Of a stretch of 64,000 bases of DNA, positions 1 through 64,000 are shown piece by piece. The stretch's first letter is position 1. Each line of letters begins with the position of its first letter. This DNA is from Prauserella salsuginis. Lineage in GTDB: Bacteria > Actinomycetota > Actinomycetes > Mycobacteriales > Pseudonocardiaceae. The notes below the pieces were generated by a model, which saw only the letters and a program-made list of their open reading frames with translations, was not told the DNA's origin and did not search any database. The DNA lies in NCBI RefSeq assembly GCF_024648885.1, contig NZ_JANBBF010000013.1, positions 124,001 through 188,000 on the forward strand, given 5' to 3'. The position numbers and the translations under genes are program-made.

Positions 1-686
1 GCCGGGAACGGCAGCTCGCGGTGACGGGCCTGTTCGCGCCGACACCGTCGATGCACGGCAAGATCCTTTCGTCGGCGGGGCCACAACTGACGGACCCGAC
101 GGTCGCGGTGGACATCATGCGGGGCGACCTGGGCGTCGATTCGGGACGTGGGCAGTCGATCTTCGAGGTCGACCAGTCGATGGTGGACGCGGGCAGGCTT
201 GAACGCGTCGCACGCGAGAACCTCGAGGTCGGCCAGTCGCTCGCCCTCGACGACGGCACGACGGTGCGGTTCGACGGCGTCGAGCGGTTCGTGTCGCTGC
301 AGGTTTCGCACGACCCGTTGCAGAACTGGGTGCTGGCGTCGGCGGTGGTGATGTTCGCCGGGCTCGGGGCGTCGCTGTTCATCAAGCGGCGCAGGCTGTG
401 GGTGCGCGCCACTCCCGTGGGCGGTGACGACGACCCGGCCGGCACGCAGGCACGCGGAGTCCCCGCGGATGACACCGCCGTGGCGGACACCGCTGGTGAC
501 ACCGCGGTGGAGGACGCCGCTGGTGACACCGCGACCGGTACCGAGGCCGACGACGCAGCGGCGGGTGGGACCGGCACCAATGAACGACGTACCGTAGTAG
601 AAGTGGGCGGGCTCGCCCGCACCGATCAAGCCGGGTACGGCGAGGAGTTCACGCGCATCGCGGCAGAACTCCTCGGCCGGAAGTAG
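1..686 (+). CDS. resB: ResB, cytochrome c biogenesis protein (3' part)
   Basis: This is the carboxy-terminal part of ResB, the membrane partner of CcsB in System II cytochrome c maturation, which delivers heme to apocytochromes outside the membrane. The gene starts before the window; the frame enters at base 3 and about 227 residues are visible. They show the extracytoplasmic end of the ResB domain (a stretch ending in VSLQVSHDP), one membrane segment at visible residues 109-127 and a cytoplasmic tail. The tail has an imperfect Asp/Thr/Ala repeat (DTAVADTAGDTAVEDAAGDT) followed by a conserved-looking end. ccsB follows after 12 bp, so the two are surely cotranscribed. The call rests on this pairing and on the membrane topology. 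Confidence 0.85.
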   Translation, partial: RERQLAVTGLFAPTPSMHGKILSSAGPQLTDPTVAVDIMRGDLGVDSGRGQSIFEVDQSMVDAGRLERVARENLEVGQSLALDDGTTVRFDGVERFVSLQVSHDPLQNWVLASAVVMFAGLGASLFIKRRRLWVRATPVGGDDDPAGTQARGVPADDTAVADTAGDTAVEDAAGDTATGTEADDAAAGGTGTNERRTVVEVGGLARTDQAGYGEEFTRIAAELLGRK

Positions 687-698
687 AAGGGCCTGGAG

Positions 699-1691
699 AT
701 GCCGGTAAACGAGACGTTGTCGCAGTACAGCGACTGGTCGTACACCACATCCGTCGTCATCTACATCCTGGCGATGGTGTTCTTCCTCGTCGAGCAGTCC
801 TTCGGCCGACGCGGCAAGCAGGCCGCCGAGCGCACGCGCAGCCGTGAACTCGTCGGCGCCCGCGCCGGGAACAGCTACACGGCTTCCGGAAGCGACAACA
901 CGACCTCCGGAACCGACAACACGGGCGCGGCACCGACGCGGGCGGAGCGGTTCGGCCGCATGGGCGTCGCGCTCACCGTGCTGGGGCTGCTGCTGCACGC
1001 CTCGGCACTCGTGCTTCGCGGGCTCGCGACGAACCGTGTGCCCTGGGGCAACATGTACGAGTACGTGATGATCACGTGCTTCGTCGCCGTCGCGGCGTGG
1101 CTGGTGCTGCTGCGTAAGCACCCGGTGCGGCACCTGTCGATGTTCGTTCTGCTGCCGAACGTGATCCTGATGTTCATCGGCGGCACGTGGCTCTACGCCG
1201 TCGCCGCGCCGCTGCAGCCCGCGCTCCAGTCGTACTGGCTGATCATCCACGTGGCGGCCGCCGCGGCGTCCTCGGGCGTGTTCCTCGTGCCCGGCGTCGC
1301 GAGCATCTTCTACCTGGTCAAGGCGCGGAACGAGAGCAACCCGGAGAAGTTCGCGAAGTTCGCGGCGAAACTGCCCGCCAAGGACGTGCTCGACCGCATC
1401 GCGTACCGGACGACGGTGTTCGCGTTCCCGATCTTCACCTTCGGCGTGCTGTGCGGCGCGGTCTGGGCCGAAGCGGCATGGGGCCGGTTCTGGGGCTGGG
1501 ATCCGAAGGAGACGGTCGCGTTCATCGCATGGATCGTCTACGCCGCCTATCTGCATTCCCGCGCGACGGCCGGCTGGCGCGGGAACCGTGCCGCGGTCAT
1601 CAATGTGATCGGTTTCGCAGTGACGGTTTTCAACCTGTTCTTCGTCAATCTCGTGACCACCGGGCTCCACTCGTACGCGGGAGTTGGCTGA
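699..1691 (+). CDS. ccsB: CcsB/CcsA heme-handling cytochrome c synthase subunit
   Basis: Polytopic membrane protein of 330 residues that, with ResB, forms the System II cytochrome c synthase attaching heme to CXXCH apocytochromes. The diagnostic tryptophan-rich heme-binding segment WGWDPKE lies at residues 265-271. Candidate heme-ligand histidines are seen in LHASALVLRG, in IIHVAAAAAS and in AYLHSRAT shortly after the WWD segment. About eight membrane segments can be drawn. A soluble Ser/Thr/Asn-rich linker of about 45 residues separates the first helix from the rest, as in actinobacterial CcsB. The ATG start is preceded by AAGGG at suitable spacing. In Mycobacterium tuberculosis the same order occurs (Rv0528-Rv0529-Rv0530). 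Confidence 0.93.
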   Translation: MPVNETLSQYSDWSYTTSVVIYILAMVFFLVEQSFGRRGKQAAERTRSRELVGARAGNSYTASGSDNTTSGTDNTGAAPTRAERFGRMGVALTVLGLLLHASALVLRGLATNRVPWGNMYEYVMITCFVAVAAWLVLLRKHPVRHLSMFVLLPNVILMFIGGTWLYAVAAPLQPALQSYWLIIHVAAAAASSGVFLVPGVASIFYLVKARNESNPEKFAKFAAKLPAKDVLDRIAYRTTVFAFPIFTFGVLCGAVWAEAAWGRFWGWDPKETVAFIAWIVYAAYLHSRATAGWRGNRAAVINVIGFAVTVFNLFFVNLVTTGLHSYAGVG

Positions 1692-1754
1692 CGGAACCGT
1701 CGAGTGCCGGGTAGCGTCGCACCTGGTACGACGACCATGCGAAGGATTGAAGCG

Positions 1755-3467
1755 GTGACCGCAGCGAACGACCCCAACGGGCAGGAACCGCAGAAGCCTC
1801 ATGGCGCGCACCACATCCGCGACGCCGCGGATGTGGCGGGTGATGCCACCGATTCCACCGCGGCGCCAATGGATCCGGCGTCCATGGATCCGGCGCCCAT
1901 GGATCCGATGAGTGCGCCGGACAGCCCCGAGGTGACGCAGCGCGTCAGCCCGCCGCCGGGTCAGCAGGCGCAGGCTCCGCAGGGCGGTCAGATGCCGTCG
2001 GCCGAGGAGACCCAGCCCGCGGTGCACTACCCGGCCCAGCAGCCGTACGACCCGAACCTGCCGCCGCTGACCCCGGACCAGACCGCCGGTGACGGTCAGC
2101 AGGCGCACGCAGCGGCGTATCACCCGTACGCGCAATACTCCCAGTTCGCCCAGCACGACGCGCCGCACGGCCGCCCGCCACAGCAGGCTCCGCAGGCACC
2201 GCAGCAGGCGGCTCAGGGGCAGCCGCACTACGACCATGCTCGCCCCGAGCATGCGCAACCGGAGCAGCCGCAATACGAGCCGCCGCAGTACGCGCAGCCG
2301 CCGGAGGCGCCGCGGGAGTCCTACGCGCAGCGGTACTTCGAAGGACAGCAGGGCCAGTTCGGCAGGCCGGTGCAGCCGCAACAGGGCCAGCCTCAGCAGG
2401 CCCCGCCGCAGCAGCCGATGCAAGCCCAGCACCCGCAGCAGGCACAGCAAGGGCAGCACCCGCAGGCCGTGCCACAGGGGCAGCCGGGGGAGCAGGGGCT
2501 GCCGCCGTTGCCGCAGCCGCAGCGTTCCGCACAGGGCGGTCCCGCCGACCTGGCGGGCAACAGCCTGGTCAGGCAGACCAAGCGGCCGCCGCGGTCCGGC
2601 TGGCGCAAGGCGCTGTACGTCGGCACGGGCAAGCTCGTCAACCCGGGCGAAGGCCCGGCGGACCGTGCCGAGCGGGATCTGACCGCGCGGGTCCAGCAGC
2701 CGCTGCGCGGCTGCTACAAGATCGGCATCCTCAGTCTCAAGGGCGGTGTCGGCAAGACGACGACCACGACGACACTCGGATCGACGTTCGCGTCGTTGCG
2801 CGGCGACCGGGTGATCGCAGTGGACGCCAACCCCGACCGCGGCACCCTGTCGCAGAAGATCCCGATCGAGACGACCGCGACCGTGCGTCATCTGCTGCGG
2901 GACGCCGACCGCATCACGCGGTACAGCGACGTGCGGGCGTACACCTCACAGGGCGGCAGCAGGCTCGAGATCCTCGCCAGTGAGCAGGATCCGGCCGTGT
3001 CGGAGGCATTCTCCGAGAACGACTACCGCAGGGCCGTCGATCTGCTCGAGCACTTCTACAACATCGTGCTCACCGACTGCGGCACCGGACTGATGCACTC
3101 GGCGATGAAGGGTGTGCTCGACCTCGCCGATTCGCTGGTGATCGTGTCGTCGGGTTCGGTGGACGGTGCCCGCAGTGCGTCCGCGACGCTCGACTGGCTC
3201 GACGCGCACGGCTACGGCGAGCTGGTGCAGCGCTCGATCACAGTGATCAACTCGGTGCGCCCGAAGTCCGGATCGGTCGATCTCGACAAGCTCACGGCGC
3301 ACTTCTCGGCCCGCACGCGCGGGGTGGTCAAGGTGCCGTTCGACCCGCACCTCGAAGAGGGCGCCGAGATCGATCTGGAGCGACTGGACAAGGCCACCCG
3401 TACGGCGCTGCTGGAACTGGCGGCCACCGTCGCTGACGGGTTCACCATGGACCGCATGGCCCACTGA
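1755..3467 (+). CDS. MinD/ParA-like P-loop ATPase with Pro/Gln-rich N-terminal half
   Basis: Protein of 570 residues. The first ~290 residues are low complexity, rich in Pro, Gln, Ala and His with several MDPA repeats, and presumably disordered. The C-terminal ~250 residues are a deviant-Walker ATPase of the MinD/ParA/Mrp class: the P-loop KGGVGKTT is at residues 329-336, followed by VIAVDANPDRGTL (switch region) and LTDCGTG. Position after ccsB matches Rv0530 of M. tuberculosis, whose exact job is not known to me. The GTG at 1755 was chosen because GAAGGA lies about eight bases upstream; an in-frame GTG at 1704 and an ATG at 1737 lack such a site. A role in positioning or membrane-protein assembly is only inferred. 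Confidence 0.8.
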   Translation: MTAANDPNGQEPQKPHGAHHIRDAADVAGDATDSTAAPMDPASMDPAPMDPMSAPDSPEVTQRVSPPPGQQAQAPQGGQMPSAEETQPAVHYPAQQPYDPNLPPLTPDQTAGDGQQAHAAAYHPYAQYSQFAQHDAPHGRPPQQAPQAPQQAAQGQPHYDHARPEHAQPEQPQYEPPQYAQPPEAPRESYAQRYFEGQQGQFGRPVQPQQGQPQQAPPQQPMQAQHPQQAQQGQHPQAVPQGQPGEQGLPPLPQPQRSAQGGPADLAGNSLVRQTKRPPRSGWRKALYVGTGKLVNPGEGPADRAERDLTARVQQPLRGCYKIGILSLKGGVGKTTTTTTLGSTFASLRGDRVIAVDANPDRGTLSQKIPIETTATVRHLLRDADRITRYSDVRAYTSQGGSRLEILASEQDPAVSEAFSENDYRRAVDLLEHFYNIVLTDCGTGLMHSAMKGVLDLADSLVIVSSGSVDGARSASATLDWLDAHGYGELVQRSITVINSVRPKSGSVDLDKLTAHFSARTRGVVKVPFDPHLEEGAEIDLERLDKATRTALLELAATVADGFTMDRMAH

Positions 3468-3548
3468 GCCGTCAGCGCCGCGCGGGGTGGCGGCACCCGT
3501 GGCGCGGTGAAGACCGCGGCCTCCCGCGGTGCCGGATGCCGACAACGA

Positions 3549-3593
3549 CGTCGGCCGCGGCCCTGTCCGAATGAACAGTGACCGCGGCCGACG
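3549..3593. terminator. Hairpin between convergent genes
   Basis: Perfect 12-bp inverted repeat CGTCGGCCGCGG / CCGCGGCCGACG around a 21-nt loop in which CTGT and ACAG can also pair. It sits between the end of the MinD-like gene on the plus strand and the end of a small gene on the minus strand, so it probably stops transcription from both sides. There is no T tract, as is usual in actinomycetes. Confidence 0.6.
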
Positions 3594-3602
3594 CGCTTGC
3601 AG

Positions 3603-3812
3603 CTACTTGGTGTCGTCCTCGTCGGGGCGCTGGGGGTCGGGGCGTTTCGGCTTCTGTTCGCCGAGCTTTCGCAGGAATTCCGGGTCGTCGTCCGGCGCGA
3701 CCGGGTTGGCGCGGTTCGGCCGGGTTCCTGCGCCGACGCGCTCCTGGCTCAGCAATCGCCACACCACGACGGAGATCGTGATGGCGCCGACCACCGCGAG
3801 CAAATACAACAT
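3603..3812 (-). CDS. Small single-pass membrane protein
   Basis: A 69-residue protein beginning MLYLLAVVGAITISVVVWRL: one N-terminal membrane helix (about residues 2-20), then a charged Pro/Asp/Arg-rich cytoplasmic tail with DDDPEFLRKLGEQ. The ATG at 3812 was chosen because GGAAGGAG lies directly upstream at good spacing; the frame is open further upstream but without a ribosome site. Small proteins of this build are common between the ccs genes and bldC in actinomycetes, but I do not know a function. It points toward the MinD-like gene and shares the terminator with it. Confidence 0.7.
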   Translation of the reverse strand: MLYLLAVVGAITISVVVWRLLSQERVGAGTRPNRANPVAPDDDPEFLRKLGEQKPKRPDPQRPDEDDTK

Positions 3813-3922
3813 GCCCGCTCCTTCCCATGGGCTGACTACCACCAGCCTAACGTGTCCGCGGCAGTAGCCGGTCCGCAACGGGCGGTCCGGACACGGCGGG
3901 CGCGTTCCCGGCGAGGAGAACC

Positions 3923-4132
3923 TCAGGAGTTCTGTGGTCCGTCGGGGTCGGTGGTCAGCTCCGCGAGCAGCTCGTTGACCTCGGCCTCCCGGAACCTGCG
4001 GTGTCCGCCCGGGGTGCGAATGGAACCGATCCGGCCCGCCGTGGCCCAGCGCGTCACCGTCTTCGGGTCCACGCGGAACAACGCAGCGACCTCACCCGGG
4101 GTGAGCAGCCGTCCTCCTGTGGTTGCGGTCAC
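3923..4132 (-). CDS. bldC: BldC-type MerR-like DNA-binding protein
   Basis: A 69-residue protein that is essentially one MerR-like winged helix-turn-helix: LLTPGEVAALFRVDPKTVTR, then WATAGRIGSIRTPGGHRRFR. This matches the BldC family, which in Streptomyces binds direct repeats cooperatively and delays sporulation genes. BldC proteins are about 68-74 residues, so the GTG at 4132 is the right start; it is preceded by AAAGGAGG. The longer frame to 4273 is an artefact. The ending DPDGPQNS is outside the fold. Target genes here are unknown. Confidence 0.92.
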   Translation of the reverse strand: MTATTGGRLLTPGEVAALFRVDPKTVTRWATAGRIGSIRTPGGHRRFREAEVNELLAELTTDPDGPQNS

Positions 4133-4346
4133 GAATCCGCCTCCTTTGAACCACCGTTGATGTCTGTCCAGATGCAGGACTGTTCCGCAATCGTTGCACT
4201 CCGCCCTTCGGGTACTCGAACGGTGTTTGCCGAGTAAAGAGGAGGTAATGGACAAACGGGCCGGTTCGGACATTTTCCCAGGTCGTGGTGTTGCCGGGTC
4301 GAACCCGGAGGGGTGCCTCGTGTGAGGTGGGCTTTAACGTGGCCGC

Positions 4347-4823
4347 GTGGACCGTCTCGACCGCAAGATCATCGCCGCCCTCCGGGACAACGGCAGGGCG
4401 ACGTACGCCGACATCGGCAGGGCCGTGGGACTGTCGCCGTCGTCGGTGCACGAGCGGGTCGGCAAACTCGAGGCCGCGGGTGTCATCACCGGCTACCACG
4501 CGACGGTGGACCCGCGCTCCGTCGGACTCGGCGTGACCGCTCTCGTCGGCATCCAGCCCACCGACACCGGCTCCAACGACGAGATCGCCGACGAACTGGT
4601 CGGCCTCGCCGAGGTGGAGAGCTGCTACGCCGTGGCCGGTGACGAGGCTTTCGTCGTCAAGGTGCGTGTGGAGACCGTCGACGAGCTGGAACACACCCTC
4701 GGCAGGCTCCGCAGGATCGACGGTGTCGCGCGGACCCGCACCACCGTCGTGCTGTCCACCCGCTTCGAGGGCAGGCCCAACAACCGTTTACTCGACGCCG
4801 ACGACGACGGCGTAACCTCGTAA
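4347..4823 (+). CDS. Lrp/AsnC family transcriptional regulator
   Basis: A 158-residue Lrp/AsnC regulator. The N-terminal helix-turn-helix reads DRKIIAALRDNGRATYADIG followed by RAVGLSPSSVHERVGKLE. A C-terminal RAM/AsnC ligand-binding domain (about residues 65-140) contains VESCYAVAGDEAFVVKVRVE. There is no Shine-Dalgarno sequence before the GTG; instead TAACGT at 4335-4340 lies six bases upstream, so the mRNA is probably leaderless. The DUF4229 gene follows within 4 bp. Which amino acid it senses cannot be read from the sequence; the cysteine desulfhydrase two genes on makes sulfur amino acids a guess. Confidence 0.88.
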   Translation: MDRLDRKIIAALRDNGRATYADIGRAVGLSPSSVHERVGKLEAAGVITGYHATVDPRSVGLGVTALVGIQPTDTGSNDEIADELVGLAEVESCYAVAGDEAFVVKVRVETVDELEHTLGRLRRIDGVARTRTTVVLSTRFEGRPNNRLLDADDDGVTS

Positions 4824-4826
4824 AAC

Positions 4827-5444
4827 GTGAACGCACCAGCATCCTCGGCCGCCTCGGCCCCGTCACGGCTGGGCCGCGACCTGACGCTGTACCTGCTCGC
4901 ACGGTTCGTGCTCGTCGCCGCGATCGCCGCGTTGCTCACCGTCGTCGGGGTGCCGCTGCTGGTGTCGGTACTCGTTGCCCTGGTCGTCGGCCTGCCGCTC
5001 GGCATGCTGCTGTTTCGTGGCCTGAACGCCCGCGTGACGGCCGGGCTCGCCGATCGGAACAAGCACCGCGCCAGGGAACGCGCCCGGCTGCGCGCCGAGC
5101 TGCGCGGCGAGCGCGTCGCACCGGCACCGGCCGACGACTCCGCCGTGACCGCAGACGAGGACGCCGACACCGAGGACGCCGCCGACGCCGAAGCCCGCGG
5201 CGGGAACGGTGACGCAGCCGACCACGCCGACGCAGCCGGCTCCGCCGGTGAGGCCACAGCGGACGGCGCTTCGCGGGGCAGCGTCTCCGAGAACGAGGCC
5301 TCCGAGAACGACGCCTCCCAGGACGACGCCTCTCACGACAGGGCGGCCTCTCAGGGTGAGACCTCTCAGGACGGCGCCCAGCAGGACGGACCCGACGAGG
5401 GTCCGGCAGGCGAGGATCCGGCAGGCGAGAGGACCCGCGAGTGA
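4827..5444 (+). CDS. DUF4229 two-helix membrane protein
   Basis: A 205-residue protein with two hydrophobic helices (about residues 20-40 and 44-64, the second ending GLPLGMLLF), then a basic helix ([19 protein letters not shown]). This head matches the DUF4229 family. The C-terminal 100 residues are acidic and repetitive, with serial motifs such as [19 protein letters not shown], and are probably disordered. Function is unknown. The GTG start follows the stop of the Lrp gene by 3 bp and has TAACCT at 4813-4818 eight bases upstream, so it may have its own leaderless transcript. Its stop overlaps the next start by four bases. Confidence 0.75.
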
Positions 5445-6517
5445 CCGCGGCACCGGCGCATCGGGAGTGGGTGCGCGAGGCGGTCCGCATCATCGAGGCC
5501 GACGCCAATCGCTCCGCCGACACGCACCTACACGTCTTCCCGCTGCCGCCCGAGTGGGGCATCGACCTGTACCTCAAGGACGAATCCGTCCACCCGACAG
5601 GCTCGCTCAAACACCGCCTCGCCCGTTCGCTCGTGCTGTACGGGCTCGTCAACGGGCAGATCGGCCCGGATACGACGCTGATCGAAGCCTCCAGCGGATC
5701 CACCGCCGTGTCCGAGGCGTACTTCGCGCGCATGCTCGGACTCGACTTCGTCACCGTCGTTCCCCGCAAGACCAGCCAGGAGAAGATCGACCTCATCGAG
5801 TTCTACGGCGGGCGGTGTCACTTCGTCGACGTCCCCGTCGCGATGTACAGCGAGGCCGAACGGCTCGCCTCCGAATGCGGCGGGCACTACCTGGACCAGT
5901 TCACCTACGCCGAGCGGGCCACCGACTGGCGGGGCAACAACAACATCGCCGAATCCGTGTTCGCCCAGTTGGAACTGGAGCGGCACCCGGTGCCCGCGTG
6001 GATCGTCGTCGGCGCGGGCACGGGCGGGACGAGCGCCACGTTCGGCCGTTACGCGCGTTACCGCCGCTACGACACCCGCATCGCGGTCGTCGACCCGGAG
6101 AACTCGGCGTTCTACGGAGCCTGGGAGACCGGTGCCCGCGACTACGCCACCGGCATGCCGTCCCGCATCGAGGGCATCGGGCGACCGCGGGTGGAGCCGT
6201 CGTTCGTGCCGGAGATCATCGACGACATGATCCGCGTGCCCGACGCGGCGTCGATGGCGGCGATCCGGTTCCTGCGGGAACGCACCGGGCACTGGGCGGG
6301 CGGTTCCACCGGGACCAACCTCCACGGCGCGTTCACGGTCATCGCGCGCATGCTCGCCGCGGGGGAACGCGGCAGCGTGGTGACACTGCTCTGCGACGGG
6401 GGCGAGCGCTACGCGAACACCTACTACGACGACGGCTGGATCGCCGAGCAGGGTTTCGACCTGGAACCGCACCTCGCCGCCCTGCATCGCTTCCTGGACA
6501 CGGGCCGCTTCCCGTAG
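5441..6517 (+). CDS. cds1: Cds1-type PLP-dependent L-cysteine desulfhydrase
   Basis: A 358-residue fold-type II PLP enzyme. The PLP lysine is K57 in [10 protein letters not shown], followed by [20 protein letters not shown] (the asparagine/substrate loop) and [16 protein letters not shown] (the phosphate-binding glycine loop). Stretches such as [20 protein letters not shown] and [15 protein letters not shown] match Cds1 (Rv3684) of M. tuberculosis, which splits cysteine into hydrogen sulfide, pyruvate and ammonia rather than making cysteine. It overlaps the DUF4229 gene by four bases (GTGA), so translation is coupled. A true cysteine-synthase role is less likely because it groups with Cds1 in motif detail. 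Confidence 0.85.
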
Positions 6518-6550
6518 GCCGCCGAGGCCCGCGAGTGGGGCCTCGGCGGC
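6518..6550. terminator. Bidirectional hairpin after cds1
   Basis: Perfect 13-bp stem GCCGCCGAGGCCC / GGGCCTCGGCGGC with a 7-nt loop, starting on the base after the cds1 stop codon and lying before the end of the convergent CBS gene. Confidence 0.7.
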
Positions 6551-6577
6551 AGTGAGACCGAGATCAGCCGTGAACGC

Positions 6578-6994
6578 TCACTCGGCGGAGAGCGCTGCGA
6601 CCAGTTCGCCGGTGGCGTCCTGCGGCAACGCGCGGGCGACATCCGCGATGCTGATCATCCCCACGAGCCGGTCGTTGTCGATCACCGGGAGTCGCCGTAC
6701 CTGGTGCCGGGTCATGGTCGCCAGCACTTCGTCGGCGGAGTCGTCGGCGCCGATCGTGACCGCTTCCGCCTGATTGAGGTTGCCGGCCGGGAAGGTTCCG
6801 GCGTCCCTGCCTTGGCCGACCACCTTGACGGCGATGTCGCGGTCCGTGACGACTCCTTTGAGCTTGTTGTCCGGACCGCAGATCGGCACGGCACCCACGC
6901 GGTGCCGCGCCATCAGCCGCGCGGCGTCCGCCGCGGTCTGGTCCGTGTCGACGCATTCGACGCCGCTGGTCATGATTTCTCGTGCCGTCGGCAT
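6578..6994 (-). CDS. Two-CBS-domain protein, Hrp1-like
   Basis: A 138-residue protein made of two CBS domains, roughly residues 4-60 and 72-130, with VGAVPICGPDNKLKGVVTDR in the first and HQVRRLPVIDNDRLVGMISI in the second. CBS pairs bind adenosyl ligands. The build resembles Hrp1 (Rv2626c), a dormancy-regulon protein of M. tuberculosis. The next gene on the same strand resembles Rv2629, another member of that regulon. GAAAGGAGATAGC precedes the ATG. No enzymatic domain is attached, so a small-molecule sensing role is inferred. Confidence 0.85.
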   Translation of the reverse strand: MPTAREIMTSGVECVDTDQTAADAARLMARHRVGAVPICGPDNKLKGVVTDRDIAVKVVGQGRDAGTFPAGNLNQAEAVTIGADDSADEVLATMTRHQVRRLPVIDNDRLVGMISIADVARALPQDATGELVAALSAE

Positions 6995-7037
6995 TGCTAT
7001 CTCCTTTCTGCGATTCGCATCGCCGCCGCCGGTGTTG

Positions 7038-8072
7038 TCAGAAGTTGACGGGGTAGCGCAGGATCGCGCCCACGCCCGCGTCGAGCTCGGTGCCCGTGGC
7101 CACCAGGTCGACGGCTGCGTCGGTGTCGCTGCAGGTCTTCAGTAGGAACGCCTCGCGGGTGGCCTCCCTGCCGGGTTCGAGCAGGAGTGTCTCGACCGCG
7201 CCCATTTCAGCCGCGCGCGCGACGGACTGTGCGCCCTGTGCGGCGAGCTCGTGTGCCAACGCCGCCTGCCATTGCTCGCTGCGCTGACTGGCGTTGTGTT
7301 CGCTCGTCCTCTCGGCGATGGCAAGGAGTTCGTCGGTGAGCGCACTGTCGGACTCCTTGGCGCCGTCACCGCCACGGTCCGTTTCGGACAGAATGTCGCC
7401 GAGTTCGTCGGGCAGTTCGGCTCGGATTGCCTGGCGGCCCTGGGTTTCCCCGGCCAGCACGAGGGCGTGCGGTTGGAAGTTCGAGCTGATCTTGCGCAGC
7501 CGCTCGACGACGTCCTTCGCGTTCTGACTGGCCGCTTCGTCGGCACGGCGCTGGATCCGGCCGTGCGATTCGCCTTGGCCCCGCGGCTTGTGCACTTGTT
7601 CGTTGGCGCTGCCCTCGATGTCGTCGGCACGTACTTCACGTGGTTCGTGCTGTTCCGCGATCACCAATTGGCGCACCGTTGCGCCCTTCTGGCTTGCCGT
7701 GACCACGAGTTCCCGAATCGCACGTGCGTGCTCGCGCACGTAGGAACCCAGGTCGGGAAGCTGTTGCCAGACGGCGCCGTCGCCGGTTCCGAGTGCCGCG
7801 TCCCAACGCGCGTGCAACGTGACGCCGTCCTCGTTCGCGACCAGTATTCTCCCGTTTGCCTGTTCTTCCCCGGAGAGCGCGGCCGCCAGTGCGTCGTCGA
7901 GTGCCTCGAGCGCACTCTCCGCCGCACCCTGGGAATGCAGCCGCTCGCGCAACTCGCGCCAACGCAGCCGCGTCTGCTCTCTGGCGTCCTCCGCAGGGGA
8001 GCGGCCCTCCAGGTAGACCGTGGCGAACGGTCCGGGTTGTTCGTACACGTGCCGCAGCGCGGCCAACCTCAT
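7038..8072 (-). CDS. Rv2629/Vms1-like (baeRF-type) protein
   Basis: About 344 residues, start MRLAALRHVYEQPGPFATVY. It resembles Rv2629 and the bacterial/archaeal eRF1-like (baeRF, Vms1-like) group: an N-terminal strand-rich domain, a middle domain with LVVTASQKGATVRQLVIAEQ, and a C-terminal domain ending DAGVGAILRYPVNF. Rv2629-type proteins are stress- or hypoxia-induced and may act on stalled peptidyl-tRNA; that role is family inference. I do not see a clear GGQ motif. The start at 8072 follows GGAGGCTCGC; the open frame continues to 8465 but the extra 131 residues are low complexity and lack a ribosome site. It is 43 bp upstream of the CBS gene and probably cotranscribed with it. Confidence 0.75.
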   Translation of the reverse strand: MRLAALRHVYEQPGPFATVYLEGRSPAEDAREQTRLRWRELRERLHSQGAAESALEALDDALAAALSGEEQANGRILVANEDGVTLHARWDAALGTGDGAVWQQLPDLGSYVREHARAIRELVVTASQKGATVRQLVIAEQHEPREVRADDIEGSANEQVHKPRGQGESHGRIQRRADEAASQNAKDVVERLRKISSNFQPHALVLAGETQGRQAIRAELPDELGDILSETDRGGDGAKESDSALTDELLAIAERTSEHNASQRSEQWQAALAHELAAQGAQSVARAAEMGAVETLLLEPGREATREAFLLKTCSDTDAAVDLVATGTELDAGVGAILRYPVNF

Positions 8073-8650
8073 GCGAGCCTCCATACGTGTCAGGGCCGAT
8101 TGGTACCCGAGAAAGGGCGGATGCAAACGTCGATCGGACATCGCGGGAAGTGGCGCATCGGCAGTGCCGTGCGCATCGGGAGTTGCGCTCACCGTCCGGG
8201 CGTCACGACCTGGCCGGGCTCGCGGACCGCACCGCACCGGGCTTATCGGATGTGCCGGGCTTGTCGGACGTGCCGGATGTGCCGGGTCCCGCGGTGCGCG
8301 GCGCACGCTTCGACCGCGCGGGGATCTAACTCCGACCGTAAAGCATTCGCGCCTCTGGCGCGACGGGTCCTCCGGCGTGCAGGGAATGACCGGTGGTGTC
8401 GCGGTCCTCGTCGCCCGCCGGAACCGCCGAACCCGGCCGATCGATTCACGGGTAGATGCCGACAAGCGAGCGCGCTACGTCGACAACGCGCTGAGTGGAT
8501 CGTGGGAGCGATACGCGGAATCGGGTAATCTCGAATCCACCAGTGGAACACCAGCTGGATCGGAACAGTATCGATGCGGGATACCGTTCGGTTCGGCTCA
8601 GGTGGAGCTCCCGGGGTCCCGTCATCGATGTGCTGGAGAGGAGCGCGTCG
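8073..8650. other. Intergenic region between divergent genes
   Basis: 578 bp holding the promoters of the Rv2629-like gene and the DUF6292 gene. Frames here are open on several strands but show no family I recognise and no ribosome site. The only structure seen is the 18-bp repeat listed separately. Confidence 0.5.
8237..8281. repeat. 18-bp tandem repeat, two and a half units
   Basis: CCGGGCTTATCGGATGTG at 8237-8254 is followed directly by CCGGGCTTGTCGGACGTG and by a half unit CCGGATGTG. The 18-bp period equals six codons, but no real gene is seen here. Confidence 0.7.
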
Positions 8651-9127
8651 ATGGAACCCCGCGCTGAATGGGGATTGCGCAGATACATCCACGCGGTGGC
8701 GGCGGGTCTCGGACTCGGCCCGGAGTCGACCTGGTGTGAGCTCGATGTCGGAGCGCGCGCCTACGTGGCCCTGGAAAACCGACTGCCGTGGGTACCGGAC
8801 CGCGATGCCGCGCTGGTGTGGAATGCGAGCCACGGTTGGGCGGTCGGTGTCGAATACGGTGGTGCGGCCACAGTGCTCGCCTTGAGTTATCGCGGCGCCC
8901 CACTGCTTCCGTCTCCGGGTGATGTGGTCGCCTTCGTCAAGAAGGCGTTCGCGGGCGTCCCTGTCGGGTCGGCATCACCGTCCGAACTGGACTGTCCGGA
9001 TCTTCGACGGCAGCTGGAGCGCTACGCCTCTGCGGAGTCGTGCCAGGGATTGCGCCGAGTCAGCTGCACGGCGGTCGACAGCGGTGCGAGCGTGGCAGCG
9101 GGTTGCACCACCGATTTCCGGTGGTAA
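8651..9127 (+). CDS. DUF6292 family protein
   Basis: A 158-residue protein beginning MEPRAEWGLRRYIHAVAAGL. The arrangement (RRYIHAVAAGLGL, then a strand pair with AYVALENRLPWVPDRDAALV and WNASHGWAVGVEYGGAATVL, then LLPSPGDVVAFV) matches DUF6292, a family of small cytosolic proteins frequent in Pseudonocardiaceae and often near regulators. Function is unknown. ATG 8651 has GGAGAGGAG upstream; the frame is open back to 8495. The C-terminal ~30 residues (after YASAES) look unrelated to the domain and could be a frayed end. It stands alone on the plus strand. Confidence 0.7.
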   Translation: MEPRAEWGLRRYIHAVAAGLGLGPESTWCELDVGARAYVALENRLPWVPDRDAALVWNASHGWAVGVEYGGAATVLALSYRGAPLLPSPGDVVAFVKKAFAGVPVGSASPSELDCPDLRRQLERYASAESCQGLRRVSCTAVDSGASVAAGCTTDFRW

Positions 9128-9246
9128 TCTATGGACAACAGCGCGTCAGTTGAATGCTTCGCGGCCAGCTGGCGGGGGTTTTCGGAAGACGGACGACGTT
9201 CGCCGTACGGCCGCGTTTTCTGATTGCGATACTGTACCTGCGCTCG

Positions 9247-9282
9247 TCTCTTATCCGTGTCCGATCTCTTAACCGTGTCCGA
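9247..9282. repeat. 18-bp tandem duplication
   Basis: Two adjacent copies of TCTCTTAWCCGTGTCCGA differing at one base. No gene association is visible. Confidence 0.75.
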
Positions 9283-9605
9283 GCCCTGGTCTCCGGGTAG
9301 CAGCTTCCTGCAGTGGTGCGCCGGACAGCGCACACACTCGTCTGCTGTGGACGGGAACGCGATCGCACTACGGCAGCGGTTCACGCTGTCGGGCCGCCGG
9401 CCCGAGCGGCTGCGGACTCCCTGCGACTACGGAATCCCTGCGGTTACGGAATACCCCAGCGTTTCTCGAATGCCGTGATCGTGTCATTTCGCGATGAGTC
9501 CGAAAAGGATCATTGCTGTGGAAGGGATCACTACGCGGATAGGAGGGATTCGTACGTCCGGAATTCGTCGAGCACTGCGACGTCAGCCCACTGCCCGACA
9601 CCGCA

Positions 9606-9635
9606 ACCGACACCGACACCGACACCGACACCGAC
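9606..9635. repeat. Hexanucleotide run (ACCGAC)x5
   Basis: Five exact tandem units of ACCGAC placed just upstream of the AGAGGAGG ribosome site of the DUF2795 gene. Slippage here would change the leader length. Confidence 0.8.
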
Positions 9636-9648
9636 AAGAGGAGGGTCG

Positions 9649-9858
9649 ATGACCGATGCAGACGACCGCCGGGTACGCAAGGCCATTCAAGGCGTGCAGT
9701 TTCCGGCCGACAAGGAAACCCTCGTGGCCTACGCCCAGGAACGTGACGCCGATCCACGGACCCTGCGGGCATTGCGTGCACTGCCCGAGCGCGACTACGG
9801 AAACGGCGACGAGGTGGCTAGGGCCGTGCCCCAGCGGCCCGAGCAGACGTCCGGTTGA
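9649..9858 (+). CDS. Small DUF2795-type protein
   Basis: A 69-residue protein: MTDADDRRVRKAIQGVQFPA then DKETLVAYAQERDADPRTLR. This is the DUF2795 pattern (a short helical domain with LKGVxFPAxKxxLv-like spacing), found as single small proteins in actinomycetes. The residues RALPERDYGNGDEVARAV match the family's C-terminal half (RLPDRxYxxxxDVxxAl). Function is unknown. The ATG is preceded by AAGAGGAGGGTCG. The CsbD gene 150 bp downstream suggests a general stress role, which is inference. Confidence 0.75.
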   Translation: MTDADDRRVRKAIQGVQFPADKETLVAYAQERDADPRTLRALRALPERDYGNGDEVARAVPQRPEQTSG

Positions 9859-10007
9859 CGTCCGTGTGGAATTCCGCTCTCCGCGGCGCGGGGTGCTGCG
9901 GAGAGAGCAGCGACACGTCGAGGTCTGTCTCGGCTGTTGCCGCGAGCACCGATCGCTGACCCACCGGGCGTCGAGCGGCGTCCGGCCCGACGAAAGGAGT
10001 ATCGATC

Positions 10008-10256
10008 ATGGTGGAGAACCGTGACCGCGACCAGGCCGACGGCATCAAAGGTGCCGTCGAATCCGTGAAGGGCCGCCTCAAGCAAGCGGCGGGCACCGTG
10101 GCGGGCCAGGACTCGCTGGAACGCGAGGGGCAGCAACAGCGGGAGAAGGGACAGGCACAGCAGGAGGCCGAGCGCAAGGAGGCCGAGGCCGAGCAGGCCC
10201 GGCAGCGGGCCGCCGAGAGCGAAACCCGCGAACGGCGCGAGCAGGACGAGAAGTAG
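10008..10256 (+). CDS. CsbD family stress protein
   Basis: An 82-residue, very hydrophilic protein. The N-terminal DQADGIKGAVESVKGRLKQA then AGTVAGQDSLEREG is the CsbD core; CsbD of Bacillus subtilis is a sigma-B-controlled stress protein. The rest is a Gln/Glu/Arg/Ala helix, likely a coiled coil. GAAAGGAGTATCGATC precedes the ATG. Next to DUF2795, CBS, GAF-ANTAR and STAS genes it supports reading 6.5-11.6 kb as a stress group. Confidence 0.85.
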   Translation: MVENRDRDQADGIKGAVESVKGRLKQAAGTVAGQDSLEREGQQQREKGQAQQEAERKEAEAEQARQRAAESETRERREQDEK

Positions 10257-10261
10257 CGGTC

Positions 10262-10297
10262 ACCGCCGTCGGCTCCGGTCAGCGGACCGGCGGCGGT
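10262..10297. terminator. Nested hairpin after csbD-like gene
   Basis: ACCGCCG (10262-10268) pairs with CGGCGGT (10291-10297), and inside it CCGGTC pairs with GACCGG around the tetraloop AGCG. The structure begins six bases after the CsbD stop codon. Confidence 0.55.
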
Positions 10298-10403
10298 AAC
10301 CGACACACGCCGGCGGCGACGCCGGGCCCGGGCCTCGCCTGGCGCCGGCATGTCGCGGAGCCGGGCGGCGAACACGGCCGCGTCGGCGCCGCTGCCGGGC
10401 ACA

Positions 10404-11141
10404 TCAGCGTTGCTGTGTCTGGCTGCGGACGACCTCGGCGGCAATGTCGCGGAGTTTGACGTTGCGGTTCTGGCTGGCTTGCCGCAGCAGCTTGAAAGCG
10501 CCGTCGGCATCGCAACCCTGTTGCGCGATGAGGATTCCTTTGGCCTGGTCGATGACTTCACGAGAGGTGAGGACCTGTTCGAGCTGGTCACCCAGTTCCT
10601 GCTTGTCGGCGTGCTTGAGCAGGCACCACAATGCGCTCGCGGCCAGGTCGGCGACGAGCTGACCGAGAATGAACGACGGGCCGAACACCTCGTCGCGCTT
10701 GGCGTAGAAATTGAGCGAGCCGAGTACCTGGTCGCCGGCGATCAGCGGGATGGACATCGACGATCCGACGCCCCGTGCGGCCGCCCGGCCCGGGTAGTCA
10801 CCCCAGCGGTGTTCGCTGTCCATGTCAGTGACGAGGACGGGTTCCCGATCACGCATCGCCTGCATCGCCGGGCCGTCCTCCGCGGAGTACTGCAGCTCCT
10901 CCAAATCGGAGTACTCGGCCTCGGCGCGGAGTATGGAGATCGGCCCACCGTCGCGCACGACCGTCACCCCGCACGCGTCGACGTCGTCGGCCGCTCGGAC
11001 GGCGAGCGTGGCGGTCTTCCAGATCACCTCGTCGATCGCGTCGGTGCTGAGCATGATCCTGGGCAGCGTCCCCAGTCCCGCGACCATGTCGGCGACAGTC
11101 GTCGGAGCGGATTCTCCGTTCGCGCTGTCCGGTGCGTTCAT
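10404..11141 (-). CDS. GAF-ANTAR regulator
   Basis: A 245-residue protein with an N-terminal GAF domain (about residues 28-170; GVTVVRDGGPISILRAEAEY, GSSMSIPLIAGDQVLGSLNF) and a C-terminal ANTAR RNA-binding domain (about 185-240; LEQVLTSREVIDQAKGILIA, then GAFKLLRQASQNRNVKLRDI). ANTAR proteins bind paired hairpins in nascent RNA to prevent termination; the GAF part would sense a ligand or redox state. Its ATG overlaps the stop of the STAS gene by four bases (ATGA), so the two are translated together. Its RNA targets are not evident in this window. Confidence 0.9.
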   Translation of the reverse strand: MNAPDSANGESAPTTVADMVAGLGTLPRIMLSTDAIDEVIWKTATLAVRAADDVDACGVTVVRDGGPISILRAEAEYSDLEELQYSAEDGPAMQAMRDREPVLVTDMDSEHRWGDYPGRAAARGVGSSMSIPLIAGDQVLGSLNFYAKRDEVFGPSFILGQLVADLAASALWCLLKHADKQELGDQLEQVLTSREVIDQAKGILIAQQGCDADGAFKLLRQASQNRNVKLRDIAAEVVRSQTQQR

Positions 11142-11566
11142 CCTCGTGGTCCTCCAGCCACTGCCGTACTACCGTTCTGCGCGGTCGTGCTGTCGGAGGA
11201 CGAGTCGTCCGCGAGCAGGTGCTCGAGCTGCGCAGCGCGTAGTCCGCGCTCGACCGCACGCGCACCGCCCGAGACTACGCGCAATTCGATGCCCAGCAAC
11301 GTTGCACGGTCGGCGGCCTGCGCGAGTATGCGCAGACCGTCGACGCACAGGAAGCTGACGGCGCTCAGGTCGACGACCAGTGGGCCGGCCGCTTCGTCGA
11401 GACGGCTGAAGATCGTGTCGGCAGCTGCCGTGACGGAGAGTTGGTCGATCTCTCCTTCGAGACGGACTACGTCCCGGCCACGGGGTTCGGAGTCAACAGC
11501 GGGCGGCACCGACGAGCCGGCCGACTGCGGAAACGAGGCGTTTCCTCCCGAGATGGATACGGACAA
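11138..11566 (-). CDS. STAS-domain anti-sigma-antagonist-like protein
   Basis: About 142 residues with one STAS domain (residues 30-135): VVRLEGEIDQLSVTAAADTI, then LVVDLSAVSFLCVDGLRILA. In SpoIIAA-type antagonists the position before the conserved Gly is the phosphorylated Ser; here it is Asp (D76 in CVDG), so partner-switch phosphorylation in the usual way looks impossible. I chose TTG 11566 because AAAGGAGA lies six bases upstream; the frame is open to 11749, but that part translates the 16-bp repeats. It is coupled to the GAF-ANTAR gene by ATGA. Confidence 0.8.
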   Translation of the reverse strand: MSVSISGGNASFPQSAGSSVPPAVDSEPRGRDVVRLEGEIDQLSVTAAADTIFSRLDEAAGPLVVDLSAVSFLCVDGLRILAQAADRATLLGIELRVVSGGARAVERGLRAAQLEHLLADDSSSDSTTAQNGSTAVAGGPRG

Positions 11567-11611
11567 CAAGTCTCCTTTCGGATACCTTGGCAGGCAGCCG
11601 CGGAGCCGGTC

Positions 11612-11739
11612 GTCCGAAAACAGGGCCGTTCGAACACTGGAACGTTCGAACACTGGGCCGTCGGAGTGCTGGGCCGTCCGAGCACTGGGCCCTTCGAACA
11701 CTGGGCCCTTCGAACACTGGGCCGTCCGAGTGCTGGGCC
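11612..11739. repeat. 16-bp tandem repeats (8 units) before the STAS gene
   Basis: Eight contiguous units of a 16-bp motif, consensus GTTCGAACACTGGGCC with variants GTCCGAGCACTGGGCC and GTCGGAGTGCTGGGCC; a ninth, decayed unit follows. Most units contain TTCGAA or TCCGA. The array begins about 45 bp before the chosen STAS start. Confidence 0.9.
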
Positions 11740-11819
11740 GTCCGAACATCTAGTACGAGATCGCCAGCGGCCACCCGCAATGGGTAGTGAGCCGGCTGGC
11801 GTTTTCAACCGTGCCGCTT

Positions 11820-11825
11820 ATTATA
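11820..11825 (-). promoter_or_regulatory. Possible -10 box (TATAAT) for STAS-ANTAR
   Basis: Exact TATAAT on the minus strand in otherwise GC-rich DNA, about 255 bp upstream of the STAS start. No good -35 partner is visible, so this is weak. Confidence 0.3.
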
Positions 11826-11948
11826 CCGCATTCACAACCGGGTGGCGGCCGACGTCGAGGCCGGGTGGGTGCGCGCGGCGTGGCTAAAGGAGGAGCGGCT
11901 GGGACGAACCGATTCCGGCCGGTCCCTGCCGCCCCGAAGGCGGCGAGC

Positions 11949-12821
11949 TCACGCGAAAGCGAGGGCCCCTCCGGCGAGGACGGCCCACGCCAACATCGCC
12001 AGACCCGTATCGCGCAGCACCGGGACCAGGTCCAGACCGGTGCGGCCACCAGCGACCACCCGGACCGGGTTGACCAACAGCAACACGGCAGCCAGCGCGA
12101 TGAACGCCAGCGGATGCGCCAGCCCGAGAGCCACCGTCACCACGACCGACACCGCGGCCAACGCGACGTACAGCCAGCGCGAACGCGTGTCACCGAGCAG
12201 CACCGCCAGGGTCCGCTTGCCCGACTCGGTGTCGGTCGGAATGTCGCGCAGGTTGTTGGCCACCAGCACCGCCGACGACAGCGCCCCCACCGCGACCGCG
12301 CATCCCAGCGCCTCCCAACTCACCGTGGACGCCTGGACGTACACGGTGCCCAGCACGGCGGCCAGGCCGAAGAACACGAACACGGTGACCTCGCCGAAGC
12401 CCTTGTAGCCGTACGGGCTGCGCCCGCCGGTGTAGAACCACGCCGCGGCCAGGCACATGCCACCCAGCAGTAGGAGGCGCCAGTGCCCCGTCGCGATCAC
12501 CAGGGCCAGGCCGAACACCGCGGCCGCCCCGAGGCAGGTCACGGCGGCCGTCAGCACCTGGATCGGCAGTGCCGCGCCCGAACCGACCAGCCGCAGCGGG
12601 CCGACGCGGTCGGCGTCGGTGCCGCGCACGCCGTCGGAGTAGTCGTTGGCGTAGTTCACGCCGATGATCAGAGCCAGCGCGACCAGCAGGGCCAGCAGGG
12701 TCCGCCACCACGAGAATGCCCCCAGCTGCGCCGCCGCGCCGGCGCCGGCCAGGACGGGTGCGACGGCGTTGGGCAGCGTGCGCGGACGTGCGCCTTCGAT
12801 CCACTGTGCGACTGTCGCCAT
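11949..12821 (-). CDS. menA: MenA, 1,4-dihydroxy-2-naphthoate polyprenyltransferase
   Basis: A 290-residue UbiA-superfamily membrane prenyltransferase that joins a polyprenyl chain to 1,4-dihydroxy-2-naphthoate, giving demethylmenaquinone. The first Asp-rich Mg2+/diphosphate motif is [14 protein letters not shown] (N56-D69). The second region includes [19 protein letters not shown]. About eight or nine membrane helices are predicted. Members are usually 290-310 residues, so the gene looks complete. It lies on the same strand as menE and menB, separated from menE by 328 bp containing a long palindrome. Confidence 0.95.
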
Positions 12822-13149
12822 GACCGCATTCTTTCGCGAGCCGTATGCCGCGCCATCGGCAGGCCGGGCGTAGCCCCCGGGGGCACTTTGGTTGCATTCA
12901 ACGCAACCAAAGTGCCCTTGGGGGCAATTCAGCGCCCTCCCTCAGCCCGGCCATCGCCAACTCTGCTGGAACGCCGTCCGGCGCGTACGGTCATGATCGT
13001 CCGACCTCACGCAGCGCGAATCCGCGTTCCCGACGTCCCCAGCCGACTCTGATGCGCCTTCCCGAGCGGCCCGTCGTCGAGCGGGCCGGAGGACAGCGAG
13101 CGGTCGGCAGGGTCGACGAGCATCCGGAAGCCGTAGCGCTCCAGTCGGT
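12822..13149. other. Intergenic menE-menA spacer
   Basis: 328 bp with no supported gene. It contains the palindromic element at 12873-12925, which lies downstream of menE and upstream of menA. Confidence 0.6.
12873..12925. repeat. 53-bp palindromic element, copy 1
   Basis: Two 23-nt arms (starting GCCCCCGGGGGCACTTTGG and ending CCAAAGTGCCCTTGGGGGC) around the loop ATTCAAC. Arms are complementary except for two positions that form G-U pairs. Related copies lie at 17201-17253 and 18906-18958. It may act as a terminator after menE, but copy 3 lies upstream of both flanking genes. Confidence 0.9.
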
Positions 13150-14427
13150 TCAGTCGTCGAAGACGGCGCGGACGGCGGCACGATCGACCTTGCCCGGGCC
13201 GATCAGCGGCAGTTCCGGCAGCTGCCGCAGCAGCTTCGGCACGGCGGCACGGCCGAGGCGTTCGCGGACGAGCGCACGCAGCTGCTCGTCGAGATCGTCG
13301 CGCGGCTGCGCACGGCCAGTCCGGTCGCCGGGCGCCTCATCACCGGCTGCCGGCTGGGCGGGGCCCGGCTCGCGGGGTTCCGGCACGATCACGGCCGCGA
13401 TCCGCTGTCCCCACTCGGCGTCCGGCAGCGCCACGACACAGGCTGCGCGGACCTCCGGGTGGGCCGTCAGCGCCGCCTCGACACCGGCCGCGGGCACCTT
13501 CACACCGCCGGTGTTGAGCATGTCGTCGACCCGGCCGAGGACGACGAGGGCGCCGTCGTCGTGGAACGAGCCGACGTCGCTGGTGCGCAGCCACCCGTCG
13601 GCGGTGAACGCGTGCGCGGTGAGCTCGGGGCGCAGGCGGTAGCCGTGGCTCAGCGTCGCGCCCGAGAGCTCGATGCGGTCGCCGTCGCCCAGCCGGACGG
13701 ACACGCCTTCCAGCGGGAACCCGTCGTAGACGCAGCCGCTGGCCGTCTCGCTCATGCCGTACGACGACACGGCCCGCACGGCCGCGTCCGCCGCGCGCCG
13801 GGCCAGTTCGTCGTCGAGCCGGGCGCCGCCGAGGACGATCGCGTCGTAGGCCGCGGCGGCGTGCACGGCGTCGGGGCCCGCGGCGAGCAGCCGGGCGAGC
13901 TGGGTCGGCACGAGTGCGGTGTAGTACGGCCCTTCGGAGTGTGGGCCGGGCGCGCCGAGCAGTTCGTCGGTCGCGGCAACGAAGGCGTCGGGGCGGAAGC
14001 CGCCCGCGATGTCCAGTGTCGTCGGCGGGCAGCCCGCGAGCTGTGCGCGCGTGAGGACCTGTAGTCCTCCGACGTAGTTCGCGGGAGTGGCGAGCAGCCA
14101 GCGGCCGGGGCCACCGAGCCTGGCGTGCGTGGCGCGCGCCGAAGCCAGCAGCGCCGACGCCGACAGCAGTACGCCCTTCGCCTCGCCCGTCGACCCGGAC
14201 GTGGGGATGATCACCGCGGTGTCCGGTTCGACCGGTTCGCCGGGGGCCATGGCCTCGCGCAGGCTCTCGGCTCTCGGACTGCGCGGGTCCAGCGGCAGCA
14301 ACGTCTCGCCGCCGTCGAGTGCGCTGCGCAACGCCTCGTCGAGCGCTGCGACCGATGCGGGCGAACCGTCCGTGAACACGACCTGCACCGCACCAGCGTA
14401 GGCCGCGCCGCTGCGGACCGTGTTCAC
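13150..14427 (-). CDS. menE: MenE, o-succinylbenzoate-CoA ligase
   Basis: A 425-residue ANL-family adenylating enzyme that activates o-succinylbenzoate to its CoA thioester for MenB. The P-loop is PTSGSTGEAKG (residues 75-85). Other marks are SSYGMSETASGCVYDG (adenine/substrate loop), WLRTSDVGSFHDDGALVVLG (hinge) and the catalytic lysine near the end in LIGPGKVDRAAV. The length is slightly short for the superfamily, as in actinobacterial MenE. It follows menB by 39 bp on the same strand, so the two form an operon. Confidence 0.93.
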   Translation of the reverse strand: MNTVRSGAAYAGAVQVVFTDGSPASVAALDEALRSALDGGETLLPLDPRSPRAESLREAMAPGEPVEPDTAVIIPTSGSTGEAKGVLLSASALLASARATHARLGGPGRWLLATPANYVGGLQVLTRAQLAGCPPTTLDIAGGFRPDAFVAATDELLGAPGPHSEGPYYTALVPTQLARLLAAGPDAVHAAAAYDAIVLGGARLDDELARRAADAAVRAVSSYGMSETASGCVYDGFPLEGVSVRLGDGDRIELSGATLSHGYRLRPELTAHAFTADGWLRTSDVGSFHDDGALVVLGRVDDMLNTGGVKVPAAGVEAALTAHPEVRAACVVALPDAEWGQRIAAVIVPEPREPGPAQPAAGDEAPGDRTGRAQPRDDLDEQLRALVRERLGRAAVPKLLRQLPELPLIGPGKVDRAAVRAVFDD

Positions 14428-14466
14428 CCGGCACCGCCCGTGCCGGGTGAACGGTGAGCCCGCGCG

Positions 14467-15390
14467 TCAGTAGTAGTACGGGTGGTCGGTCCAGTCGGGG
14501 TCGCGCTTCTCGAGGAACGCGTCCCGGCCTTCGACCGCCTCGTCCTGCATGTACGCCAACCGTGTCGTCTCGCCGGCGAACAGCTGCTGACCGACGAGAC
14601 CGTCGTCGATCAGATTGAACGAGTACTTGAGCATGCGCTGGGCCGTGGGCGACTTGCCGAGCACCTTCAGCCCCCACCGCAGGGCGGTCGACTCGAGCTC
14701 GGCGTGCGGCACGGCCTTGTTGATCGCGCCCATCGCCTCTGCATCGTCCGCGGAGTACGCCTCGCCGAGGAAGAAGATCTCCCGTGCCTTCTTCTGCCCG
14801 ACCTGCCGCGCCAGGTACGCCGAGCCGAACCCGCCGTCGAACGACCCGACGTCGGCGTCGGTCTGCTTGAACCGGCCGTGTTCGGTCGAGGCGAGTGTGA
14901 GGTCGCACACCACGTGCAGCGAGTGCCCGCCGCCCGCGGCCCAGCCGGGAACGACGGCGATGACGACCTTCGGCATGAATCGGATCAGCCGCTGCACCTC
15001 GAGGATGTGCAGCCGGCCCGCGCGCGCCGGGTCGACCGTGTCGGACGTCTCCCCGCTCGCGTACTGATACCCGGCCCGGCCCCGAATACGCTGGTCACCA
15101 CCGGAGCAGAACGCCCAGCCGCCGTCCTTGGGCGACGGGCCGTTGCCCGTGATGAGTACACAACCGACGTCGGAGCTGGTCCGGGCGTCCTCCAGCGCGC
15201 GGTACAGCTCGTCGACGGTGTGCGGGCGGAAGGCGTTCCGCACGTCCGGGCGGTCGAACGCCACCCGGACGACGTGCTTGCCCGAGCGGCTCTCGGTGGA
15301 ACGGTGGTAGGTGATGTCGGTGAAGTCGAACCCTTCGACGGGTGTCCACGAAGCCGGGTCGAACAGTTCGGATACCTGGGTGTCATGCAC
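14467..15390 (-). CDS. menB: MenB, 1,4-dihydroxy-2-naphthoyl-CoA synthase
   Basis: A 307-residue crotonase-fold enzyme that cyclises o-succinylbenzoyl-CoA. Seen are WAFCSGGDQRIRGRAGY (CoA-binding/oxyanion loop), VVPGWAAGGGHSLHVVCDL (second oxyanion residue) and QTDADVGSFDGGFGSAYLAR (catalytic Asp region), with the C-terminal DPDWTDHPYYY typical of MenB. The start is GTG 15390; the ATG inside GTGCATG is out of frame. No Shine-Dalgarno is present, and TATTGT lies seven bases upstream, so the message is probably leaderless. A huge open frame on this strand running through to 18267 is a GC artefact. Confidence 0.95.
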   Translation of the reverse strand: MHDTQVSELFDPASWTPVEGFDFTDITYHRSTESRSGKHVVRVAFDRPDVRNAFRPHTVDELYRALEDARTSSDVGCVLITGNGPSPKDGGWAFCSGGDQRIRGRAGYQYASGETSDTVDPARAGRLHILEVQRLIRFMPKVVIAVVPGWAAGGGHSLHVVCDLTLASTEHGRFKQTDADVGSFDGGFGSAYLARQVGQKKAREIFFLGEAYSADDAEAMGAINKAVPHAELESTALRWGLKVLGKSPTAQRMLKYSFNLIDDGLVGQQLFAGETTRLAYMQDEAVEGRDAFLEKRDPDWTDHPYYY

Positions 15391-15397
15391 GCCTGGG

Positions 15398-15403
15398 ACA
15401 ATA
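15398..15403. promoter_or_regulatory. Shared AT-rich element between menB and menD
   Basis: The only AT-rich hexamer in the 48-bp divergent spacer reads TATTGT toward menB, seven bases before its GTG, and ACAATA toward menD. It is probably the -10 of a leaderless menB promoter and may partly serve the other direction. Confidence 0.45.
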
Positions 15404-15438
15404 GGCCGTTCCACCCGTACAGCCGAGGGGGCTCGCAC

Positions 15439-17145
15439 GTGAACCCTTCCACCGCACAGGCGAGGGTCATCGTCGACGAGCTGGTGCGCAACACCGTGTC
15501 GCACGTCGTGCTGTGTCCCGGATCGCGCAACGCACCGCTGTCGCTGGCGCTGTCCGACGCCGAGGCCGCGGGCAAGCTGACGCTGCACGTGCGCATCGAC
15601 GAACGCGGCGCCGGATTCCTCGCGCTGGGGATCGCCGCGCGCACCGGACGTCCCGTCGCCCTCGTGTGCACCTCCGGTACGGCCGCCGCCAACTTCCATC
15701 CCGCGGTGCTCGAGGCCGACCGCGCCGGGGTGCCGCTGATCGTGCTCACCGCCGACCGTCCACCGGAACTGCGCGCGGCCGGTGCCAACCAGGTCATCGA
15801 CCAGCAGCACCTCTACGGCGGCGCGGTGCGCTACTTCGACGAACTCGCCGTGGCCGAACGCCGCGCCGGGCAGAACGCCTACTGGCGCAGTCAGATCTGC
15901 CGCGCCTGGAACGCGGCGTACGGCGAGTGGCGGTGCGGTCCGGTCCACCTGAACGTGCCGTTCCGCGAACCGCTCGTGCCTGACGCCGACGACGGCGGTG
16001 GCGGCGCGGCGGGCGGTGTCGCGGGCGGCGCCGAGTGGTACGAACCGCTGGACGGCAGGCCCCGCGGCGCGCGGTGGACCGAATTGCCCGAGTACGGCGC
16101 CCTGCCGTCCTTCGTCGTGCCGTCGGCGCGGCAGGGGCTGGTGATCGCCTGTGACGCCGGGGTGCACGCCGCGAGCGAATGGGCGGCCGAACACGGCTGG
16201 CCCGTGTTGTCGGAGACCGGCGGGCTCGGCCTGGGCGGTGACACGGCCATCCCGGGCGGTCCGTGGCTGCTCGGCGTCGAGGAGTTCCTCGCCGAGCACA
16301 AACCGGAACAGGTGCTGTGCATCGGCAGGCCGACGGTGTTCCGCCAGGTGCAGCGGCTGCTGTCGGACCCGGCCGTCGAGGTGCTGCTCGTCCGTCCCGA
16401 TTCGGACTGGCCGGCGCCCGCTCACAACGTGCGCCAGGTGGGGCAGTGGTTCGACGCGCCGACGAAACCGTCCGACCCGGAGTGGCTCGCGCGCTGGCAG
16501 TGTGCGGACGCGGCGGCCGTCGAGGCGGTCCGCGACACCCTGGGCCGGGAGCCGTGGCCCAGCGGGCTGCGGGTCGCCCAGGAACTGGTGCACGGCCTGC
16601 CGCGGGATTCGCTGCTCGTGGTGGGTTCGTCGAACCCGGCACGCGATGTCGCGCTCGTCGGCGGCAGGCGACCGGACGTGCTGGTGCACCGCAACCGCGG
16701 AGTCGCGGGCATCGACGGCACCGTGTCCACCGCCATCGGCGCCGCCTGCGTACACCGCGGGCCGTCGTACGCGCTGCTCGGTGATCTGACGTTCCTGCAC
16801 GACAGCAACGGCCTGCTCCTCGGCCCCGCCGAGGACCGCCCCGACCTGGCGATCATCGTCGTGAACGACGACGGCGGCGGCATCTTCTCGCTGCTCGAAC
16901 AGGGCGCGCCGGAACACCGCGACGGGTTCGAGCGGATCTTCGGCACCCCGCACGGTGCCGACCTCGCCGCACTGTGCGCCGCGTACGGCGTGCCCCACCG
17001 CACGGCGGACGACCTCGAGCAGTTCCGCGCCGCGCTGGCCCCCGAACCGGGCCTGCGGGTCATCGAGGTGCGAGCCGACCGCAGCCGTCACCGCGATCTG
17101 CACGCCGCGTTGCGGGAAGCGGTGACGGCGGCCGTCTCCCGCTGA
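15439..17145 (+). CDS. menD: MenD, SEPHCHC synthase
   Basis: A 568-residue thiamine-diphosphate enzyme that joins 2-oxoglutarate (as succinic semialdehyde) to isochorismate, the first committed menaquinone step. N-terminal ThDP domain: VLCPGSRNAPLSLALSDAEA, HVRIDERGAGFLALGIAART, LVCTSGTAAANFHPAVLEAD. C-terminal ThDP domain: GIDGTVSTAIGAACVHRG, LLGDLTFLHDSNGLLLGP and VVNDDGGGIFSLLEQG (Mg2+/diphosphate motif). The GTG at 15439 was chosen because the protein then begins at the conserved VNPSTAQARVIVDEL; GAGGGG lies upstream. Length is normal for the family. It is divergent from menB by 48 bp. Confidence 0.95.
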   Translation: MNPSTAQARVIVDELVRNTVSHVVLCPGSRNAPLSLALSDAEAAGKLTLHVRIDERGAGFLALGIAARTGRPVALVCTSGTAAANFHPAVLEADRAGVPLIVLTADRPPELRAAGANQVIDQQHLYGGAVRYFDELAVAERRAGQNAYWRSQICRAWNAAYGEWRCGPVHLNVPFREPLVPDADDGGGGAAGGVAGGAEWYEPLDGRPRGARWTELPEYGALPSFVVPSARQGLVIACDAGVHAASEWAAEHGWPVLSETGGLGLGGDTAIPGGPWLLGVEEFLAEHKPEQVLCIGRPTVFRQVQRLLSDPAVEVLLVRPDSDWPAPAHNVRQVGQWFDAPTKPSDPEWLARWQCADAAAVEAVRDTLGREPWPSGLRVAQELVHGLPRDSLLVVGSSNPARDVALVGGRRPDVLVHRNRGVAGIDGTVSTAIGAACVHRGPSYALLGDLTFLHDSNGLLLGPAEDRPDLAIIVVNDDGGGIFSLLEQGAPEHRDGFERIFGTPHGADLAALCAAYGVPHRTADDLEQFRAALAPEPGLRVIEVRADRSRHRDLHAALREAVTAAVSR

Positions 17146-17200
17146 GCCGGTACCGCGTGTGCAACGACCTGTGGAACGCCGACCGGGCGTGCGGCAGGGC

Positions 17201-17253
17201 GCCCCCAAGGGCACTTTGGTTGCATTCAACGCAACCAGAGTGCCCCTGGGGGC
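17201..17253. repeat. 53-bp palindromic element, copy 2
   Basis: Arms of 23 nt (GCCCCCAAGGGCACTTTGG... and its partner) around ATTCAAC, the same loop as copy 1. One A-C mismatch and one G-U pair occur in the stem. It lies 55 bp after menD. Confidence 0.9.
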
Positions 17254-17395
17254 AACCACCAGGTGCGCCCACGGCCGCCGTCGCTGCCCGACGTCGGGGG
17301 CGCGTGGCCCCGGTGGGTGTCGAGCCGGTGGTGGTCGTCTCTCGGCGTGGGTGGTGGAGGAAGACGGGCTGGCGGGAGAACTAGGATCACGTGCC

Positions 17396-17866
17396 GTGAC
17401 CCCTTCCGATCCGCGCAGGCAACGCGCGTGGCGCATCGGCGCGTGGGCCGTGCTCGGGCTCGCGCTGCTGATCACACTCGAATGCGCCGTCCTGTCCGCG
17501 GGCGCGTGGGTCAATGACCGGGACATCGCCGAGAACCACGGGGCCGCGGTCGCGCAGGTCGAACAGGTCACCTGGGACCGCACCCTCATCCGCTTCGACA
17601 CCCCCGACGGCGAATCGCACAACCCCGACCTCGGCGTGCTGTACCCGGAGGGACTGAGCCAGGGACAGCTCGTGCGCGTCGAGTACGACACCACCGAACC
17701 GGACCTGGTGAAGGTCGCGGGCCGCACGTGGGTGCTCACGCTGCTGCCGACGGGCACGACGGCGCTGTTCACCTGGCTGGTCGCCGGGCCGCTGCTGTGG
17801 TTCCTCCGGCGGCAGGCGGGCGGCCGGATCATGCCGCGCCGCCGCCGTAGGCAGGCCGCGGCCTGA
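17396..17866 (+). CDS. DUF3592 membrane protein
   Basis: A 156-residue protein with an N-terminal membrane helix (about residues 14-36), an extracytoplasmic beta-rich DUF3592 segment (VEQVTWDRTLIRFDTPDGES, then VLYPEGLSQGQLVRVEYDTT), a second helix (about 120-142) and an Arg-rich tail MPRRRRRQ. It corresponds in position and type to Rv0556, between menD and the mannosyltransferase in mycobacteria. Function unknown. GTG 17396 has no Shine-Dalgarno; TAGGAT at 17382-17387 lies eight bases upstream, so a leaderless mRNA is likely. Confidence 0.8.
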   Translation: MTPSDPRRQRAWRIGAWAVLGLALLITLECAVLSAGAWVNDRDIAENHGAAVAQVEQVTWDRTLIRFDTPDGESHNPDLGVLYPEGLSQGQLVRVEYDTTEPDLVKVAGRTWVLTLLPTGTTALFTWLVAGPLLWFLRRQAGGRIMPRRRRRQAAA

Positions 17867-17965
17867 CCTGTCAGTCCCGGCCTGTCGCTCTCGGTCCTGT
17901 TACGCCGGTCCTCGCCTGCATCGCCGTGCCCGGCGCCGGGCACGCTCCGGCCGAGTGCCGCGCGG

Positions 17966-18793
17966 TCAGTCCTGGCAGCCCGACCACCAGGAGAGGACCT
18001 CGTCGGCCACGTCCGGTGCCGCCACGAGCACCCCGTCGAGCGGCAGGGTCGCACCGCTGCCGCGGCGGTCGAGCACCACGGCGCCCGCCTCCACGGCCAC
18101 CCCCAGCGCGCCCGCGACGTCCCATTCGCGGTACCCGTGCAGCACCGCGGCGACCGCGTGGCCGAGCGCGACCTGGGTGACGGCCAGCGCCGACGAGCCG
18201 AGCACGCGCGTGCCCGTGTGCGCGGCCGCGGCGCTCTCCAGGAACCCTGACAGGCCCGGCCACGCACTGCCGCCGCTCAGCTCCGTGCACACGATCGACC
18301 CCGCCGTGCGGGTGCGTCCCGGCACCCGCACGAGCGAGCCGTTGGCGCGTGCCCCACGTCCGCGTCCCGCGGTGTAGATCTGTCCGCGGTACGGATCCGC
18401 CACCACGCCGACGACCGGGCCGTCCGCGTCGACCAGCGCGAGACTGTAGGAACACCACGGGATGCCCGCCACATAGTTGGCGGTGCCGTCCACCGGATCG
18501 ACCACCCAGCGGTACTCGGCGTCCTCCGATCCCGTGTCGTCGCCGTACTCCTCGCCGACCACGGGGATGTCGGGAAACTCCGCCGCCAGCACCCGCCGGG
18601 TGTGCCGTTCCAGGGTGCGGTCGGTGTCGGTGACCCAGTCGAACGGCGATTCCTTCGTGGTCGGCCGTGCGCCGCGGCCCGCCGTCGCGGTGATCACGTC
18701 GGTGGCATCGGTGGCGAGCCTGCCCGCCACCTCCAGAGCCTGGGAGAGCAGGCCGGGGTCGACCGGGCGCAGCGTTCGGGACGAGAGGGTCAT
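17966..18793 (-). CDS. Inositol monophosphatase family phosphatase
   Basis: A 275-residue Mg2+-dependent phosphatase of the IMPase/SuhB/HisN fold. Metal-binding motifs are VVGEEYG (Glu ligand), [12 protein letters not shown] (DPxDGT) and [18 protein letters not shown] (WDxA, third Asp). Substrates in this superfamily include inositol-1-phosphate, histidinol phosphate, fructose-1,6-bisphosphate and PAP; the motif set alone does not decide. The neighbouring mannosyltransferases make a phosphoinositide link attractive but unproven. The ATG at 18793 starts a normal-length protein. Confidence 0.88.
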
Positions 18794-19112
18794 GCCGCTT
18801 CAATGTGGCGGCCGCGAGTGTCCTGCATGCGACGTGCAGATGACACCCCGCTCGCGATCCGACGACGACTCGACCGGGGGAAGGGCGTGGGGAGCTCCCG
18901 CGGGAGCCCCCAAGGGCACCTTGGTGGCGTTGAACGCCACGAGGGTGCCCTTGGGGGCGTTGAACGCCCCGAATCTTCCCCTCGCGACTGCTCGCTCCCC
19001 TCTCGACGGCTCACTCCGGCGATACGGCACCGGCGACAGTGTTCGGCGACCGTTCCACGGCGCGTTACGCGCGGGTAGTGGGACGGCCGTCGGGGCAGGC
19101 GACGCTGGGGCC
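18794..19112. other. Divergent spacer with palindrome
   Basis: 318 bp between two divergently read genes. Besides promoters it contains palindrome copy 3, preceded by a small palindrome GGGAGCTCCC and followed by a partial echo of the loop (GTTGAACGCCCC). Confidence 0.6.
18906..18958. repeat. 53-bp palindromic element, copy 3
   Basis: Arms of 23 nt around the loop GTTGAAC. Compared with copies 1 and 2, the inner stem TTGC/GCAA has become TGGC/GCCA, so pairing is kept by changes on both sides. It lies upstream of both flanking genes and so is not a simple terminator. Confidence 0.88.
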
Positions 19113-20231
19113 GTGCGCGTTGCCATCGTCACCGAGAGCTTCCTGCCGCAGGTGAACGGCGTGACCAACTCCGTGCTGCGGGTCGTGGAGTACCTGACGG
19201 CCCGCGGTGACGACGTGCTGGTTGTCGCACCGGGTGCCGGACCGGAGGAGTACTGCGGTGCGCCCGTGGTGCGGGTGCCCGCGGTGGACCTGCCCGTGGT
19301 CAACACGTTGCCGGTGGGCGTTCCCACCCGAACCGTGCTGACGGCGCTGGCGGCCTTCGGCCCGGACGTGGTGCATCTGGCTTCGCCGTTCGTGGTGGGC
19401 GCGCGGGGGCTGGCGGCCGCCCGCAGGCTCGGCGTGCCGACGGTGGCGGTGTACCAGACCGACATTCCCGGGTTCGCCGAGGCGTACGGCCTCGGGCTCG
19501 GCGCCAGGGCGGCGTGGCGGTGGGTGCGCAGGCTGCACTCGCGGGCCGACCGCACGCTGGCGCCGTCGTCGGATTCGGCGCACCAGCTGCGGCTGCACGG
19601 CGTGCCGCGGGTGCACCGCTGGGGCAGGGGCGTCGACGTCGAACGGTTCGACCCGGCCCACGGCGACCCCGGCCTGCGCGCCGAGCTGGCACCCGGCGGC
19701 GAACTGCTCGTCGGCTTCGTCGGCAGGCTCGCCCCGGAGAAGGAGGTCGGCAGGCTGACCGCGCTGGCGGACGTTCCCGGGGTGCGGGTGGTGATCGTCG
19801 GGGACGGGCCCGAGCACGAGTCGCTGCGGGAGGCGCTGCCCGATGCGGCGTTCCTCGGGGTGCGGTACGGCGACGAGCTCGCCCGCATCTACGCGAGCCT
19901 CGACGTGTTCGTCCACACCGGACCGCACGAGACGTTCTGCCAGACCGTGCAGGAGGCGATGGCCTCCGGCCTGCCCGTGATCGCGCCCGCGGCGGGCGGC
20001 CCGCGCGACCTCGTCGACCACGGCCGAACGGGGTATCTGCTCCCTCCCGACCACGGCGCGTTCACCCGCGTGCTGCCCGGCGCGATCGACGACCTGCGGG
20101 ATCGGCGGCAGCGCACCCGGCTCGGCGAGGCGGGCCGGGCCGCGGTGCTCGGCCGCACGTGGCCCGCCGTCTGCCGGAAACTGACGGGCCATTACGACGC
20201 GGTTCGCGGCCAGATCCTGCGAGCCGCGTGA
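19113..20231 (+). CDS. mgtA: GT4 mannosyltransferase, MgtA-like
   Basis: A 372-residue GT-B glycosyltransferase of family 4. N-terminal acceptor domain: [20 protein letters not shown], the glycine-containing loop of GDP-mannose-dependent alpha-mannosyltransferases. C-terminal donor domain: [16 protein letters not shown] and the E-x7-E motif [18 protein letters not shown]. It matches MgtA (Rv0557), which mannosylates a glucuronosyl diacylglycerol or acts in lipomannan assembly, and it keeps the menD-DUF3592-mgtA order of mycobacteria. Start GTG 19113 gives the expected N-terminus, with no strong ribosome site. The precise acceptor is inferred. Confidence 0.87.
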
Positions 20232-20244
20232 GGGCCGCCCGGGG

Positions 20245-21408
20245 ATGCGCGTGGTCGTGGCCGGTGGCAGCTGCCGGGAATTCGCAGCGGCAGGGTCGAG
20301 TCACATCGTCCAGCTCGCCAACTTCTACGGGCCACGCTCCGGCGGCCTGCGCACGGCGCTGCACCACCTCGGCGCGGGCTACGTCGCCAGCGGACATCGC
20401 GTGACGCTCGTCGTGCCGGGGCCGGGCCACGACGACACGACCCTGCCGAACGGGGTGCGCAGGCTGACGCTGCCCGCACCGCGGATCCCGGGCACCGGCG
20501 GCTACCGGGCCGTCGATCCGCTGCGGGTGCGTACGCTGCTGCGACAGCTCCAGCCGGACCTGCTGGAGGTGTCGGACCGGTTGACGTTGCGCGGCATGGG
20601 CGCGTGGGCACGGGAGCACCAGGTGCCGAGCGTGGTGATCTCACACGAACGACTCGACCGCCTGCTGCAACAGTTCCTGCTGCCGCGGCCGCTGGCCGAG
20701 CGGGTCGCCGACGCCGCGAACCGTCGCATGGCGCGTCACTACGACACCGTCGTGTGCACCACGACGTTCGCGCGCGGCGAGTTCGACCGCATCGGCGCAC
20801 CGAACGTGCGGCGCGTGCCGCTCGGCGTCGACCTGGCCACGTTCACCCCGGACCGGCGGGACGGCGAATGGCGGCGCGACCTGGCGGCGGGCGCCGACGC
20901 GCTCATCGTCCACTGCGGACGCCTGTCCCCCGAGAAGCACGTGGAACGCAGCGTGGACACGGTGGCCGAGCTGACCGAGTCGGGGGAGAACGTGCGGCTG
21001 GTGATCGCGGGGGACGGTCCGCGGCGGCGAGCTCTGGAACGCCGTGCGCGCGGGCTGCCCGTGCGGTTCCTCGGTCACCTCCCGCGGCGCGACGACGTGG
21101 CGCGGCTGCTGGCGAGCGCCGACGTGTCGCTCGCGCCGGGGCCACACGAGACGTTCGGGCTGGCCGCGCTGGAGGCGTTGGCGTCCGGCACGCCGGTGGT
21201 CGTGTCCGAGTCGTCGGCGCTGCGGGAGATCGTCGAACCGGGCTGCGGCGCCGCCGTGGCCGACCGCGCCTGCGCGTTCGCGGGCGCGGTGACCGGCCTG
21301 CTCGGCAGCCCGGAGCCGGTGCGCAGACGGCTGGCGAGGGCACGGGCCGAGGAGTTCACCTGGCCCCGCTCCGTCGACGGCATGCTGCGTGTCCTGACCT
21401 CCGCGTGA
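20245..21408 (+). CDS. Second GT4 glycosyltransferase
   Basis: A 387-residue GT-B glycosyltransferase. The start MRVVVAGGSCREFAAAGSSH is somewhat unusual before the acceptor-domain motif VQLANFYGPRSGGLRTALHH. The donor domain has IVHCGRLSPEKHVERSV, LVIAGDGPRRRALERRARGL and the E-x7-E motif HETFGLAALEALASGTPVV. It follows mgtA by 13 bp, so both are in one operon. The family is close to actinomycete alpha-mannosyl/glucosyltransferases acting on lipid acceptors; the exact sugar and acceptor cannot be read. The upstream residues before VQLANF may not belong to the native protein. Confidence 0.82.
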   Translation: MRVVVAGGSCREFAAAGSSHIVQLANFYGPRSGGLRTALHHLGAGYVASGHRVTLVVPGPGHDDTTLPNGVRRLTLPAPRIPGTGGYRAVDPLRVRTLLRQLQPDLLEVSDRLTLRGMGAWAREHQVPSVVISHERLDRLLQQFLLPRPLAERVADAANRRMARHYDTVVCTTTFARGEFDRIGAPNVRRVPLGVDLATFTPDRRDGEWRRDLAAGADALIVHCGRLSPEKHVERSVDTVAELTESGENVRLVIAGDGPRRRALERRARGLPVRFLGHLPRRDDVARLLASADVSLAPGPHETFGLAALEALASGTPVVVSESSALREIVEPGCGAAVADRACAFAGAVTGLLGSPEPVRRRLARARAEEFTWPRSVDGMLRVLTSA

Positions 21409-21582
21409 GGCGCGACCGGTGGTCTGAGCGGTGGTCCGACTGGTGGGCTGATCGAGTGGTGCGGGCCGCGCCGCGGAACGTGCCTCCGGAACAGCCGTCG
21501 AAGGTACGGCAGGTGGGTACGCGGCCCGTGTGGTTCCGGTCGCGATATCCGGTATTCCGGCCCCGGTCGGTCAGCGTTCCGT

Positions 21583-21588
21583 TACGCT
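21583..21588 (+). promoter_or_regulatory. Possible -10 box of the ESX cassette
   Basis: TACGCT in the 224-bp gap before the ESX cassette, about 45 bp upstream of its first start codon. A convincing -35 box is not seen. Confidence 0.35.
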
Positions 21589-21632
21589 GGGCCGCCGCAC
21601 GACCTGACGTGAACAACGGGGGAGGGTCCGTC

Positions 21633-22127
21633 ATGGCCGAGGGCGACAACGTGGGCGCCGCTGCGTTCGCCGGCGCCGAAGCCAGTGCGAGCGGCAGCAC
21701 CAAGGACGGCGGGTTCTGGGATCAAGCGACTTTCGCGGTCAAGGGCGCCAAGGGCACCGCGACCGCCGACGGCTGGGCGATGGGCGCAGTGACCTCGGGA
21801 GCGGTCGCCGGGGGATTCATGATGGACCCGGAGACCGCCGAAGGCATGGTCCGCAAAGGCAAGTGGATCGCGAACCAGATGCGTGAAAATTATCAACGAG
21901 CCGGGACACTGATCCACAGCGACCCGCCCGCCACGGACACGGCCAGCCTGGCGTTTCAGTCGGTTGCACGGGGGATGTTCGAGCTGGGCTCGGATGCGCT
22001 GAAGGCCCAGTGGCAGCGCTATACCGATATCGCCGAGAAGCTGCAGAAGGCGCTTGACGTGTACCACGAGGTGGACGAGCAGGCGGGTAAGGACGCGAAG
22101 AAGTCCAGTGGAGGGATGTTCGGTTGA
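21633..22127 (+). CDS. Helical protein of an ESX (type VII secretion) cassette
   Basis: A 164-residue protein with no domain I can name. After a Gly/Ala/Ser-rich start it has a glycine-rich hydrophobic patch (GAVTSGAVAGGFMMDPE) and a long C-terminal helix (residues 103-155). That helix ends in YHEVD (Y144-D148), which fits the YxxxD/E secretion signal of type VII substrates. ATG 21633 follows GGGGGAGGG. Its stop overlaps the start of the DUF3558 lipoprotein gene (TTGA). With the WXG/PPE-like and EspG genes downstream it is probably a secreted partner protein; that is inference from context and the signal. Confidence 0.6.
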   Translation: MAEGDNVGAAAFAGAEASASGSTKDGGFWDQATFAVKGAKGTATADGWAMGAVTSGAVAGGFMMDPETAEGMVRKGKWIANQMRENYQRAGTLIHSDPPATDTASLAFQSVARGMFELGSDALKAQWQRYTDIAEKLQKALDVYHEVDEQAGKDAKKSSGGMFG

Positions 22128-22771
22128 GGTACCTGGTCAGGTCCGCGGCGTTGGCCGCCGTGGCGATGGTGGCGACGGCGTGTTCGGGCGGTGAGTCCAA
22201 CGGCCAGGCGCAGCCCGAGCCCTCCAGTCCCTCCTCGACCGCGTCCGCCGCACCGAGCAGTGCTGCGGACGGCGGCCAGGAACTGCCGCACAGCGGTGCG
22301 CCTGCCGTCACGAACCCGCTTCCGAAGTCTGTCCTCGACGGTGATCCGTGTACCGATGCGCTGACGAAGGCGCAGGCCAAGAATTTCTTCGGCGACGCAG
22401 TCACGAGCAAGGATGATGATTCGCAGGACCTTGGGCCGGGATGTAGCTGGTCGAATGACGACGCTATGGCGGGGTTCACGCTGAACTACGACGTCAATGT
22501 TGGCCAAGGGTTGAGCGCGGTGTACGCCAATAGCAAACCAAAGGTGGACAACTTCGCCGAGATCGGTCCGATCGGAGGCTTTCCCGCGGCCCAGTACTGG
22601 GATGACGGGCAGAAGCGCAACTGCAATACGTTCGTCGGTTTGGCTGACGAGTACGGCCTGGTCATGAGCCTGACCATCGGAACTGATAGCGCTGAACAAG
22701 GCGACGATCCGTGCGAGGCTGCGCGCACCGTGATGGATCGGGTCGTGGGCAATCTGAAGGCGAAAGCCTGA
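22124..22771 (+). CDS. DUF3558 lipoprotein
   Basis: A 215-residue secreted lipoprotein. The signal peptide MRYLVRSAALAAVAMVATAC ends at the lipobox cysteine C20. After a Ser/Pro/Ala linker comes a DUF3558 domain: DGDPCTDALTKAQAKNFFG, DLGPGCSWSNDDAMAGFTL, NTFVGLADEYGLVMSLTIG and DDPCEAARTVMDRVVGNLK, with the paired cysteines typical of the family. The start is TTG, overlapping the upstream stop (TTGA) and preceded by GGAGGG, so translation is coupled. DUF3558 lipoproteins often sit beside ESX substrates in Pseudonocardiaceae; function unknown. Confidence 0.85.
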   Translation: MRYLVRSAALAAVAMVATACSGGESNGQAQPEPSSPSSTASAAPSSAADGGQELPHSGAPAVTNPLPKSVLDGDPCTDALTKAQAKNFFGDAVTSKDDDSQDLGPGCSWSNDDAMAGFTLNYDVNVGQGLSAVYANSKPKVDNFAEIGPIGGFPAAQYWDDGQKRNCNTFVGLADEYGLVMSLTIGTDSAEQGDDPCEAARTVMDRVVGNLKAKA

Positions 22772-22851
22772 ACCGTACGAATCTGGCATGATGCCGCGTA
22801 GTGAGGATTGCCGCGGGACGTAGCAGGACTGCGGGGCACAGGGGGAACACG

Positions 22852-24264
22852 ATGGGGAAGTTGTTCGGACCCCAGGACGAGTTGGCCGACCAGAAGGCGA
22901 AGATCCTGCTGGAGCAGGTCAACCCGTTCTCGGGGTCGATGGACCTGCACGAGCTGGTGCGCCGTGTCCGCGAGGGGGACGCGGCGAAGTGGCAGACCAC
23001 GGCCGAGGAGATGTTCGGCGTCGCAGCCGGCAACGAGGAGGCCGCCAACGCGGGGCGGGAGATGCTCCAGTCGTTGGAGAGCTCCTGGTCCGGGGAAGGC
23101 GCCGACGCCGCCTCCCAGGCCATCGGTTCCAGCATCAAGGTGACGCAGGACGCGGCCGACATCTACCAGCGCAACTCTGACCACCTCGGAACGAACTCGG
23201 GGCAGTTCGAGGACATCAAGAACCGGCTTCCCGACGTGCCGGCCAAGGAGCCCGAGACGGGCGCCTGGGACACCATCACGCCATGGGACACCGACGCCGA
23301 GGACGCGGCCAACAAGTACAAGGCCGACGTCGAGGCCGCCCGGTCGATGTACTCCGGCTACGAGGGCAATATCCACCGGTCCGCCTACGACATGCAGGCC
23401 GACTTCGGGCAGATGAAGGACCTCGGCGGCGACTTCGGGTCCATGGAGCGTGGCGGCTCCGACTCCGGCTCCGACTCGGGCTCGGGAGTCATCGACATTC
23501 CGGGCTCCGGTGAAGGCGGCGACACGAGTCGTCCCGGCGGTTACGACGGTTCGGTCGGCGGTGGTCCGGAGCGGGGTGGCACGTCCGTCCCGCCCGGTGG
23601 CGGATACCAGTCGCCGACCGGCCCGAACTCGCCGAACGACAACACCGGCACCTCCGGCTACACGCCGCCGAGCACGGTGACCCCGCCCGCGGCGAACTAT
23701 CCGTCCCCGAACGCCCCCGGCGGTGCGCCGGGCAACACCGGTTTCGGCCCGAACGGTGGCGGCCCCGGCACGGGCTTCGGCCCGACAGGGTTCGGCCCGA
23801 GGGGCACACCGGGAACGAGTGGGTTCGGCCCCGGCGGTTCGTCGAGCGGAGGCGCGGGCGGACGGTTCTCGGCGCCCGGCATGGGACGCGCGGGCGGCTA
23901 TTCCGGTGGCGCGGGTGGCTACTCCGGCGCAGGCGCCGGAGGTGGCGGCGGCGCGCCCGGCTCCGGTGCGGCACCGGGTTCGGGCAAGATGACCGGCGCG
24001 TCCCCCGGCGGCTTCGGCCCGACCGGTTCCGGCGGGGCGGCCGCCGCGGGCGGTGGTTCGGGTGCCGGCGCCGGTGGTCGTGGCGGCGGAATGATGGGCG
24101 GCATGGGCGGCGCGGGCCGCGGCGGCCAGGGCGGCGACGACGAGGAACACCAGCGCAAGTACCTCGCCGACACCGACGAGGCGTTCACGCTGACCGACGA
24201 GGGCGAGGTACTGCGCGACCCGGTCACGGGCCACGTCGTCACCCCGCCCACCATCGGCGAGTGA
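22852..24264 (+). CDS. WXG/PPE-like ESX substrate with Gly/Pro-rich tail
   Basis: A 470-residue protein. The N-terminal ~195 residues are helical with the turn motif WSG (W79-G81) inside LESSWSGEGADAASQAIGSS and a possible YxxxE signal (YSGYE). From about residue 205 to 425 it is Gly/Pro/Ser/Thr-rich (repeats of FGPNGGG, TGFGP). The last 40 residues are conserved in type: EEHQRKYLADTDEAFTLTDE then GHVVTPPTIGE. This is the build of actinomycete PPE/WXG100-like secreted proteins. ATG 22852 has GGGGGA upstream. EspG follows after 6 bp, which fits a chaperone-substrate pair. Confidence 0.8.
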   Translation: MGKLFGPQDELADQKAKILLEQVNPFSGSMDLHELVRRVREGDAAKWQTTAEEMFGVAAGNEEAANAGREMLQSLESSWSGEGADAASQAIGSSIKVTQDAADIYQRNSDHLGTNSGQFEDIKNRLPDVPAKEPETGAWDTITPWDTDAEDAANKYKADVEAARSMYSGYEGNIHRSAYDMQADFGQMKDLGGDFGSMERGGSDSGSDSGSGVIDIPGSGEGGDTSRPGGYDGSVGGGPERGGTSVPPGGGYQSPTGPNSPNDNTGTSGYTPPSTVTPPAANYPSPNAPGGAPGNTGFGPNGGGPGTGFGPTGFGPRGTPGTSGFGPGGSSSGGAGGRFSAPGMGRAGGYSGGAGGYSGAGAGGGGGAPGSGAAPGSGKMTGASPGGFGPTGSGGAAAAGGGSGAGAGGRGGGMMGGMGGAGRGGQGGDDEEHQRKYLADTDEAFTLTDEGEVLRDPVTGHVVTPPTIGE

Positions 24265-24270
24265 CCCGGC

Positions 24271-25008
24271 ATGGCCGTATTGCACCGCCCCGTCGTGATT
24301 CGGCGGGAGACCCTGCTGCGCGTGTGGGAACTCGAAGGGCTCGGCGACACCCACCCGGTTCTCGGCGCGCGCACGAAGTACGTGCCCATGGATCTCACGG
24401 GCGAGACGAACCGCGAATGCTTCCGCGTGCTGGAAGAACTGGGACTCGCCGAGGGTGAAACGCCCACCCGGGAATTCCGCGTCGCACTGCGGGTGCTCAA
24501 TTCACCGATCCGGGACCTGTACTGCTACAGCGAAACCGCCCGCGGGAAAGTCCGGTTCGCCGCCGCGTCCGGCGGTGGCGTGACCGTCGGGGTGCAAGTG
24601 GACGGTGACCTGGTGACGCTCGCGACCGCCGGCGAGAACGACCTGATCGACGGTTTTCTCTCCGAGCTTCCCGAATTCCGGCCCGCGTCGATCCCACCGC
24701 TGCACACCACGAAACAGGATTTCGCGCAGCGCGACGAGAACCACGACATGTTCGCCGCGAAACAGAGCCCGGAAAAGCAGCTCGAGGACGCGATGAAGGC
24801 ACCGCGGCTGGGCGTGCACCAGGTGTACGTCGGGGGCCGCATGTCCGACGGCCGCTACCGCAGCAGTAAACCGTTCACCGTCATCGACATCCGGGATCGG
24901 GGACGTGTCGTCACGTTCGCCGACCCCGGCGGTGGACTCCACTGCCTGCCGGGCGATGCCGGCACGTTGACGAAAACGTTCCTGGCGACCTGGCAGTCGC
25001 TGCCCTGA
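24271..25008 (+). CDS. EspG-like ESX chaperone
   Basis: A 245-residue EspG-family protein (ESX secretion-associated). Mycobacterial EspG binds the tip of PPE proteins and keeps them soluble before export. Here the usual pattern is seen: VLHRPVVIRRETLLRVWELE at the start, a middle domain with FRVALRVLNSPIRDLYCYSE and VQVDGDLVTLATAGENDLID, and a C-terminal part GVHQVYVGGRMSDGRYRSSK plus DIRDRGRVVTFADPGGGLHC. It lies 6 bp after the WXG/PPE-like gene, its presumed client. No core ESX machinery (EccB-E) is in the window. Confidence 0.87.
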   Translation: MAVLHRPVVIRRETLLRVWELEGLGDTHPVLGARTKYVPMDLTGETNRECFRVLEELGLAEGETPTREFRVALRVLNSPIRDLYCYSETARGKVRFAAASGGGVTVGVQVDGDLVTLATAGENDLIDGFLSELPEFRPASIPPLHTTKQDFAQRDENHDMFAAKQSPEKQLEDAMKAPRLGVHQVYVGGRMSDGRYRSSKPFTVIDIRDRGRVVTFADPGGGLHCLPGDAGTLTKTFLATWQSLP

Positions 25009-25017
25009 CCGGGAGGT

Positions 25018-25047
25018 CGGACCTCGGCGGCGGGGCCGCCGGGTCCG
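25018..25047. terminator. Bidirectional hairpin between espG-like and qsdC genes
   Basis: CGGACC-T-CGGCGGC pairs with GCCGCCG-GGTCCG around GGG, leaving one bulged T. It lies nine bases after the EspG stop and before the convergent qsdC end. Confidence 0.6.
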
Positions 25048-25067
25048 TGCCACGGTCCTCGGGGACG

Positions 25068-26606
25068 TCACCGCAGGGGATCGCCCCATTCGACGTCCTT
25101 GCGCAACCGGTCCTTGATCAGCTTGCCGCCGGGGTTCCGCGGCAACGGCTGGTCGGAGACCACCACGTATTGCGGGATCTTGAACTCGGCCAGCTGCTCG
25201 CGGCAGTGTTCGATGACCGCGTCGACGTCGATCCGCTCACCGCTGCCGTGGATCACCGCGCCGACCTTCTCACCCATCACCTCGTCGGCCACGGCGACCA
25301 CGGCGGCCTCGGCGACGCCGGGTGCGGCCGCCAGCGCGGCCTCGACCTCGATGCTGGAGATGTTCTCGCCGCCCCGGTTGATGATGTCCTTGATCCGGTC
25401 GACGATGTGCACGCGTCCCGCGTCGTCGACTCGGACGACGTCGCCGGTGTGCAGCCAACCGTCCACAATGGTCGCCGCATCGGCTTCGGGGCGATTCCAG
25501 TAGCCACGGGTCACGTTGGCGCCGCGCACCACCAGTTCGCCCACCGTGGGGTCGTCGCCGACGGGTGCGATGCCCAGTCGGACCGATGGGACCGCGTACC
25601 CCACCGAGTCGGCGTGATCGACCGCTTCGTTATCGGGCAGGATCGTCATGAGCGACGCCGTCTCGGTCATGCCGTACCCGTTGAACACCTGCGCGCCGGG
25701 GAACGCCCGCTTGAGCGAGGCCACCAGCGAGGGTTCGATCGGCGCACCGCCGTAACCGACCCAGCGCACGCCCGAGACGTCCGCGCCGGCGAACGCATCG
25801 TGCCGCAGCGCCAACGCGTACACCGCTGGCACGGTGACCAGCAGCGAGATGCGTTCCTCCGACACGGCGGAGATCAGCTCCCCGACGTCCAGCGACGGCA
25901 TGATGACCGCGGTGCCGCCGAGGTGGACGGCGGTCAGCAACTGCGAGTTGCAGCCCGTCACGTGGAACAGCGGCACCGAGATCAGCGTCCGCAGTTCCTC
26001 GCCCACGTCGCGTGGGACGCCGAGGCCGCGAGCCATGTTCTCGGCGTTGGTCACGAACGCCTCGTGTGTGGTCGGCACTCCCTTGGGCTTGCCGGTCGTG
26101 CCGGAGGTGTAGAACAACGCGGCCACGTCGTCGGCCGTCGCATACTCGGTGACGTACGGTTCGCCGTCCGGCAGCGGCACATCGCCTGCGAGGTCCACCG
26201 CCGTTCCGGAGTCGGACAGGATGAAGTCGACCTCCGGCTGCGCCGAACGCGTGTTGACAGCGACCGCCACGGCGCCCGCCATCACCGCTCCCCAGAACGC
26301 CAGCACCCAGTTCGTGCCTGCCGCGTAGCGAACCGCCACGCGGTCACCCGGGCCGACACCGCGCGCCCGCAGTCCTCCGGACACGCGGGATGCGCGGTCC
26401 CACAACTGCCGGTAGGTCAGCCGCTCCGCGCCCAGCTCCACCACGGCCTCGCTGTCCGGGCGCGTGTCGACCTGCGCCCTGAGCAGGTCGAGCAGGGTCG
26501 CCGGCAGGTCGTCGTAGTGCGGCTCACCGTCGCGCCGCGACACACCGTCGGTCGGGAACGGGTTGTGGCTGCGTGGAATCTCGATCACTGCCGGACGGGT
26601 AGTCAT
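25068..26606 (-). CDS. qsdC: Acyl-CoA ligase of the qsd locus
   Basis: A 512-residue ANL-family acyl-CoA ligase. P-loop AALFYTSGTTGKPKG, adenine loop FNGYGMTETASLMTI, hinge WLHTGDVVRVDDAGRVHIVD and the catalytic lysine in PRNPGGKLIKDRLR are all intact. In Rhodococcus erythropolis a fatty acyl-CoA ligase (QsdC) is encoded with the lactonase QsdA and activates the hydroxy acid released from the lactone. The adjacent phosphotriesterase-like gene and divergent QsdR-type regulator here give the same set. The start at 26606 follows GAGGAGGG; an ATG at 26639 is possible but lacks a ribosome site. It reads after qsdA with a 114-bp gap. Confidence 0.82.
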   Translation of the reverse strand: MTTRPAVIEIPRSHNPFPTDGVSRRDGEPHYDDLPATLLDLLRAQVDTRPDSEAVVELGAERLTYRQLWDRASRVSGGLRARGVGPGDRVAVRYAAGTNWVLAFWGAVMAGAVAVAVNTRSAQPEVDFILSDSGTAVDLAGDVPLPDGEPYVTEYATADDVAALFYTSGTTGKPKGVPTTHEAFVTNAENMARGLGVPRDVGEELRTLISVPLFHVTGCNSQLLTAVHLGGTAVIMPSLDVGELISAVSEERISLLVTVPAVYALALRHDAFAGADVSGVRWVGYGGAPIEPSLVASLKRAFPGAQVFNGYGMTETASLMTILPDNEAVDHADSVGYAVPSVRLGIAPVGDDPTVGELVVRGANVTRGYWNRPEADAATIVDGWLHTGDVVRVDDAGRVHIVDRIKDIINRGGENISSIEVEAALAAAPGVAEAAVVAVADEVMGEKVGAVIHGSGERIDVDAVIEHCREQLAEFKIPQYVVVSDQPLPRNPGGKLIKDRLRKDVEWGDPLR

Positions 26607-26720
26607 CGTCGCTGTCCCTCCTCGATCAGAACCCGACACTGCCGGCGACGCCGTCGCGATCCCGCGTCGTCCACGTCTCGTACGGTCGCGCGCGCCTCGT
26701 GCGAATCTCGTCCGACGGGC

Positions 26721-27689
26721 TCATTCGAAGTACCGCCGCGGATTCCGCACCAGCATCGTGTCGATCTGTTCGTCGGTGACCCCGCGCTCACGCAGCGCCG
26801 GCAGCACGTCGTCGCTGATGTGCGTGTAGATCCAGTTGGGGACCGTCTCCGCCTTCGCCTCCTCGGAGAACCAGTCGATGAAGCACGACGCGTCGTGCGA
26901 GAGCACCATCTTCTCGGTATAGCCGCGCTTGGCGAGTTCGGCCACGGTGTCGACGCGCTGTTCGAACGGCAGCAGCACATCCAGTCCGAATCGGTCCATG
27001 CCGAGATACGACCCGGCGTCGGCCAGCGCGCACAGGTAGTCCAGGTCGGTGCTGTCGCCCGAGTGCCCGATGACGACCTTGCTCAGGTCCACGCCCTCCT
27101 CGGCGAGCACCTTCTGCGCGACCAGCCCCGACTGCGTGTGGACGTTGGTGTGCACGGTGATCGGCACGCCCGTCTCGACGTGTGCCTGCCCGACCGCCCG
27201 CATCACGCGTTCCACGCCCGGGGTCAGGCCCTGCTCCTCGATCGCGCACTTCAACAGCCCCGCCTTGACCCGTGTTTCGGCGATTCCCTCGCGAATGTCG
27301 GTCACGAACAGCTCGACCATCGGCTCCGGCCGGTCGAACAGCAGCCCCGGACCGGTGTAGTGGAACTGGAACGGGACGTCGTTGTAGGTGTACAAGCCGG
27401 TCGCGGCGATGATGTTGATGTCGACCTGCTCGTTGATCCGCTGAATGCGCGGGATGTAACGGCCGAGGCCGATCACGGTCGGGTCGACGATCGTGTCGAT
27501 TCCGCGGGACCTGCACTGCTGCAGTTTGTCGACCGCGTCCGCGACCCGGCGGTCCTCGTCCCAGCGGTTCGGATAGTTCGGGTAGTTCTGCCGCATCTCC
27601 TCGCCCAGCACGAACACGTGCTCGTGCATGAGCGTGTTCCCCAGCCGATCGACGGGTACCGGACCGCGGACGCTCGGGACCTCCGTCAT
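26721..27689 (-). CDS. qsdA: Phosphotriesterase-like lactonase, QsdA type
   Basis: A 322-residue amidohydrolase-fold enzyme of the phosphotriesterase-like lactonase group. Metal ligands are visible: H22 and H24 (LMHEHVF), the carboxylated lysine in AGLLKCAIEEQG, histidines in VHTNVHTQSG and VVIGHSGDSTD, and the Asp in VLSHDASCF. It is closely similar to mycobacterial Php (Rv0230c) and to QsdA, which open gamma-lactones including acyl-homoserine lactone signals. ATG 27689 follows GAGGAGG. It heads the qsdA-qsdC unit, divergent from the regulator. Confidence 0.88.
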   Translation of the reverse strand: MTEVPSVRGPVPVDRLGNTLMHEHVFVLGEEMRQNYPNYPNRWDEDRRVADAVDKLQQCRSRGIDTIVDPTVIGLGRYIPRIQRINEQVDINIIAATGLYTYNDVPFQFHYTGPGLLFDRPEPMVELFVTDIREGIAETRVKAGLLKCAIEEQGLTPGVERVMRAVGQAHVETGVPITVHTNVHTQSGLVAQKVLAEEGVDLSKVVIGHSGDSTDLDYLCALADAGSYLGMDRFGLDVLLPFEQRVDTVAELAKRGYTEKMVLSHDASCFIDWFSEEAKAETVPNWIYTHISDDVLPALRERGVTDEQIDTMLVRNPRRYFE

Positions 27690-27721
27690 CTGAATGCCTC
27701 CTCGTTGAAGCGCACGATGCA

Positions 27722-27741
27722 CCGCGGATCATGTATCGCGG
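27722..27741. promoter_or_regulatory. Candidate QsdR operator
   Basis: Imperfect 20-bp palindrome CCGCGGATCATGTATCGCGG, in which seven of ten positions pair. It lies between qsdA and qsdR; CGCGGATCA also recurs as a direct repeat 13 bp on. TetR-type regulators bind such sites in the divergent spacer. Confidence 0.5.
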
Positions 27742-27776
27742 ATCACATCGGGACAGTCGGCAAGTTTGTCCTGGCA

Positions 27777-27806
27777 GTGACACACAGTCAAGGTTTGTCC
27801 CATACT
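27777..27806 (+). promoter_or_regulatory. qsdR promoter
   Basis: GTGACA (27777-27782; 5/6 to TTGACA), an 18-bp spacer and CATACT (27801-27806) lead to an ATG six bases farther, so qsdR is probably transcribed as a leaderless message. A direct repeat AAGTTTGTCC / AAGGTTTGTCC overlaps it. Confidence 0.45.
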
Positions 27807-27812
27807 CGCTCC

Positions 27813-28418
27813 ATGAGCGACCTGCAGAACCGGTCGGGCGCACGCCTCGGCACCCAGCTGAGCCGACGCGCTGTCGTCGACGCCGCGACGCGTCACTACT
27901 TGGCCTGCTCACCGCTGGACATGTCCGCACTCGCCACCGAGCTCGGCATCGGCCGATCCACGCTCTACCGGCTGGTCGGCAACCGCGAAGAACTCATCGC
28001 CACCGTGCTGGCCGAACAGACCGAGCTCACGTTTCAGCGCACGGCCGCCCGGGTCGCCGCGGCCGAAACCGGAGCCGACCGCGTTCTCGCCGTGCTGGGG
28101 CGGTTCATGCGCGCCGTGTCCGACGCGGCGCCGCTGCAAGCGCTGTCGAAGCGGGAGCCGCTGCTGTTCGTCCGCGTCGCGCTCATGCCGGGGCCCGTCG
28201 AACACACGTCGACGCGGCTGGTCGCAGAGCTGCTGACGCAGGAACACGCCGCGGGCAGGCTGGAACTGACGCTGCCACCGGACGTCCTCGGACAGGCCAT
28301 CATCCGCATGTGCGACGCACACCTCTACGCACCGCTGCTCGGCAAGCCCGAGCCCGAGATCGACACCGCGCTCAACCTGGCCGCCGCCCTGCTCGGCATC
28401 CCGCCGCGCACTCCGTAG
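27813..28418 (+). CDS. qsdR: QsdR-type TetR family regulator
   Basis: A 201-residue TetR-fold repressor. The helix-turn-helix is PLDMSALATELGIGRSTLYR, followed by LVGNREELIATVLAEQTELT; the C-terminal half (about residues 75-195) is the ligand-binding all-helical domain with FVRVALMPGPVEHTSTRLVA. In R. erythropolis QsdR represses the qsd operon and is released by gamma-lactone-derived ligands. The divergent position next to qsdA, with a palindrome between, supports the same role. ATG 27813 has no Shine-Dalgarno; a promoter-like element ends six bases upstream. Confidence 0.82.
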   Translation: MSDLQNRSGARLGTQLSRRAVVDAATRHYLACSPLDMSALATELGIGRSTLYRLVGNREELIATVLAEQTELTFQRTAARVAAAETGADRVLAVLGRFMRAVSDAAPLQALSKREPLLFVRVALMPGPVEHTSTRLVAELLTQEHAAGRLELTLPPDVLGQAIIRMCDAHLYAPLLGKPEPEIDTALNLAAALLGIPPRTP

Positions 28419-28472
28419 ACCACGGGCGCTCGGCGGATACGCCGCACGCGCCCCAGAACCCGGGCCCAGACC

Positions 28473-28571
28473 CGCCCGTCTCCCACCACCGCCCAAGGAG
28501 ACACGCTCCGCGTGGCCGCATACGCCCGCCCGTCTCCCACCGCCACCCAAGGAGACACGCTCCGCGTGGCC
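28473..28571. repeat. 54-bp direct repeat before menG
   Basis: Two copies (28473-28517 and 28527-28571) with a period of 54 bp. Each has CGCCCGTCTCCCACC, then AAGGAGA, the small hairpin CACGCTCCGCGTG and a GTG in frame with menG. The unit is related to the repeats at 29445-29595. Confidence 0.88.
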
Positions 28572-28586
28572 CCCTACTCTCGAACC

Positions 28587-29300
28587 ATGTCTCGTGCGTC
28601 GCTGGACAAGGACCCTCGCGAGGTCGCCGCCATGTTCGACGGTGTCGCCGCGGGCTACGACCGTGCCAACTCGGTGATGACGTTCGGCTTCGACCGGCGC
28701 TGGCGGACCACCACGGCCGGAGCCTTGGACGCACGCGAAGGCGAGCGGGTGCTCGACCTGGCCGCGGGCACCGGCGTGTCCACCGAGGAGTACGCCCGCG
28801 ACGGTGCCTGGTGCGTCGCGGCCGACTTCTCCCTCGAGATGCTCCGCAACGGCCGCGACCGGGGCCTGCCGATGATCGCAGCGGACGCGCTCCGCCTGCC
28901 GTTCGCCGACGAATCCTTCGACGCCGTGACCATCTCCTTCGGGCTCCGCAACTTCGTCGACACCAAGGCCGCACTCGTCGAGATCATGCGGGTCGTCAAG
29001 CCCGGTGGCAGGCTCGTGATCTGCGAGGTGTCCACGCCGACGTTCGCGCCGATCCGATTCGTGTACCGGAAGATCGTTCTGCGGCTGCTGACCTGGCTCG
29101 GCCGTCGCGCCGCCTCCAACCCCGAGGCGTACGGCTACCTCGCCGAATCGATGCTGACCTGGTACGACCAGCGCTCACTCGGCGAGGTCATCGCCTCGGC
29201 AGGCTGGACGCAGGTCGAATGGCTCAACCTCACGTTCGGCGCCGTCGCCATCCACCGGGCCCGCAAACCCGAGTCGCAGCAGCTCCCGGAGCTCTCGTAA
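28587..29300 (+). CDS. menG: MenG, demethylmenaquinone methyltransferase
   Basis: A 237-residue class I SAM methyltransferase of the UbiE/MenG family, adding the ring methyl group in the last step of menaquinone synthesis. Seen are VAAMFDGVAAGYDRANSVMT, VLDLAAGTGVSTEEYARDG (SAM loop), MIAADALRLPFADESFDAVT and ISFGLRNFVDTKAALVEIMR, all UbiE hallmarks. The start ATG 28587 gives the family N-terminus and has TACTCT six bases upstream, so it may be leaderless. Two in-frame GTGs at 28512 and 28566, each behind AAGGAGA in the 54-bp repeats, would add 25 or 7 residues. In mycobacteria menG follows mgtA; here three other blocks intervene. Confidence 0.92.
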   Translation: MSRASLDKDPREVAAMFDGVAAGYDRANSVMTFGFDRRWRTTTAGALDAREGERVLDLAAGTGVSTEEYARDGAWCVAADFSLEMLRNGRDRGLPMIAADALRLPFADESFDAVTISFGLRNFVDTKAALVEIMRVVKPGGRLVICEVSTPTFAPIRFVYRKIVLRLLTWLGRRAASNPEAYGYLAESMLTWYDQRSLGEVIASAGWTQVEWLNLTFGAVAIHRARKPESQQLPELS

Positions 29301-29346
29301 CCCGACCTGGCCCCTGCGTGGCAGGACTCGTGTTAAGCATTGCGGG

Positions 29347-29438
29347 GCCCGTGTCGCGGTTCCCGGGGCCGGTGTCGTGGTTCCCGGGGCGCGTGGTGCG
29401 GTTCCAGGGTTCTGTGTTGCGCGTTGTGGTTTCCGGGG
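29347..29438. repeat. 21-bp tandem units downstream of menG
   Basis: Three contiguous units (29347, 29368, 29389) of the type GCCCGTGTCGCGGTTCCCGG plus G, then an 8-bp gap and a fourth unit ending at 29438. The same unit type recurs inside ddaH and around the VOC gene. Confidence 0.85.
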
Positions 29439-29444
29439 TGACAC

Positions 29445-29595
29445 GCCCGTCGCCCGACCACCACCCCCCAATGCCGTGCTCCGCACGGCTGGCCCGCCCG
29501 TCGCCCGACCACCAACCCCTCAACGCCGCGCTCCGCGCGACTGTTCCCGCCCGTCGCCCGACCACCACCCCCCAATGCCGTGCTCCGCACGGCTG
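29445..29595. repeat. Three hairpin-tailed repeats of about 47 bp
   Basis: Copies at 29445-29491, 29496-29543 and 29549-29595. Each starts GCCCGTCGCCCGACCACCA and ends in a TCC-loop hairpin: CCGTGC-TCC-GCACGG in copies 1 and 3, CGCGC-TCC-GCGCG in copy 2. They are relatives of the repeats before menG. Confidence 0.88.
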
Positions 29596-29608
29596 TAAGA
29601 CTGGAACC

Positions 29609-30880
29609 ATGACTCAGGATGCCGAGGTCATCGTCGTCGGAGCAGGGCCCGCGGGATCGACCGTCGCCACGTACCTCGCCCGTGCGGGCGTGGACGTGCT
29701 GCTGCTGGAGAAGACCACGTTCCCCCGCGACAAGGTCTGCGGGGACGGGCTGACCCCGCGTGGGGTCAAGCAACTGATCGACCTCGGCCTGGACATGAGC
29801 CCCGAGGCGGGCTGGACGTACAGCAAGGGCCTGCGGATCATCACCGGCGACCTGCACCTGCAGCTCGACTGGCCGGACCTGACGAGCTACCCACCGTACG
29901 GTGTCGCGCGCACCCGCCACGACTTCGACGAACTCCTCGCGCAGACCGCGGTCAAAGCGGGCGCGCGGTTGCAGGAGCGGACCACGATCACCGGTGCACT
30001 CACCGACGAACGCACCGGACGCGTGATCGGTGTGGAAGGCAAGGCGGGTCCCGACAAACAGCCGGTCAGCTATCGCGCCCCGCTCGTGCTCGCGTGCGAC
30101 GGAGTGTCGGCGCGGCTGGCGCTGTCGGTGGGCATCGAGAAGAGCGACAAGCGTCCGATGGGCGTTGCCGTCCGCCGCTACTACAAGAGCCCGCGCCACA
30201 ACGAGGACTACATCGAAGGCCACCTCGAGCTGTGGGACCGCGCGGACCCGGCGAACCCGAAGCTGCTGCCCGGCTACGGGTGGGCCTTCCCGCTCGGGGA
30301 CGGCACGGTCAACGTCGGGCTGGGCATGCTGTCGACGTCGAAGTCGTTCCGCAACATCGACTACCGGCAGCTGCTGCGCTCGTGGCTCGACGGCACACCC
30401 GAGGAATGGGGCTATCGCGAGGAGAACGCCGTCGGGAAGATCGGCGGCGCCGGGTTGCCGATGGGCTTCAACCGCACGCCGCACTACCGGGACGGGCTGC
30501 TGCTGCTCGGCGACGCGGGCGGCATGGTCAGCCCGTTCAACGGCGAGGGCATCTCGGCCGCGATGGAGTCCGCGCAGCTGGCGGCCGAGCACGTGGTGCA
30601 GGCGCTGGCCCGGCCGGAGGGACCGTCGCGGGAACGCGCGCTCGCCGGCTATCCGCGTGCCGTGGCCGAGCTGATGGGCGGCTACTACCGGCTCGGCAAC
30701 ACGTTCGCCAAGCTCATCGGCAAACCGAAGGTCATGCGCGCAGCAACGAAGTACGGACTGCGCGTCAACCCGATCATTCCGCTCGTCTACAAGGGCTTGT
30801 CGGGTTGCTACGACGCGAAGGGCGGCGACGTGGTGGACCGCATCATCGCGGCCGCCTCGCGCGTCACACCGACTGCCTGA
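29609..30880 (+). CDS. menJ: MenJ-like menaquinone / geranylgeranyl reductase
   Basis: A 423-residue FAD-dependent oxidoreductase of the geranylgeranyl reductase family. FAD-binding GxGxxG: VVGAGPAGSTVATYLARAGV; the signature DKVCGDGLTPRGVKQL; and the second flavin motif LLLGDAGGMVSPFNGEGISA. It corresponds to Rv0561c (MenJ), which saturates one isoprene unit of menaquinone-9. ATG 29609 lies 13 bases past the last repeat; no Shine-Dalgarno is seen. In mycobacteria grcC1 and htpX are next to menJ; here the nuo operon and others are inserted between them. Confidence 0.9.
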   Translation: MTQDAEVIVVGAGPAGSTVATYLARAGVDVLLLEKTTFPRDKVCGDGLTPRGVKQLIDLGLDMSPEAGWTYSKGLRIITGDLHLQLDWPDLTSYPPYGVARTRHDFDELLAQTAVKAGARLQERTTITGALTDERTGRVIGVEGKAGPDKQPVSYRAPLVLACDGVSARLALSVGIEKSDKRPMGVAVRRYYKSPRHNEDYIEGHLELWDRADPANPKLLPGYGWAFPLGDGTVNVGLGMLSTSKSFRNIDYRQLLRSWLDGTPEEWGYREENAVGKIGGAGLPMGFNRTPHYRDGLLLLGDAGGMVSPFNGEGISAAMESAQLAAEHVVQALARPEGPSRERALAGYPRAVAELMGGYYRLGNTFAKLIGKPKVMRAATKYGLRVNPIIPLVYKGLSGCYDAKGGDVVDRIIAAASRVTPTA

Positions 30881-31042
30881 ACCGACTGTCTGAGCCCCGC
30901 GCCGCGAACTCGCGAGCAGGGGTGACACGTGTGATAGATCACGTCCGTTTTCATGATCGACATGGCCGCTGCCGTCGGTGTTCCTTTTGTGCTGGTGATG
31001 GCAGGTGCGGCCATGGGGGCGGACGTTGTGCAGGGCGTCGAC

Positions 31043-31061
31043 TTAGGTTTGCCTTATATGC
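31043..31061. promoter_or_regulatory. IdeR/DtxR iron-box-like site
   Basis: TTAGGTTTGCCTTATATGC agrees with the palindromic consensus TTAGGTTAGCCTAACCTAA at 13 of 19 positions, with a complete left half. It lies about 20 bp upstream of the nuo -35 box. Confidence 0.4.
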
Positions 31062-31081
31062 CGGGGATGTGGCGGGGGCTA

Positions 31082-31110
31082 GCGACAGCGTGTGACTCGC
31101 GTCCTACACT
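31082..31110 (+). promoter_or_regulatory. nuoA: nuo operon promoter
   Basis: GCGACA (31082-31087), a 17-bp spacer and TACACT (31105-31110). The start of transcription would be near 31117, immediately before the Rex-type operator. Confidence 0.6.
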
Positions 31111-31121
31111 GACCCCATGCT

Positions 31122-31139
31122 TTGTGAAGCGGTTCACAA
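31122..31139. promoter_or_regulatory. Rex operator upstream of nuoA
   Basis: TTGTGAAGCGGTTCACAA: two perfect 7-bp arms TTGTGAA/TTCACAA around GCGG. It matches the actinomycete Rex operator (TGTGAACGCGTTCACA type), which in Streptomyces controls nuo, cyd and hem genes in response to NADH/NAD+. It begins about five bases after the predicted transcription start, so Rex would block initiation or elongation. Confidence 0.85.
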
Positions 31140-31336
31140 CCACGACGGAGTGCTTGTGAACGATTTCACGACGTCAGTGCGTGACGTGCCACGAAGGGCG
31201 CACGCACGACCACGCAGATCGCTGTGATCTGCACCGCCGACGCCGTGGTCGGGGCCGTAGCCCGGGTCACGTCCGCCGGCGGACCGTCAGCCCCAACACG
31301 TCCGAACGCAACGCCGCGGAAAGGATGGTGCCCGCA

Positions 31337-31846
31337 GTGAACGTCACGTTCGCGCCGGCCGGATTCGCTTCGGCGACCCGGGTTCCGGCCGAGCACGCGC
31401 CGGCAGGCCCGGGTCTCACCGAGACACCGGCCGATCAGGTGCTGGCCGGCGGGCAGGTACTGGCCCAGGAAGCGGCCGCCGACATCGGGATCTACCTGCC
31501 CCTCGTGCTGCTGATCGTTCTCGCGGCCGCATTCGGCGTCTTCTCGGTGCTGCTGGGCCCGCTCGTCGGGCCCAGTCGCTACAACAAGGCCAAGACGGCC
31601 GCCTACGAATGCGGGATCGAACCGTCGCCGCAGCCGGTCGCCGGCGCGGGCCGGATGCCCGTCGCCTACTACGTCACGGCGATGCTGTTCATCCTCTTCG
31701 ACATCGAGATGGTCTTCCTCTTCCCGTACGCCATCGCCGCGGACGCGCTCGGGTTGTGGGGTCTCGGCGCGGTGGCGCTGTTCATCGCGACGTTCTTCAT
31801 CGCCGACTTCTACGTGTGGCGCCGCGGCGGCCTGGATTGGAACTGA
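31337..31846 (+). CDS. nuoA: NuoA, complex I subunit A
   Basis: First gene of the complete 14-gene complex I operon, which moves electrons from NADH to menaquinone and pumps protons. The 169-residue product has three membrane helices (YLPLVLLIVLAAAFGVFSVL; VAYYVTAMLFILFDIEMVFL with the conserved FDIE; LFIATFFIADFYVW) and the loop KTAAYECGIEP. The N-terminal 45 residues are an Ala/Pro-rich extension longer than in enterobacteria. GTG 31337 is preferred, with AAGGA 11 bases upstream; ATG 31325 and GTG 31328 are alternatives. Expression is probably under Rex. Confidence 0.88.
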   Translation: MNVTFAPAGFASATRVPAEHAPAGPGLTETPADQVLAGGQVLAQEAAADIGIYLPLVLLIVLAAAFGVFSVLLGPLVGPSRYNKAKTAAYECGIEPSPQPVAGAGRMPVAYYVTAMLFILFDIEMVFLFPYAIAADALGLWGLGAVALFIATFFIADFYVWRRGGLDWN

Positions 31847-31852
31847 TGCGCC

Positions 31853-32401
31853 ATGGGTCTTGAGGAGAAACTCCCCAACGGAATCCTGCTGGCCTCGCTC
31901 GAGGGCGTCGTCAACTGGGCGCGCAAGAACTCGATGTGGCCGGCGACGTTCGGCCTCGCGTGCTGTGCCATCGAGATGATGACCAGCGGCGGGTCGCGGT
32001 ATGACCTCGCGCGGTTCGGCATGGAGCGCTTCAGCGCCACGCCACGGCAGGCCGACCTGATGATCGTCGCGGGCCGGGTGACGCAGAAGATGGCGCCGGT
32101 CCTGCGGCAGATCTACGACCAGATGGCCGAGCCGCGCTGGGTGCTCGCGATGGGCGTGTGCGCCTCGTCCGGCGGCATGTTCAACAACTACGCGGTCGTG
32201 CAGGGCGTCGACCACATCGTGCCCGTCGACATGTACCTGCCCGGCTGTCCGCCGCGGCCCGAGATGCTGCTCGACGCGATTCTCAAGCTGCACGCGAAGG
32301 TGCAGGACGAACCGATCAACGCCCGCCGTGCGCAGCTGCGCGCCGAGAGCGGTGCCGAGACGGAGATCGTCCCGTCGTCCATCAAGTACGCGAAGAAGTA
32401 G
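31853..32401 (+). CDS. nuoB: NuoB, complex I N2-cluster subunit
   Basis: A 182-residue peripheral subunit carrying the last Fe-S cluster (N2) before quinone. The four ligands are visible: the tandem pair C37-C38 in [11 protein letters not shown]103 in MGVCASSGG and C132 in [10 protein letters not shown]. It starts 6 bp after nuoA. Length and motif order are normal for the family. Confidence 0.97.
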
Positions 32402-32410
32402 GGCGAGGCC

Positions 32411-33169
32411 ATGGCTGACGAGGACACGCAGAACCCCCGGACCGGAGGGGAGAACTCCAGCGCCGAACGCGCCGAGTCCGGTCTCGAACCGTGGGGTTCG
32501 GAACCGGCCCGCGTGGTCGCCGGTCACGAGCGCAGGGGCATGTTCGGTGTTTCCGGCAGCGGTGACACGTCGGGGTACGGCGGACTGCGCCTGCCCGCGT
32601 ACACGCCCCCGCCCGCGGAACGTCCCTACGGCGGCTGGTTCGACGACTTCGCCGACGAGTTCTACGCCGCGCTCGGGGAGAACGGAATTCCGGCCGAGGC
32701 GGTCCTGCAGGTGACCGTCGACCGCGGTGAGATCACCTTCTACGTCGACCGCGACCACCTCGTCGCGATGTGCCGCGTGCTGCGTGACGACGAGGGGCTG
32801 CGCTTCGAGATGTGCAGCTCGGTGTCCGGTGTGGACTACGGCGAGGACGTGCCGCAGCGGCTGCACTCGGTGTACCACCTGCTGTCGATGACCTATCGGC
32901 GCCGTATCCGCCTCGAGGTCACGATGGACGTCGACGATCCGCACGTGCCGTCCATCGTGGAGGTCTACCCGACGGCGGACTGGCACGAGCGCGAGGCCTA
33001 CGACATGTTCGGCATCGTCTACGACGGCCACCCCGCGCTGACCCGCATCCTCATGCCCGACGACTGGGAAGGGCATCCGCAGCGCAAGGACTACCCGCTC
33101 GGCGGCATCCCCGTGGAGTACAAGGGCGCCGAGATCCCGCCGCCGGAAACCCGGAGGTCGTACTCGTGA
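32411..33169 (+). CDS. nuoC: NuoC, complex I 30-kDa subunit
   Basis: A 252-residue soluble subunit of the Q-module, separate from NuoD as in actinomycetes. The signature is [20 protein letters not shown] followed by [20 protein letters not shown]. The first ~80 residues are an Asn/Glu/Gly-rich extension. Its stop TGA is overlapped by GTG 33166 of a mini-ORF rather than by nuoD directly. Confidence 0.96.
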
Positions 33170-33285
33170 TCTTTCCGCCGAAGTACGTGCTCCCGCTGGA
33201 GGCGCGGAGGACACCGCCGAAGTACGTGCTCCCGCTGGAGGCGCGGAGAGCACCGTCCGCATTCGTCCCGATGGAGGCGCAATGA
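33166..33285 (+). CDS. 39-codon mini-ORF nested between nuoC and nuoD
   Basis: Starts at GTG 33166, overlapping the nuoC stop (GTGA), and ends with a TGA at 33283-33285 that overlaps the nuoD start (ATGA). The 39-residue product repeats a 13-residue unit ([26 protein letters not shown], then a decayed [10 protein letters not shown]). The underlying DNA is a 39-bp tandem repeat, each unit with a GGAGGCG ribosome-site-like motif. It may be translated only to keep ribosomes moving to nuoD. No homologous protein is known to me; whether the peptide itself matters is open. Confidence 0.45.
33175..33284. repeat. 39-bp tandem repeat at the nuoC/nuoD junction
   Basis: Units at 33175-33213 and 33214-33252 are identical over 34 bases (CCGCCGAAGTACGTGCTCCC, then GCTGGAGGCGCGGAG); a third, diverged unit runs to the nuoD ATG. 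A related 39-bp unit occurs at 61999-62068. Confidence 0.92.
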
Positions 33286-34655
33286 CCACTAGCGACCACA
33301 TCGCCGACGTGTCCACCGGCACGGACACGACTCCGGAGGGGTCGGACAGCGCCCCGTACGCCGAGCCGCGGGAGACCACCGAGGGGCCGGTCTACACCGT
33401 CAGCGGCGGTGACTGGGACGACGTGCTCACCGATGCCTCGCACGACGAGCGCATGGTCATCAACATGGGGCCGCAGCACCCGTCGACGCACGGCGTGCTG
33501 CGCCTGGTGCTGGAGATGGAGGGCGAGACCGTCACCCAGCTCCGTTCGGTGATCGGCTACCTGCACACGGGTATCGAGAAGAACTGCGAGTACCGCACGT
33601 GGACGCAGGGCGTCACGTTCGTGACGCGCATGGACTACCTGTCTCCGCTGTTCAACGAGATGGGCTACTGCCTTGCGGTGGAGAAGCTGCTGGAACTCGA
33701 GGTTCCTCGCCGTGCGCAGCTGTTGCGGGTACTGCTCATGGAGATCAACCGCATCGGTTCGCACTTCGTCTACATCGCCACCGGCGGTATGGAGCTCGGC
33801 GCCACGACGGCGATGACGCTCGGCTTCCGCGAGCGGGAAGAGGTGCTGCACCTGCTCGAACACCTCACCGGCCTGCGGATGAACCACGCGTTCATCCGGC
33901 CCGGCGGGCTGGCGCAGGACATGCCGGACGACTTCGTCGAGAAGGTCACCGAGTTCTGCAAGGTCATGGACGAGCGGCTGCCGCTCTACGACAAGCTCTT
34001 CACCGGCCAGCCGATCTGGCGGAACCGGCTCAAGGGCGTGGGTTACCTGCCGCTCGACGCGTGCCTGGCTCTCGGCATCACCGGTCCGGTGCTGCGGTCG
34101 GCCGGTGTGGCGTGGGACCTGCGCAAGACCGACCCCTACTCCTGCTACGACGAGTTCGACTTCGAGGTGCCGACGTCGACCGACGCCGACTGCTGGGCCC
34201 GCTACCTGCTGCGCGTCGAGGAGATGCGCCAGTCGCTGCGGATCATCCGGCAGGTCCTCGAGAAGCTCGAGCCCGGTCCGGTGATGGTCGAGGACCGCAA
34301 GGTCGCCTGGCCCGCGCAGCTGTCGGTCTCCAGTGACGGCATGGGCAACTCGCTCGATCACGTCCGCAAGATCATGGGCCAGTCCATGGAGTCGCTGATC
34401 CACCACTTCAAGCTGGTCACCGAGGGATTCCGGGTGCCGCCGGGCCAGGTGTACTCGACGGTCGAGTCGCCGCGCGGCGAACTCGGTTTCCACCTCGTCT
34501 CCGACGGCGGTACGCGGCCGATGCGGGTGCACGTGCGCGAACCGAGCTTCGTCAACCTCCAGTCGATGCCCGCGATGTCGGAGGGCGGCCTCGTCGCCGA
34601 CGTCATCGCGGCCGTCGCGTCGATCGACCCGGTGATGGGGGGAGTGGACCGATGA
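33282..34655 (+). CDS. nuoD: NuoD, complex I 49-kDa subunit
   Basis: A 457-residue subunit forming the quinone-binding pocket with NuoB. Conserved stretches: [60 protein letters not shown] and the end [11 protein letters not shown]. The N-terminal ~55 residues are a variable acidic extension. The ATG at 33282 overlaps the mini-ORF stop; the degenerate repeat supplies GATGGAGGCGCA as ribosome site. It overlaps nuoE by four bases. Confidence 0.97.
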
Positions 34656-35416
34656 GCAGCGACACCACCGGCGGCGGTGCCCCGAGGACGGGCGCCACGT
34701 TCGGCGAGGACACGATCGCCGACGCGCGGGAGCTGATCGCGCGGTACCCGCAGTCGCGGTCCGCGCTGCTGCCACTACTGCACCTGGTGCAGTCCGTGGA
34801 AGGGCACGTCAGTCAGGAGGGCATGGCCTTCTGCGCCCAGCAGCTCGGGCTGTCGGAAGCCGAGGTCGCGGCCGTCGCGACGTTCTACACGATGTACAAG
34901 CGCAAGCCGTGCGGCGAGCACCTGGTGAGCGTGTGCACGAACACGCTGTGCGCGGCGATGGGCGGCGACGCGATCTACAAGCGACTCCAGGAGCATCTCG
35001 GTTCCGACGGCGCGCCGCTCGGCCACGAGGAGGTCGCGGGCACGCCCGGCGAGAGCGGTTCGCTCATGCTCGAGCACGCCGAATGCCTCGCCGCGTGCGA
35101 CCTGGCTCCGGTGTTGCAGGTCAACTACGAGTACTTCGACAACCAGACCGAACAGAGCGCGGTCGAGCTCGTCGACGCGTTGCGGCGCGGGGACAAGCCG
35201 CATCCGACGCGCGGTGCTCCGCTGTCGGACTTCAAGACCGTCGAGCGGCGACTCGCCGGCCTGTTGCCCGATGACGACGACGAGTTCTGGACCGAAGTGG
35301 ACGGACCGTCGCAGGCGGTCGAGACGGTGCGCGGCGCCCAGCTGGCCGCCGACCGCAACTGGACGGCCCCGCCGGCGCCCGAGGACGTGCCGATGCCGGA
35401 GGTGGAGGCGAAATGA
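34652..35416 (+). CDS. nuoE: NuoE, complex I 24-kDa [2Fe-2S] subunit
   Basis: A 254-residue thioredoxin-fold subunit of the NADH dehydrogenase module. The [2Fe-2S] ligands are C95 and C100 (VCTNTLC) and C145 and C149 ([11 protein letters not shown]). The C-terminal ~80 residues extend past the fold (typical of actinobacterial NuoE). Its stop TGA is overlapped by ATG 35413 of a second mini-ORF. Confidence 0.96.
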
Positions 35417-35493
35417 ACGACCATCGCGCACTCATTGTTCATGGAGCCGACCGGGTGCGGGTGTCCCGCAGGACACGGGTGGAGGCGAAATGA
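35413..35493 (+). CDS. 26-codon mini-ORF nested between nuoE and nuoF
   Basis: Starts at ATG 35413 in an ATGA overlap with the nuoE stop and ends with the TGA at 35491-35493 that overlaps the nuoF start (ATGA). Peptide: [20 protein letters not shown] then TRVEAK. The 16-bp sequence GGTGGAGGCGAAATGA, carrying ribosome site and start, is present at both ends (35401-35416 and 35478-35493), so the insert looks like a duplicated junction. The insert is 77 bp, one short of 26 codons, which is what a stop/start nest requires. Product function unknown. Confidence 0.45.
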   Translation: MNDHRALIVHGADRVRVSRRTRVEAK

Positions 35494-36842
35494 GTACCTC
35501 GGAGAAGGCGCCGTTGACGCCGGTGCTGACGAAGCGGTGGTTGTCGCCGCAGTCGTGGCGGTTGGAGACGTACGAGAAGCTCGAGGGCTACACCGCGGTG
35601 CGGAAGGCCCTGAGCGCCTCGCCGGAGCAGGTCATCCAGATGGTGAAGGATGCGGGCCTGCGTGGTCGTGGTGGCGCGGGTTTCCCGGCGGGCGTGAAGT
35701 GGGGCTTCATGCCGAAGAACGACGACAAGCCGCACTATCTGGTCATCAACGCCGACGAGGGTGAGCCCGGCACGTGCAAGGACATCCCGTTGATGATGGC
35801 GGACCCGCACGCGCTCATCGAGGGCTGCATCATCGCGGCGTACGCGATGCGTTCGCACCACTGCTTCATCTACGTCCGCGGCGAGGCACTGCACCCGATG
35901 CGGAGGCTGTACGCGGCGGTGCGCGAGGCGAAGCAGGCTGGCTTCCTGGGGCACGACATCCTCGGCTCGGGATTCGACCTGGAGATCACGGTGCACGCGG
36001 GCGCCGGCGCATACATCTGCGGTGAGGAGACGGCGCTGCTCGATTCGCTCGAGGGCCGTCGTGGCCAGCCGCGGCTGAAGCCGCCGTTCCCCGCGGCGTC
36101 GGGTCTGTACGCGGCGCCGACGACGGTCAACAACGTCGAGACGATCGCGACGGTGCCGTCGATCGTCAACGGCGGTTCCGAGTGGTTCCGCGCGATGGGC
36201 AGCGAGAAGTCGCCCGGTCCGAAGATCTACTCGGTCTCCGGTCACGTCGAGCGGCCCGGCCAGTACGAGGCTCCGCTGGGCACGACGCTGCGGGAGCTGC
36301 TCGAGATGTGCGGTGGGATGAAAGACGGCGTTCCGCTGAAGTTCTGGACGCCGGGTGGTTCGTCGACGCCGCTGTTCACCGCCGACCACCTGGACGTTCC
36401 GCTGGACTTCGAAGGTGCCGCGGAGGCCGGGTCGATGCTGGGCACGACGGCCGTGCAGGTGTTCAACGAGACGGTGTCGGTCCCGTGGGCCGTGATGAAG
36501 TGGACGCAGTTCTACGAGCACGAGTCCTGTGGCAAGTGCACGCCGTGCCGCGAGGGCACGTTCTGGCTGGCGCAAGTGCTGGAGCGCATGGTCGACGGCC
36601 GGGGCAGCGAGCAGGACATCGACACGCTGCTGGACGTCTGCGACAACATCGGCGGGCGTTCGTTCTGCGCACTCGGCGACGCCGCGGTCAGCCCGATCCA
36701 GAGCGGTATCAAGTACTTCCGTGACGAGTTCCTCGCGCTGTGCGAGTCGAACAGGCCCGAGGCGGCGGGGGCGGCCGAGTCCCCCGAACCGGCGCAGGGC
36801 AGTGATTCCCAGGCCGCGCAACCGGTTGGAGCACAGGCATGA
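35490..36842 (+). CDS. nuoF: NuoF, complex I FMN/NADH-binding subunit
   Basis: A 450-residue subunit binding NADH, FMN and the N3 [4Fe-4S] cluster. NADH/FMN loops: LRGRGGAGFPAGVKWGF and YICGEETALLDSLEGRRG; the cluster ligands are C347, C350 and C353 in ESCGKCTPCREGT, with a fourth Cys in RSFCALGDAA. The C-terminal 30 residues form a Glu/Pro/Ser/Gln tail. ATG 35490 follows GGTGGAGGCGAA. Overlaps nuoG by four bases. Confidence 0.97.
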   Translation: MSTSEKAPLTPVLTKRWLSPQSWRLETYEKLEGYTAVRKALSASPEQVIQMVKDAGLRGRGGAGFPAGVKWGFMPKNDDKPHYLVINADEGEPGTCKDIPLMMADPHALIEGCIIAAYAMRSHHCFIYVRGEALHPMRRLYAAVREAKQAGFLGHDILGSGFDLEITVHAGAGAYICGEETALLDSLEGRRGQPRLKPPFPAASGLYAAPTTVNNVETIATVPSIVNGGSEWFRAMGSEKSPGPKIYSVSGHVERPGQYEAPLGTTLRELLEMCGGMKDGVPLKFWTPGGSSTPLFTADHLDVPLDFEGAAEAGSMLGTTAVQVFNETVSVPWAVMKWTQFYEHESCGKCTPCREGTFWLAQVLERMVDGRGSEQDIDTLLDVCDNIGGRSFCALGDAAVSPIQSGIKYFRDEFLALCESNRPEAAGAAESPEPAQGSDSQAAQPVGAQA

Positions 36843-39313
36843 CCGTGGCACCGGAGAAGTCCGATGTGGACGTGCCGGAGGGGTACGTCAAGCTCACCAT
36901 CGACGGCGAGGAGGTCGTCGCACCGCAGGGCGAGCTGCTGATCCGCACCGCCGAACGACTCGGCACGGTGATCCCGCGGTTCTGCGACCACCCGCTGCTC
37001 GACCCGGCCGGCGCGTGCCGGCAGTGCCTGGTCGAGGTGGAGATGAACGGCCGTCCGATGCCGAAGCCGCAGGCCTCGTGCACGATGACGGTCGCCGACG
37101 GCATGGTCGTCAAGACGCAGGTGACCTCGGAGGTCGCGGACAAGGCGCAGCAGGGCGTGATGGAGCTGCTGCTCATCAACCACCCGCTGGACTGCCCGAT
37201 CTGCGACAAGGGCGGGGAATGCCCGCTGCAGAACCAGGCGATGGCCCACGGCCGGGCCGATTCGCGCTTCGTCGACAAGAAGCGCACGTTCCCGAAGCCG
37301 TTGCCGATCTCGTCGCAGGTGCTGCTCGACCGTGAGCGTTGCGTGCTGTGCCAGCGGTGCACGCGGTTCTCCGACCAGATCGCGGGGGATCCGTTCATCG
37401 ACCTGCTCGAACGGGGTGCGCATCAGCAGATCGGCACCGCCGAGACGGCCGACGTGCTCGACGCGGCGTCGCACACCTCGAGCGGGCAGCCGTTCCAGTC
37501 GTACTTCTCGGGCAACACCATCCAGATCTGTCCGGTCGGCGCGCTGACCAGTGCCCAGTACCGGTTCCGTTCGCGGCCGTTCGACCTGGTGTCGACGCCG
37601 AGCGTGTGCGAGCACTGCTCGTCGGGCTGTGCGGAGCGGACCGACTTCCGGCGCGGCAAGGTCATGCGCAAGCTCGCTGGTGAGGACCCGGACGTCAACG
37701 AGGAGTGGATCTGCGACAAGGGCAGGTTCGCTTTCCGTTACGCCAACGCCGAGCAGCGCATCCGCAGGCCGCTGGTGCGCAGCGCCGAGACCGGTGAGCT
37801 GGAGGAGGTCTCGTGGACCGAGGCGCTCCGGGCCGCGGCCGCCGGGCTGACGAAGGCGCGTGACGGCAAGGGCGTCGGGGTGTTGCCCGGTGGCCGCGTG
37901 ACGATCGAGGACGCTTACGCGTACAGCAAGTTCGCCAGGGTGGCACTGCGCACGCACGACGTCGACCACCGCGCGCGGGCCCACTCGGCGGAGGAGCTGG
38001 ACTTCCTGGCCTCCCGGGTCGCCCGTGACGGAGGTCCGGCGGGCGGCGGCGTGACGTTCGCCGACCTGGAGTCGGCGCCGGTCGCGCTGTGCGTCGCGTT
38101 CGAACCCGAGGAGGAGGCGCCGGCCGTCTTTCTGCGGCTCCGCAAGGGAGCTCGTACGGGCGACATCAAGGTGGTCCACATCGGACAGTGGTCGTCGCCG
38201 GCCGTGGAGAAGACCTTCGGCGAACTCCTCGCGTGCCCGCCCGGCGGCGAGGCGGACGCCGTCGAGGGCATCGCCCAGCACGCCCCCGACCTCGACGAGG
38301 CACTGTGTTCCGCCGGTGCGGTCGTGCTGGTCGGCGAGCGGGCAGCCGAGGTGCCTGGCTTGCCTACAGCGCTGCACCGGCTGGCCGAACGCACCGGTGC
38401 GCGCCTCGCGTGGATCCCGCGCAGGGCGGGCGAACGCGGCGCCGTCGAGGCCGGCACGCTCCCCACGCTGCTGCCGGGTGGGCGGCCCGTTGCCGACGCC
38501 GACGCCCGCGCCGAGGTGGAACGTCACTGGGGCCTCGAGGCCGGGACCCTGTCGGCGGAGCCGGGACGTGACGTGACGGGCATGCTGAACGCGATCGTCA
38601 CCCGCGACCTGGACGGACTTCTCGTCGGCGGCGTCGACCTCGACGACCTGCCCGACCCGGCACTCGCCCGCAAGGCGTTCGACGCGGCCGGGTTCGTCGT
38701 GTCACTGGAGCTGCTGCCGAGCACCGTCACGCCGTACGCCGACGTGGTGCTGCCGATCGCTCCGGTGGACGAGAAGGGCGGCACGTTCGTCAACTGGGAG
38801 GGTCGCCGCAGGCCGTTCACCGTGACGCTCGACGGCACCGGTGCGCTGCCGGACTGCCGGGTGCTCGACACTCTCGGCGTCGAGATGGACACGGACCTGT
38901 TCACCCAGACGCCCGACGCCGCACTCGGCGACCTCGACCGGCTGCCGGCGTCGAGCGTGCGGGCGGCGGCACCGGACCACCCGTCCGTCGCACCGCCGAC
39001 GCCCGGGCCGGGGCAGGCGCTGTTGGCGACGTGGCGGCAGCTCATCGACGACGGATCGCTGCAGATCGACGAGCCCGCGCTCGCCGGCACCGCGCGACGC
39101 GTCGTCGCCCGCATGTCGCAGGCCACCGCCGACGGGCTCGGCGACCACGTGACGGTGTCGACCGACCGCGGGTCGGTGACGCTGCCCGTCGAGGTCACGG
39201 ACCTGCCGGACGGCGTCGTGTGGTTGCCGGGGAACTCGCCGGGTTCGAAACTCCGCGCGACGCTCGGTGCCGGGCACGGTGCGGTCGTCGACATCGCCGG
39301 GGGTGACCGGTGA
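36839..39313 (+). CDS. nuoG: NuoG, complex I 75-kDa Fe-S subunit
   Basis: An 824-residue subunit. The N-terminal part has the [2Fe-2S] motif ([20 protein letters not shown]), the His/Cys cluster ([19 protein letters not shown]) and the N4-type cluster ([10 protein letters not shown]). It is followed by the extra N7-site pattern CEHCSSGC with a later ICDKGRF. The rest is a molybdopterin-oxidoreductase-like fold with no cofactor, ending in a C-terminal domain with [20 protein letters not shown]. It overlaps both neighbours, so it is co-translated. Confidence 0.96.
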
Positions 39314-40695
39314 TGACCCCGTTTCTCGCGCAGGCTGCCACCGAACCGATCAACCGGGCCGAGCTGCTCGCCGACGACCCGCTGTGGCTGATCCTGCTGA
39401 AGGCCGTCGTGGTCATGCTGATCGGCCCGATATTCACGGTCGCGCTGATCGTCGGCGAACGGAAGATCGTCGGCCGCATGCAGAACCGTCCCGGCCCGAA
39501 CCGGGTGGGCCCGTTCGGCCTGCTGCAGTCACTCGCCGACGCGATCAAGCTGCCGTTCAAGGAACAGGTCATCCCCGACACGGCCGACCGGAAGATCTAC
39601 TTCCTGGCGCCGGTGATCGCGGTTGTTCCCGCGCTGATCGGCCTCGCCGCGATCCCGTTCGGCGGCGAGGTGACGATCTTCGGTGAACCCACCGTGCTGC
39701 AGCTGATCGAACTCCCGGTGAGCGTGCTGCTCGTACTGGCGGGTGCGTCGATCGGTGTGTACGGCATCGTGCTCGGCGGCTGGGCCTCCGGTTCGCCGTA
39801 CCCGCTGCTCGGCGGGCTGCGGTCCGCGGCGCAGGTCATCTCGTACGAGATCGCGATGGGCCTGTCGATCATCGGCGTGGTGCTGTACTCGCAGTCGATG
39901 GCCACCAGCGGCATCGTCGCAGCACAGGCCGACGGCGGCTGGTACTTCTACCTGCTGCTGCCGAGCTTCGTCATCTACATGATCTCGATGGTCGGCGAGA
40001 CGAACCGCGCCCCGTTCGACCTGCCCGAGGCCGAGTCCGAACTGGTCGGCGGGTTCCACACCGAGTACAGCTCGATGAAGTTCGCGATGTTCTTCCTCGC
40101 CGAGTACTCGAACATGGTGATCGTGTCGGCGTTCGCGACGACGCTGTTCCTCGGCGGCGGCATGTTCCCGTTCTTCGGCGCCGACGCCGCGATCAACCAG
40201 GGCTGGTGGCCCGTCCTGTGGTTCCTGGCGAAGATGTGCGTGGTCCTGTTCGGCTTCATCTGGCTGCGCGGCACCCTCCCGAGGTTCCGCTACGACCAGT
40301 TCATGAAGCTCGGCTGGAAGGTCCTCGTGCCCGCCGCGCTGGTGTGGCTGCTGCTGATCGCCACGGTCAGGGCGCTGCGCAACGCCGAGGGCGTCTCCAC
40401 CGGCCAGATCCTGATCATCGGCGGTGTGGCGATCGTCGTGGTCGTGCTGCTGATGCTGCTCATCCCGGAGAAGGAGATCCCGGACGACGAGGCAGCGGTG
40501 ACGACCACCGGCGGCGGGCACCCGGTGCCCCCGCTGGACCTGAAGGTCCCGGAGACCACGCCGCGCCAGAAGGCCCTCGAGGCCAAGCGCAGGTCCGAGG
40601 AGAAGCGGCAGGCGGAGTTGAGTCCGTCGACGGCGGGCTCGCCGGGTGCGCCCGGCGCAGGCTCGAAGGAAGGAGAGTCCCATGGGGATCTTTGA
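39310..40695 (+). CDS. nuoH: NuoH, complex I membrane subunit at quinone site
   Basis: A 461-residue membrane subunit with about eight helices. Marks: [22 protein letters not shown] (first loop), [20 protein letters not shown] and [20 protein letters not shown], the strongly conserved E-rich loop at the quinone chamber. A ~75-residue charged C-terminal tail is typical of actinomycetes. Start is GTG 39310 or ATG 39313; the former overlaps the nuoG stop. Confidence 0.96.
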
Positions 40696-41248
40696 TCCGG
40701 TCAAGGGATTCGGCGTCACCTTCGGGATGATGTTCAAGAAGGTGGCCACGGAGGAGTACCCGGAGATCGGCGCGCCCGCCGCCCCGCGGTACCACGGCAG
40801 GCACCAGCTGAACCGTCATCCCGACGGGCTCGAGAAGTGTGTCGGCTGCGAGCTGTGTGCGTGGGCGTGCCCCGCCGACGCGATCTTCGTCGAGGGTGGC
40901 GACAACACCGAGGAAGCGCGGTACTCGCCCGGTGAACGCTACGGCGCGGACTACCAGATCAACTATCTGCGCTGCATCGGCTGCGGACTGTGCGTCGAGG
41001 CATGCCCCACGCGGTCCCTCACGATGATCAACTTCTACGAGCTGGCCGACGACAACCGGCAGGACCTCATCTGGACCAAGGAGGACCTGCTCGCCCCGCT
41101 GCTGCCCGGCATGGAGCAGCCGCCGCACCCGATGCGACTCGGTGACGACGAGCAGGACTACTACGTCAACGGCCCGGAACTCGCCCGCGGCCGCGGTGTT
41201 CCGGAACACGAGACGGTCGAGACCGACACCGAGGAGGCGGTCCGATGA
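40682..41248 (+). CDS. nuoI: NuoI, complex I 2x[4Fe-4S] subunit
   Basis: A 188-residue ferredoxin-like subunit with two [4Fe-4S] clusters: [12 protein letters not shown] (C53, C56, C59, C63) and [12 protein letters not shown] (C98, C101, C104, C108). It links the NADH arm to NuoB. GAAGGAAGGAGAGTCCC gives a strong ribosome site; the start lies inside the end of nuoH. Confidence 0.97.
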
Positions 41249-42165
41249 GGGCGGAGACACCGCTGGTGCTGGCTCAGGCCGGGGCCGACGCGACGGTGTC
41301 CACCGGCGAGGCCGTCGCGTTCTGGGTGCTCGGCCCGATCGCGGTGGCCGGTGCGCTCTGCATGATCTTCGCGCGCAACGCGGTGCACTCGGCGTTGTGG
41401 CTCGTGATGACGATGCTGTCGCTGGGGATGCTCTACATACTCCAGCAGGCGCCGTTCCTCGGCTTCACGCAGATCATCGTCTACACCGGCGCGATCATGA
41501 TGCTGTTCCTGTTCGTGCTGATGATGGTCGGCAGGGAGTCGTCGGACTCGGTGCTGGAGGTCCTGCGCGGCCAGCGGCTCATGGCGGCGGTGCTCGGCAT
41601 CGGCATCGCGGGCGTGCTCGCGGGTGCGCTCACCCGCGCGTTGGCCGACGTGCCGCCCGCACCCGCGATGAACCCGTGGACCCCGGAGGGCGGCGGCGCC
41701 GGCGGGCTCGCCCGCGTGATCTTCCAGGACTACCTGTTCCCGTTCGAGCTGACCTCGGCGCTGCTGATCACCGCGGCCGTCGGCGCGATGGTCCTCGCGT
41801 TCACCGACCGGCATTCCAAGCAGGGCAGGCGCAGCCAGCGCGAGCTCGTCGCGGCGCGGTTCCGTGGCGAGTACGAACGTCCCTCGCCGAAGCCCGGCCC
41901 CGGCGTGTACGCGACGTCCAACTCCGTCGCCACGCCCGCGCTGCTGCCGGACGGCTCGATCGCGCCGGAGTCGCTGTCCGACCTCATCGAATCGACGCCG
42001 ACGGCGCAGCTGCAGGCCCACCGCAAGCAGCTCGAGAGCCGCGCGGCGGGACCGGACACGCACGCGCTCGCCGGCCCCGAGGACGGCGCCGGTGACGGCG
42101 AAGCCGCCGGTGGTACGGCGACGGCCACGGAGGACGCGGTGACGGCCACGGAGGACAAGGCATGA
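41245..42165 (+). CDS. nuoJ: NuoJ, complex I membrane subunit
   Basis: A 306-residue membrane subunit with five helices ([60 protein letters not shown], the pi-bulge helix; two more by residue 190). The C-terminal ~115 residues are a hydrophilic tail, much longer than in E. coli, ending in the duplicated [14 protein letters not shown]. The last codons overlap nuoK. Confidence 0.95.
42121..42165. repeat. 21-bp duplication at the nuoJ/nuoK junction
   Basis: ACGGCCACGGAGGACGCGGT plus G (42121-42141) is followed by ACGGCCACGGAGGACAAGGC and ATGA. The GGAGG used as nuoK ribosome site is thus present twice; 21 bp keeps the nuoJ frame. Confidence 0.85.
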
Positions 42166-42461
42166 CCCCGACGTACTACCTGCTGCTGTCGGCGCTGCTG
42201 TTCAGCATCGGCGCGGTCGGCGTGCTGGTGCGGCGCAACGCGATCGTCGTGTTCATGTGCATCGAGCTGATGCTCAACGCCGTGAACCTCTCGCTCGTCA
42301 CGTTCGCGCGCATCAACGCCGACATCGACGGACAGGTCATGGCGTTCTTCGTGATGGTCGTGGCCGCAGCGGAGGTCGTGGTCGGACTGGCCATCATCAT
42401 GGCGATCTTCCGCACGCGACGGTCCGCCTCCATCGACGACACCAACCTGCTCAAGTACTAG
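42162..42461 (+). CDS. nuoK: NuoK, complex I membrane subunit
   Basis: A 99-residue three-helix antiporter-like subunit of the proton channel. The two conserved intramembrane glutamates are seen in [13 protein letters not shown] and [12 protein letters not shown]. Length is normal. Its ATG overlaps the nuoJ stop (ATGA). Confidence 0.96.
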
Positions 42462-42479
42462 GGGCAAGGGGAAAAAACT

Positions 42480-44378
42480 GTGATCGCATCATCGTGGCTG
42501 CTGGTCGCGTTCCCGGCGCTCGGTGCGCTCGTGCTGCTGGTCGGCGGCAAGCGCACGAACTCGTGGGGCCACCTGCTCGGCTGTGCGACCGTCGCGGCGT
42601 CCTTCGTGTACGCGCTGGCGCTGTTCGCGTCGGAATCGCTGAGCCAGGCGGCCGACACGACGCTCTGGTCGTGGATCCCGGTCGAGGCGTTGCAGGTCGA
42701 CTTCGGACTGCGGATCGACCCGCTGTCGATGACGTTCGTCCTGTTGATCACGGGCGTCGGCGCGCTGATCCACGTCTACTCGATCGGCTACATGTCCGAC
42801 GACCGGGATCGCAGGCGCTTCTTCGCCTATCTGAACCTGTTCGTCGCCTCGATGCTGATCCTGGTGCTGGGCAACAGCTTCGTGATGCTGTACCTCGGCT
42901 GGGAGGGCGTCGGTCTCGCGTCGTACCTGCTGATCGGCTGGTACACGGACCGCCCCGCCGCGGCGACCGCGGCGAAGAAGGCGTTCCTGATGAACCGCGT
43001 CGGCGACGTCGGCCTCGCGATCGCGATCTTCCTGATGTTCAAGCACATCGGCAGCACCAGCTACGACGCGGTGTTCGCCGGCATCGGGGACGTCTCGCCG
43101 GGCGTGGTCACGGCGATCGCGCTGCTGCTGTTGCTGGGTGCGTGCGGTAAGTCCGGCCAGTTCCCGCTGCAGGCGTGGCTGCCGGATGCGATGGAGGGTC
43201 CGACGCCGGTGTCGGCCCTGATCCACGCCGCGACGATGGTCACCGCGGGCGTCTACCTCATCGCCCGTGGCGCTCCGATCTACAACCTGACCGAGGACGG
43301 CAGGCTGGTGGTCGCACTCGTCGGTGCGTTCACGTTGCTGCTCGGCTCGATCATCGGCTGCGCCTACGACGACATCAAGAAGGTGCTGGCCTACTCCACG
43401 GTGAGTCAGATCGGCTACATGATGCTCGCCGTCGGGCTCGGCCCGTTCGGCTACGCGCTCGCCATCGCGCACCTGCTGACGCACGGCTTCTTCAAGGCCG
43501 GGTTGTTCCTCGGCGCCGGGTCGGTCATGCACGCCATGAACGACGAGGTCGACATGCGTAAGTTCGGCGGGCTGGCGAAGAAGCTGCCGATCACCGCGGT
43601 GACGTTCGGCCTCGGCTACCTGGCGATCATCGGATTCCCGTTCCTGTCGGGCTTTTTCACCAAGGACGCCATCATCGAGGCGGCGTTCGGCCAGGAAGGC
43701 TGGCGCGGCTGGGTGCTGGGCGGTTCGGCGCTGCTGGCCGCGGGCATCACGGGCTTCTACATGACGCGCCTGATGCTGCTGACGTTCTTCGGCAAGGAGC
43801 GCTGGCGGGAGACGACGTCGGCCGACGGCCGCGAGTTCCATCCGCACGAATCTCCGCCGACGATGACGGCACCGATGATCGTGTTGTCGATCGGTTCGGT
43901 CGCCGCGGGTGGGCTGCTCATCGGCGGGGACACGCTCGCCGAGTTCCTCAGCCCGTCGGTCGGGGCGTTGCAGGAAAGCCACCACGGCGTGCTGCCGCAC
44001 GCGCTGATCCCGTGGTTGACGGTTCTCGTGTCGGCGCTCGGTGTGCTCGGGGCGTGGGCGCTGTTCGGTCGTCGTGAGACGCCGGTGCAGCGGCCGGAGC
44101 GGGTGTCGTGGCCGGTGCGCGCCGCGCGCAAGGACCTGTACGGCAACGCGCTCAACGAGGCGCTCGTCGCGACGCCGGGCATGTGGCTCACGCGGTCCGC
44201 GGTGTTCCTCGACAACCGGGGCGTCGACGGCGCCGTCAACGGGCTCGCCGCGGCGTTCGGCGGCGGCTCCGGACGGCTGCGCCGGATGCAGACCGGTTTC
44301 GTCCGCTCGTACGCATTGTCGATGCTCGGCGGCTCGTTCCTGATCGTCGGCGCACTGTTGTTGGTGAGGTTCGGATGA
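42480..44378 (+). CDS. nuoL: NuoL, complex I proton-pumping subunit
   Basis: A 632-residue antiporter-like subunit with about 16 helices, including the lateral helix near the C-terminus. Marks: [20 protein letters not shown] (Glu of the proton channel), [20 protein letters not shown] (Lys), [20 protein letters not shown] and [20 protein letters not shown]. The GTG start follows AAGGGGAAAAA after an 18-bp gap. Overlaps nuoM by four bases. Confidence 0.97.
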
Positions 44379-45922
44379 CCTGGCTGCTCGCACTGATCCT
44401 GCTGCCACTGCTCGGTGCGGTGGCCGTGGCCTTCCTGCGCCGCGACGACCGGCTGGCCATGATCACCGCCTTCGCGGTGTCCATTGTGGAGCTCGTGCTG
44501 ATCCTGCCGTTGTGGCTGAGCTACGACCCGGGCGGCGAACGGCTCCAGCAGGTGTCGTCGCTCGAGTGGATCCCCGCGTTCGGGGTGCACATCTCCTTCG
44601 GTATCGACGGCATCGCACTGCTGATGATCGCCGTGATCGCCCTGCTGGTGCCGGTCGTGATCGCGCTGCTGCGGTCGACCGACAAACTGCCGGAGGGCAA
44701 GGACGTCGGCGGACTGCTGTCGCTGATCCTGCTGCAGCAGGCGCTGACGATCGCCGTGTTCGCGGCGACGGACGTGTTCCTGTTCTACGTGCTGTTCGAG
44801 ATCATGCTCATCCCGATGTACTTCCTCATCGGCGGCTACGGCGGGCCGAGGCGGCAGTACGCGGCGGTGAAGTTCTTCCTCTACTCCTTCCTCGGCGGAC
44901 TGATCATGCTGGCGTCGGCGATCGGCGCCTACTCACTGGCCGCCGACGAACTCGGCGAGGGCACGTTCGACTGGGCCACGCTGGCGGGAGTCGTCAGCGA
45001 GGCGCCGCTCGAGACGCAGATCTGGCTGTTCCTCGGCTTCTTCCTGGCGTTCGCGATCAAGGCGCCGCTGGTGCCGTTCCACACCTGGCTGCCCGACGCG
45101 GCGAGCCAGGCACCGGTGGGCGTGACGGTGCTGCTCGTCGGCGTGCTCGACAAGGTCGGCACGTTCGGCTTCCTGCGCTACAGCCTGCCGATGACACCCG
45201 ACGCGAGCGCCGAACTCGCCCCGGTCGTGCTCGTGCTCGCGGTCGTCGGCGTGATCTACGGTTCGATGCTCGCCGCGGGGCAGACCGACATGCGGCGCTT
45301 CGTGGCGTACGTGTCGATCGCCCACTTCGGATTCATCGCGCTCGGCATCTTCGCCTTCACCCAGCAGGCCGTGGCCGGGTCGGCGACGTACATGCTCAAC
45401 CACAGTCTCGCCACGGGCATGCTGATTCTGGTGCTCGGCATCGTCGCGGGCCGCGGCGGCGACACCCGGATCGACGCCTACGGCGGGATGGCCAAGGTGA
45501 CGCCGGTACTGGCGGCGATGCTGCTGATCGCGGGCCTTTCGGCGTTGTCGCTGCCCGGCACGAACTCGTTCATCAGCGAGTTCCTCGTGCTGCTGGGGGC
45601 GTTCGACACCCGGCCGGCGTACGCGGTCGTCGCCACGGTCGGCATGGTGCTGGCCGCGGCCTACGTGCTGTGGCTCTATCAGCGGATCATGACCGGCCCC
45701 GTGCGCGGCGACGCGATGCTCGCGGCAGCGCCCGGCCCCGGCACGGTGCAGGCCCCGGAGGCGGGCGCCCGCAAGACGATCCGCGACCTGGGCGGACGGG
45801 AGATCGCGGCGCTCGCGCCGCTCGTGGTGCTGATCATCGGGCTCGGCTTCTACCCGAAACCCGTGCTGGACACCGTCAACCCGTCGGTCGAACAGACCAT
45901 CACCGCGGTGCAGGAAAGGTAA
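44375..45922 (+). CDS. nuoM: NuoM, complex I proton-pumping subunit
   Basis: A 515-residue antiporter-like subunit with about 14 helices. Marks: [20 protein letters not shown] (channel Glu), [20 protein letters not shown] (Lys and His of the half channel) and [21 protein letters not shown] short hydrophilic insert ([19 protein letters not shown]) precedes the last helix. It overlaps nuoL and is followed by nuoN after 9 bp. Confidence 0.97.
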
Positions 45923-45931
45923 CCGGCCATC

Positions 45932-47503
45932 GTGAATCCGTTTCTCGCGCAGCAACTGCAGCCCGTCGAAGCCCCGGGGATCGACTGGGGCGCGATCCTG
46001 CCCATGGTGATCGTGTTCGGCGCCGCGTGCGTCGGGGTGCTGATCGAGGCGTTCGTGCCGAAGCACCAGCGCTGGTCCGGACAGGTCGTGCTGACGCTCG
46101 GTTCGATCGCCGCGGCGGGGATCGCGCTCGGCGCGTACGTGAGCGCACGACCCGAGCACGGCGTGGTCACGATGGGGAGCACGCTGTCGATCGACACGCC
46201 CGCGCTGTTCCTGTGGGGCACGCTGCTCGCACTGAGTGTCGCGGCGGTGCTGATGATCGCCGACCGGTCGGTCGAGCCGGGCGGTTCGTTCGTCGCGCAG
46301 GCCGGCATCGCGCCCGGCACGGTGCAGGACCGCGCACAGGTGCAGTCCACCGGTATGCAGACCGAGGTGTTCCCGCTCGCGCTGTTCGCACTCGGCGGCA
46401 TGATGGCGTTCACCGCGGCCAACGACCTGCTGACGATGTTCATCGCCCTCGAGGTGCTGAGCCTGCCGCTGTACCTGATGTGCGGGCTGGCCCGCAGGCG
46501 GCGGCTGCTGTCGCAGGAAGCGGCGGTCAAGTACTTCTTGCTCGGGGCGTTCGCCAGCGCCTTCTTCCTGTACGGCCTCGCGATGCTGTACGGCTACGCC
46601 GGCTCGGTGAAGCTCGCCGACATCGCCACCGCGTCCGCGGGCACCGACCGCTCGGACACGCTGCTGTTCGCCGGTCTCGGCCTGCTGATGGTCGGCCTGC
46701 TGTTCAAGGGCTCGGTCGGCCCGTTCCACACCTGGACGCCCGACGTCTACCAGGGCGCGCCGACGCCGGTGACGGGCTTCATGGCGGCGTGCACGAAGGT
46801 CGCCGCGTTCGGCGGGATCCTGCGGGTGCTGACCGTGGCGTTCGAGGCGACCAGCTGGGAGTGGCGTGGCGTGCTGTGGGCCGTCGCGATCATCTCGATG
46901 GCCATCGGTGCCGTGCTGGGCCTGACGCAGACCGATCTGAAGCGGATGATCGCCTACTCGTCGATCGCGCACGCCGGGTTCCTGCTCATCGGCACGATGG
47001 CGCTGACCGAGGAGGGCCTGTCCGGCACGCTGTTCTACCTGCTCGCCTACGGGTTCACCACGCTCGCCGCGTTCGGTGTGATCTCGCTGGTGCGGGACTC
47101 CTCCGGCGAGGCGACGCACCTGTCGGCGTGGGCAGGCCTGGCGAAGCGGTCGCCACTGCTGGCAGGCGTGTTCACGTTCCTGCTGCTCGCGCTGGCCGGT
47201 ATTCCGTTGACCAGCGGGTTCGTCGGCAAGTTCGTCGTGTTCTCGGCGGCGCTGTCCGACGGCATGGCCCCGCTGGTGGTGATCGCGCTCGTCTTCAGTG
47301 CAGTGGCGGCGTTCTTCTACCTTCGGGTCGTCGTGCTCATGTACTTCTCCGAGCCTGCGTCCGACGGGCCGACGGTCAGCGTGCCGGGTGCGTTCACCAC
47401 GGCGTCGATCGCGCTGGGCGTGATCATCACGCTGCTGCTGGGCGTGCTGCCGACGTTCGCTCTGGACTGGGCGGGAGCAGGTGGTTTCGCGCTCGGCGGG
47501 TGA
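45932..47503 (+). CDS. nuoN: NuoN, complex I proton-pumping subunit
   Basis: A 523-residue antiporter-like subunit, the last of the operon. Marks: LLTMFIALEVLSLPLYLMCG (channel Glu), GLLFKGSVGPFHTWTPDVYQ (Lys), GAPTPVTGFMAACTKVAAFG and RMIAYSSIAHAGFLLIGTMA. Start GTG 45932 with AAAGG upstream. The absence of a further gene within 140 bp suggests the operon ends here, although no strong hairpin is visible. Confidence 0.96.
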   Translation: MNPFLAQQLQPVEAPGIDWGAILPMVIVFGAACVGVLIEAFVPKHQRWSGQVVLTLGSIAAAGIALGAYVSARPEHGVVTMGSTLSIDTPALFLWGTLLALSVAAVLMIADRSVEPGGSFVAQAGIAPGTVQDRAQVQSTGMQTEVFPLALFALGGMMAFTAANDLLTMFIALEVLSLPLYLMCGLARRRRLLSQEAAVKYFLLGAFASAFFLYGLAMLYGYAGSVKLADIATASAGTDRSDTLLFAGLGLLMVGLLFKGSVGPFHTWTPDVYQGAPTPVTGFMAACTKVAAFGGILRVLTVAFEATSWEWRGVLWAVAIISMAIGAVLGLTQTDLKRMIAYSSIAHAGFLLIGTMALTEEGLSGTLFYLLAYGFTTLAAFGVISLVRDSSGEATHLSAWAGLAKRSPLLAGVFTFLLLALAGIPLTSGFVGKFVVFSAALSDGMAPLVVIALVFSAVAAFFYLRVVVLMYFSEPASDGPTVSVPGAFTTASIALGVIITLLLGVLPTFALDWAGAGGFALGG

Positions 47504-47644
47504 CCGCGGCGCGCCGGTGATGCGGGCGGTGTCGACGGTCACGTCTGAGCAGGGCTGATGCGTGATCGCCCGGTGAGGACTTGCCAGTAGGCTGGGGCCG
47601 GTTTTGACCGGACGCCCGACCCGGCGCCCGGAGGAGAACCGGCC

Positions 47645-48706
47645 GTGGAACCCAGTGCCGAGAGGGCGGAGCGAGCAGTGTCAGTGCGTGACGGCGCCAT
47701 CGAGGAACTGCGCGCCTCAGTCGGGCTGCAGATCGACGACGAAGCGCTGCTGACCGACCTCGCGGGCGGTCTGGGCGCGGTGGAGCAGCTGCTGCGGGAG
47801 GTCGTCCGCAGCGACGTCGCAGCGGTCAACGAGGCAGCCCGGCACCTGGTGGAAGCCGGGGGCAAACGTTTTCGTCCACTGTTCACGCTGCTGGCGGGAC
47901 AGTTCGGCACGGCAGGTGAGGATGCGCGCGAGGGCGTGGTCACCGCCGCCGCGGCCGTCGAGCTCGTCCACCTGGCGACGCTGTACCACGACGACGTCAT
48001 GGACGAGGCGACGATGCGCCGCGGTGCGGAGAGCGTCAACGCCCGCTGGGACAACACGGTCGCGATCCTCACCGGCGACTTCCTGTTCGCGCACGCCTCC
48101 CGGCTGGTCGCCGACCTGGGCACCGACGCGGCGCGCATCATCGCCGAGACGTTCGGCGAGCTGGTCACGGGCCAGATGCGCGAAACGGTCGGCCCCGGCG
48201 AGGGCGAGGACCCGATCGAGCACTACCTGACCGTGATCGGGCAGAAGACGGGGTCGCTGATCGCCACGTCGGGCCGGTTCGGCGGCATGCTGTCGGACGC
48301 GTCGGCGGAGCACATCGAGGCGCTGCGGCGGTTCGGCGACCTCATCGGCACGGCGTTCCAGATCTCGGACGACATCATCGACATCGACTCGCCGTCGGCC
48401 GAGTCGGGGAAGTCGCAGGGCACGGACCTGCGTGAAGGTGTGAAGACGCTGCCGATGCTCTACGAACTCGCCGAGGACCGGCCCGATCCGCGGCTCACGG
48501 AGCTGCTCAGCGGCCCGATCACCGACGACGCCGAGGTCGGCGAGGCGTTGACACTGTTGCGTTCATCGCGTGGCCTGGAACGCGCACGCACCACTCTTTC
48601 AGGCTACGCTCAGCGCGCGAGGACGGAGCTGGAGGCATTGCCGCCGACTCCGGCGCGGGATGCCTGCGAATCGGTCGCCGATTACCTCGTCGCACGCACC
48701 CACTGA
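47645..48706 (+). CDS. grcC1: Polyprenyl diphosphate synthase (GrcC-type)
   Basis: A 353-residue trans-isoprenyl diphosphate synthase that makes the side chain attached by MenA. First Asp-rich motif region: LATLYHDDVMDEATMRRG; second: FQISDDIIDIDSPSAESGKS. GGKRFRPLFTLLAG carries the Lys-Arg pair binding isopentenyl diphosphate. Product length is set by residues ahead of the first motif and cannot be read here. GTG 47645 follows GGAGGAGAA. It is the counterpart of Rv0562, which neighbours menJ in mycobacteria. Confidence 0.9.
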   Translation: MEPSAERAERAVSVRDGAIEELRASVGLQIDDEALLTDLAGGLGAVEQLLREVVRSDVAAVNEAARHLVEAGGKRFRPLFTLLAGQFGTAGEDAREGVVTAAAAVELVHLATLYHDDVMDEATMRRGAESVNARWDNTVAILTGDFLFAHASRLVADLGTDAARIIAETFGELVTGQMRETVGPGEGEDPIEHYLTVIGQKTGSLIATSGRFGGMLSDASAEHIEALRRFGDLIGTAFQISDDIIDIDSPSAESGKSQGTDLREGVKTLPMLYELAEDRPDPRLTELLSGPITDDAEVGEALTLLRSSRGLERARTTLSGYAQRARTELEALPPTPARDACESVADYLVARTH

Positions 48707-48723
48707 GGGAGGACACCGCACCA

Positions 48724-50970
48724 ATGTCCATTTTCGGGCAGGTCTGGGTGTTCAGCGCGATCGCTTTCGTGCTGGGCGCCTTCCTGGCCTGGGTTTTCCT
48801 GGTTCGGCCCGCGCGTAAGCAGATCAGGAGCCTCGAGGAGAGACTCGTGGCCCGCGAGGCCGACCTCCGCCGAATCTCCGAACCCGCGCTCGGCGCGGCC
48901 GGTACGGCGCAGACGCGGACAGAGCGCAGTGATCCGTTCAGCGACGCCGACGAAGCCCTGGCCGGCACCGGTGGATACGGGGGCGGCCCGGATGTGGACG
49001 TGCCCGGTGAGCCGGAGCCCGAGACGTCGTGGCTCGAACGTGACAGCCTCGGCGGCGCCTACGCGGGCGGCGGTTATGCCGGTGGCGGTTACGGGGACCA
49101 GGCCGACGACTTCGACCTGGCCGACCGGCCGGACGACCTGGAGATCCCCGGTGATTCCGGCGACCGGCACGCCCACGACGCCGGATACTCCGACACGTAC
49201 CGTGCCTTCGCCGGCGACGACCGGTACGACGATGCCGGGTACGACGATGCCGGGTACGACGACCGTGGCGGTTCGGGTGAGCCGGACGGCGCCGACGACG
49301 TGGACGCCGCCCTCCGTCGCGTCGCCGAGCGCGACACCCACGACGGTTACGGCCACGACGGTTACGGCTATGGCGGTTACGGCTATGACGGCGAGAACCG
49401 TGACGACGAGGACCGTGACGACGAGGGCCGGTTCGGCGAAGGGTACGACGACCGGACGCAGTACATGGCCGTCGACCGGGGTGCCGCCGATGACGCGCCG
49501 GTCTCGTCGGTCCTCGACCCGGACGAGATGCGCAGCGTCCCCGGCGACGCCGGTGCCGATGCGGCCGAGTCCGAGTCGACTGGGCTGATCGGCCCGGACG
49601 ACCGGTCCGGCACGGGTGAGGCCGACGACGCGCGTGCGTCCGAGGCGAACGAGACGGGCCCCGCGACGGCCGACGACCCCGGGACGGGCCCGACCGGCAC
49701 GTCCGCGGCGGCGGACCCCGCGCTGCACCTCGGCGCGCCGTTCCGGCCCGTCACATCGTTCGATGCGACCACCGAGCTTCCCGTCGGTGCTTTTCAGGAC
49801 CGCGAACTCCAGGACAGTGGCCTCCAGGGCGGTGGCCTCCAGGGCGGTGGCCTCCAGAGCGGTGGCGTCGACGACACCACGGGCGCCGGCCGGCAGGACC
49901 CGGCCGCGGGGGATCGGGACCGCGGTTCCGACGAGAGCGACTCCGGACCGGCGACGGGCCGGTCCGAACGGCCGGGAAGCCTGTTCGAACCGACCCCGGC
50001 CGGCGGCACCGGTGGCGCGGACGCCCCCGACGCCGGTGTCTCCGGAGCAACAGCCCCGGCTTCCGGCCACGTCGATGCCGATGACACGGCCGCGGCGGGC
50101 ACTGTGGAGTCTGCGGCGGGCGCTGCGGAGTCTGCGGCGGGCACTGTGGAGCCGGCGGCGGGCACTGTGGAGCCGGCGGCTGGAGTTGCGGAGCCGGCGG
50201 CAAGCACGGCGGACCCCGTGGCCGGAGCCGCGGAGTCGGTGGCTGGAGCCGCGGCGTCGAACGGGTCGGCGGCTGACCCCGAGGATCCGCCCGCGTACGC
50301 GTTCGGCGGACCGGGTGCGGGTCCCGACGAGGACCCGGCCGAGTCCACGAATGTGCTGCCGAAGCGCACGCCGCGGCAGCGACCGCCGGGCGGGTTCGAC
50401 GCACCGAAGCCCATCCAGCCGTCGATGCGGGCGATCACCCGCAGGGAGCCGGACACGGGTGCGCAGCAGAGCGGTTCGCTGTTCGAACCGACCTCGCCGG
50501 GGGACTCGGCCTCGTCCGAGCCGGCAGCCGAACCCGCCACCGACGTGGCATCCCAGACCGGACAGGCACCGCCCGAATCGCAGCAGCTGACGAAGTTCGT
50601 CACGCCGAGCGGGCAGGTGCCCACCGGTGACGAGGCGGTGTCCGGGCAGCTCACCTCCGACGAGGCAGGCGCGCACGAGGCAGGCGCAGGCCAGGCCGGT
50701 GCGGTTCAGGGCTCCGTGTCCGCCGAGGGCGCGGACACGGGAGGAGCCGACGGAGCGGACGCCGAGGCGAGGCCGGGTCCGTTCGGCCCGGGCTCGGCGA
50801 TGCCGTTGCCCGGCGGTGGCAGCCCGTCGCCGGAGTTCACGGTGAAGGCGAGCGTCACGGCGCTGCGGTATGTCACGGACGCCTCGCCGCAGTACCCGCG
50901 CATGGTCGCCGAGGTCTGGTTCCGCAGCCCCGCAGACGCCGAACGCGTCGGCTTCCGCCCGCTCACCTGA
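48724..50970 (+). CDS. Long low-complexity membrane protein with sunset-type C-terminus
   Basis: A 748-residue protein. An N-terminal membrane helix (FGQVWVFSAIAFVLGAFLAW) and a short coiled coil (KQIRSLEERLVAREADLRRI) resemble the ArfC/sunset group. About 600 residues of Gly/Asp/Ala/Glu-rich low complexity follow, with DNA-level tandem repeats (7-residue units around 49220-49260 and 49810-49860; AAGTVEPAAGTVEPAAG around 50100-50230). The last 55 residues are a compact, conserved-type domain: MPLPGGGSPSPEFTVKASVT and MVAEVWFRSPADAERVGFRP, the sunset-like ending of actinomycete envelope proteins. Function unknown. Starts 18 bp after the polyprenyl synthase. Confidence 0.7.
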   Translation: MSIFGQVWVFSAIAFVLGAFLAWVFLVRPARKQIRSLEERLVAREADLRRISEPALGAAGTAQTRTERSDPFSDADEALAGTGGYGGGPDVDVPGEPEPETSWLERDSLGGAYAGGGYAGGGYGDQADDFDLADRPDDLEIPGDSGDRHAHDAGYSDTYRAFAGDDRYDDAGYDDAGYDDRGGSGEPDGADDVDAALRRVAERDTHDGYGHDGYGYGGYGYDGENRDDEDRDDEGRFGEGYDDRTQYMAVDRGAADDAPVSSVLDPDEMRSVPGDAGADAAESESTGLIGPDDRSGTGEADDARASEANETGPATADDPGTGPTGTSAAADPALHLGAPFRPVTSFDATTELPVGAFQDRELQDSGLQGGGLQGGGLQSGGVDDTTGAGRQDPAAGDRDRGSDESDSGPATGRSERPGSLFEPTPAGGTGGADAPDAGVSGATAPASGHVDADDTAAAGTVESAAGAAESAAGTVEPAAGTVEPAAGVAEPAASTADPVAGAAESVAGAAASNGSAADPEDPPAYAFGGPGAGPDEDPAESTNVLPKRTPRQRPPGGFDAPKPIQPSMRAITRREPDTGAQQSGSLFEPTSPGDSASSEPAAEPATDVASQTGQAPPESQQLTKFVTPSGQVPTGDEAVSGQLTSDEAGAHEAGAGQAGAVQGSVSAEGADTGGADGADAEARPGPFGPGSAMPLPGGGSPSPEFTVKASVTALRYVTDASPQYPRMVAEVWFRSPADAERVGFRPLT

Positions 50971-51492
50971 CGACGGTCACGCGCGGGGCGAACGCAACCG
51001 CGAGGCGCCGGTCCACTGCCACGAGCCGTCGCCGGTTCCGCTGTGACCCGGAACCGGCGACGGCGTCGGCGCGGAAAGGCTCGAGCGTCTGCTGATCCAG
51101 GGCCAGGCGGAGCGGCTTTCGAAAGGGGGCTGCCGGACACGTTCCGGCGGCCCCCTTCGTCGTATCGGCCTCGTCGCGCGGGAGCATGCGTCCGCGCTGT
51201 TTCCGCCCGCGTGGCTATGGGTACGACAGGCTCGCGTGCCATCGAGGAGTACTTCGGCGAGGAGGTCGACAAACGGATCGACTATGCCCTGAGCCGCACC
51301 GCGGGTATCCGGAATGGTGGAGCCGAGCGCACTCCGATCCAGACGCCGTCCCCGTCCGCCGCCGCAGAAGCCGTGCGGAAGGCGCGCGCAGAGGCGGATC
51401 CGGAGACGGAACCGACGACCACGCCGAACCGCACCGAGAGACGGCCAGGCGCCGTGTGCACAGGTCGGACGTCCCGATCGTCAGGAGGAGAC
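50971..51492. other. Spacer with terminator and an orphan open stretch
   Basis: 520 bp. It contains the terminator at 51123-51157. From ATG 51214 a frame starting MGTTGSRAIEEYFGEEVDKR stays open straight into the SDR gene without a stop; its first ~30 codons look protein-like, the rest does not. No ribosome site precedes it. Confidence 0.45.
51123..51157. terminator. Strong hairpin downstream of the sunset-type gene
   Basis: AAGGGGGCTGCCGGA pairs with TCCGGCGGCCCCCTT (14 Watson-Crick pairs and one G-U) around CACGT. It lies 150 bp after the upstream stop codon. Confidence 0.75.
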
Positions 51493-52356
51493 ATGAGCAC
51501 CAGCCCCGAGGACTCGCCCCCGCCGCAGCAGCAGGACCCGCCCGGCGGCAGCGGTGGGCTGGACCCGCAGCCGCGGGACGAGATGCGTGACTGGACCGGC
51601 CGTGGCCTGCTCACCGGGAAGGTCGCGCTGGTCACCGGCGGTGACTCCGGGATCGGCCGAGCCGTCTGCGCGGCCTTCGCCAAGGAGGGTGCCGACGTGG
51701 CGCTGGCGTACCTGTCCGAGGACGGCGATGCCGAACACACGGCGTCACTCGTGCGGGAGCAGGGGTGCCGTTGCCTGACGTTGCGCGGCGACCTCGGCGA
51801 CGCTCACCACTGCGTGGACGTCGTCGAGCGCACTGTCGGCGAACTCGGCTGGCTCGACGTCGTGGTGAACAACGTGGCCACGCAGGAGCCCTTCGACCGG
51901 CCGGACGACATCGGCGACGAGCAGTGGTTGCGCACTTTCGAGGTGAACATCCACAGCTTCTTCCGGGTCACCAAGGCGGCGCTGCCGCACCTCGGCTCCG
52001 GGTCGGCGATCATCAACACGGGTTCGGTGAACGGCCTGCGCGGCAACAAGAAGCTCATCGACTACTCGGCCACCAAGGGGGCGGTGCAGTCGTTGACGTA
52101 TTCGCTTGCCCAGTCCTTGATGGACCGCGGCATCCGGGTCAACTGCGTCGCACCGGGTCCGGTGTGGACGCCCCTGATCCCGGCCACGATGCCGGAGGAG
52201 AAGGTGGAGAACTTCGGCGAGCAGGCGCCGATGGGACGGGCCGCGGACCCGGACGAGATCGCACCCTCGTACGTGTTCTTCGCCGCGAACCAGCTGTCGT
52301 CGTACTACACGGGCGAAGTGCTGGCCCCGGTCGGTGGCGAGACCATGCCCGGCTAG
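51493..52356 (+). CDS. SDR oxidoreductase, general-stress-protein-39 type
   Basis: A 287-residue short-chain dehydrogenase with the extended N-terminus (PPQQQDPPGGSGG, then DEMRDWTGRGLLTGKVALVT) of the YhdF/YdaD general stress proteins. NAD(P) loop: VTGGDSGIGRAVCAAFAKEG; active site: IINTGSVNGLRG (Ser), IDYSATKGAVQSL (Tyr and Lys). The C-terminal SSYYTGEVLAPVGGETMPG is typical of this subgroup. The substrate is unknown. ATG 51493 follows AGGAGGAGAC. Its stop TAG lies within CTAG, which is also the stop of the convergent ndh gene. Confidence 0.88.
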   Translation: MSTSPEDSPPPQQQDPPGGSGGLDPQPRDEMRDWTGRGLLTGKVALVTGGDSGIGRAVCAAFAKEGADVALAYLSEDGDAEHTASLVREQGCRCLTLRGDLGDAHHCVDVVERTVGELGWLDVVVNNVATQEPFDRPDDIGDEQWLRTFEVNIHSFFRVTKAALPHLGSGSAIINTGSVNGLRGNKKLIDYSATKGAVQSLTYSLAQSLMDRGIRVNCVAPGPVWTPLIPATMPEEKVENFGEQAPMGRAADPDEIAPSYVFFAANQLSSYYTGEVLAPVGGETMPG

Positions 52357-53711
52357 GACCGGGCCTCGCCGCCGGGGTTCGCTTCGGCCTCGGCGTTCGC
52401 CCGCTCCGAGCGCAGATCCGGCAGTTCGGGGGAGGCCGTGTCCAGCGGCACGGTTCCGGAGCGGACCAACCCGAGTTGCACGCGAGGCCGGGTCGCGACC
52501 GCGTCCAGAGCCCAGTCGATGGCGACCCGCAGCCGATTGGTCGGCATGGCCGCCAGGTGATACCCGCGCGTGACCGTCTTGGCAGGCAGCCCGGAGAGCG
52601 GTATGTGCAACGGGTTCGCGGCGGCCTTGCCGGCACCGAGGTCCACGACGAAACCGAGGTCGCGGTGCCGGTAGGCGGCGAACGTTCCGTGTCCCAGCGA
52701 GGCGAGGACGTTGCGGGCGGCCAGCTTTCCCTGCCGGACGGCGTGCTGGGCGGTCATCGGGGTGAGTCGTTCCGGGTGGTGGGGATCGGTGACCGCGGCG
52801 GCGTCGCCGCACGCGAACACATGAGGGTAGGAGGGCACCGACAGGTGTTTGTCGACCACGAGCCTGCCCTGCTGGGTTTCCAGGCCGAGGGATTCCACGA
52901 GCGGATCGGGACGGACGCCGACGCACCAGACCAGCGACCGTGTGCGGACGAACTGATCGTTGCTGAGCGTGACGCCTTCCTCCGTGCTCTCGGTGATCGA
53001 CGTTTCCGTCAGGATCTCGACTCCCCGCTCCCGGAGGACATCGTCCGCCGTGCGTGACAGCCGCCGGTCGAGCTCGGGCAGTACGCGCGGCGCGAGGTCC
53101 AGTAGCTTCCAGCGCATCGGCTGATCGCGCAGTTCCGGGTGTCGCGCGGCCAACGTCTCGGTGAACGACGGGCCCTGCGCGGCGACCTCGGTTCCGGTGT
53201 AGCCGGCGCCGACCACGACGAAGGTGCAGCGAGCGTCGCGCTCCTGCGGGTCGTCGGTCATGGCCGCCAGTTCGATCTGCCGCGTCACGTGGTCTCGGAA
53301 GTACAGCGCCTCGGGGATGCCCCGGAAGCCGTGCCCGTGCTTGGCCACTCCCGGGATGGGCAGCAGCTTGTTGACACTGCCGGCGGCCAGCACCAGCCGG
53401 TCGAAGGACAACGAGTCCGCGTTGCCCTCGGGGTCGTCGTAGGACAGTTCCTGCCGATCCGGGTCGATCGTGGTGACGTTCCCGAGGACCAGTCGCACGT
53501 TCGGCAGCGTTCCCGGCAGCGAGATCGTGATCGAGCGCGGGTCGACGATCCCCGATCCCACCTCAGGCAGGAGCGGAACGTACAGGAAGTAGTCGGTGGG
53601 GTTGACGAGAACGATCTCGATCTCGTCGTGATCCACATTCTTCGTCAGGTGCTGCGCAGCGTGATAGCCCGCGAATCCGCCACCGACGATCACCACTCGG
53701 GTTCGTGCCAT
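52353..53711 (-). CDS. ndh: Type II NADH:quinone oxidoreductase (Ndh-like)
   Basis: A 452-residue single-subunit flavoprotein. FAD loop VVIVGGGFAGYHAAQHLTKN, NADH loop CTFVVVGAGYTGTEVAAQG, and the second FAD motif HVFACGDAAAVTDPHHPERL before AQHAVRQGKLAARN. This is the NDH-2 layout; the enzyme passes electrons from NADH to menaquinone without pumping. A C-terminal amphipathic part (YHLAAMPTNRLRVAIDWALD) would tie it to the membrane. It backs up the nuo operon upstream. Reading start: ATG 53711. Convergent with the SDR gene; the stop codons share CTAG at 52353-52356. Confidence 0.85.
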   Translation of the reverse strand: MARTRVVIVGGGFAGYHAAQHLTKNVDHDEIEIVLVNPTDYFLYVPLLPEVGSGIVDPRSITISLPGTLPNVRLVLGNVTTIDPDRQELSYDDPEGNADSLSFDRLVLAAGSVNKLLPIPGVAKHGHGFRGIPEALYFRDHVTRQIELAAMTDDPQERDARCTFVVVGAGYTGTEVAAQGPSFTETLAARHPELRDQPMRWKLLDLAPRVLPELDRRLSRTADDVLRERGVEILTETSITESTEEGVTLSNDQFVRTRSLVWCVGVRPDPLVESLGLETQQGRLVVDKHLSVPSYPHVFACGDAAAVTDPHHPERLTPMTAQHAVRQGKLAARNVLASLGHGTFAAYRHRDLGFVVDLGAGKAAANPLHIPLSGLPAKTVTRGYHLAAMPTNRLRVAIDWALDAVATRPRVQLGLVRSGTVPLDTASPELPDLRSERANAEAEANPGGEARS

Positions 53712-53812
53712 CGGCGCCCCTTCGACGAGTCAGTGTGCGGCCCGAGTCCTTCCCGGTCCGCACTTCGGCGAAACCGGCTCTACGCGGGCGGCGTGCTCGA
53801 CGACGGGACAGC

Positions 53813-53852
53813 CGAGGGCCCCGTCGGCCGGTATCGGCCGACGGGGCCCTCG
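53813..53852. terminator. 18-bp perfect hairpin after korB
   Basis: CGAGGGCCCCGTCGGCCG pairs perfectly with CGGCCGACGGGGCCCTCG around the loop GTAT. It starts 16 bases beyond the korB stop on the minus strand. Confidence 0.85.
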
Positions 53853-53867
53853 CCCGTGTCCGTGACG

Positions 53868-54932
53868 CTATTCGACCGTCCAGGTGTCCTTGCCCGTGAG
53901 CAGGGCCTGCAGGTCGCCCGGCTTGGCTTCCTGCGCCTGCCGCACCTGGGCGCGGGCCTGGTCGTCGTAGGTCTCGCGGTCGACCTGGCGGAAAATGCCG
54001 GTCGGGATGTGGTTGAGGTGCTGGTCGCCGAGGCGGGACAGCGCGAACCCGTACGCCGTGTCGTCGATCGACGGGTCGTGCACGACGAGGTTGTCCTCAC
54101 CGATGTCGGCGACCTTGCCGACGTCGAGGCCGCCGTACCCGGTGGTGGTGACGCCGAACTCGCCCTCGGGGCCGAACCGGATCGGCTCACCCGGGGTGAG
54201 CGGGATGAGTCGCTGTGCGGCCTCGCCGGGGTCCTTCAGCATGTCGAACGCGCCGTCGTTGAAGATCGGGCAGTTCTGGTAGATCTCCACGACCGCGCTG
54301 CCGCGGTGCTGCGCGGCGGCGGTGAGCACCTCGGTGAGGCCCTTCTTGTCCGAATCCATCGCGCGGCCCACGAACGTGGCCTCGGCACCCAGCGCGAGCG
54401 AGACGGGGTTGAACGGCGTGTCCACCGATCCCATCGGGGTCGACTTGGTGACCTTGCCCGGCTCGGAGGTCGGCGAGTACTGGCCCTTCGTCAGACCGTA
54501 GATCCGGTTGTTGAACAGCAGGATCTTCAGGTTGACGTTGCGGCGCAGTGCGTGGATGAGGTGGTTGCCGCCGATGGAGAGGGCGTCGCCGTCGCCGGTG
54601 ACGACCCACACCGACAGGTCCGGCCGGGTCGTGGCCAGGCCGGTCGCGATCGACGGCGCGCGGCCGTGGATCGAGTGCATGCCGTAGGTGTTCATGTAGT
54701 ACGGGAACCGGCTCGAGCAGCCGATCCCGGAGATGAACACGATGTTCTCGCGCTTGAGGCCCAGCGTCGGCAGGAACGACTGGATGGTGTTGAGCACGAT
54801 GTAGTCACCGCACCCCGGGCACCAGCGCACTTCCTGGTCGGACTTGTACTCCTTGGCCTTCTGCGGCTCGTCGGTCGTGGGGACCAGATCGAGTCCGCCC
54901 ATGCTGGGCAGGCCCAGGTCGGTGGCGGTCAT
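53868..54932 (-). CDS. korB: KorB, 2-oxoglutarate:ferredoxin oxidoreductase beta subunit
   Basis: A 354-residue subunit with thiamine diphosphate and a [4Fe-4S] cluster. Marks: VRWCPGCGDYIVLNTIQSFL (first Cys pair), VFISGIGCSSRFPYYMNTYG (third Cys) and VWVVTGDGDALSIGGNHLIH (ThDP GDG motif). With KorA it converts 2-oxoglutarate to succinyl-CoA with reduced ferredoxin, an oxygen-tolerant entry used by actinobacteria. Its ATG overlaps the korA stop (ATGA). Confidence 0.93.
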   Translation of the reverse strand: MTATDLGLPSMGGLDLVPTTDEPQKAKEYKSDQEVRWCPGCGDYIVLNTIQSFLPTLGLKRENIVFISGIGCSSRFPYYMNTYGMHSIHGRAPSIATGLATTRPDLSVWVVTGDGDALSIGGNHLIHALRRNVNLKILLFNNRIYGLTKGQYSPTSEPGKVTKSTPMGSVDTPFNPVSLALGAEATFVGRAMDSDKKGLTEVLTAAAQHRGSAVVEIYQNCPIFNDGAFDMLKDPGEAAQRLIPLTPGEPIRFGPEGEFGVTTTGYGGLDVGKVADIGEDNLVVHDPSIDDTAYGFALSRLGDQHLNHIPTGIFRQVDRETYDDQARAQVRQAQEAKPGDLQALLTGKDTWTVE

Positions 54933-56845
54933 ACTGCGGTGACCTCCCTGATGATGTCGGTGAAGACGCCTTCGAGTTCTTCGGCCTTGAAGGGCAGCCC
55001 GGCGACCTTGTTGTAGGACTGGATGTCGGTCAGGTATTTGGCGCGCAGCAGCATCGACAGCTGGCCGAGGTTCATCTCGGGTACGACCACGTGGTCGTAC
55101 GAGGCGAGCACCTCGCCGAGGTTGGCCGGCAGCGGGTTGAGGTGGCGCAGGTGGGCCTGGGCGATCGGCATGCCCTTGGCCCGTACCCGCCGCGCCGCGG
55201 CGCCGATCGGCCCGTAGGTCGAACCCCAGCCGAGCACCAGCACGCGCGCGTTGCCGTTGGGATCGTCGACCTCGAGGTCGGGCACCTCGATGCCGTCGAC
55301 CTTCGCCTGGCGCAGCCGCACCATCTTGTCGTGGTTGTCGGGGTCGTAGGAGATGTTGCCCTTGCCCTCGGCCTTCTCCAGACCGCCGATGCGGTGCTGC
55401 AGCCCCGCCGTGCCGGGCAGCGCCCACTCGCGGGCCAGGGTCTCCGGGTCGCGCTGGTACGGCCAGTGTTCGCCGGAACCGTCGGGCGCGTTGGGCTCGG
55501 ACGCGAACGTCACCGACAGGTCGGGCAGCGTCGACACGTCCGGGATCAGCCACGGCTCGGAGCCGTTGGCGATCGCGCCGTCGGAGAGCAGCAGCACCGG
55601 CGTGCGGTAGGTCAGCGCGATGCGGGTCGCTTCGAGGGCGATGTCGAAGCAGTCGGCAGGGGTGGCCGGGGCGATGATCGGTACCGGGCACTCACCGTTG
55701 CGGCCGAAGTAGGCCTGCAGCAGGTCGGCCTGTTCGGTCTTGGTCGGCAGTCCGGTCGACGGGCCGCCGCGCTGCACGTCGATGACCACCAGCGGCAGCT
55801 CGGTCATCACGCCGAGCCCGATCGTCTCGGCCTTCAGCGCGATCCCGGGACCGGACGTCGAGGTGACGCCTAGCGCTCCGCCGTAGGCGGCGCCGAGGGC
55901 TGCTCCGATGCCGGCGATCTCGTCCTCGGCCTGGAACGTGGTGATGCCGAAGTTCTTGTGCTTGGACAGCTCGTGCAGCACGTCGGAGGCCGGCGTGATC
56001 GGGTACGTGCCCAACAGCACTGGCAGCTGGGACTGCTGCCCGGCCGCGACGATGCCGTAGGCCAGCGCCGTGTTGCCCGTGATCTGCCGGTAGGTGCCCT
56101 GCGGCAGCTTGGCGGGGGCGATCTCGAACGTCGTGCCGAACGCCTCGGTGGTCTCGCCGTAGTACCAGCCTGCGCGGAAGGCGAGCACGTTGGCCTCGGC
56201 GACCTCGGGCTTCTTGGCGAACTTCTCGCGCAGGAACGCCTCGGTGCCTTCGGTCGGCCGGTGGTACATCCACGACAGCAACCCGAGGGCGAACATGTTC
56301 TTGCAGCGCTCGGCGTCCTTCTTGCCGAGGCCGGTGTCGGCCAGCGCACCCTGGGTGAGGGTCGACATGGCGACCTCGTGCACCTCGAACGCCGACAGCG
56401 AGTCGTCCTCGAGCGGGTTCGACTCGTAGTCGACCTTGGCCAGGTTGCGCTTGCCGAACTCGTCGGTGTTGACGATGACGGTGCCGCCCTTGGGCACGTC
56501 GCCGATGTTGGCCTTGAGGGCCGCCGGGTTCATCGCCACGAGCACGTCGGGGCGGTCGCCGGGGGTGAGGATGTCGTAGTCGGCGAAGTGCACCTGGAAG
56601 CTCGAGACGCCGGGGATGGTGCCCTGGGGTGCGCGGATCTCCGCGGGGAAGTTCGGCAGCGTCGCGAGGTCGTTGCCGAACGCGGCGGCTTCCGACGTGA
56701 ACCGGTCGCCGGTCAGCTGCATGCCGTCGCCGGAGTCGCCGGCGAACCGGATCACGACACGCTCGAGCCGGTTGACCTCTGTCGGTCGGGACGCCGAAAG
56801 CGCCTCGGTGCCGGCTGTTGCGCTGCCGTTCGCACTCGTGCTCAT
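54929..56845 (-). CDS. korA: KorA, 2-oxoglutarate:ferredoxin oxidoreductase alpha subunit
   Basis: A 638-residue fused gamma-alpha subunit. The N-terminal gamma domain has VVIRFAGDSGDGMQLTGDRF; the alpha domain has TYPITPASDVLHELSKHKNF, FQAEDEIAGIGAALGAAYGG and GVTSTSGPGIALKAETIGLG. VVIDVQRGGPSTGLPTKTEQ is the CoA/ThDP interface typical of KorA. The start MSTSANGSATAG at 56845 has GAGAGGGA upstream; an in-frame continuation to 57013 lacks support. An iron-box-like site lies about 90-105 bp upstream. Confidence 0.93.
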   Translation of the reverse strand: MSTSANGSATAGTEALSASRPTEVNRLERVVIRFAGDSGDGMQLTGDRFTSEAAAFGNDLATLPNFPAEIRAPQGTIPGVSSFQVHFADYDILTPGDRPDVLVAMNPAALKANIGDVPKGGTVIVNTDEFGKRNLAKVDYESNPLEDDSLSAFEVHEVAMSTLTQGALADTGLGKKDAERCKNMFALGLLSWMYHRPTEGTEAFLREKFAKKPEVAEANVLAFRAGWYYGETTEAFGTTFEIAPAKLPQGTYRQITGNTALAYGIVAAGQQSQLPVLLGTYPITPASDVLHELSKHKNFGITTFQAEDEIAGIGAALGAAYGGALGVTSTSGPGIALKAETIGLGVMTELPLVVIDVQRGGPSTGLPTKTEQADLLQAYFGRNGECPVPIIAPATPADCFDIALEATRIALTYRTPVLLLSDGAIANGSEPWLIPDVSTLPDLSVTFASEPNAPDGSGEHWPYQRDPETLAREWALPGTAGLQHRIGGLEKAEGKGNISYDPDNHDKMVRLRQAKVDGIEVPDLEVDDPNGNARVLVLGWGSTYGPIGAAARRVRAKGMPIAQAHLRHLNPLPANLGEVLASYDHVVVPEMNLGQLSMLLRAKYLTDIQSYNKVAGLPFKAEELEGVFTDIIREVTAV

Positions 56846-56931
56846 GGGCCAGGAAATCCCTCTCTGACGACTGGCGCGCCCAGCGCGCAATACTTCGAGA
56901 TTACTTGTTGTTTTCAGGGCGAGCGGACGGG

Positions 56932-56950
56932 TGTGATTTGCCTTACCTAT
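56932..56950. promoter_or_regulatory. Iron-box-like site upstream of korA
   Basis: TGTGATTTGCCTTACCTAT agrees with TTAGGTTAGCCTAACCTAA at 13 of 19 positions and shares TTTGCCTTA with the site upstream of nuo. It lies in the 180-bp gap upstream of korA. Confidence 0.35.
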
Positions 56951-57025
56951 GGTGCACGAGTGATGACCCCCGGATTCCACGACCTGAGACGGGTGCCCGT
57001 GCGCGAAGCGCATGTTTCAGGGTAA

Positions 57026-57472
57026 TCATTCGCCTGGATTTGGGGAACGCTCCAGCAATGTCGACAAGACGACGGTCGACACGGTGCGGTCGATGATCTC
57101 CAGGCCGCGGAGGCGCTCGAGTGCCGATTCGAGGTGGTGGATATCGGACGCGCGCAGGTGCACGATCGCGTCGGCAGCACCCGACACAGTGTAGGCGGCC
57201 ACCACTTCGGGCAGCGGCTCCAGGTGGGAGCGGATGCGTCCGGGGGAGACGTTGCCGTGGCAGTGCACCTCGACGAACGCCTCCGTCCCCCAGCCGAGCG
57301 CCTCGGGGTCGACCACCGCCGTGAAGCCCCGCAGCACGCCGTCGTCGAGCAGCCGGTCGACACGCCGTTTCACGGCGGGCGCCGACAGTCCGACCTCCTT
57401 GCCGATCTCGGCGTAGCTCGACCGCGCATTGGCGACGAGGCGAGAAACGATCCGCTGGTCCAACGTGTTCAT
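57026..57472 (-). CDS. Lrp/AsnC regulator next to ddaH
   Basis: A 148-residue Lrp/AsnC regulator: winged helix-turn-helix LDQRIVSRLVANARSSYAEI then GLSAPAVKRRVDRLLDDGVL, and a RAM domain with VVAAYTVSGAADAIVHLRAS. It diverges from ddaH with 73 bp between the starts. Two direct copies of ATGCGCAAT, 22 bp apart, overlap its own start and lead toward the ddaH promoter, a good arrangement for Lrp wrapping. Control of arginine-derivative breakdown is inferred from this layout. ATG 57472 has no Shine-Dalgarno. Confidence 0.88.
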   Translation of the reverse strand: MNTLDQRIVSRLVANARSSYAEIGKEVGLSAPAVKRRVDRLLDDGVLRGFTAVVDPEALGWGTEAFVEVHCHGNVSPGRIRSHLEPLPEVVAAYTVSGAADAIVHLRASDIHHLESALERLRGLEIIDRTVSTVVLSTLLERSPNPGE

Positions 57473-57501
57473 GCGCAATGATTAGCACACTGATGCGCAA
57501 T
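57471..57501. promoter_or_regulatory. Candidate Lrp-type sites (direct repeat)
   Basis: ATGCGCAAT at 57471-57479 and 57493-57501, spaced 22 bp, about two helical turns. Each contains the palindrome TGCGCA. They lie between the regulator and the ddaH promoter. Confidence 0.5.
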
Positions 57502-57510
57502 CTTCGTCGA

Positions 57511-57539
57511 TTGTTTGCGTGACCAGGCGGTTCTACATT
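57511..57539 (+). promoter_or_regulatory. ddaH: ddaH promoter
   Basis: TTGTTT (57511-57516), an exact 17-bp spacer and TACATT (57534-57539). The ATG is six bases after the -10, so a leaderless mRNA is expected. Confidence 0.7.
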
Positions 57540-57545
57540 CGAAGT

Positions 57546-58553
57546 ATGACAGGCGATCACGCGCTGCCCGTACGTGTCCCGACACCCCGCCACTACCTGA
57601 TGTGCCCGCCGCGGCACTTCGCCGTCGAGTACTCGATCAACCCGTGGATGGACCCCGACCAGCCCGTCGACGCCGAGTTGGCCATGCGGCAGTGGACGAC
57701 GCTGCGCGACACCTACCGCGAACTGGGCCACACGGTCGACGAGGTGCCGCCGCAGCCCGGTCTGCCGGACATGGTGTTCGCCGCCAACTCGGGAACGGTC
57801 GTCGACGGCCGCGTACTCGGATCGCGGTTCCGCGCACCGGAGCGTGCCGCCGAGGCCGAACACTTCCGGCGCTGGTTCGTCGAGAACGGGTTCCGTGACG
57901 TCACGATGCCGCGGCAGATCAACGAGGCCGAGGGTGACTTCGTCTGGACCGGCCGGGTGCTGCTCGCCGGCACCGGCTTCCGCACCGACCCCGGCGCTCA
58001 TGCCGAGGCGCAGGAGGCGCTCGGGGTGCCGGTCGTGTCGCTGCAGCTGGTCGACGAGCGCTACTACCACCTCGACACGGCGCTGTTCGTACTGTCCGGA
58101 GACACCGCCGGTGCGGGCCCTGTGGACGCCGGTGCCGGTGGCGGTGCCGGTGCGGAGGTCGACGCCGGTGTTGCAGCCTCGGGGGCCCGTGTTGCGGATT
58201 CCGGGGCGCGCGTTGCGGCTCCAGGGGGCCGCGTTGCAGGTTCCGGGGCAGGAGGCGGTGCCGGCGTCGGTTCCCGGGCGCAGATCGCGTACTACCCGGA
58301 GGCGTTCTCGGCGGGTTCACGGCGCGTGCTGCGGCGGCTGTTCCCGGACGCGGTCATCGCCACGAAGGCCGACGCGGAGTGCTTCGGGCTCAACGGAATC
58401 TCCGACGGCCGCCACGTCGTCCTTCCGATCGAGGCGACCGGCCTTGCCGAACGGCTCACGGCGCGGGGCTACGAGGTGCGGTTCGTCGACATCTCGGAGC
58501 TGCGCAAGGCCGGCGGCGGTCCGAAGTGCTGCACCCTGGAGATCCGCAAGTAA
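57546..58553 (+). CDS. ddaH: Dimethylarginine dimethylaminohydrolase (DDAH) with repeat insertion
   Basis: A 335-residue guanidino-modifying enzyme (amidinotransferase fold) that hydrolyses methylated arginines to citrulline. Seen: HYLMCPPRHFAVEYSINPWM, MVFAANSGTVVDGRVLGSRF, EAEGDFVWTGRVLLAGTGFR (acid), H175 in YYHLDTALFVL and the catalytic-Cys region GGGPKCCTLEI (C328/C329). Between LFVLSGDT and QIAYYPEAF, where the family has a short turn, about 50 residues of Gly/Ala/Val low complexity are inserted. Residues 207-234 of it are four 21-bp DNA units in frame. ATG 57546 fits the leaderless promoter; GTG 57519 lacks one. Confidence 0.87.
   Translation: MTGDHALPVRVPTPRHYLMCPPRHFAVEYSINPWMDPDQPVDAELAMRQWTTLRDTYRELGHTVDEVPPQPGLPDMVFAANSGTVVDGRVLGSRFRAPERAAEAEHFRRWFVENGFRDVTMPRQINEAEGDFVWTGRVLLAGTGFRTDPGAHAEAQEALGVPVVSLQLVDERYYHLDTALFVLSGDTAGAGPVDAGAGGGAGAEVDAGVAASGARVADSGARVAAPGGRVAGSGAGGGAGVGSRAQIAYYPEAFSAGSRRVLRRLFPDAVIATKADAECFGLNGISDGRHVVLPIEATGLAERLTARGYEVRFVDISELRKAGGGPKCCTLEIRK
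58164..58247 (+). repeat. Four 21-bp units inside ddaH
   Basis: Contiguous units at 58164, 58185, 58206 and 58227 of the type GCCCGTGTTGCGGATTCCGG plus G. They encode the seven-residue series GARVADS, GARVAAP, GGRVAGS. The same DNA unit occurs in non-coding DNA after menG and upstream of the VOC gene. Confidence 0.9.
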
Positions 58554-58556
58554 CGC

Positions 58557-58619
58557 GCGTGTTCTGCACTGGGACGTGCGTGTCCTGCACTCGGGCACGC
58601 GTGTTCTGCAGGGCGTCGC
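58557..58619. repeat. 21-bp units after ddaH
   Basis: Three contiguous units starting GCGTGTTCTGCACT, GCGTGTCCTGCACT and GCGTGTTCTGCAGG. Another single unit-like GCGTGTTCTGCG lies near 58672. Confidence 0.88.
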
Positions 58620-58739
58620 CCGTCGCCTGACCACCGCTCCCGCCGCCGTGCTGACGCGCGACCGCCTAGACACGCGTGTTCTGCGTCCGGGTGACCGCGA
58701 AGGTCTCGCTCGGCGCCCGCGTCGACCCAGACGCGGGTG

Positions 58740-58831
58740 GCGTCGCTCGTGACGAGGTAGCCCGAGCAGGGGTTGTCGACCGTCGCGTACGGCGTGGCCG
58801 ACCCCCAGCCCCGTGAGCAGCAGTTGATCAC
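58740..58831 (-). pseudogene. Possible N-terminal remnant of a metallo-beta-lactamase-fold gene
   Basis: About 30 codons on the minus strand read CCSRGWGSATPYATVDNPCS then GYLVTSDATRVWVDAGAE. This resembles the first strands of MBL-fold hydrolases (a Cys/Gly-rich start, SGYLV, then RVWVDAG). The similarity stops at GAE, before the metal-binding HxHxDH motif would appear; repeat DNA follows. No ribosome site is evident. It may be a broken gene end; the resemblance is short and could be chance. Confidence 0.3.
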
Positions 58832-58918
58832 TCGGCATTCGCGCAGCCAAGGGTCGTCGTCGACGGCGGTTCAAGACGTTGTCGGGGTGGTCGGGTGGCC
58901 GTCACCCGGGCGCTGGCG

Positions 58919-59293
58919 CTACCCGGCGTGTGAGGTGTCGATGACGCAGAAGCGGTTGCCCTCGGTGTCGGCGAGTACCACGAAGTCCGGGTCGGCAGGG
59001 TAGAGATCCCAGTCGACCCGCGAGGCGCCCAGCGACACCAGCCGTTCGACCTCGGCCGCCTGCTCGTCGGCGTCGGCGGCGTAGAGGTCGAGGTGCACGC
59101 GTGGGTGCAGTTGGACCGGCGAATCGCTCGAGTCCAGGGCGATACCGGGGCCGTGGCCGTCCTGCGGAGTGAGCACCACGAAGTCGTCGTTGACCACGCC
59201 GTCGCGCGGTGCGTAGCCGAGCGCGGCGCTCCAGAATGCGGCGGCTCTGCGGACGTCGGAGGCTCCCATGACGACCGTCCCGATGTGCAGCAC
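58919..59293 (-). CDS. VOC (glyoxalase/bleomycin-resistance fold) protein
   Basis: A 124-residue single-module VOC protein. Pattern: VLHIGTVVMGASDVRRAAAF with WSAALGYAPRDG, a middle ...VQLHPRVHLDLYAADADEQ and the end DPDFVVLADTEGNRFCVIDT, including the Glu metal ligand. Such proteins form dimers and act in detoxification or small-molecule resistance; substrate unknown. The GTG at 59293 gives the family N-terminus; the frame is open to 59479 only because it translates the 21-bp repeats. Confidence 0.82.
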   Translation of the reverse strand: MLHIGTVVMGASDVRRAAAFWSAALGYAPRDGVVNDDFVVLTPQDGHGPGIALDSSDSPVQLHPRVHLDLYAADADEQAAEVERLVSLGASRVDWDLYPADPDFVVLADTEGNRFCVIDTSHAG

Positions 59294-59314
59294 GCGTAGC
59301 ACGCTCCACCACGC

Positions 59315-59482
59315 CCCCGGAATCCGCAACACGGTCCCCGGAATGTGCAAAACAGTCCCTCGAGAACGCAACACGCGTGCACGAGTGCAGGACACGCGGG
59401 GCTGGGTGCAGGACACGCGGGGCTGGGTGCAGAACACGCGCGCCCGAGTGCAGGACACGCAGGGCTGAGTGCAGGACACGCG
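59315..59482. repeat. Array of 21-bp units upstream of the VOC gene
   Basis: Two runs. At 59315-59377 are three units of the CCCCGGAATCCGCAACACGG type, the reverse complement of the type found in ddaH. At 59383-59482 are four full units and a partial fifth of the GGGTGCAGGACACGCGGGGC type. The whole array lies between the ABC transporter gene end and the VOC start. Confidence 0.92.
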
Positions 59483-60355
59483 TCAGGTGCGGGCCTTCCA
59501 TCGGGCCAGCAGGCCGCGGCGGGGTGCGAGCACCAGCGCGAGCGCGAACAGTGCCCCGCTGGTGAGGCCGATCGTGCCGGGGATCGACGTGTCCAGCGAC
59601 ACCGCGACGCCGTGGCCTGCCACCGACGCGATCCATCCGCATCCCGCGGCCACGACGAGCATCGACCCGAGCCGCGCCGTCAGCAGCCGCGCCGTCGAGG
59701 CGGGCACCACGAAGAACGTGATCACCAGGATCGCGCCGACACTGTCGAACGCCACGACGGCCAGCCCGGCGACGGCGACGAGCAGCACCTGGCCGGTCAG
59801 CCGGCCGCGCAACCCTGCCAGCTCGGCGAACGCCGGGTCGAACGACGCGGCCTGCAGCGGCCGCCACAACGCCACGACGAGCGCCACCACGGCGACCGTG
59901 GCGATGCCGGTGATCACCAGCGACCGCGGCACGTCGGCACCGAACAGGGAGATCGTGCGCAGCGGTGCGAACGTCAGGTCGCCGTAGATCGCCGAGTCCA
60001 GGTCGATGTGCGCTCCCGAGGCGAACCGGCTGATGCCGAGGATGCCCAGCGAGAACAGTGCGGGGAACACCAGCGCAAGCGCGGCGTCCGACTCGACGAC
60101 GCCGCTGCGCCGCAGCCAGTCCGAGCCGAGTACGCACAGCACGCCGAACGCCGTCGCGCCGACGACCGTCCACAGTGAGGCGCGTTCGCCGGTGAGCAGG
60201 AAGATCAACACGATGCCGGGCAGCACGGCGTGACTGACCGCGTCGGGCAGCAGCGCTTGGCCGCGCAGCACGAGGAATCCGCCGAGCACCGCGCACGACG
60301 TCGACAGCAGCCCGGCGATCACGATGATCATCACGTCATCGGGCGACACGGCCAC
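59483..60355 (-). CDS. Metal ABC transporter permease 2 (ZnuB/MntB family)
   Basis: A 290-residue permease with about eight helices of the ABC-3 family. Marks: GGFLVLRGQALLPDAVSHAV and LPGIVLIFLLTGERAS, SFDPAFAELAGLRGRLTGQV and AILVITFFVVPASTARLLT. It overlaps the other permease by 20 bases at its start, so they are co-translated. Two different permeases, as in TroCD and MntCD systems, point to manganese or iron rather than a single-permease zinc system. Confidence 0.9.
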   Translation of the reverse strand: MAVSPDDVMIIVIAGLLSTSCAVLGGFLVLRGQALLPDAVSHAVLPGIVLIFLLTGERASLWTVVGATAFGVLCVLGSDWLRRSGVVESDAALALVFPALFSLGILGISRFASGAHIDLDSAIYGDLTFAPLRTISLFGADVPRSLVITGIATVAVVALVVALWRPLQAASFDPAFAELAGLRGRLTGQVLLVAVAGLAVVAFDSVGAILVITFFVVPASTARLLTARLGSMLVVAAGCGWIASVAGHGVAVSLDTSIPGTIGLTSGALFALALVLAPRRGLLARWKART

Positions 60356-61274
60356 GCTCCTCCCTCAACCTGCCCGCACGGGCGCGAGCGATGACGCCGC
60401 GCCGCGGCGCCAGCACGACCGACAGCACCGCGAGGGCCGTCGCGAGCAGCACGATCACCGGCCCGGCCGGCAGTTCGGCACGCCCCGAGACGAGTCCGCC
60501 GACCGCGCCGCACACCGCCCCGATGACGGCGGACAGCGGCAGGAGGACCGCCAGCCGGGTGGTCAGCTGCCGTGCGGTGACGACGGGTGCGACCAGCAGC
60601 GCGACCATCAGGATCGCCCCCACGGTGCGCACGCCGAGCACCACGGCGAGAGCCAGCAGTCCCGTGCTCGCCGCGTCGACGACCCACGTGCGCACGCCCG
60701 CCACGGCCGTGAACCCGGGATCGAACGTCGCCGACCGCAGCAGCCGGAATCCCAACAGCACCACCGCGACAGCGACGCCGGCGCCCGCGAGCGCCACCAC
60801 GATGTCGCGTTCGACCATGCCGGCGGTCTGGCCGAGCAGGTACTCGTCCAGGCCGGACTGCTGTGCGTTGCCGCTGTCGGAGATGCCGGTGAGCAGCACG
60901 ATGCCGAGCGTCAGCGACACCGACAGGACGACACCGATGGCGGCGTCCGACCGCAGCCGCCCCGCGCGTTCCAGGGCGATCATGGCGAACGCCGCGAGGG
61001 TCGCCGAGATCGCCGCGCCCAGGAGCAGCAGCTCCGGCACCTTGGCCCCCGTGAGCAGGAACGCCACCGCGACGCCCGCCAGGGTTCCGTGGCTCATCGC
61101 GTCGCCGAACATGCTCCGCTGCCGGAGCACGGCCAGCGGCCCGAGGAGCCCCGCGACGAACCCGACCACGGCCGTGCCGACGACCACCACGGCGTCCGGG
61201 TAGGACAACGGCAGCGACTCCAGCAGTCCGCCGAGCGGCCCGGCCTGCAGCGAGCCGGTCACGGTCCCGCTCAT
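60336..61274 (-). CDS. Metal ABC transporter permease 1 (ZnuB/MntB family)
   Basis: A 312-residue ABC-3 family permease with about eight or nine helices. Marks: GPLAVLRQRSMFGDAMSHGT, LAGVAVAFLLTGAKVPELLL and AILMVALLVAPVVTARQLTT. The C-terminal tail is basic (RARAGRLREERGRVAR). The ATG overlaps the ATPase gene by four bases. Confidence 0.9.
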   Translation of the reverse strand: MSGTVTGSLQAGPLGGLLESLPLSYPDAVVVVGTAVVGFVAGLLGPLAVLRQRSMFGDAMSHGTLAGVAVAFLLTGAKVPELLLLGAAISATLAAFAMIALERAGRLRSDAAIGVVLSVSLTLGIVLLTGISDSGNAQQSGLDEYLLGQTAGMVERDIVVALAGAGVAVAVVLLGFRLLRSATFDPGFTAVAGVRTWVVDAASTGLLALAVVLGVRTVGAILMVALLVAPVVTARQLTTRLAVLLPLSAVIGAVCGAVGGLVSGRAELPAGPVIVLLATALAVLSVVLAPRRGVIARARAGRLREERGRVAR

Positions 61275-62077
61275 CGGGCCGCCAACGGCGCCATGCCGTA
61301 GGCAGTTTCGAGGTGTTCGGGGGTGAGCACGTCGGCGGGCGCTCCGGCCGCGACGACGGTGCCCGCCATGAGCACCGCGTGGTCGAAGCTGTCCAGCACC
61401 TCGCGCAGGTCGTGGTGCACCGCGATGACCGACACACCCTCACGGCACAGCCTCGTGAGGATCTCCAGCAGCGCCTTCTCGGTGCGCGCGTCGACGGCCG
61501 TGAACGGCTCGTCGAGCACGATGAGGTCCGCACGCTGGGCGAGTGCGCGCGCGAGGAAAACCCGCTGCCGCTGCCCACCGGAAAGTTCGTCGAGCGGCCG
61601 GTCCGCCAGGTCCGCGACCCCGACCTGCGCCATCGCGCCCGCCACGCAGTCGTCGTCCGCGGGAGTCAGCCTGCGCAGCCAACCCCGGTGCGGGTAGCGG
61701 CCCATCTCGACGACCTGCACGGCAGTGATGGGGAAGTCCTTCGCGACGGCATCGGACTGCGGCACATAGGCCACGCGCTTTCGGACGCGGCGCAACGGCT
61801 GTCCCAGCCAGCGCACGGTCCCACGCACCGACGGCACGAGCCCGAGCGCCGCCTTGACCATCGTCGACTTGCCCGCCCCGTTCGGCCCGACGACGGCACT
61901 GAGCACGCCGGCGGGAATCTCGACGTCGACGCCGGTCAGCACGGGTCGCCCGCCGTAGGAGGCGCTCATGCCCTGCAGTCGGAGTGCCGGTTCGGTCATG
62001 CGTCCGCCTCCCGTGCGAAGAAGTACGTCGTCGGTGCCACCTGCCGCCTCCGCGGGAGCAAGTACGTCGTCGGTCAT
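61271..62077 (-). CDS. Metal ABC transporter ATP-binding protein
   Basis: ATPase of the metal importer: Walker A GPNGAGKSTMVKAALGLVPS, signature LSGGQRQRVFLARALAQ, Walker B LIVLDEPFTAVD and the switch His in VIAVHHDLREVLD. From ATG 62077 (ATGA overlap with the binding-protein gene) it has 268 residues. The first 26 are two 13-residue repeats (TDDVLAPAEAAGG, TDDVLLRTGGGRM) encoded by 39-bp DNA units. The conserved protein begins at MTEPALRLQGMSASYGG (ATG 61999, 242 residues), behind GGGAGGCGG. Either start may be used. Confidence 0.9.
   Translation of the reverse strand: MTDDVLAPAEAAGGTDDVLLRTGGGRMTEPALRLQGMSASYGGRPVLTGVDVEIPAGVLSAVVGPNGAGKSTMVKAALGLVPSVRGTVRWLGQPLRRVRKRVAYVPQSDAVAKDFPITAVQVVEMGRYPHRGWLRRLTPADDDCVAGAMAQVGVADLADRPLDELSGGQRQRVFLARALAQRADLIVLDEPFTAVDARTEKALLEILTRLCREGVSVIAVHHDLREVLDSFDHAVLMAGTVVAAGAPADVLTPEHLETAYGMAPLAAR
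61999..62068 (-). repeat. 39-bp repeat at the metal-transporter junction
   Basis: On the minus strand GACGTACTTGCTCCCGCGGA... begins at 62068 and again, diverged, at 62029, a 39-bp period. Each unit contains GGAGGCGG. It shares TGCTCCCGC(T)GGAGGCG and GTAC with the nuoC/nuoD repeat, which has the same period. Confidence 0.75.
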
Positions 62078-63105
62078 GTCAGTCCCTCCGCGAGGGTCGC
62101 CGCGTTGGCACGCAGCATGCCGAGGTAGCTGCCGTCGGGGCCGGTGGAGTCGGAGTACAGCTCACCGCCGACACGCACGTCGCCGCCGCGGTGCCGGGCG
62201 GCCGCGATCATCGAGTCGACGGTCTGCCGCGACACGCTCGTCTCGAGGAACACGGCGGGCAGGTTCTCGTCGGCGAGCAGTTCGGCCACGCGCGCGACGT
62301 CGGCGGTCGTCGCCTCCTGCTGAGTGGAGATGCCCTGGATGGCGACGACGTCCATGCCGAACGCGTCACCGAAGTAGCGGAACGCATCGTGCGAGGTGAC
62401 GAGCGTGCGGCGGTCGGCGGGGATGCGGTCGATCGTGCGCTGGACCGCGTCGGCCGCGGCGCGGATCTCGTCGTTGTAGGCCGCGCCGCGGCGGCGGTAG
62501 TCGGCGGCGTGATCAGGGTCGAGTTCGGCGAGACGTTCGGCCACGGCGTCGACGACGTGCGTCCACAGCGCGGGGTCGTGCCAGATGTGCGGGTCGTGTT
62601 CCTCCTCGGGCGCCGCATCCGCGGGTGGGCTCAACAACTCGTCGGCCGGCACCGCCTCGCCCGCCAGCAGCACCGGCTTCGTGCGGCCGACCTCGTCGAG
62701 GGTCTGCTGCAGGGAGCCCTCCAGGTAGAGCCCGACGGCGATCACCGCGTCGGCACGGCGCATCTCGCGCAGGTCCCCGGCCTTGGCTTGGTACAGATGC
62801 GGGTCGACGCCGGGGCCCATCAACCGCACGGTCTCGACGTCCTCGCCGCCGATGTGCCGCACCGTGTCGTCGAGGAACGTCGTGGTGGTGACGAGGCGGA
62901 GCGGGTCGTCACCACCGACCGGCCCGACGGCGCCGACCGGCTGGAGTGCGTAGCCGACGGCGCCGGAGATCGCCAGGACGAACACCACACCGAGGGTCAC
63001 GAGCGTGCGCCGGTCGCGCTTGCGGGCGCGACTGCGCCGCTGTGCCCGCCGGTGGCGTTCGTCGGCGGTTGCAGTGGCGATATGCCCGTCACCAGTGTCG
63101 TCCAT
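62074..63105 (-). CDS. Metal-binding lipoprotein/anchored protein of the TroA/MntA type
   Basis: A 343-residue solute-binding protein of cluster A-I. An N-terminal membrane anchor (LVTLGVVFVLAISGAVGYAL after an Arg-rich stretch) replaces a lipobox; no Cys is seen there. Metal ligands: His in GPGVDPHLYQ, His in EEEHDPHIWHDPALWTHVVD, and the C-lobe with FGMDVVAIQGISTQQEATTA, the latter typical of Mn/Fe-binding members. A His/Glu-rich zinc loop is short (EEEHDPHIWH). ATG 63105 follows GAGGGTGGAG. Confidence 0.85.
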   Translation of the reverse strand: MDDTGDGHIATATADERHRRAQRRSRARKRDRRTLVTLGVVFVLAISGAVGYALQPVGAVGPVGGDDPLRLVTTTTFLDDTVRHIGGEDVETVRLMGPGVDPHLYQAKAGDLREMRRADAVIAVGLYLEGSLQQTLDEVGRTKPVLLAGEAVPADELLSPPADAAPEEEHDPHIWHDPALWTHVVDAVAERLAELDPDHAADYRRRGAAYNDEIRAAADAVQRTIDRIPADRRTLVTSHDAFRYFGDAFGMDVVAIQGISTQQEATTADVARVAELLADENLPAVFLETSVSRQTVDSMIAAARHRGGDVRVGGELYSDSTGPDGSYLGMLRANAATLAEGLT

Positions 63106-63330
63106 GCTCCACCCTCGAATTTCGGTGCGCCGAACTCTACTGTACGACAAGGCGAACACGGCCGTCGGTGTGGCGTGATACACGGCTCGTTATCTCGTCC
63201 GAAGTAGACTCACACCGCGCTGACGTGGAACTTCGCCGGGTCTTCGGACGTTGAACCGTACGCCGGCCACATGTGGTGGCGGCATTCGCGGGGATGGTTC
63301 CCGCTCGCGGACCGGGAGGAGGGTGAGCCG

Positions 63331-64000
63331 GTGCACAGGCACCACAACGGCCTCAAGACGGCACTGCTGCTGGGGTTGATGAGCGCGCTGATCATCGGCA
63401 TCAGCGGCCTGTTCGGCAGGGGTGCGCTCATCATCGGACTGCTGCTCGCGCTGGCGATGAACGGCTACGCCTACTTCAACTCCGACAAGCTCGCGCTGAA
63501 GGCCATGCGCGCGCAGCCGGTGTCACAGGCGCAGCAGCCCGCGATGTACCGCATCGTGCGTGAACTGGCGACGTCCGCGCGCCAGCCGATGCCGCGGCTG
63601 TACGTGAGCCCGACCCGCGCGCCCAACGCGTTCGCCACCGGGCGCAATCCCCGCAACGCCGCTGTGTGCTGCACCACGGGCATCCTGGAGATCCTCGACG
63701 AACGCGAGCTGCGCGCCGTGCTGGGCCACGAGCTCGCCCACGTCTACAACCGCGACATCCTCATCTCGTCGGTCGCCGGCGCGCTGGCCAGTGTGGTGAG
63801 CTTCCTGGCGAACATGGCGATGTTCGCCGGCATGTTCGGCGGCAACCGCGAGGGCGGCAACCCGATCGGCATGCTGCTGTTGGCGCTGCTCGGGCCGGTG
63901 GCCGCGGGGATCATCAAGATGAGCGTGAGCCGTTCGCGCGAGTACCAGGCGGACACCTCGGGTGCCGAGTTGACGGGTGATCCGCTGGCGCTGGCGTCGG
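63331..64000 (+). CDS. htpX: HtpX membrane metalloprotease (5' part)
   Basis: The first 223 residues of HtpX, a membrane zinc protease that degrades misfolded membrane proteins. Two N-terminal helices, then [20 protein letters not shown], the zinc motif HELAH (H133-H137) in [14 protein letters not shown], two further helices and the Glu ligand region [15 protein letters not shown]. The open frame runs off the window end. GTG 63331 follows GGAGGAGGGTGAGCC. In M. tuberculosis htpX (Rv0563) lies directly after grcC1; here it is 15 kb away. Confidence 0.93.

Follow-up and report, generated by a model that had tools for sequence, protein, structure and literature searches.

A Mini-ORF between nuoC and nuoD of Prauserella salsuginis as a Probable Array of a Dispersed Repeat

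A Repeat Array Nested between nuoC and nuoD

In the window, by which we mean the whole stretch of 64,000 nucleotides analyzed here (from a genome of 5.64 Mb in 15 contigs), nuoC and nuoD are separated by a mini-ORF. It is likely a small tandem array of a 38/39-bp repeat that is dispersed in Pseudonocardiaceae and often lies at the DTGA stop/start sites of operon genes, DTGA standing for ATGA, GTGA, or TTGA. Comparison of sequences establishes the anatomy of this repeat, its dispersal, the existence of empty and filled sites, its single orientation at nested junctions, and the maintenance of the overlaps. The micro-ORFs probably allow ribosomes to continue from one gene to the next. The features of the locus are as follows:

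32411–33169, plus strand: nuoC (Pfam Complex1_30kDa, E 1e-48); its final four bases, GTGA, double as the mini-ORF start
33166–33285, plus strand: mini-ORF of 39 codons, between the nuoC GTGA (33166–33169) and the nuoD ATGA (33282–33285)
33175–33213, plus strand: repeat unit 1, 39 bp, with a 30-bp core (33175–33204)
33214–33252, plus strand: repeat unit 2, 39 bp, with its core at 33214–33243
33253–33279, plus strand: decayed unit 3, ending in GGAGGCG, as read from the sequence
33282–34655, plus strand: nuoD (Pfam Complex1_49kDa, E 9.2e-116); its opening ATGA contains the mini-ORF stop

The original prediction had placed here a 39-codon ORF joined by GTGA to the nuoC stop and by ATGA to the nuoD start, and its coordinates are correct: the window sequence reads from a GTG at 33166 through 39 sense codons to a TGA at 33283–33285. 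The predicted insert length, one short of a codon multiple, is also found, since the distance from the start of the mini-ORF to that of nuoD is 116 bp, or 3 × 39 − 1. Two 39-bp units and a decayed third are present as described, except that the first two are not identical. They agree at 37 of 39 positions, the first 35 bases being equal and two of the last four different (95% matches according to the tandem repeat finder). The third unit is diverged and 3 bp shorter. Each unit carries the GGAGGCG site attributed to it (33198–33204, 33237–33243, and 33273–33279), and 4 nt separate the last GGAGG from the nuoD ATG. When up to three mismatches were allowed, the core pattern matched only units 1 and 2 within the window. 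Shuffled versions of the window gave a mean of 0.05 matches, and two matches were reached in 1 of 100 shuffles. These repeat units are not due to chance. Other tandem repeats occur in the window at 11611–11748, 29343–29409, and 29444–29596, with periods of 16, 21, and 52 bp; by eye, they are unrelated to the 38/39-bp unit.

The nuoC–nuoD Junction in Relatives

Among 80 named relatives, nuoC and nuoD are joined by a direct DTGA overlap in 64, by chains of nested ORFs in 13, and by other arrangements in two, the remaining locus being cut off. As the direct overlap is found in 64 of the 80, the insert is the derived state. In all 15 non-direct junctions among the 79 readable relatives, the last ORF before nuoD runs with its stop into the nuoD start, overlapping it by exactly DTGA in 13 and by about 11 nt in two. 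Some stop/start overlap thus precedes nuoD in 79 of 79. This architecture agrees with one role originally proposed for the mini-ORF, that of a translational relay, and the comparison suggests that it may act as one.

Seven of the 13 nested chains contain the repeat. The inserts of the other six are unrelated to it, and those of L095 and L097 look like copies of one strain's junction. The repeat-bearing ORF has 52 codons in Prauserella aidingensis, 27 in P. isguenensis, 52 in P. halophila, and 13 in each of P. muralis, P. endophytica, Amycolatopsis acidicola, and Actinophytocola algeriensis. In A. anabasis, counted as direct, a unit is fused in frame to the nuoD start. Repeat-derived sequence is present at this junction in six of the seven genomes of the genus, and both overlaps are intact in four of these six. 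The expectation that unit number would vary while the overlaps persist was borne out, with one to four units across the junctions of relatives. Insert lengths that break the overlap, proposed at the outset as evidence against the idea, do occur: the exact 4-nt overlap with nuoD is gone in P. alba (30 bp after the nuoC stop) and P. rugosa (114 bp). Even so, the mini-ORFs of both species still end within the nuoD start, about 11 nt into the gene. In Pseudonocardia, a 20-codon nested ORF is present once in L095 and L097 and four times in L099; these ORFs repeat the nuoC tail and are unrelated inserts of similar architecture.

A Repeat Family Centered on Pseudonocardiaceae

The first copies elsewhere were found with a loose pattern search. 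We then used two models. R1 is a sequence-only model of 30 columns from 15 aligned unit cores, without DTGA. R2 was built from 43 junction copies. R1 matched 220 of 390 Pseudonocardiaceae genomes at E ≤ 0.05, a threshold at which about 20 chance matches would be expected if the E-values, which are rough, were exact. In a sample of the order, R2 matched 28 of 298 genomes at E ≤ 0.01: 19 belong to Pseudonocardiaceae, two others match strongly, and seven have a single weak match. G046 (22 matches) and G048 (9 matches) are the only genomes of this sample with strong matches outside the family. In a sample of the class, 14 of 296 genomes matched, namely the source genome, a relative, G074 (one match, 2.4e-6), and 12 more genomes that have a single match apiece. 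The best match in these 12, which is the strongest outside the order, is in G782 (E 3.7e-5) and resembles a coding stretch that, from its motif, we take to be of a polyketide synthase; some weak model matches may therefore be look-alikes. From the distribution of R1 and R2 matches, the repeat family centers on Pseudonocardiaceae.

The repeat is dispersed, with several loci per genome. The source genome has seven model matches at three loci, and the model search identified two more diverged units in the window:

61999–62077, minus strand: two further units at the junction of genes for a ZnuA-type binding protein and an ABC ATPase, 78 bp

Both units are in frame with the ABC ATPase, to which they add 26 residues at the N terminus. 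More units are present at this junction in P. isguenensis (L302). A related variant with CCGCTGAGGGC or CCGCCGAGGGC in place of CCGCTGGAGGC was observed in L147, L148, L154, and L155, with as many as five copies of 39 bp, at what seems to be one shared locus of the genus.

Location of the Copies

We examined 118 loci (30 from the R1 search, 80 further ones from its list, and 8 earlier ones). They contained 121 arrays, or 117 after removal of four repeats of the same place; G244, G403, G280, and G108 were left out of the arrays, and L148, L149, and L150 have no array by the pattern of the script. As the 117 arrays are the best-scoring R1 matches listed plus the earlier loci, they favor near-consensus copies. 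A chain was scored when a DTGA gene stop closing an upstream frame of at least 60 codons was followed by micro-ORFs chained by DTGA and by a DTGA-started frame of at least 60 codons. Sixty-eight of the 117 arrays have this organization, with one to four chained micro-ORFs, against 0 of 117 when the arrays were reversed. The 68 junctions, among which a site shared by sister species counts once for each species, form 37 clusters of the downstream gene, so that part of them represent one insertion seen in several species; one of them, L272, looks weak (27 codons, with a 115-codon TTG frame). Micro-ORFs that are all of 10–16 codons were found at 61 of the 117 arrays, as compared with 18 of the 1,015 remaining DTGA stops of these loci; for any micro-ORF length below 60 codons, the counts are 68 of 117 and 130 of 1,015. 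The length was 13 codons in 70 of 89 micro-ORFs.

One unit consists of a DTGA, the core, GGAGGCG, usually 2 to 5 nt, and a second DTGA. This layout brings a start onto the upstream stop, a short ORF, a Shine–Dalgarno-like site, and a stop onto the downstream start. Tandem periods at nested junctions are 38 bp (19 cases), 39 bp (7), 76 bp (1), and 78 bp (1). The 38-bp period is found only in arrays headed by DTGA (the 19 nested junctions and four arrays with another upstream arrangement), and the arrays inside ORFs have a 39-bp period only (3 cases). Of the 49 arrays outside the chains, 23 are embedded in ORFs and lack DTGA, 11 form N-terminal extensions (two of them reversed), 9 have a different DTGA arrangement upstream, 5 have DTGA on the downstream side only, and 1 is unassigned. 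Coupling sites are thus not the sole home of the repeat. The argC–argJ array (L153), one of the 9 with a different upstream arrangement, was scored as non-chain because its 65-codon ORF exceeds the 60-codon gene threshold.

Empty and Filled Sites

At argC–argJ, the source genome carries a 194-bp insert of 39-bp units, forming the 65-codon nested ORF between a GTGA and an ATGA, and all six genus mates have a direct overlap. The converse situation is found in the window:

54926–54937, minus strand: empty site, the ATGA overlap of korA–korB, a 2-oxoacid:acceptor oxidoreductase pair

This pair was named from an alpha subunit above and a beta subunit below the respective NCBIfam cut-off. In a comparison that covers the genus mates other than P. 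halophila and P. rugosa, the site is filled with an additional 38 bp in P. alba, P. isguenensis, and Saccharomonospora sp. CUA-673, and with 161 bp in P. aidingensis. A gene very like korB is the downstream gene in 6 of the 68 nested junctions, and the korA–korB site is apparently filled in other genera too. The P. isguenensis insert consists of a 26-bp core flanked by a 12-bp duplication, GCAGTATGACCG. Over 65 junctions, the identical run around the two DTGA copies has a mean of 6.2, versus 4.77 in shuffled sets (largest of 1,000: 5.51), and runs of at least 9 occur 12 times (shuffle mean 3.2, largest 9). This agreement of the DTGA flanks fits a duplicated target, with a modest signal. The target duplication is clear at korA–korB and only statistical elsewhere.

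Other nuo Loci

A second nested mini-ORF of the window has no match to the repeat models:

35413–35493, plus strand: nested mini-ORF of 26 codons between the nuoE stop (ATGA, 35413–35416) and the nuoF start (ATGA, 35490–35493)

At nuoE–nuoF, 31 of 81 loci have a direct overlap, 18 are nested (four with only 2 codons), 30 have a stop other than DTGA, and 2 are otherwise arranged; at nuoD–nuoE, the overlap is direct in 73 of 81 loci, whereas 3 are nested, 4 have a non-DTGA stop, and 1 is arranged in another way. The nuoE–nuoF mini-ORFs of relatives are read in differing frames and their overlaps persist. Those of P. aidingensis and the window, for example, both have 26 codons with the middle read in different frames. 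The repeat is also found inside nuoG, where it adds 13 residues in P. aidingensis and 26 in P. isguenensis compared with none in the window and P. halophila. P. alba nuoG contains a related, longer insert, and the P. aidingensis nuoF copy is an in-frame extension. Altogether, 51 of the 59 repeat-model matches in the genus fall on the contig that carries nuo, no more than about 33 kb from nuoC–nuoD. This clustering may indicate copying over short distances instead of free transposition.

Regulatory Signals around the Mini-ORF

A regulatory leader, another role proposed for the insert, is not favored by its location between operon genes, by a folding z of +0.26 relative to shuffles, or by Rfam, which gave no match at E ≤ 1 over 32900–33600. 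The promoter and terminator scan of this interval yielded a single terminator-like site, at 33585–33597 on the minus strand. A folded leader or sequestered ribosome site was considered and rejected: six folds had z values between −1.51 and +0.66, the window insert being that at +0.26.

Proposed Mechanism and Alternative Explanations

We propose that the repeat inserts at, or spreads by copying into, DTGA sites between co-directed operon genes. Ribosomes ending nuoC would reinitiate at the GTG at 33166, translate a filler peptide, terminate at 33283–33285, and reinitiate on nuoD, so that the coupling of nuoC and nuoD would survive the 116-bp insert. An untranslated spacer of this length would be expected to abolish coupling; a coupled ORF would not. 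The repeat would thus be a passive relay that makes its own insertion tolerable. Being mobile or copied, it would survive at junctions mainly in those copies that keep the coupling, and arrays would grow and shrink by slippage.

Slippage could also be the whole explanation. In a local tandem duplication, the nuoC-end/nuoD-start segment would have been copied with its ribosome site and selection would have kept the overlaps, with no mobile repeat involved. Tandem arrays of variable unit number are what such a process would leave, and it agrees with the L095, L097, and L099 inserts that repeat the nuoC tail, with nuoE–nuoF mini-ORFs that repeat the nuoE tail VEAK/GTGGAGGCGAAATGA, and with the concentration of the genus matches around nuoC–nuoD. 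However, one and the same core is found at argC–argJ, at korA–korB, at the ABC transporter, in nuoG of relatives, and in many genera. Local duplication is therefore unable to supply all copies, and we consider it unlikely. Another candidate is a REP-like repeat mobilized by a RAYT/IS200-type transposase, with the start-codon position as a by-product. The short dispersed unit and the CCGCC...GGCGG ends of its commonest form recall such elements, but orientation and spacing to gene starts are fixed at nested junctions, folding is weak and for the window copy no better than in shuffles, and Y1_Tnp was not found in five of the seven genus genomes, including the source genome. Y1_Tnp is present in the other two genomes. 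No link between a transposase and the repeat was found, and this origin seems very improbable.

The mini-ORF might instead encode a functional complex I microprotein, as had been suggested, or a small regulatory peptide. It does offer an open frame with a start, a motif resembling a ribosome site, and a stop, and its maintenance at nuoC–nuoD in most of the genus, often with both overlaps, is what a useful peptide would predict. Against this, one DNA gives different peptides at different junctions: the core is read in one frame (TADVLFPAEAA-like) at 56 of the 68 junctions and in another at 12, an argument based on two junctions, as these 12 are nuoC–nuoD (7, window included) and one other (5, PPTYFFPRRRR-like). 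At this other junction the 3′ linker has lengthened along with the 5′ linker, which preserves the overlap and leaves a different peptide. In the first unit of five Prauserella species, amino acid-changing differences exceed silent ones (pN 0.084, pS 0.047; for nuoD, pN 0.017 and pS 0.238), although the sample is small, with 30 bases per species. Pfam gives no match to the peptide, the insert is absent from most named relatives, and the repeat also occurs at loci unrelated to complex I. The peptide is probably filler, without signs of conservation, and a functional product is hardly credible.

We therefore retain the dispersed repeat at stop/start sites as the preferred explanation. It is conceivable, and we suggest it only tentatively, that these repeats are very small selfish elements of a large and so far undescribed Pseudonocardiaceae family, each made of a core of about 26 bp and a duplicated target of about 9–12 bp, which would move into stop/start overlaps without a transposase of their own and would persist because every copy brings a full relay, with a start, 13 codons, a ribosome site, and a stop. 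If so, MIRU-type elements would be a recurrent, independently evolved way of entering operons without uncoupling them.

Comparison with Known Systems

Among the matches listed in our literature search, no title or abstract start describes a 38/39-bp repeat family of Pseudonocardiaceae. REP/RAYT systems differ from the repeat by the absence here of a stable imperfect palindrome, given the z range of the six sequences above, and by the distribution of Y1_Tnp (2/7 genus genomes, the source genome not among them). Rickettsia palindromic elements are small repeats inserted in frame into genes. The 13 residues per 39 bp added inside nuoG of relatives are similar, whereas most sampled copies here are at gene junctions and have no strong palindrome.

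According to two reports, termination–reinitiation at ATGA overlaps couples the translation of co-directed genes, and stop/start overlaps are overrepresented where the genes encode subunits of heteromeric complexes (PMC6728339, PMC10666635). In the E. coli and Haloferax pairs tested, a spacer of about 20 nt almost abolishes overlap-dependent coupling (PMC10666635). The nuoC–nuoD locus has the same 4-nt stop/start overlaps between co-directed genes, and differs in having a filler ORF between them and two or more such overlaps.

By its architecture as read from the sequence, the closest known system appears to be the MIRU. MIRUs have mycobacterial hosts and units of roughly 50–100 bp in variable tandem copy number, whereas the hosts here are Pseudonocardiaceae and the unit, at 38–39 bp, is shorter. 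MIRUs appear mobile and insert at start codons (Supply et al. 1997, as cited in PMC12548453). Their internal ORF is coupled to the gene at −4 nt, and the insertion probably affects that gene very little (PMC12548453). The Pseudonocardiaceae repeat is likewise short and dispersed at many places of the genome. It shows the start-codon position and the internal ORF at −4 nt, exactly so in the window copy and in 68 of the 117 sampled arrays, and the empty and filled sites at nuoC–nuoD, argC–argJ, and korA–korB suggest an apparent mobility. A further difference is that some copies sit in frame inside genes. The comparison was made by description rather than by sequence alignment, and strong matches in the order outside the family are confined to G046 and G048. 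As hosts and unit length differ and sequence homology is not established, we do not claim membership of the MIRU family. The locus shows a strong retention of the stop/start overlap before nuoD, in all 79 readable named relatives, and gene finders could tally such frames as small proteins, though the peptide seems to be filler. A second, shorter MIRU-like family in Prauserella, Amycolatopsis, and relatives makes both the movement of MIRUs and the relevance of their small ORFs testable: its sites are empty in some close relatives and filled in others, its nested junctions show a single orientation, and variants that break the frame occur naturally.
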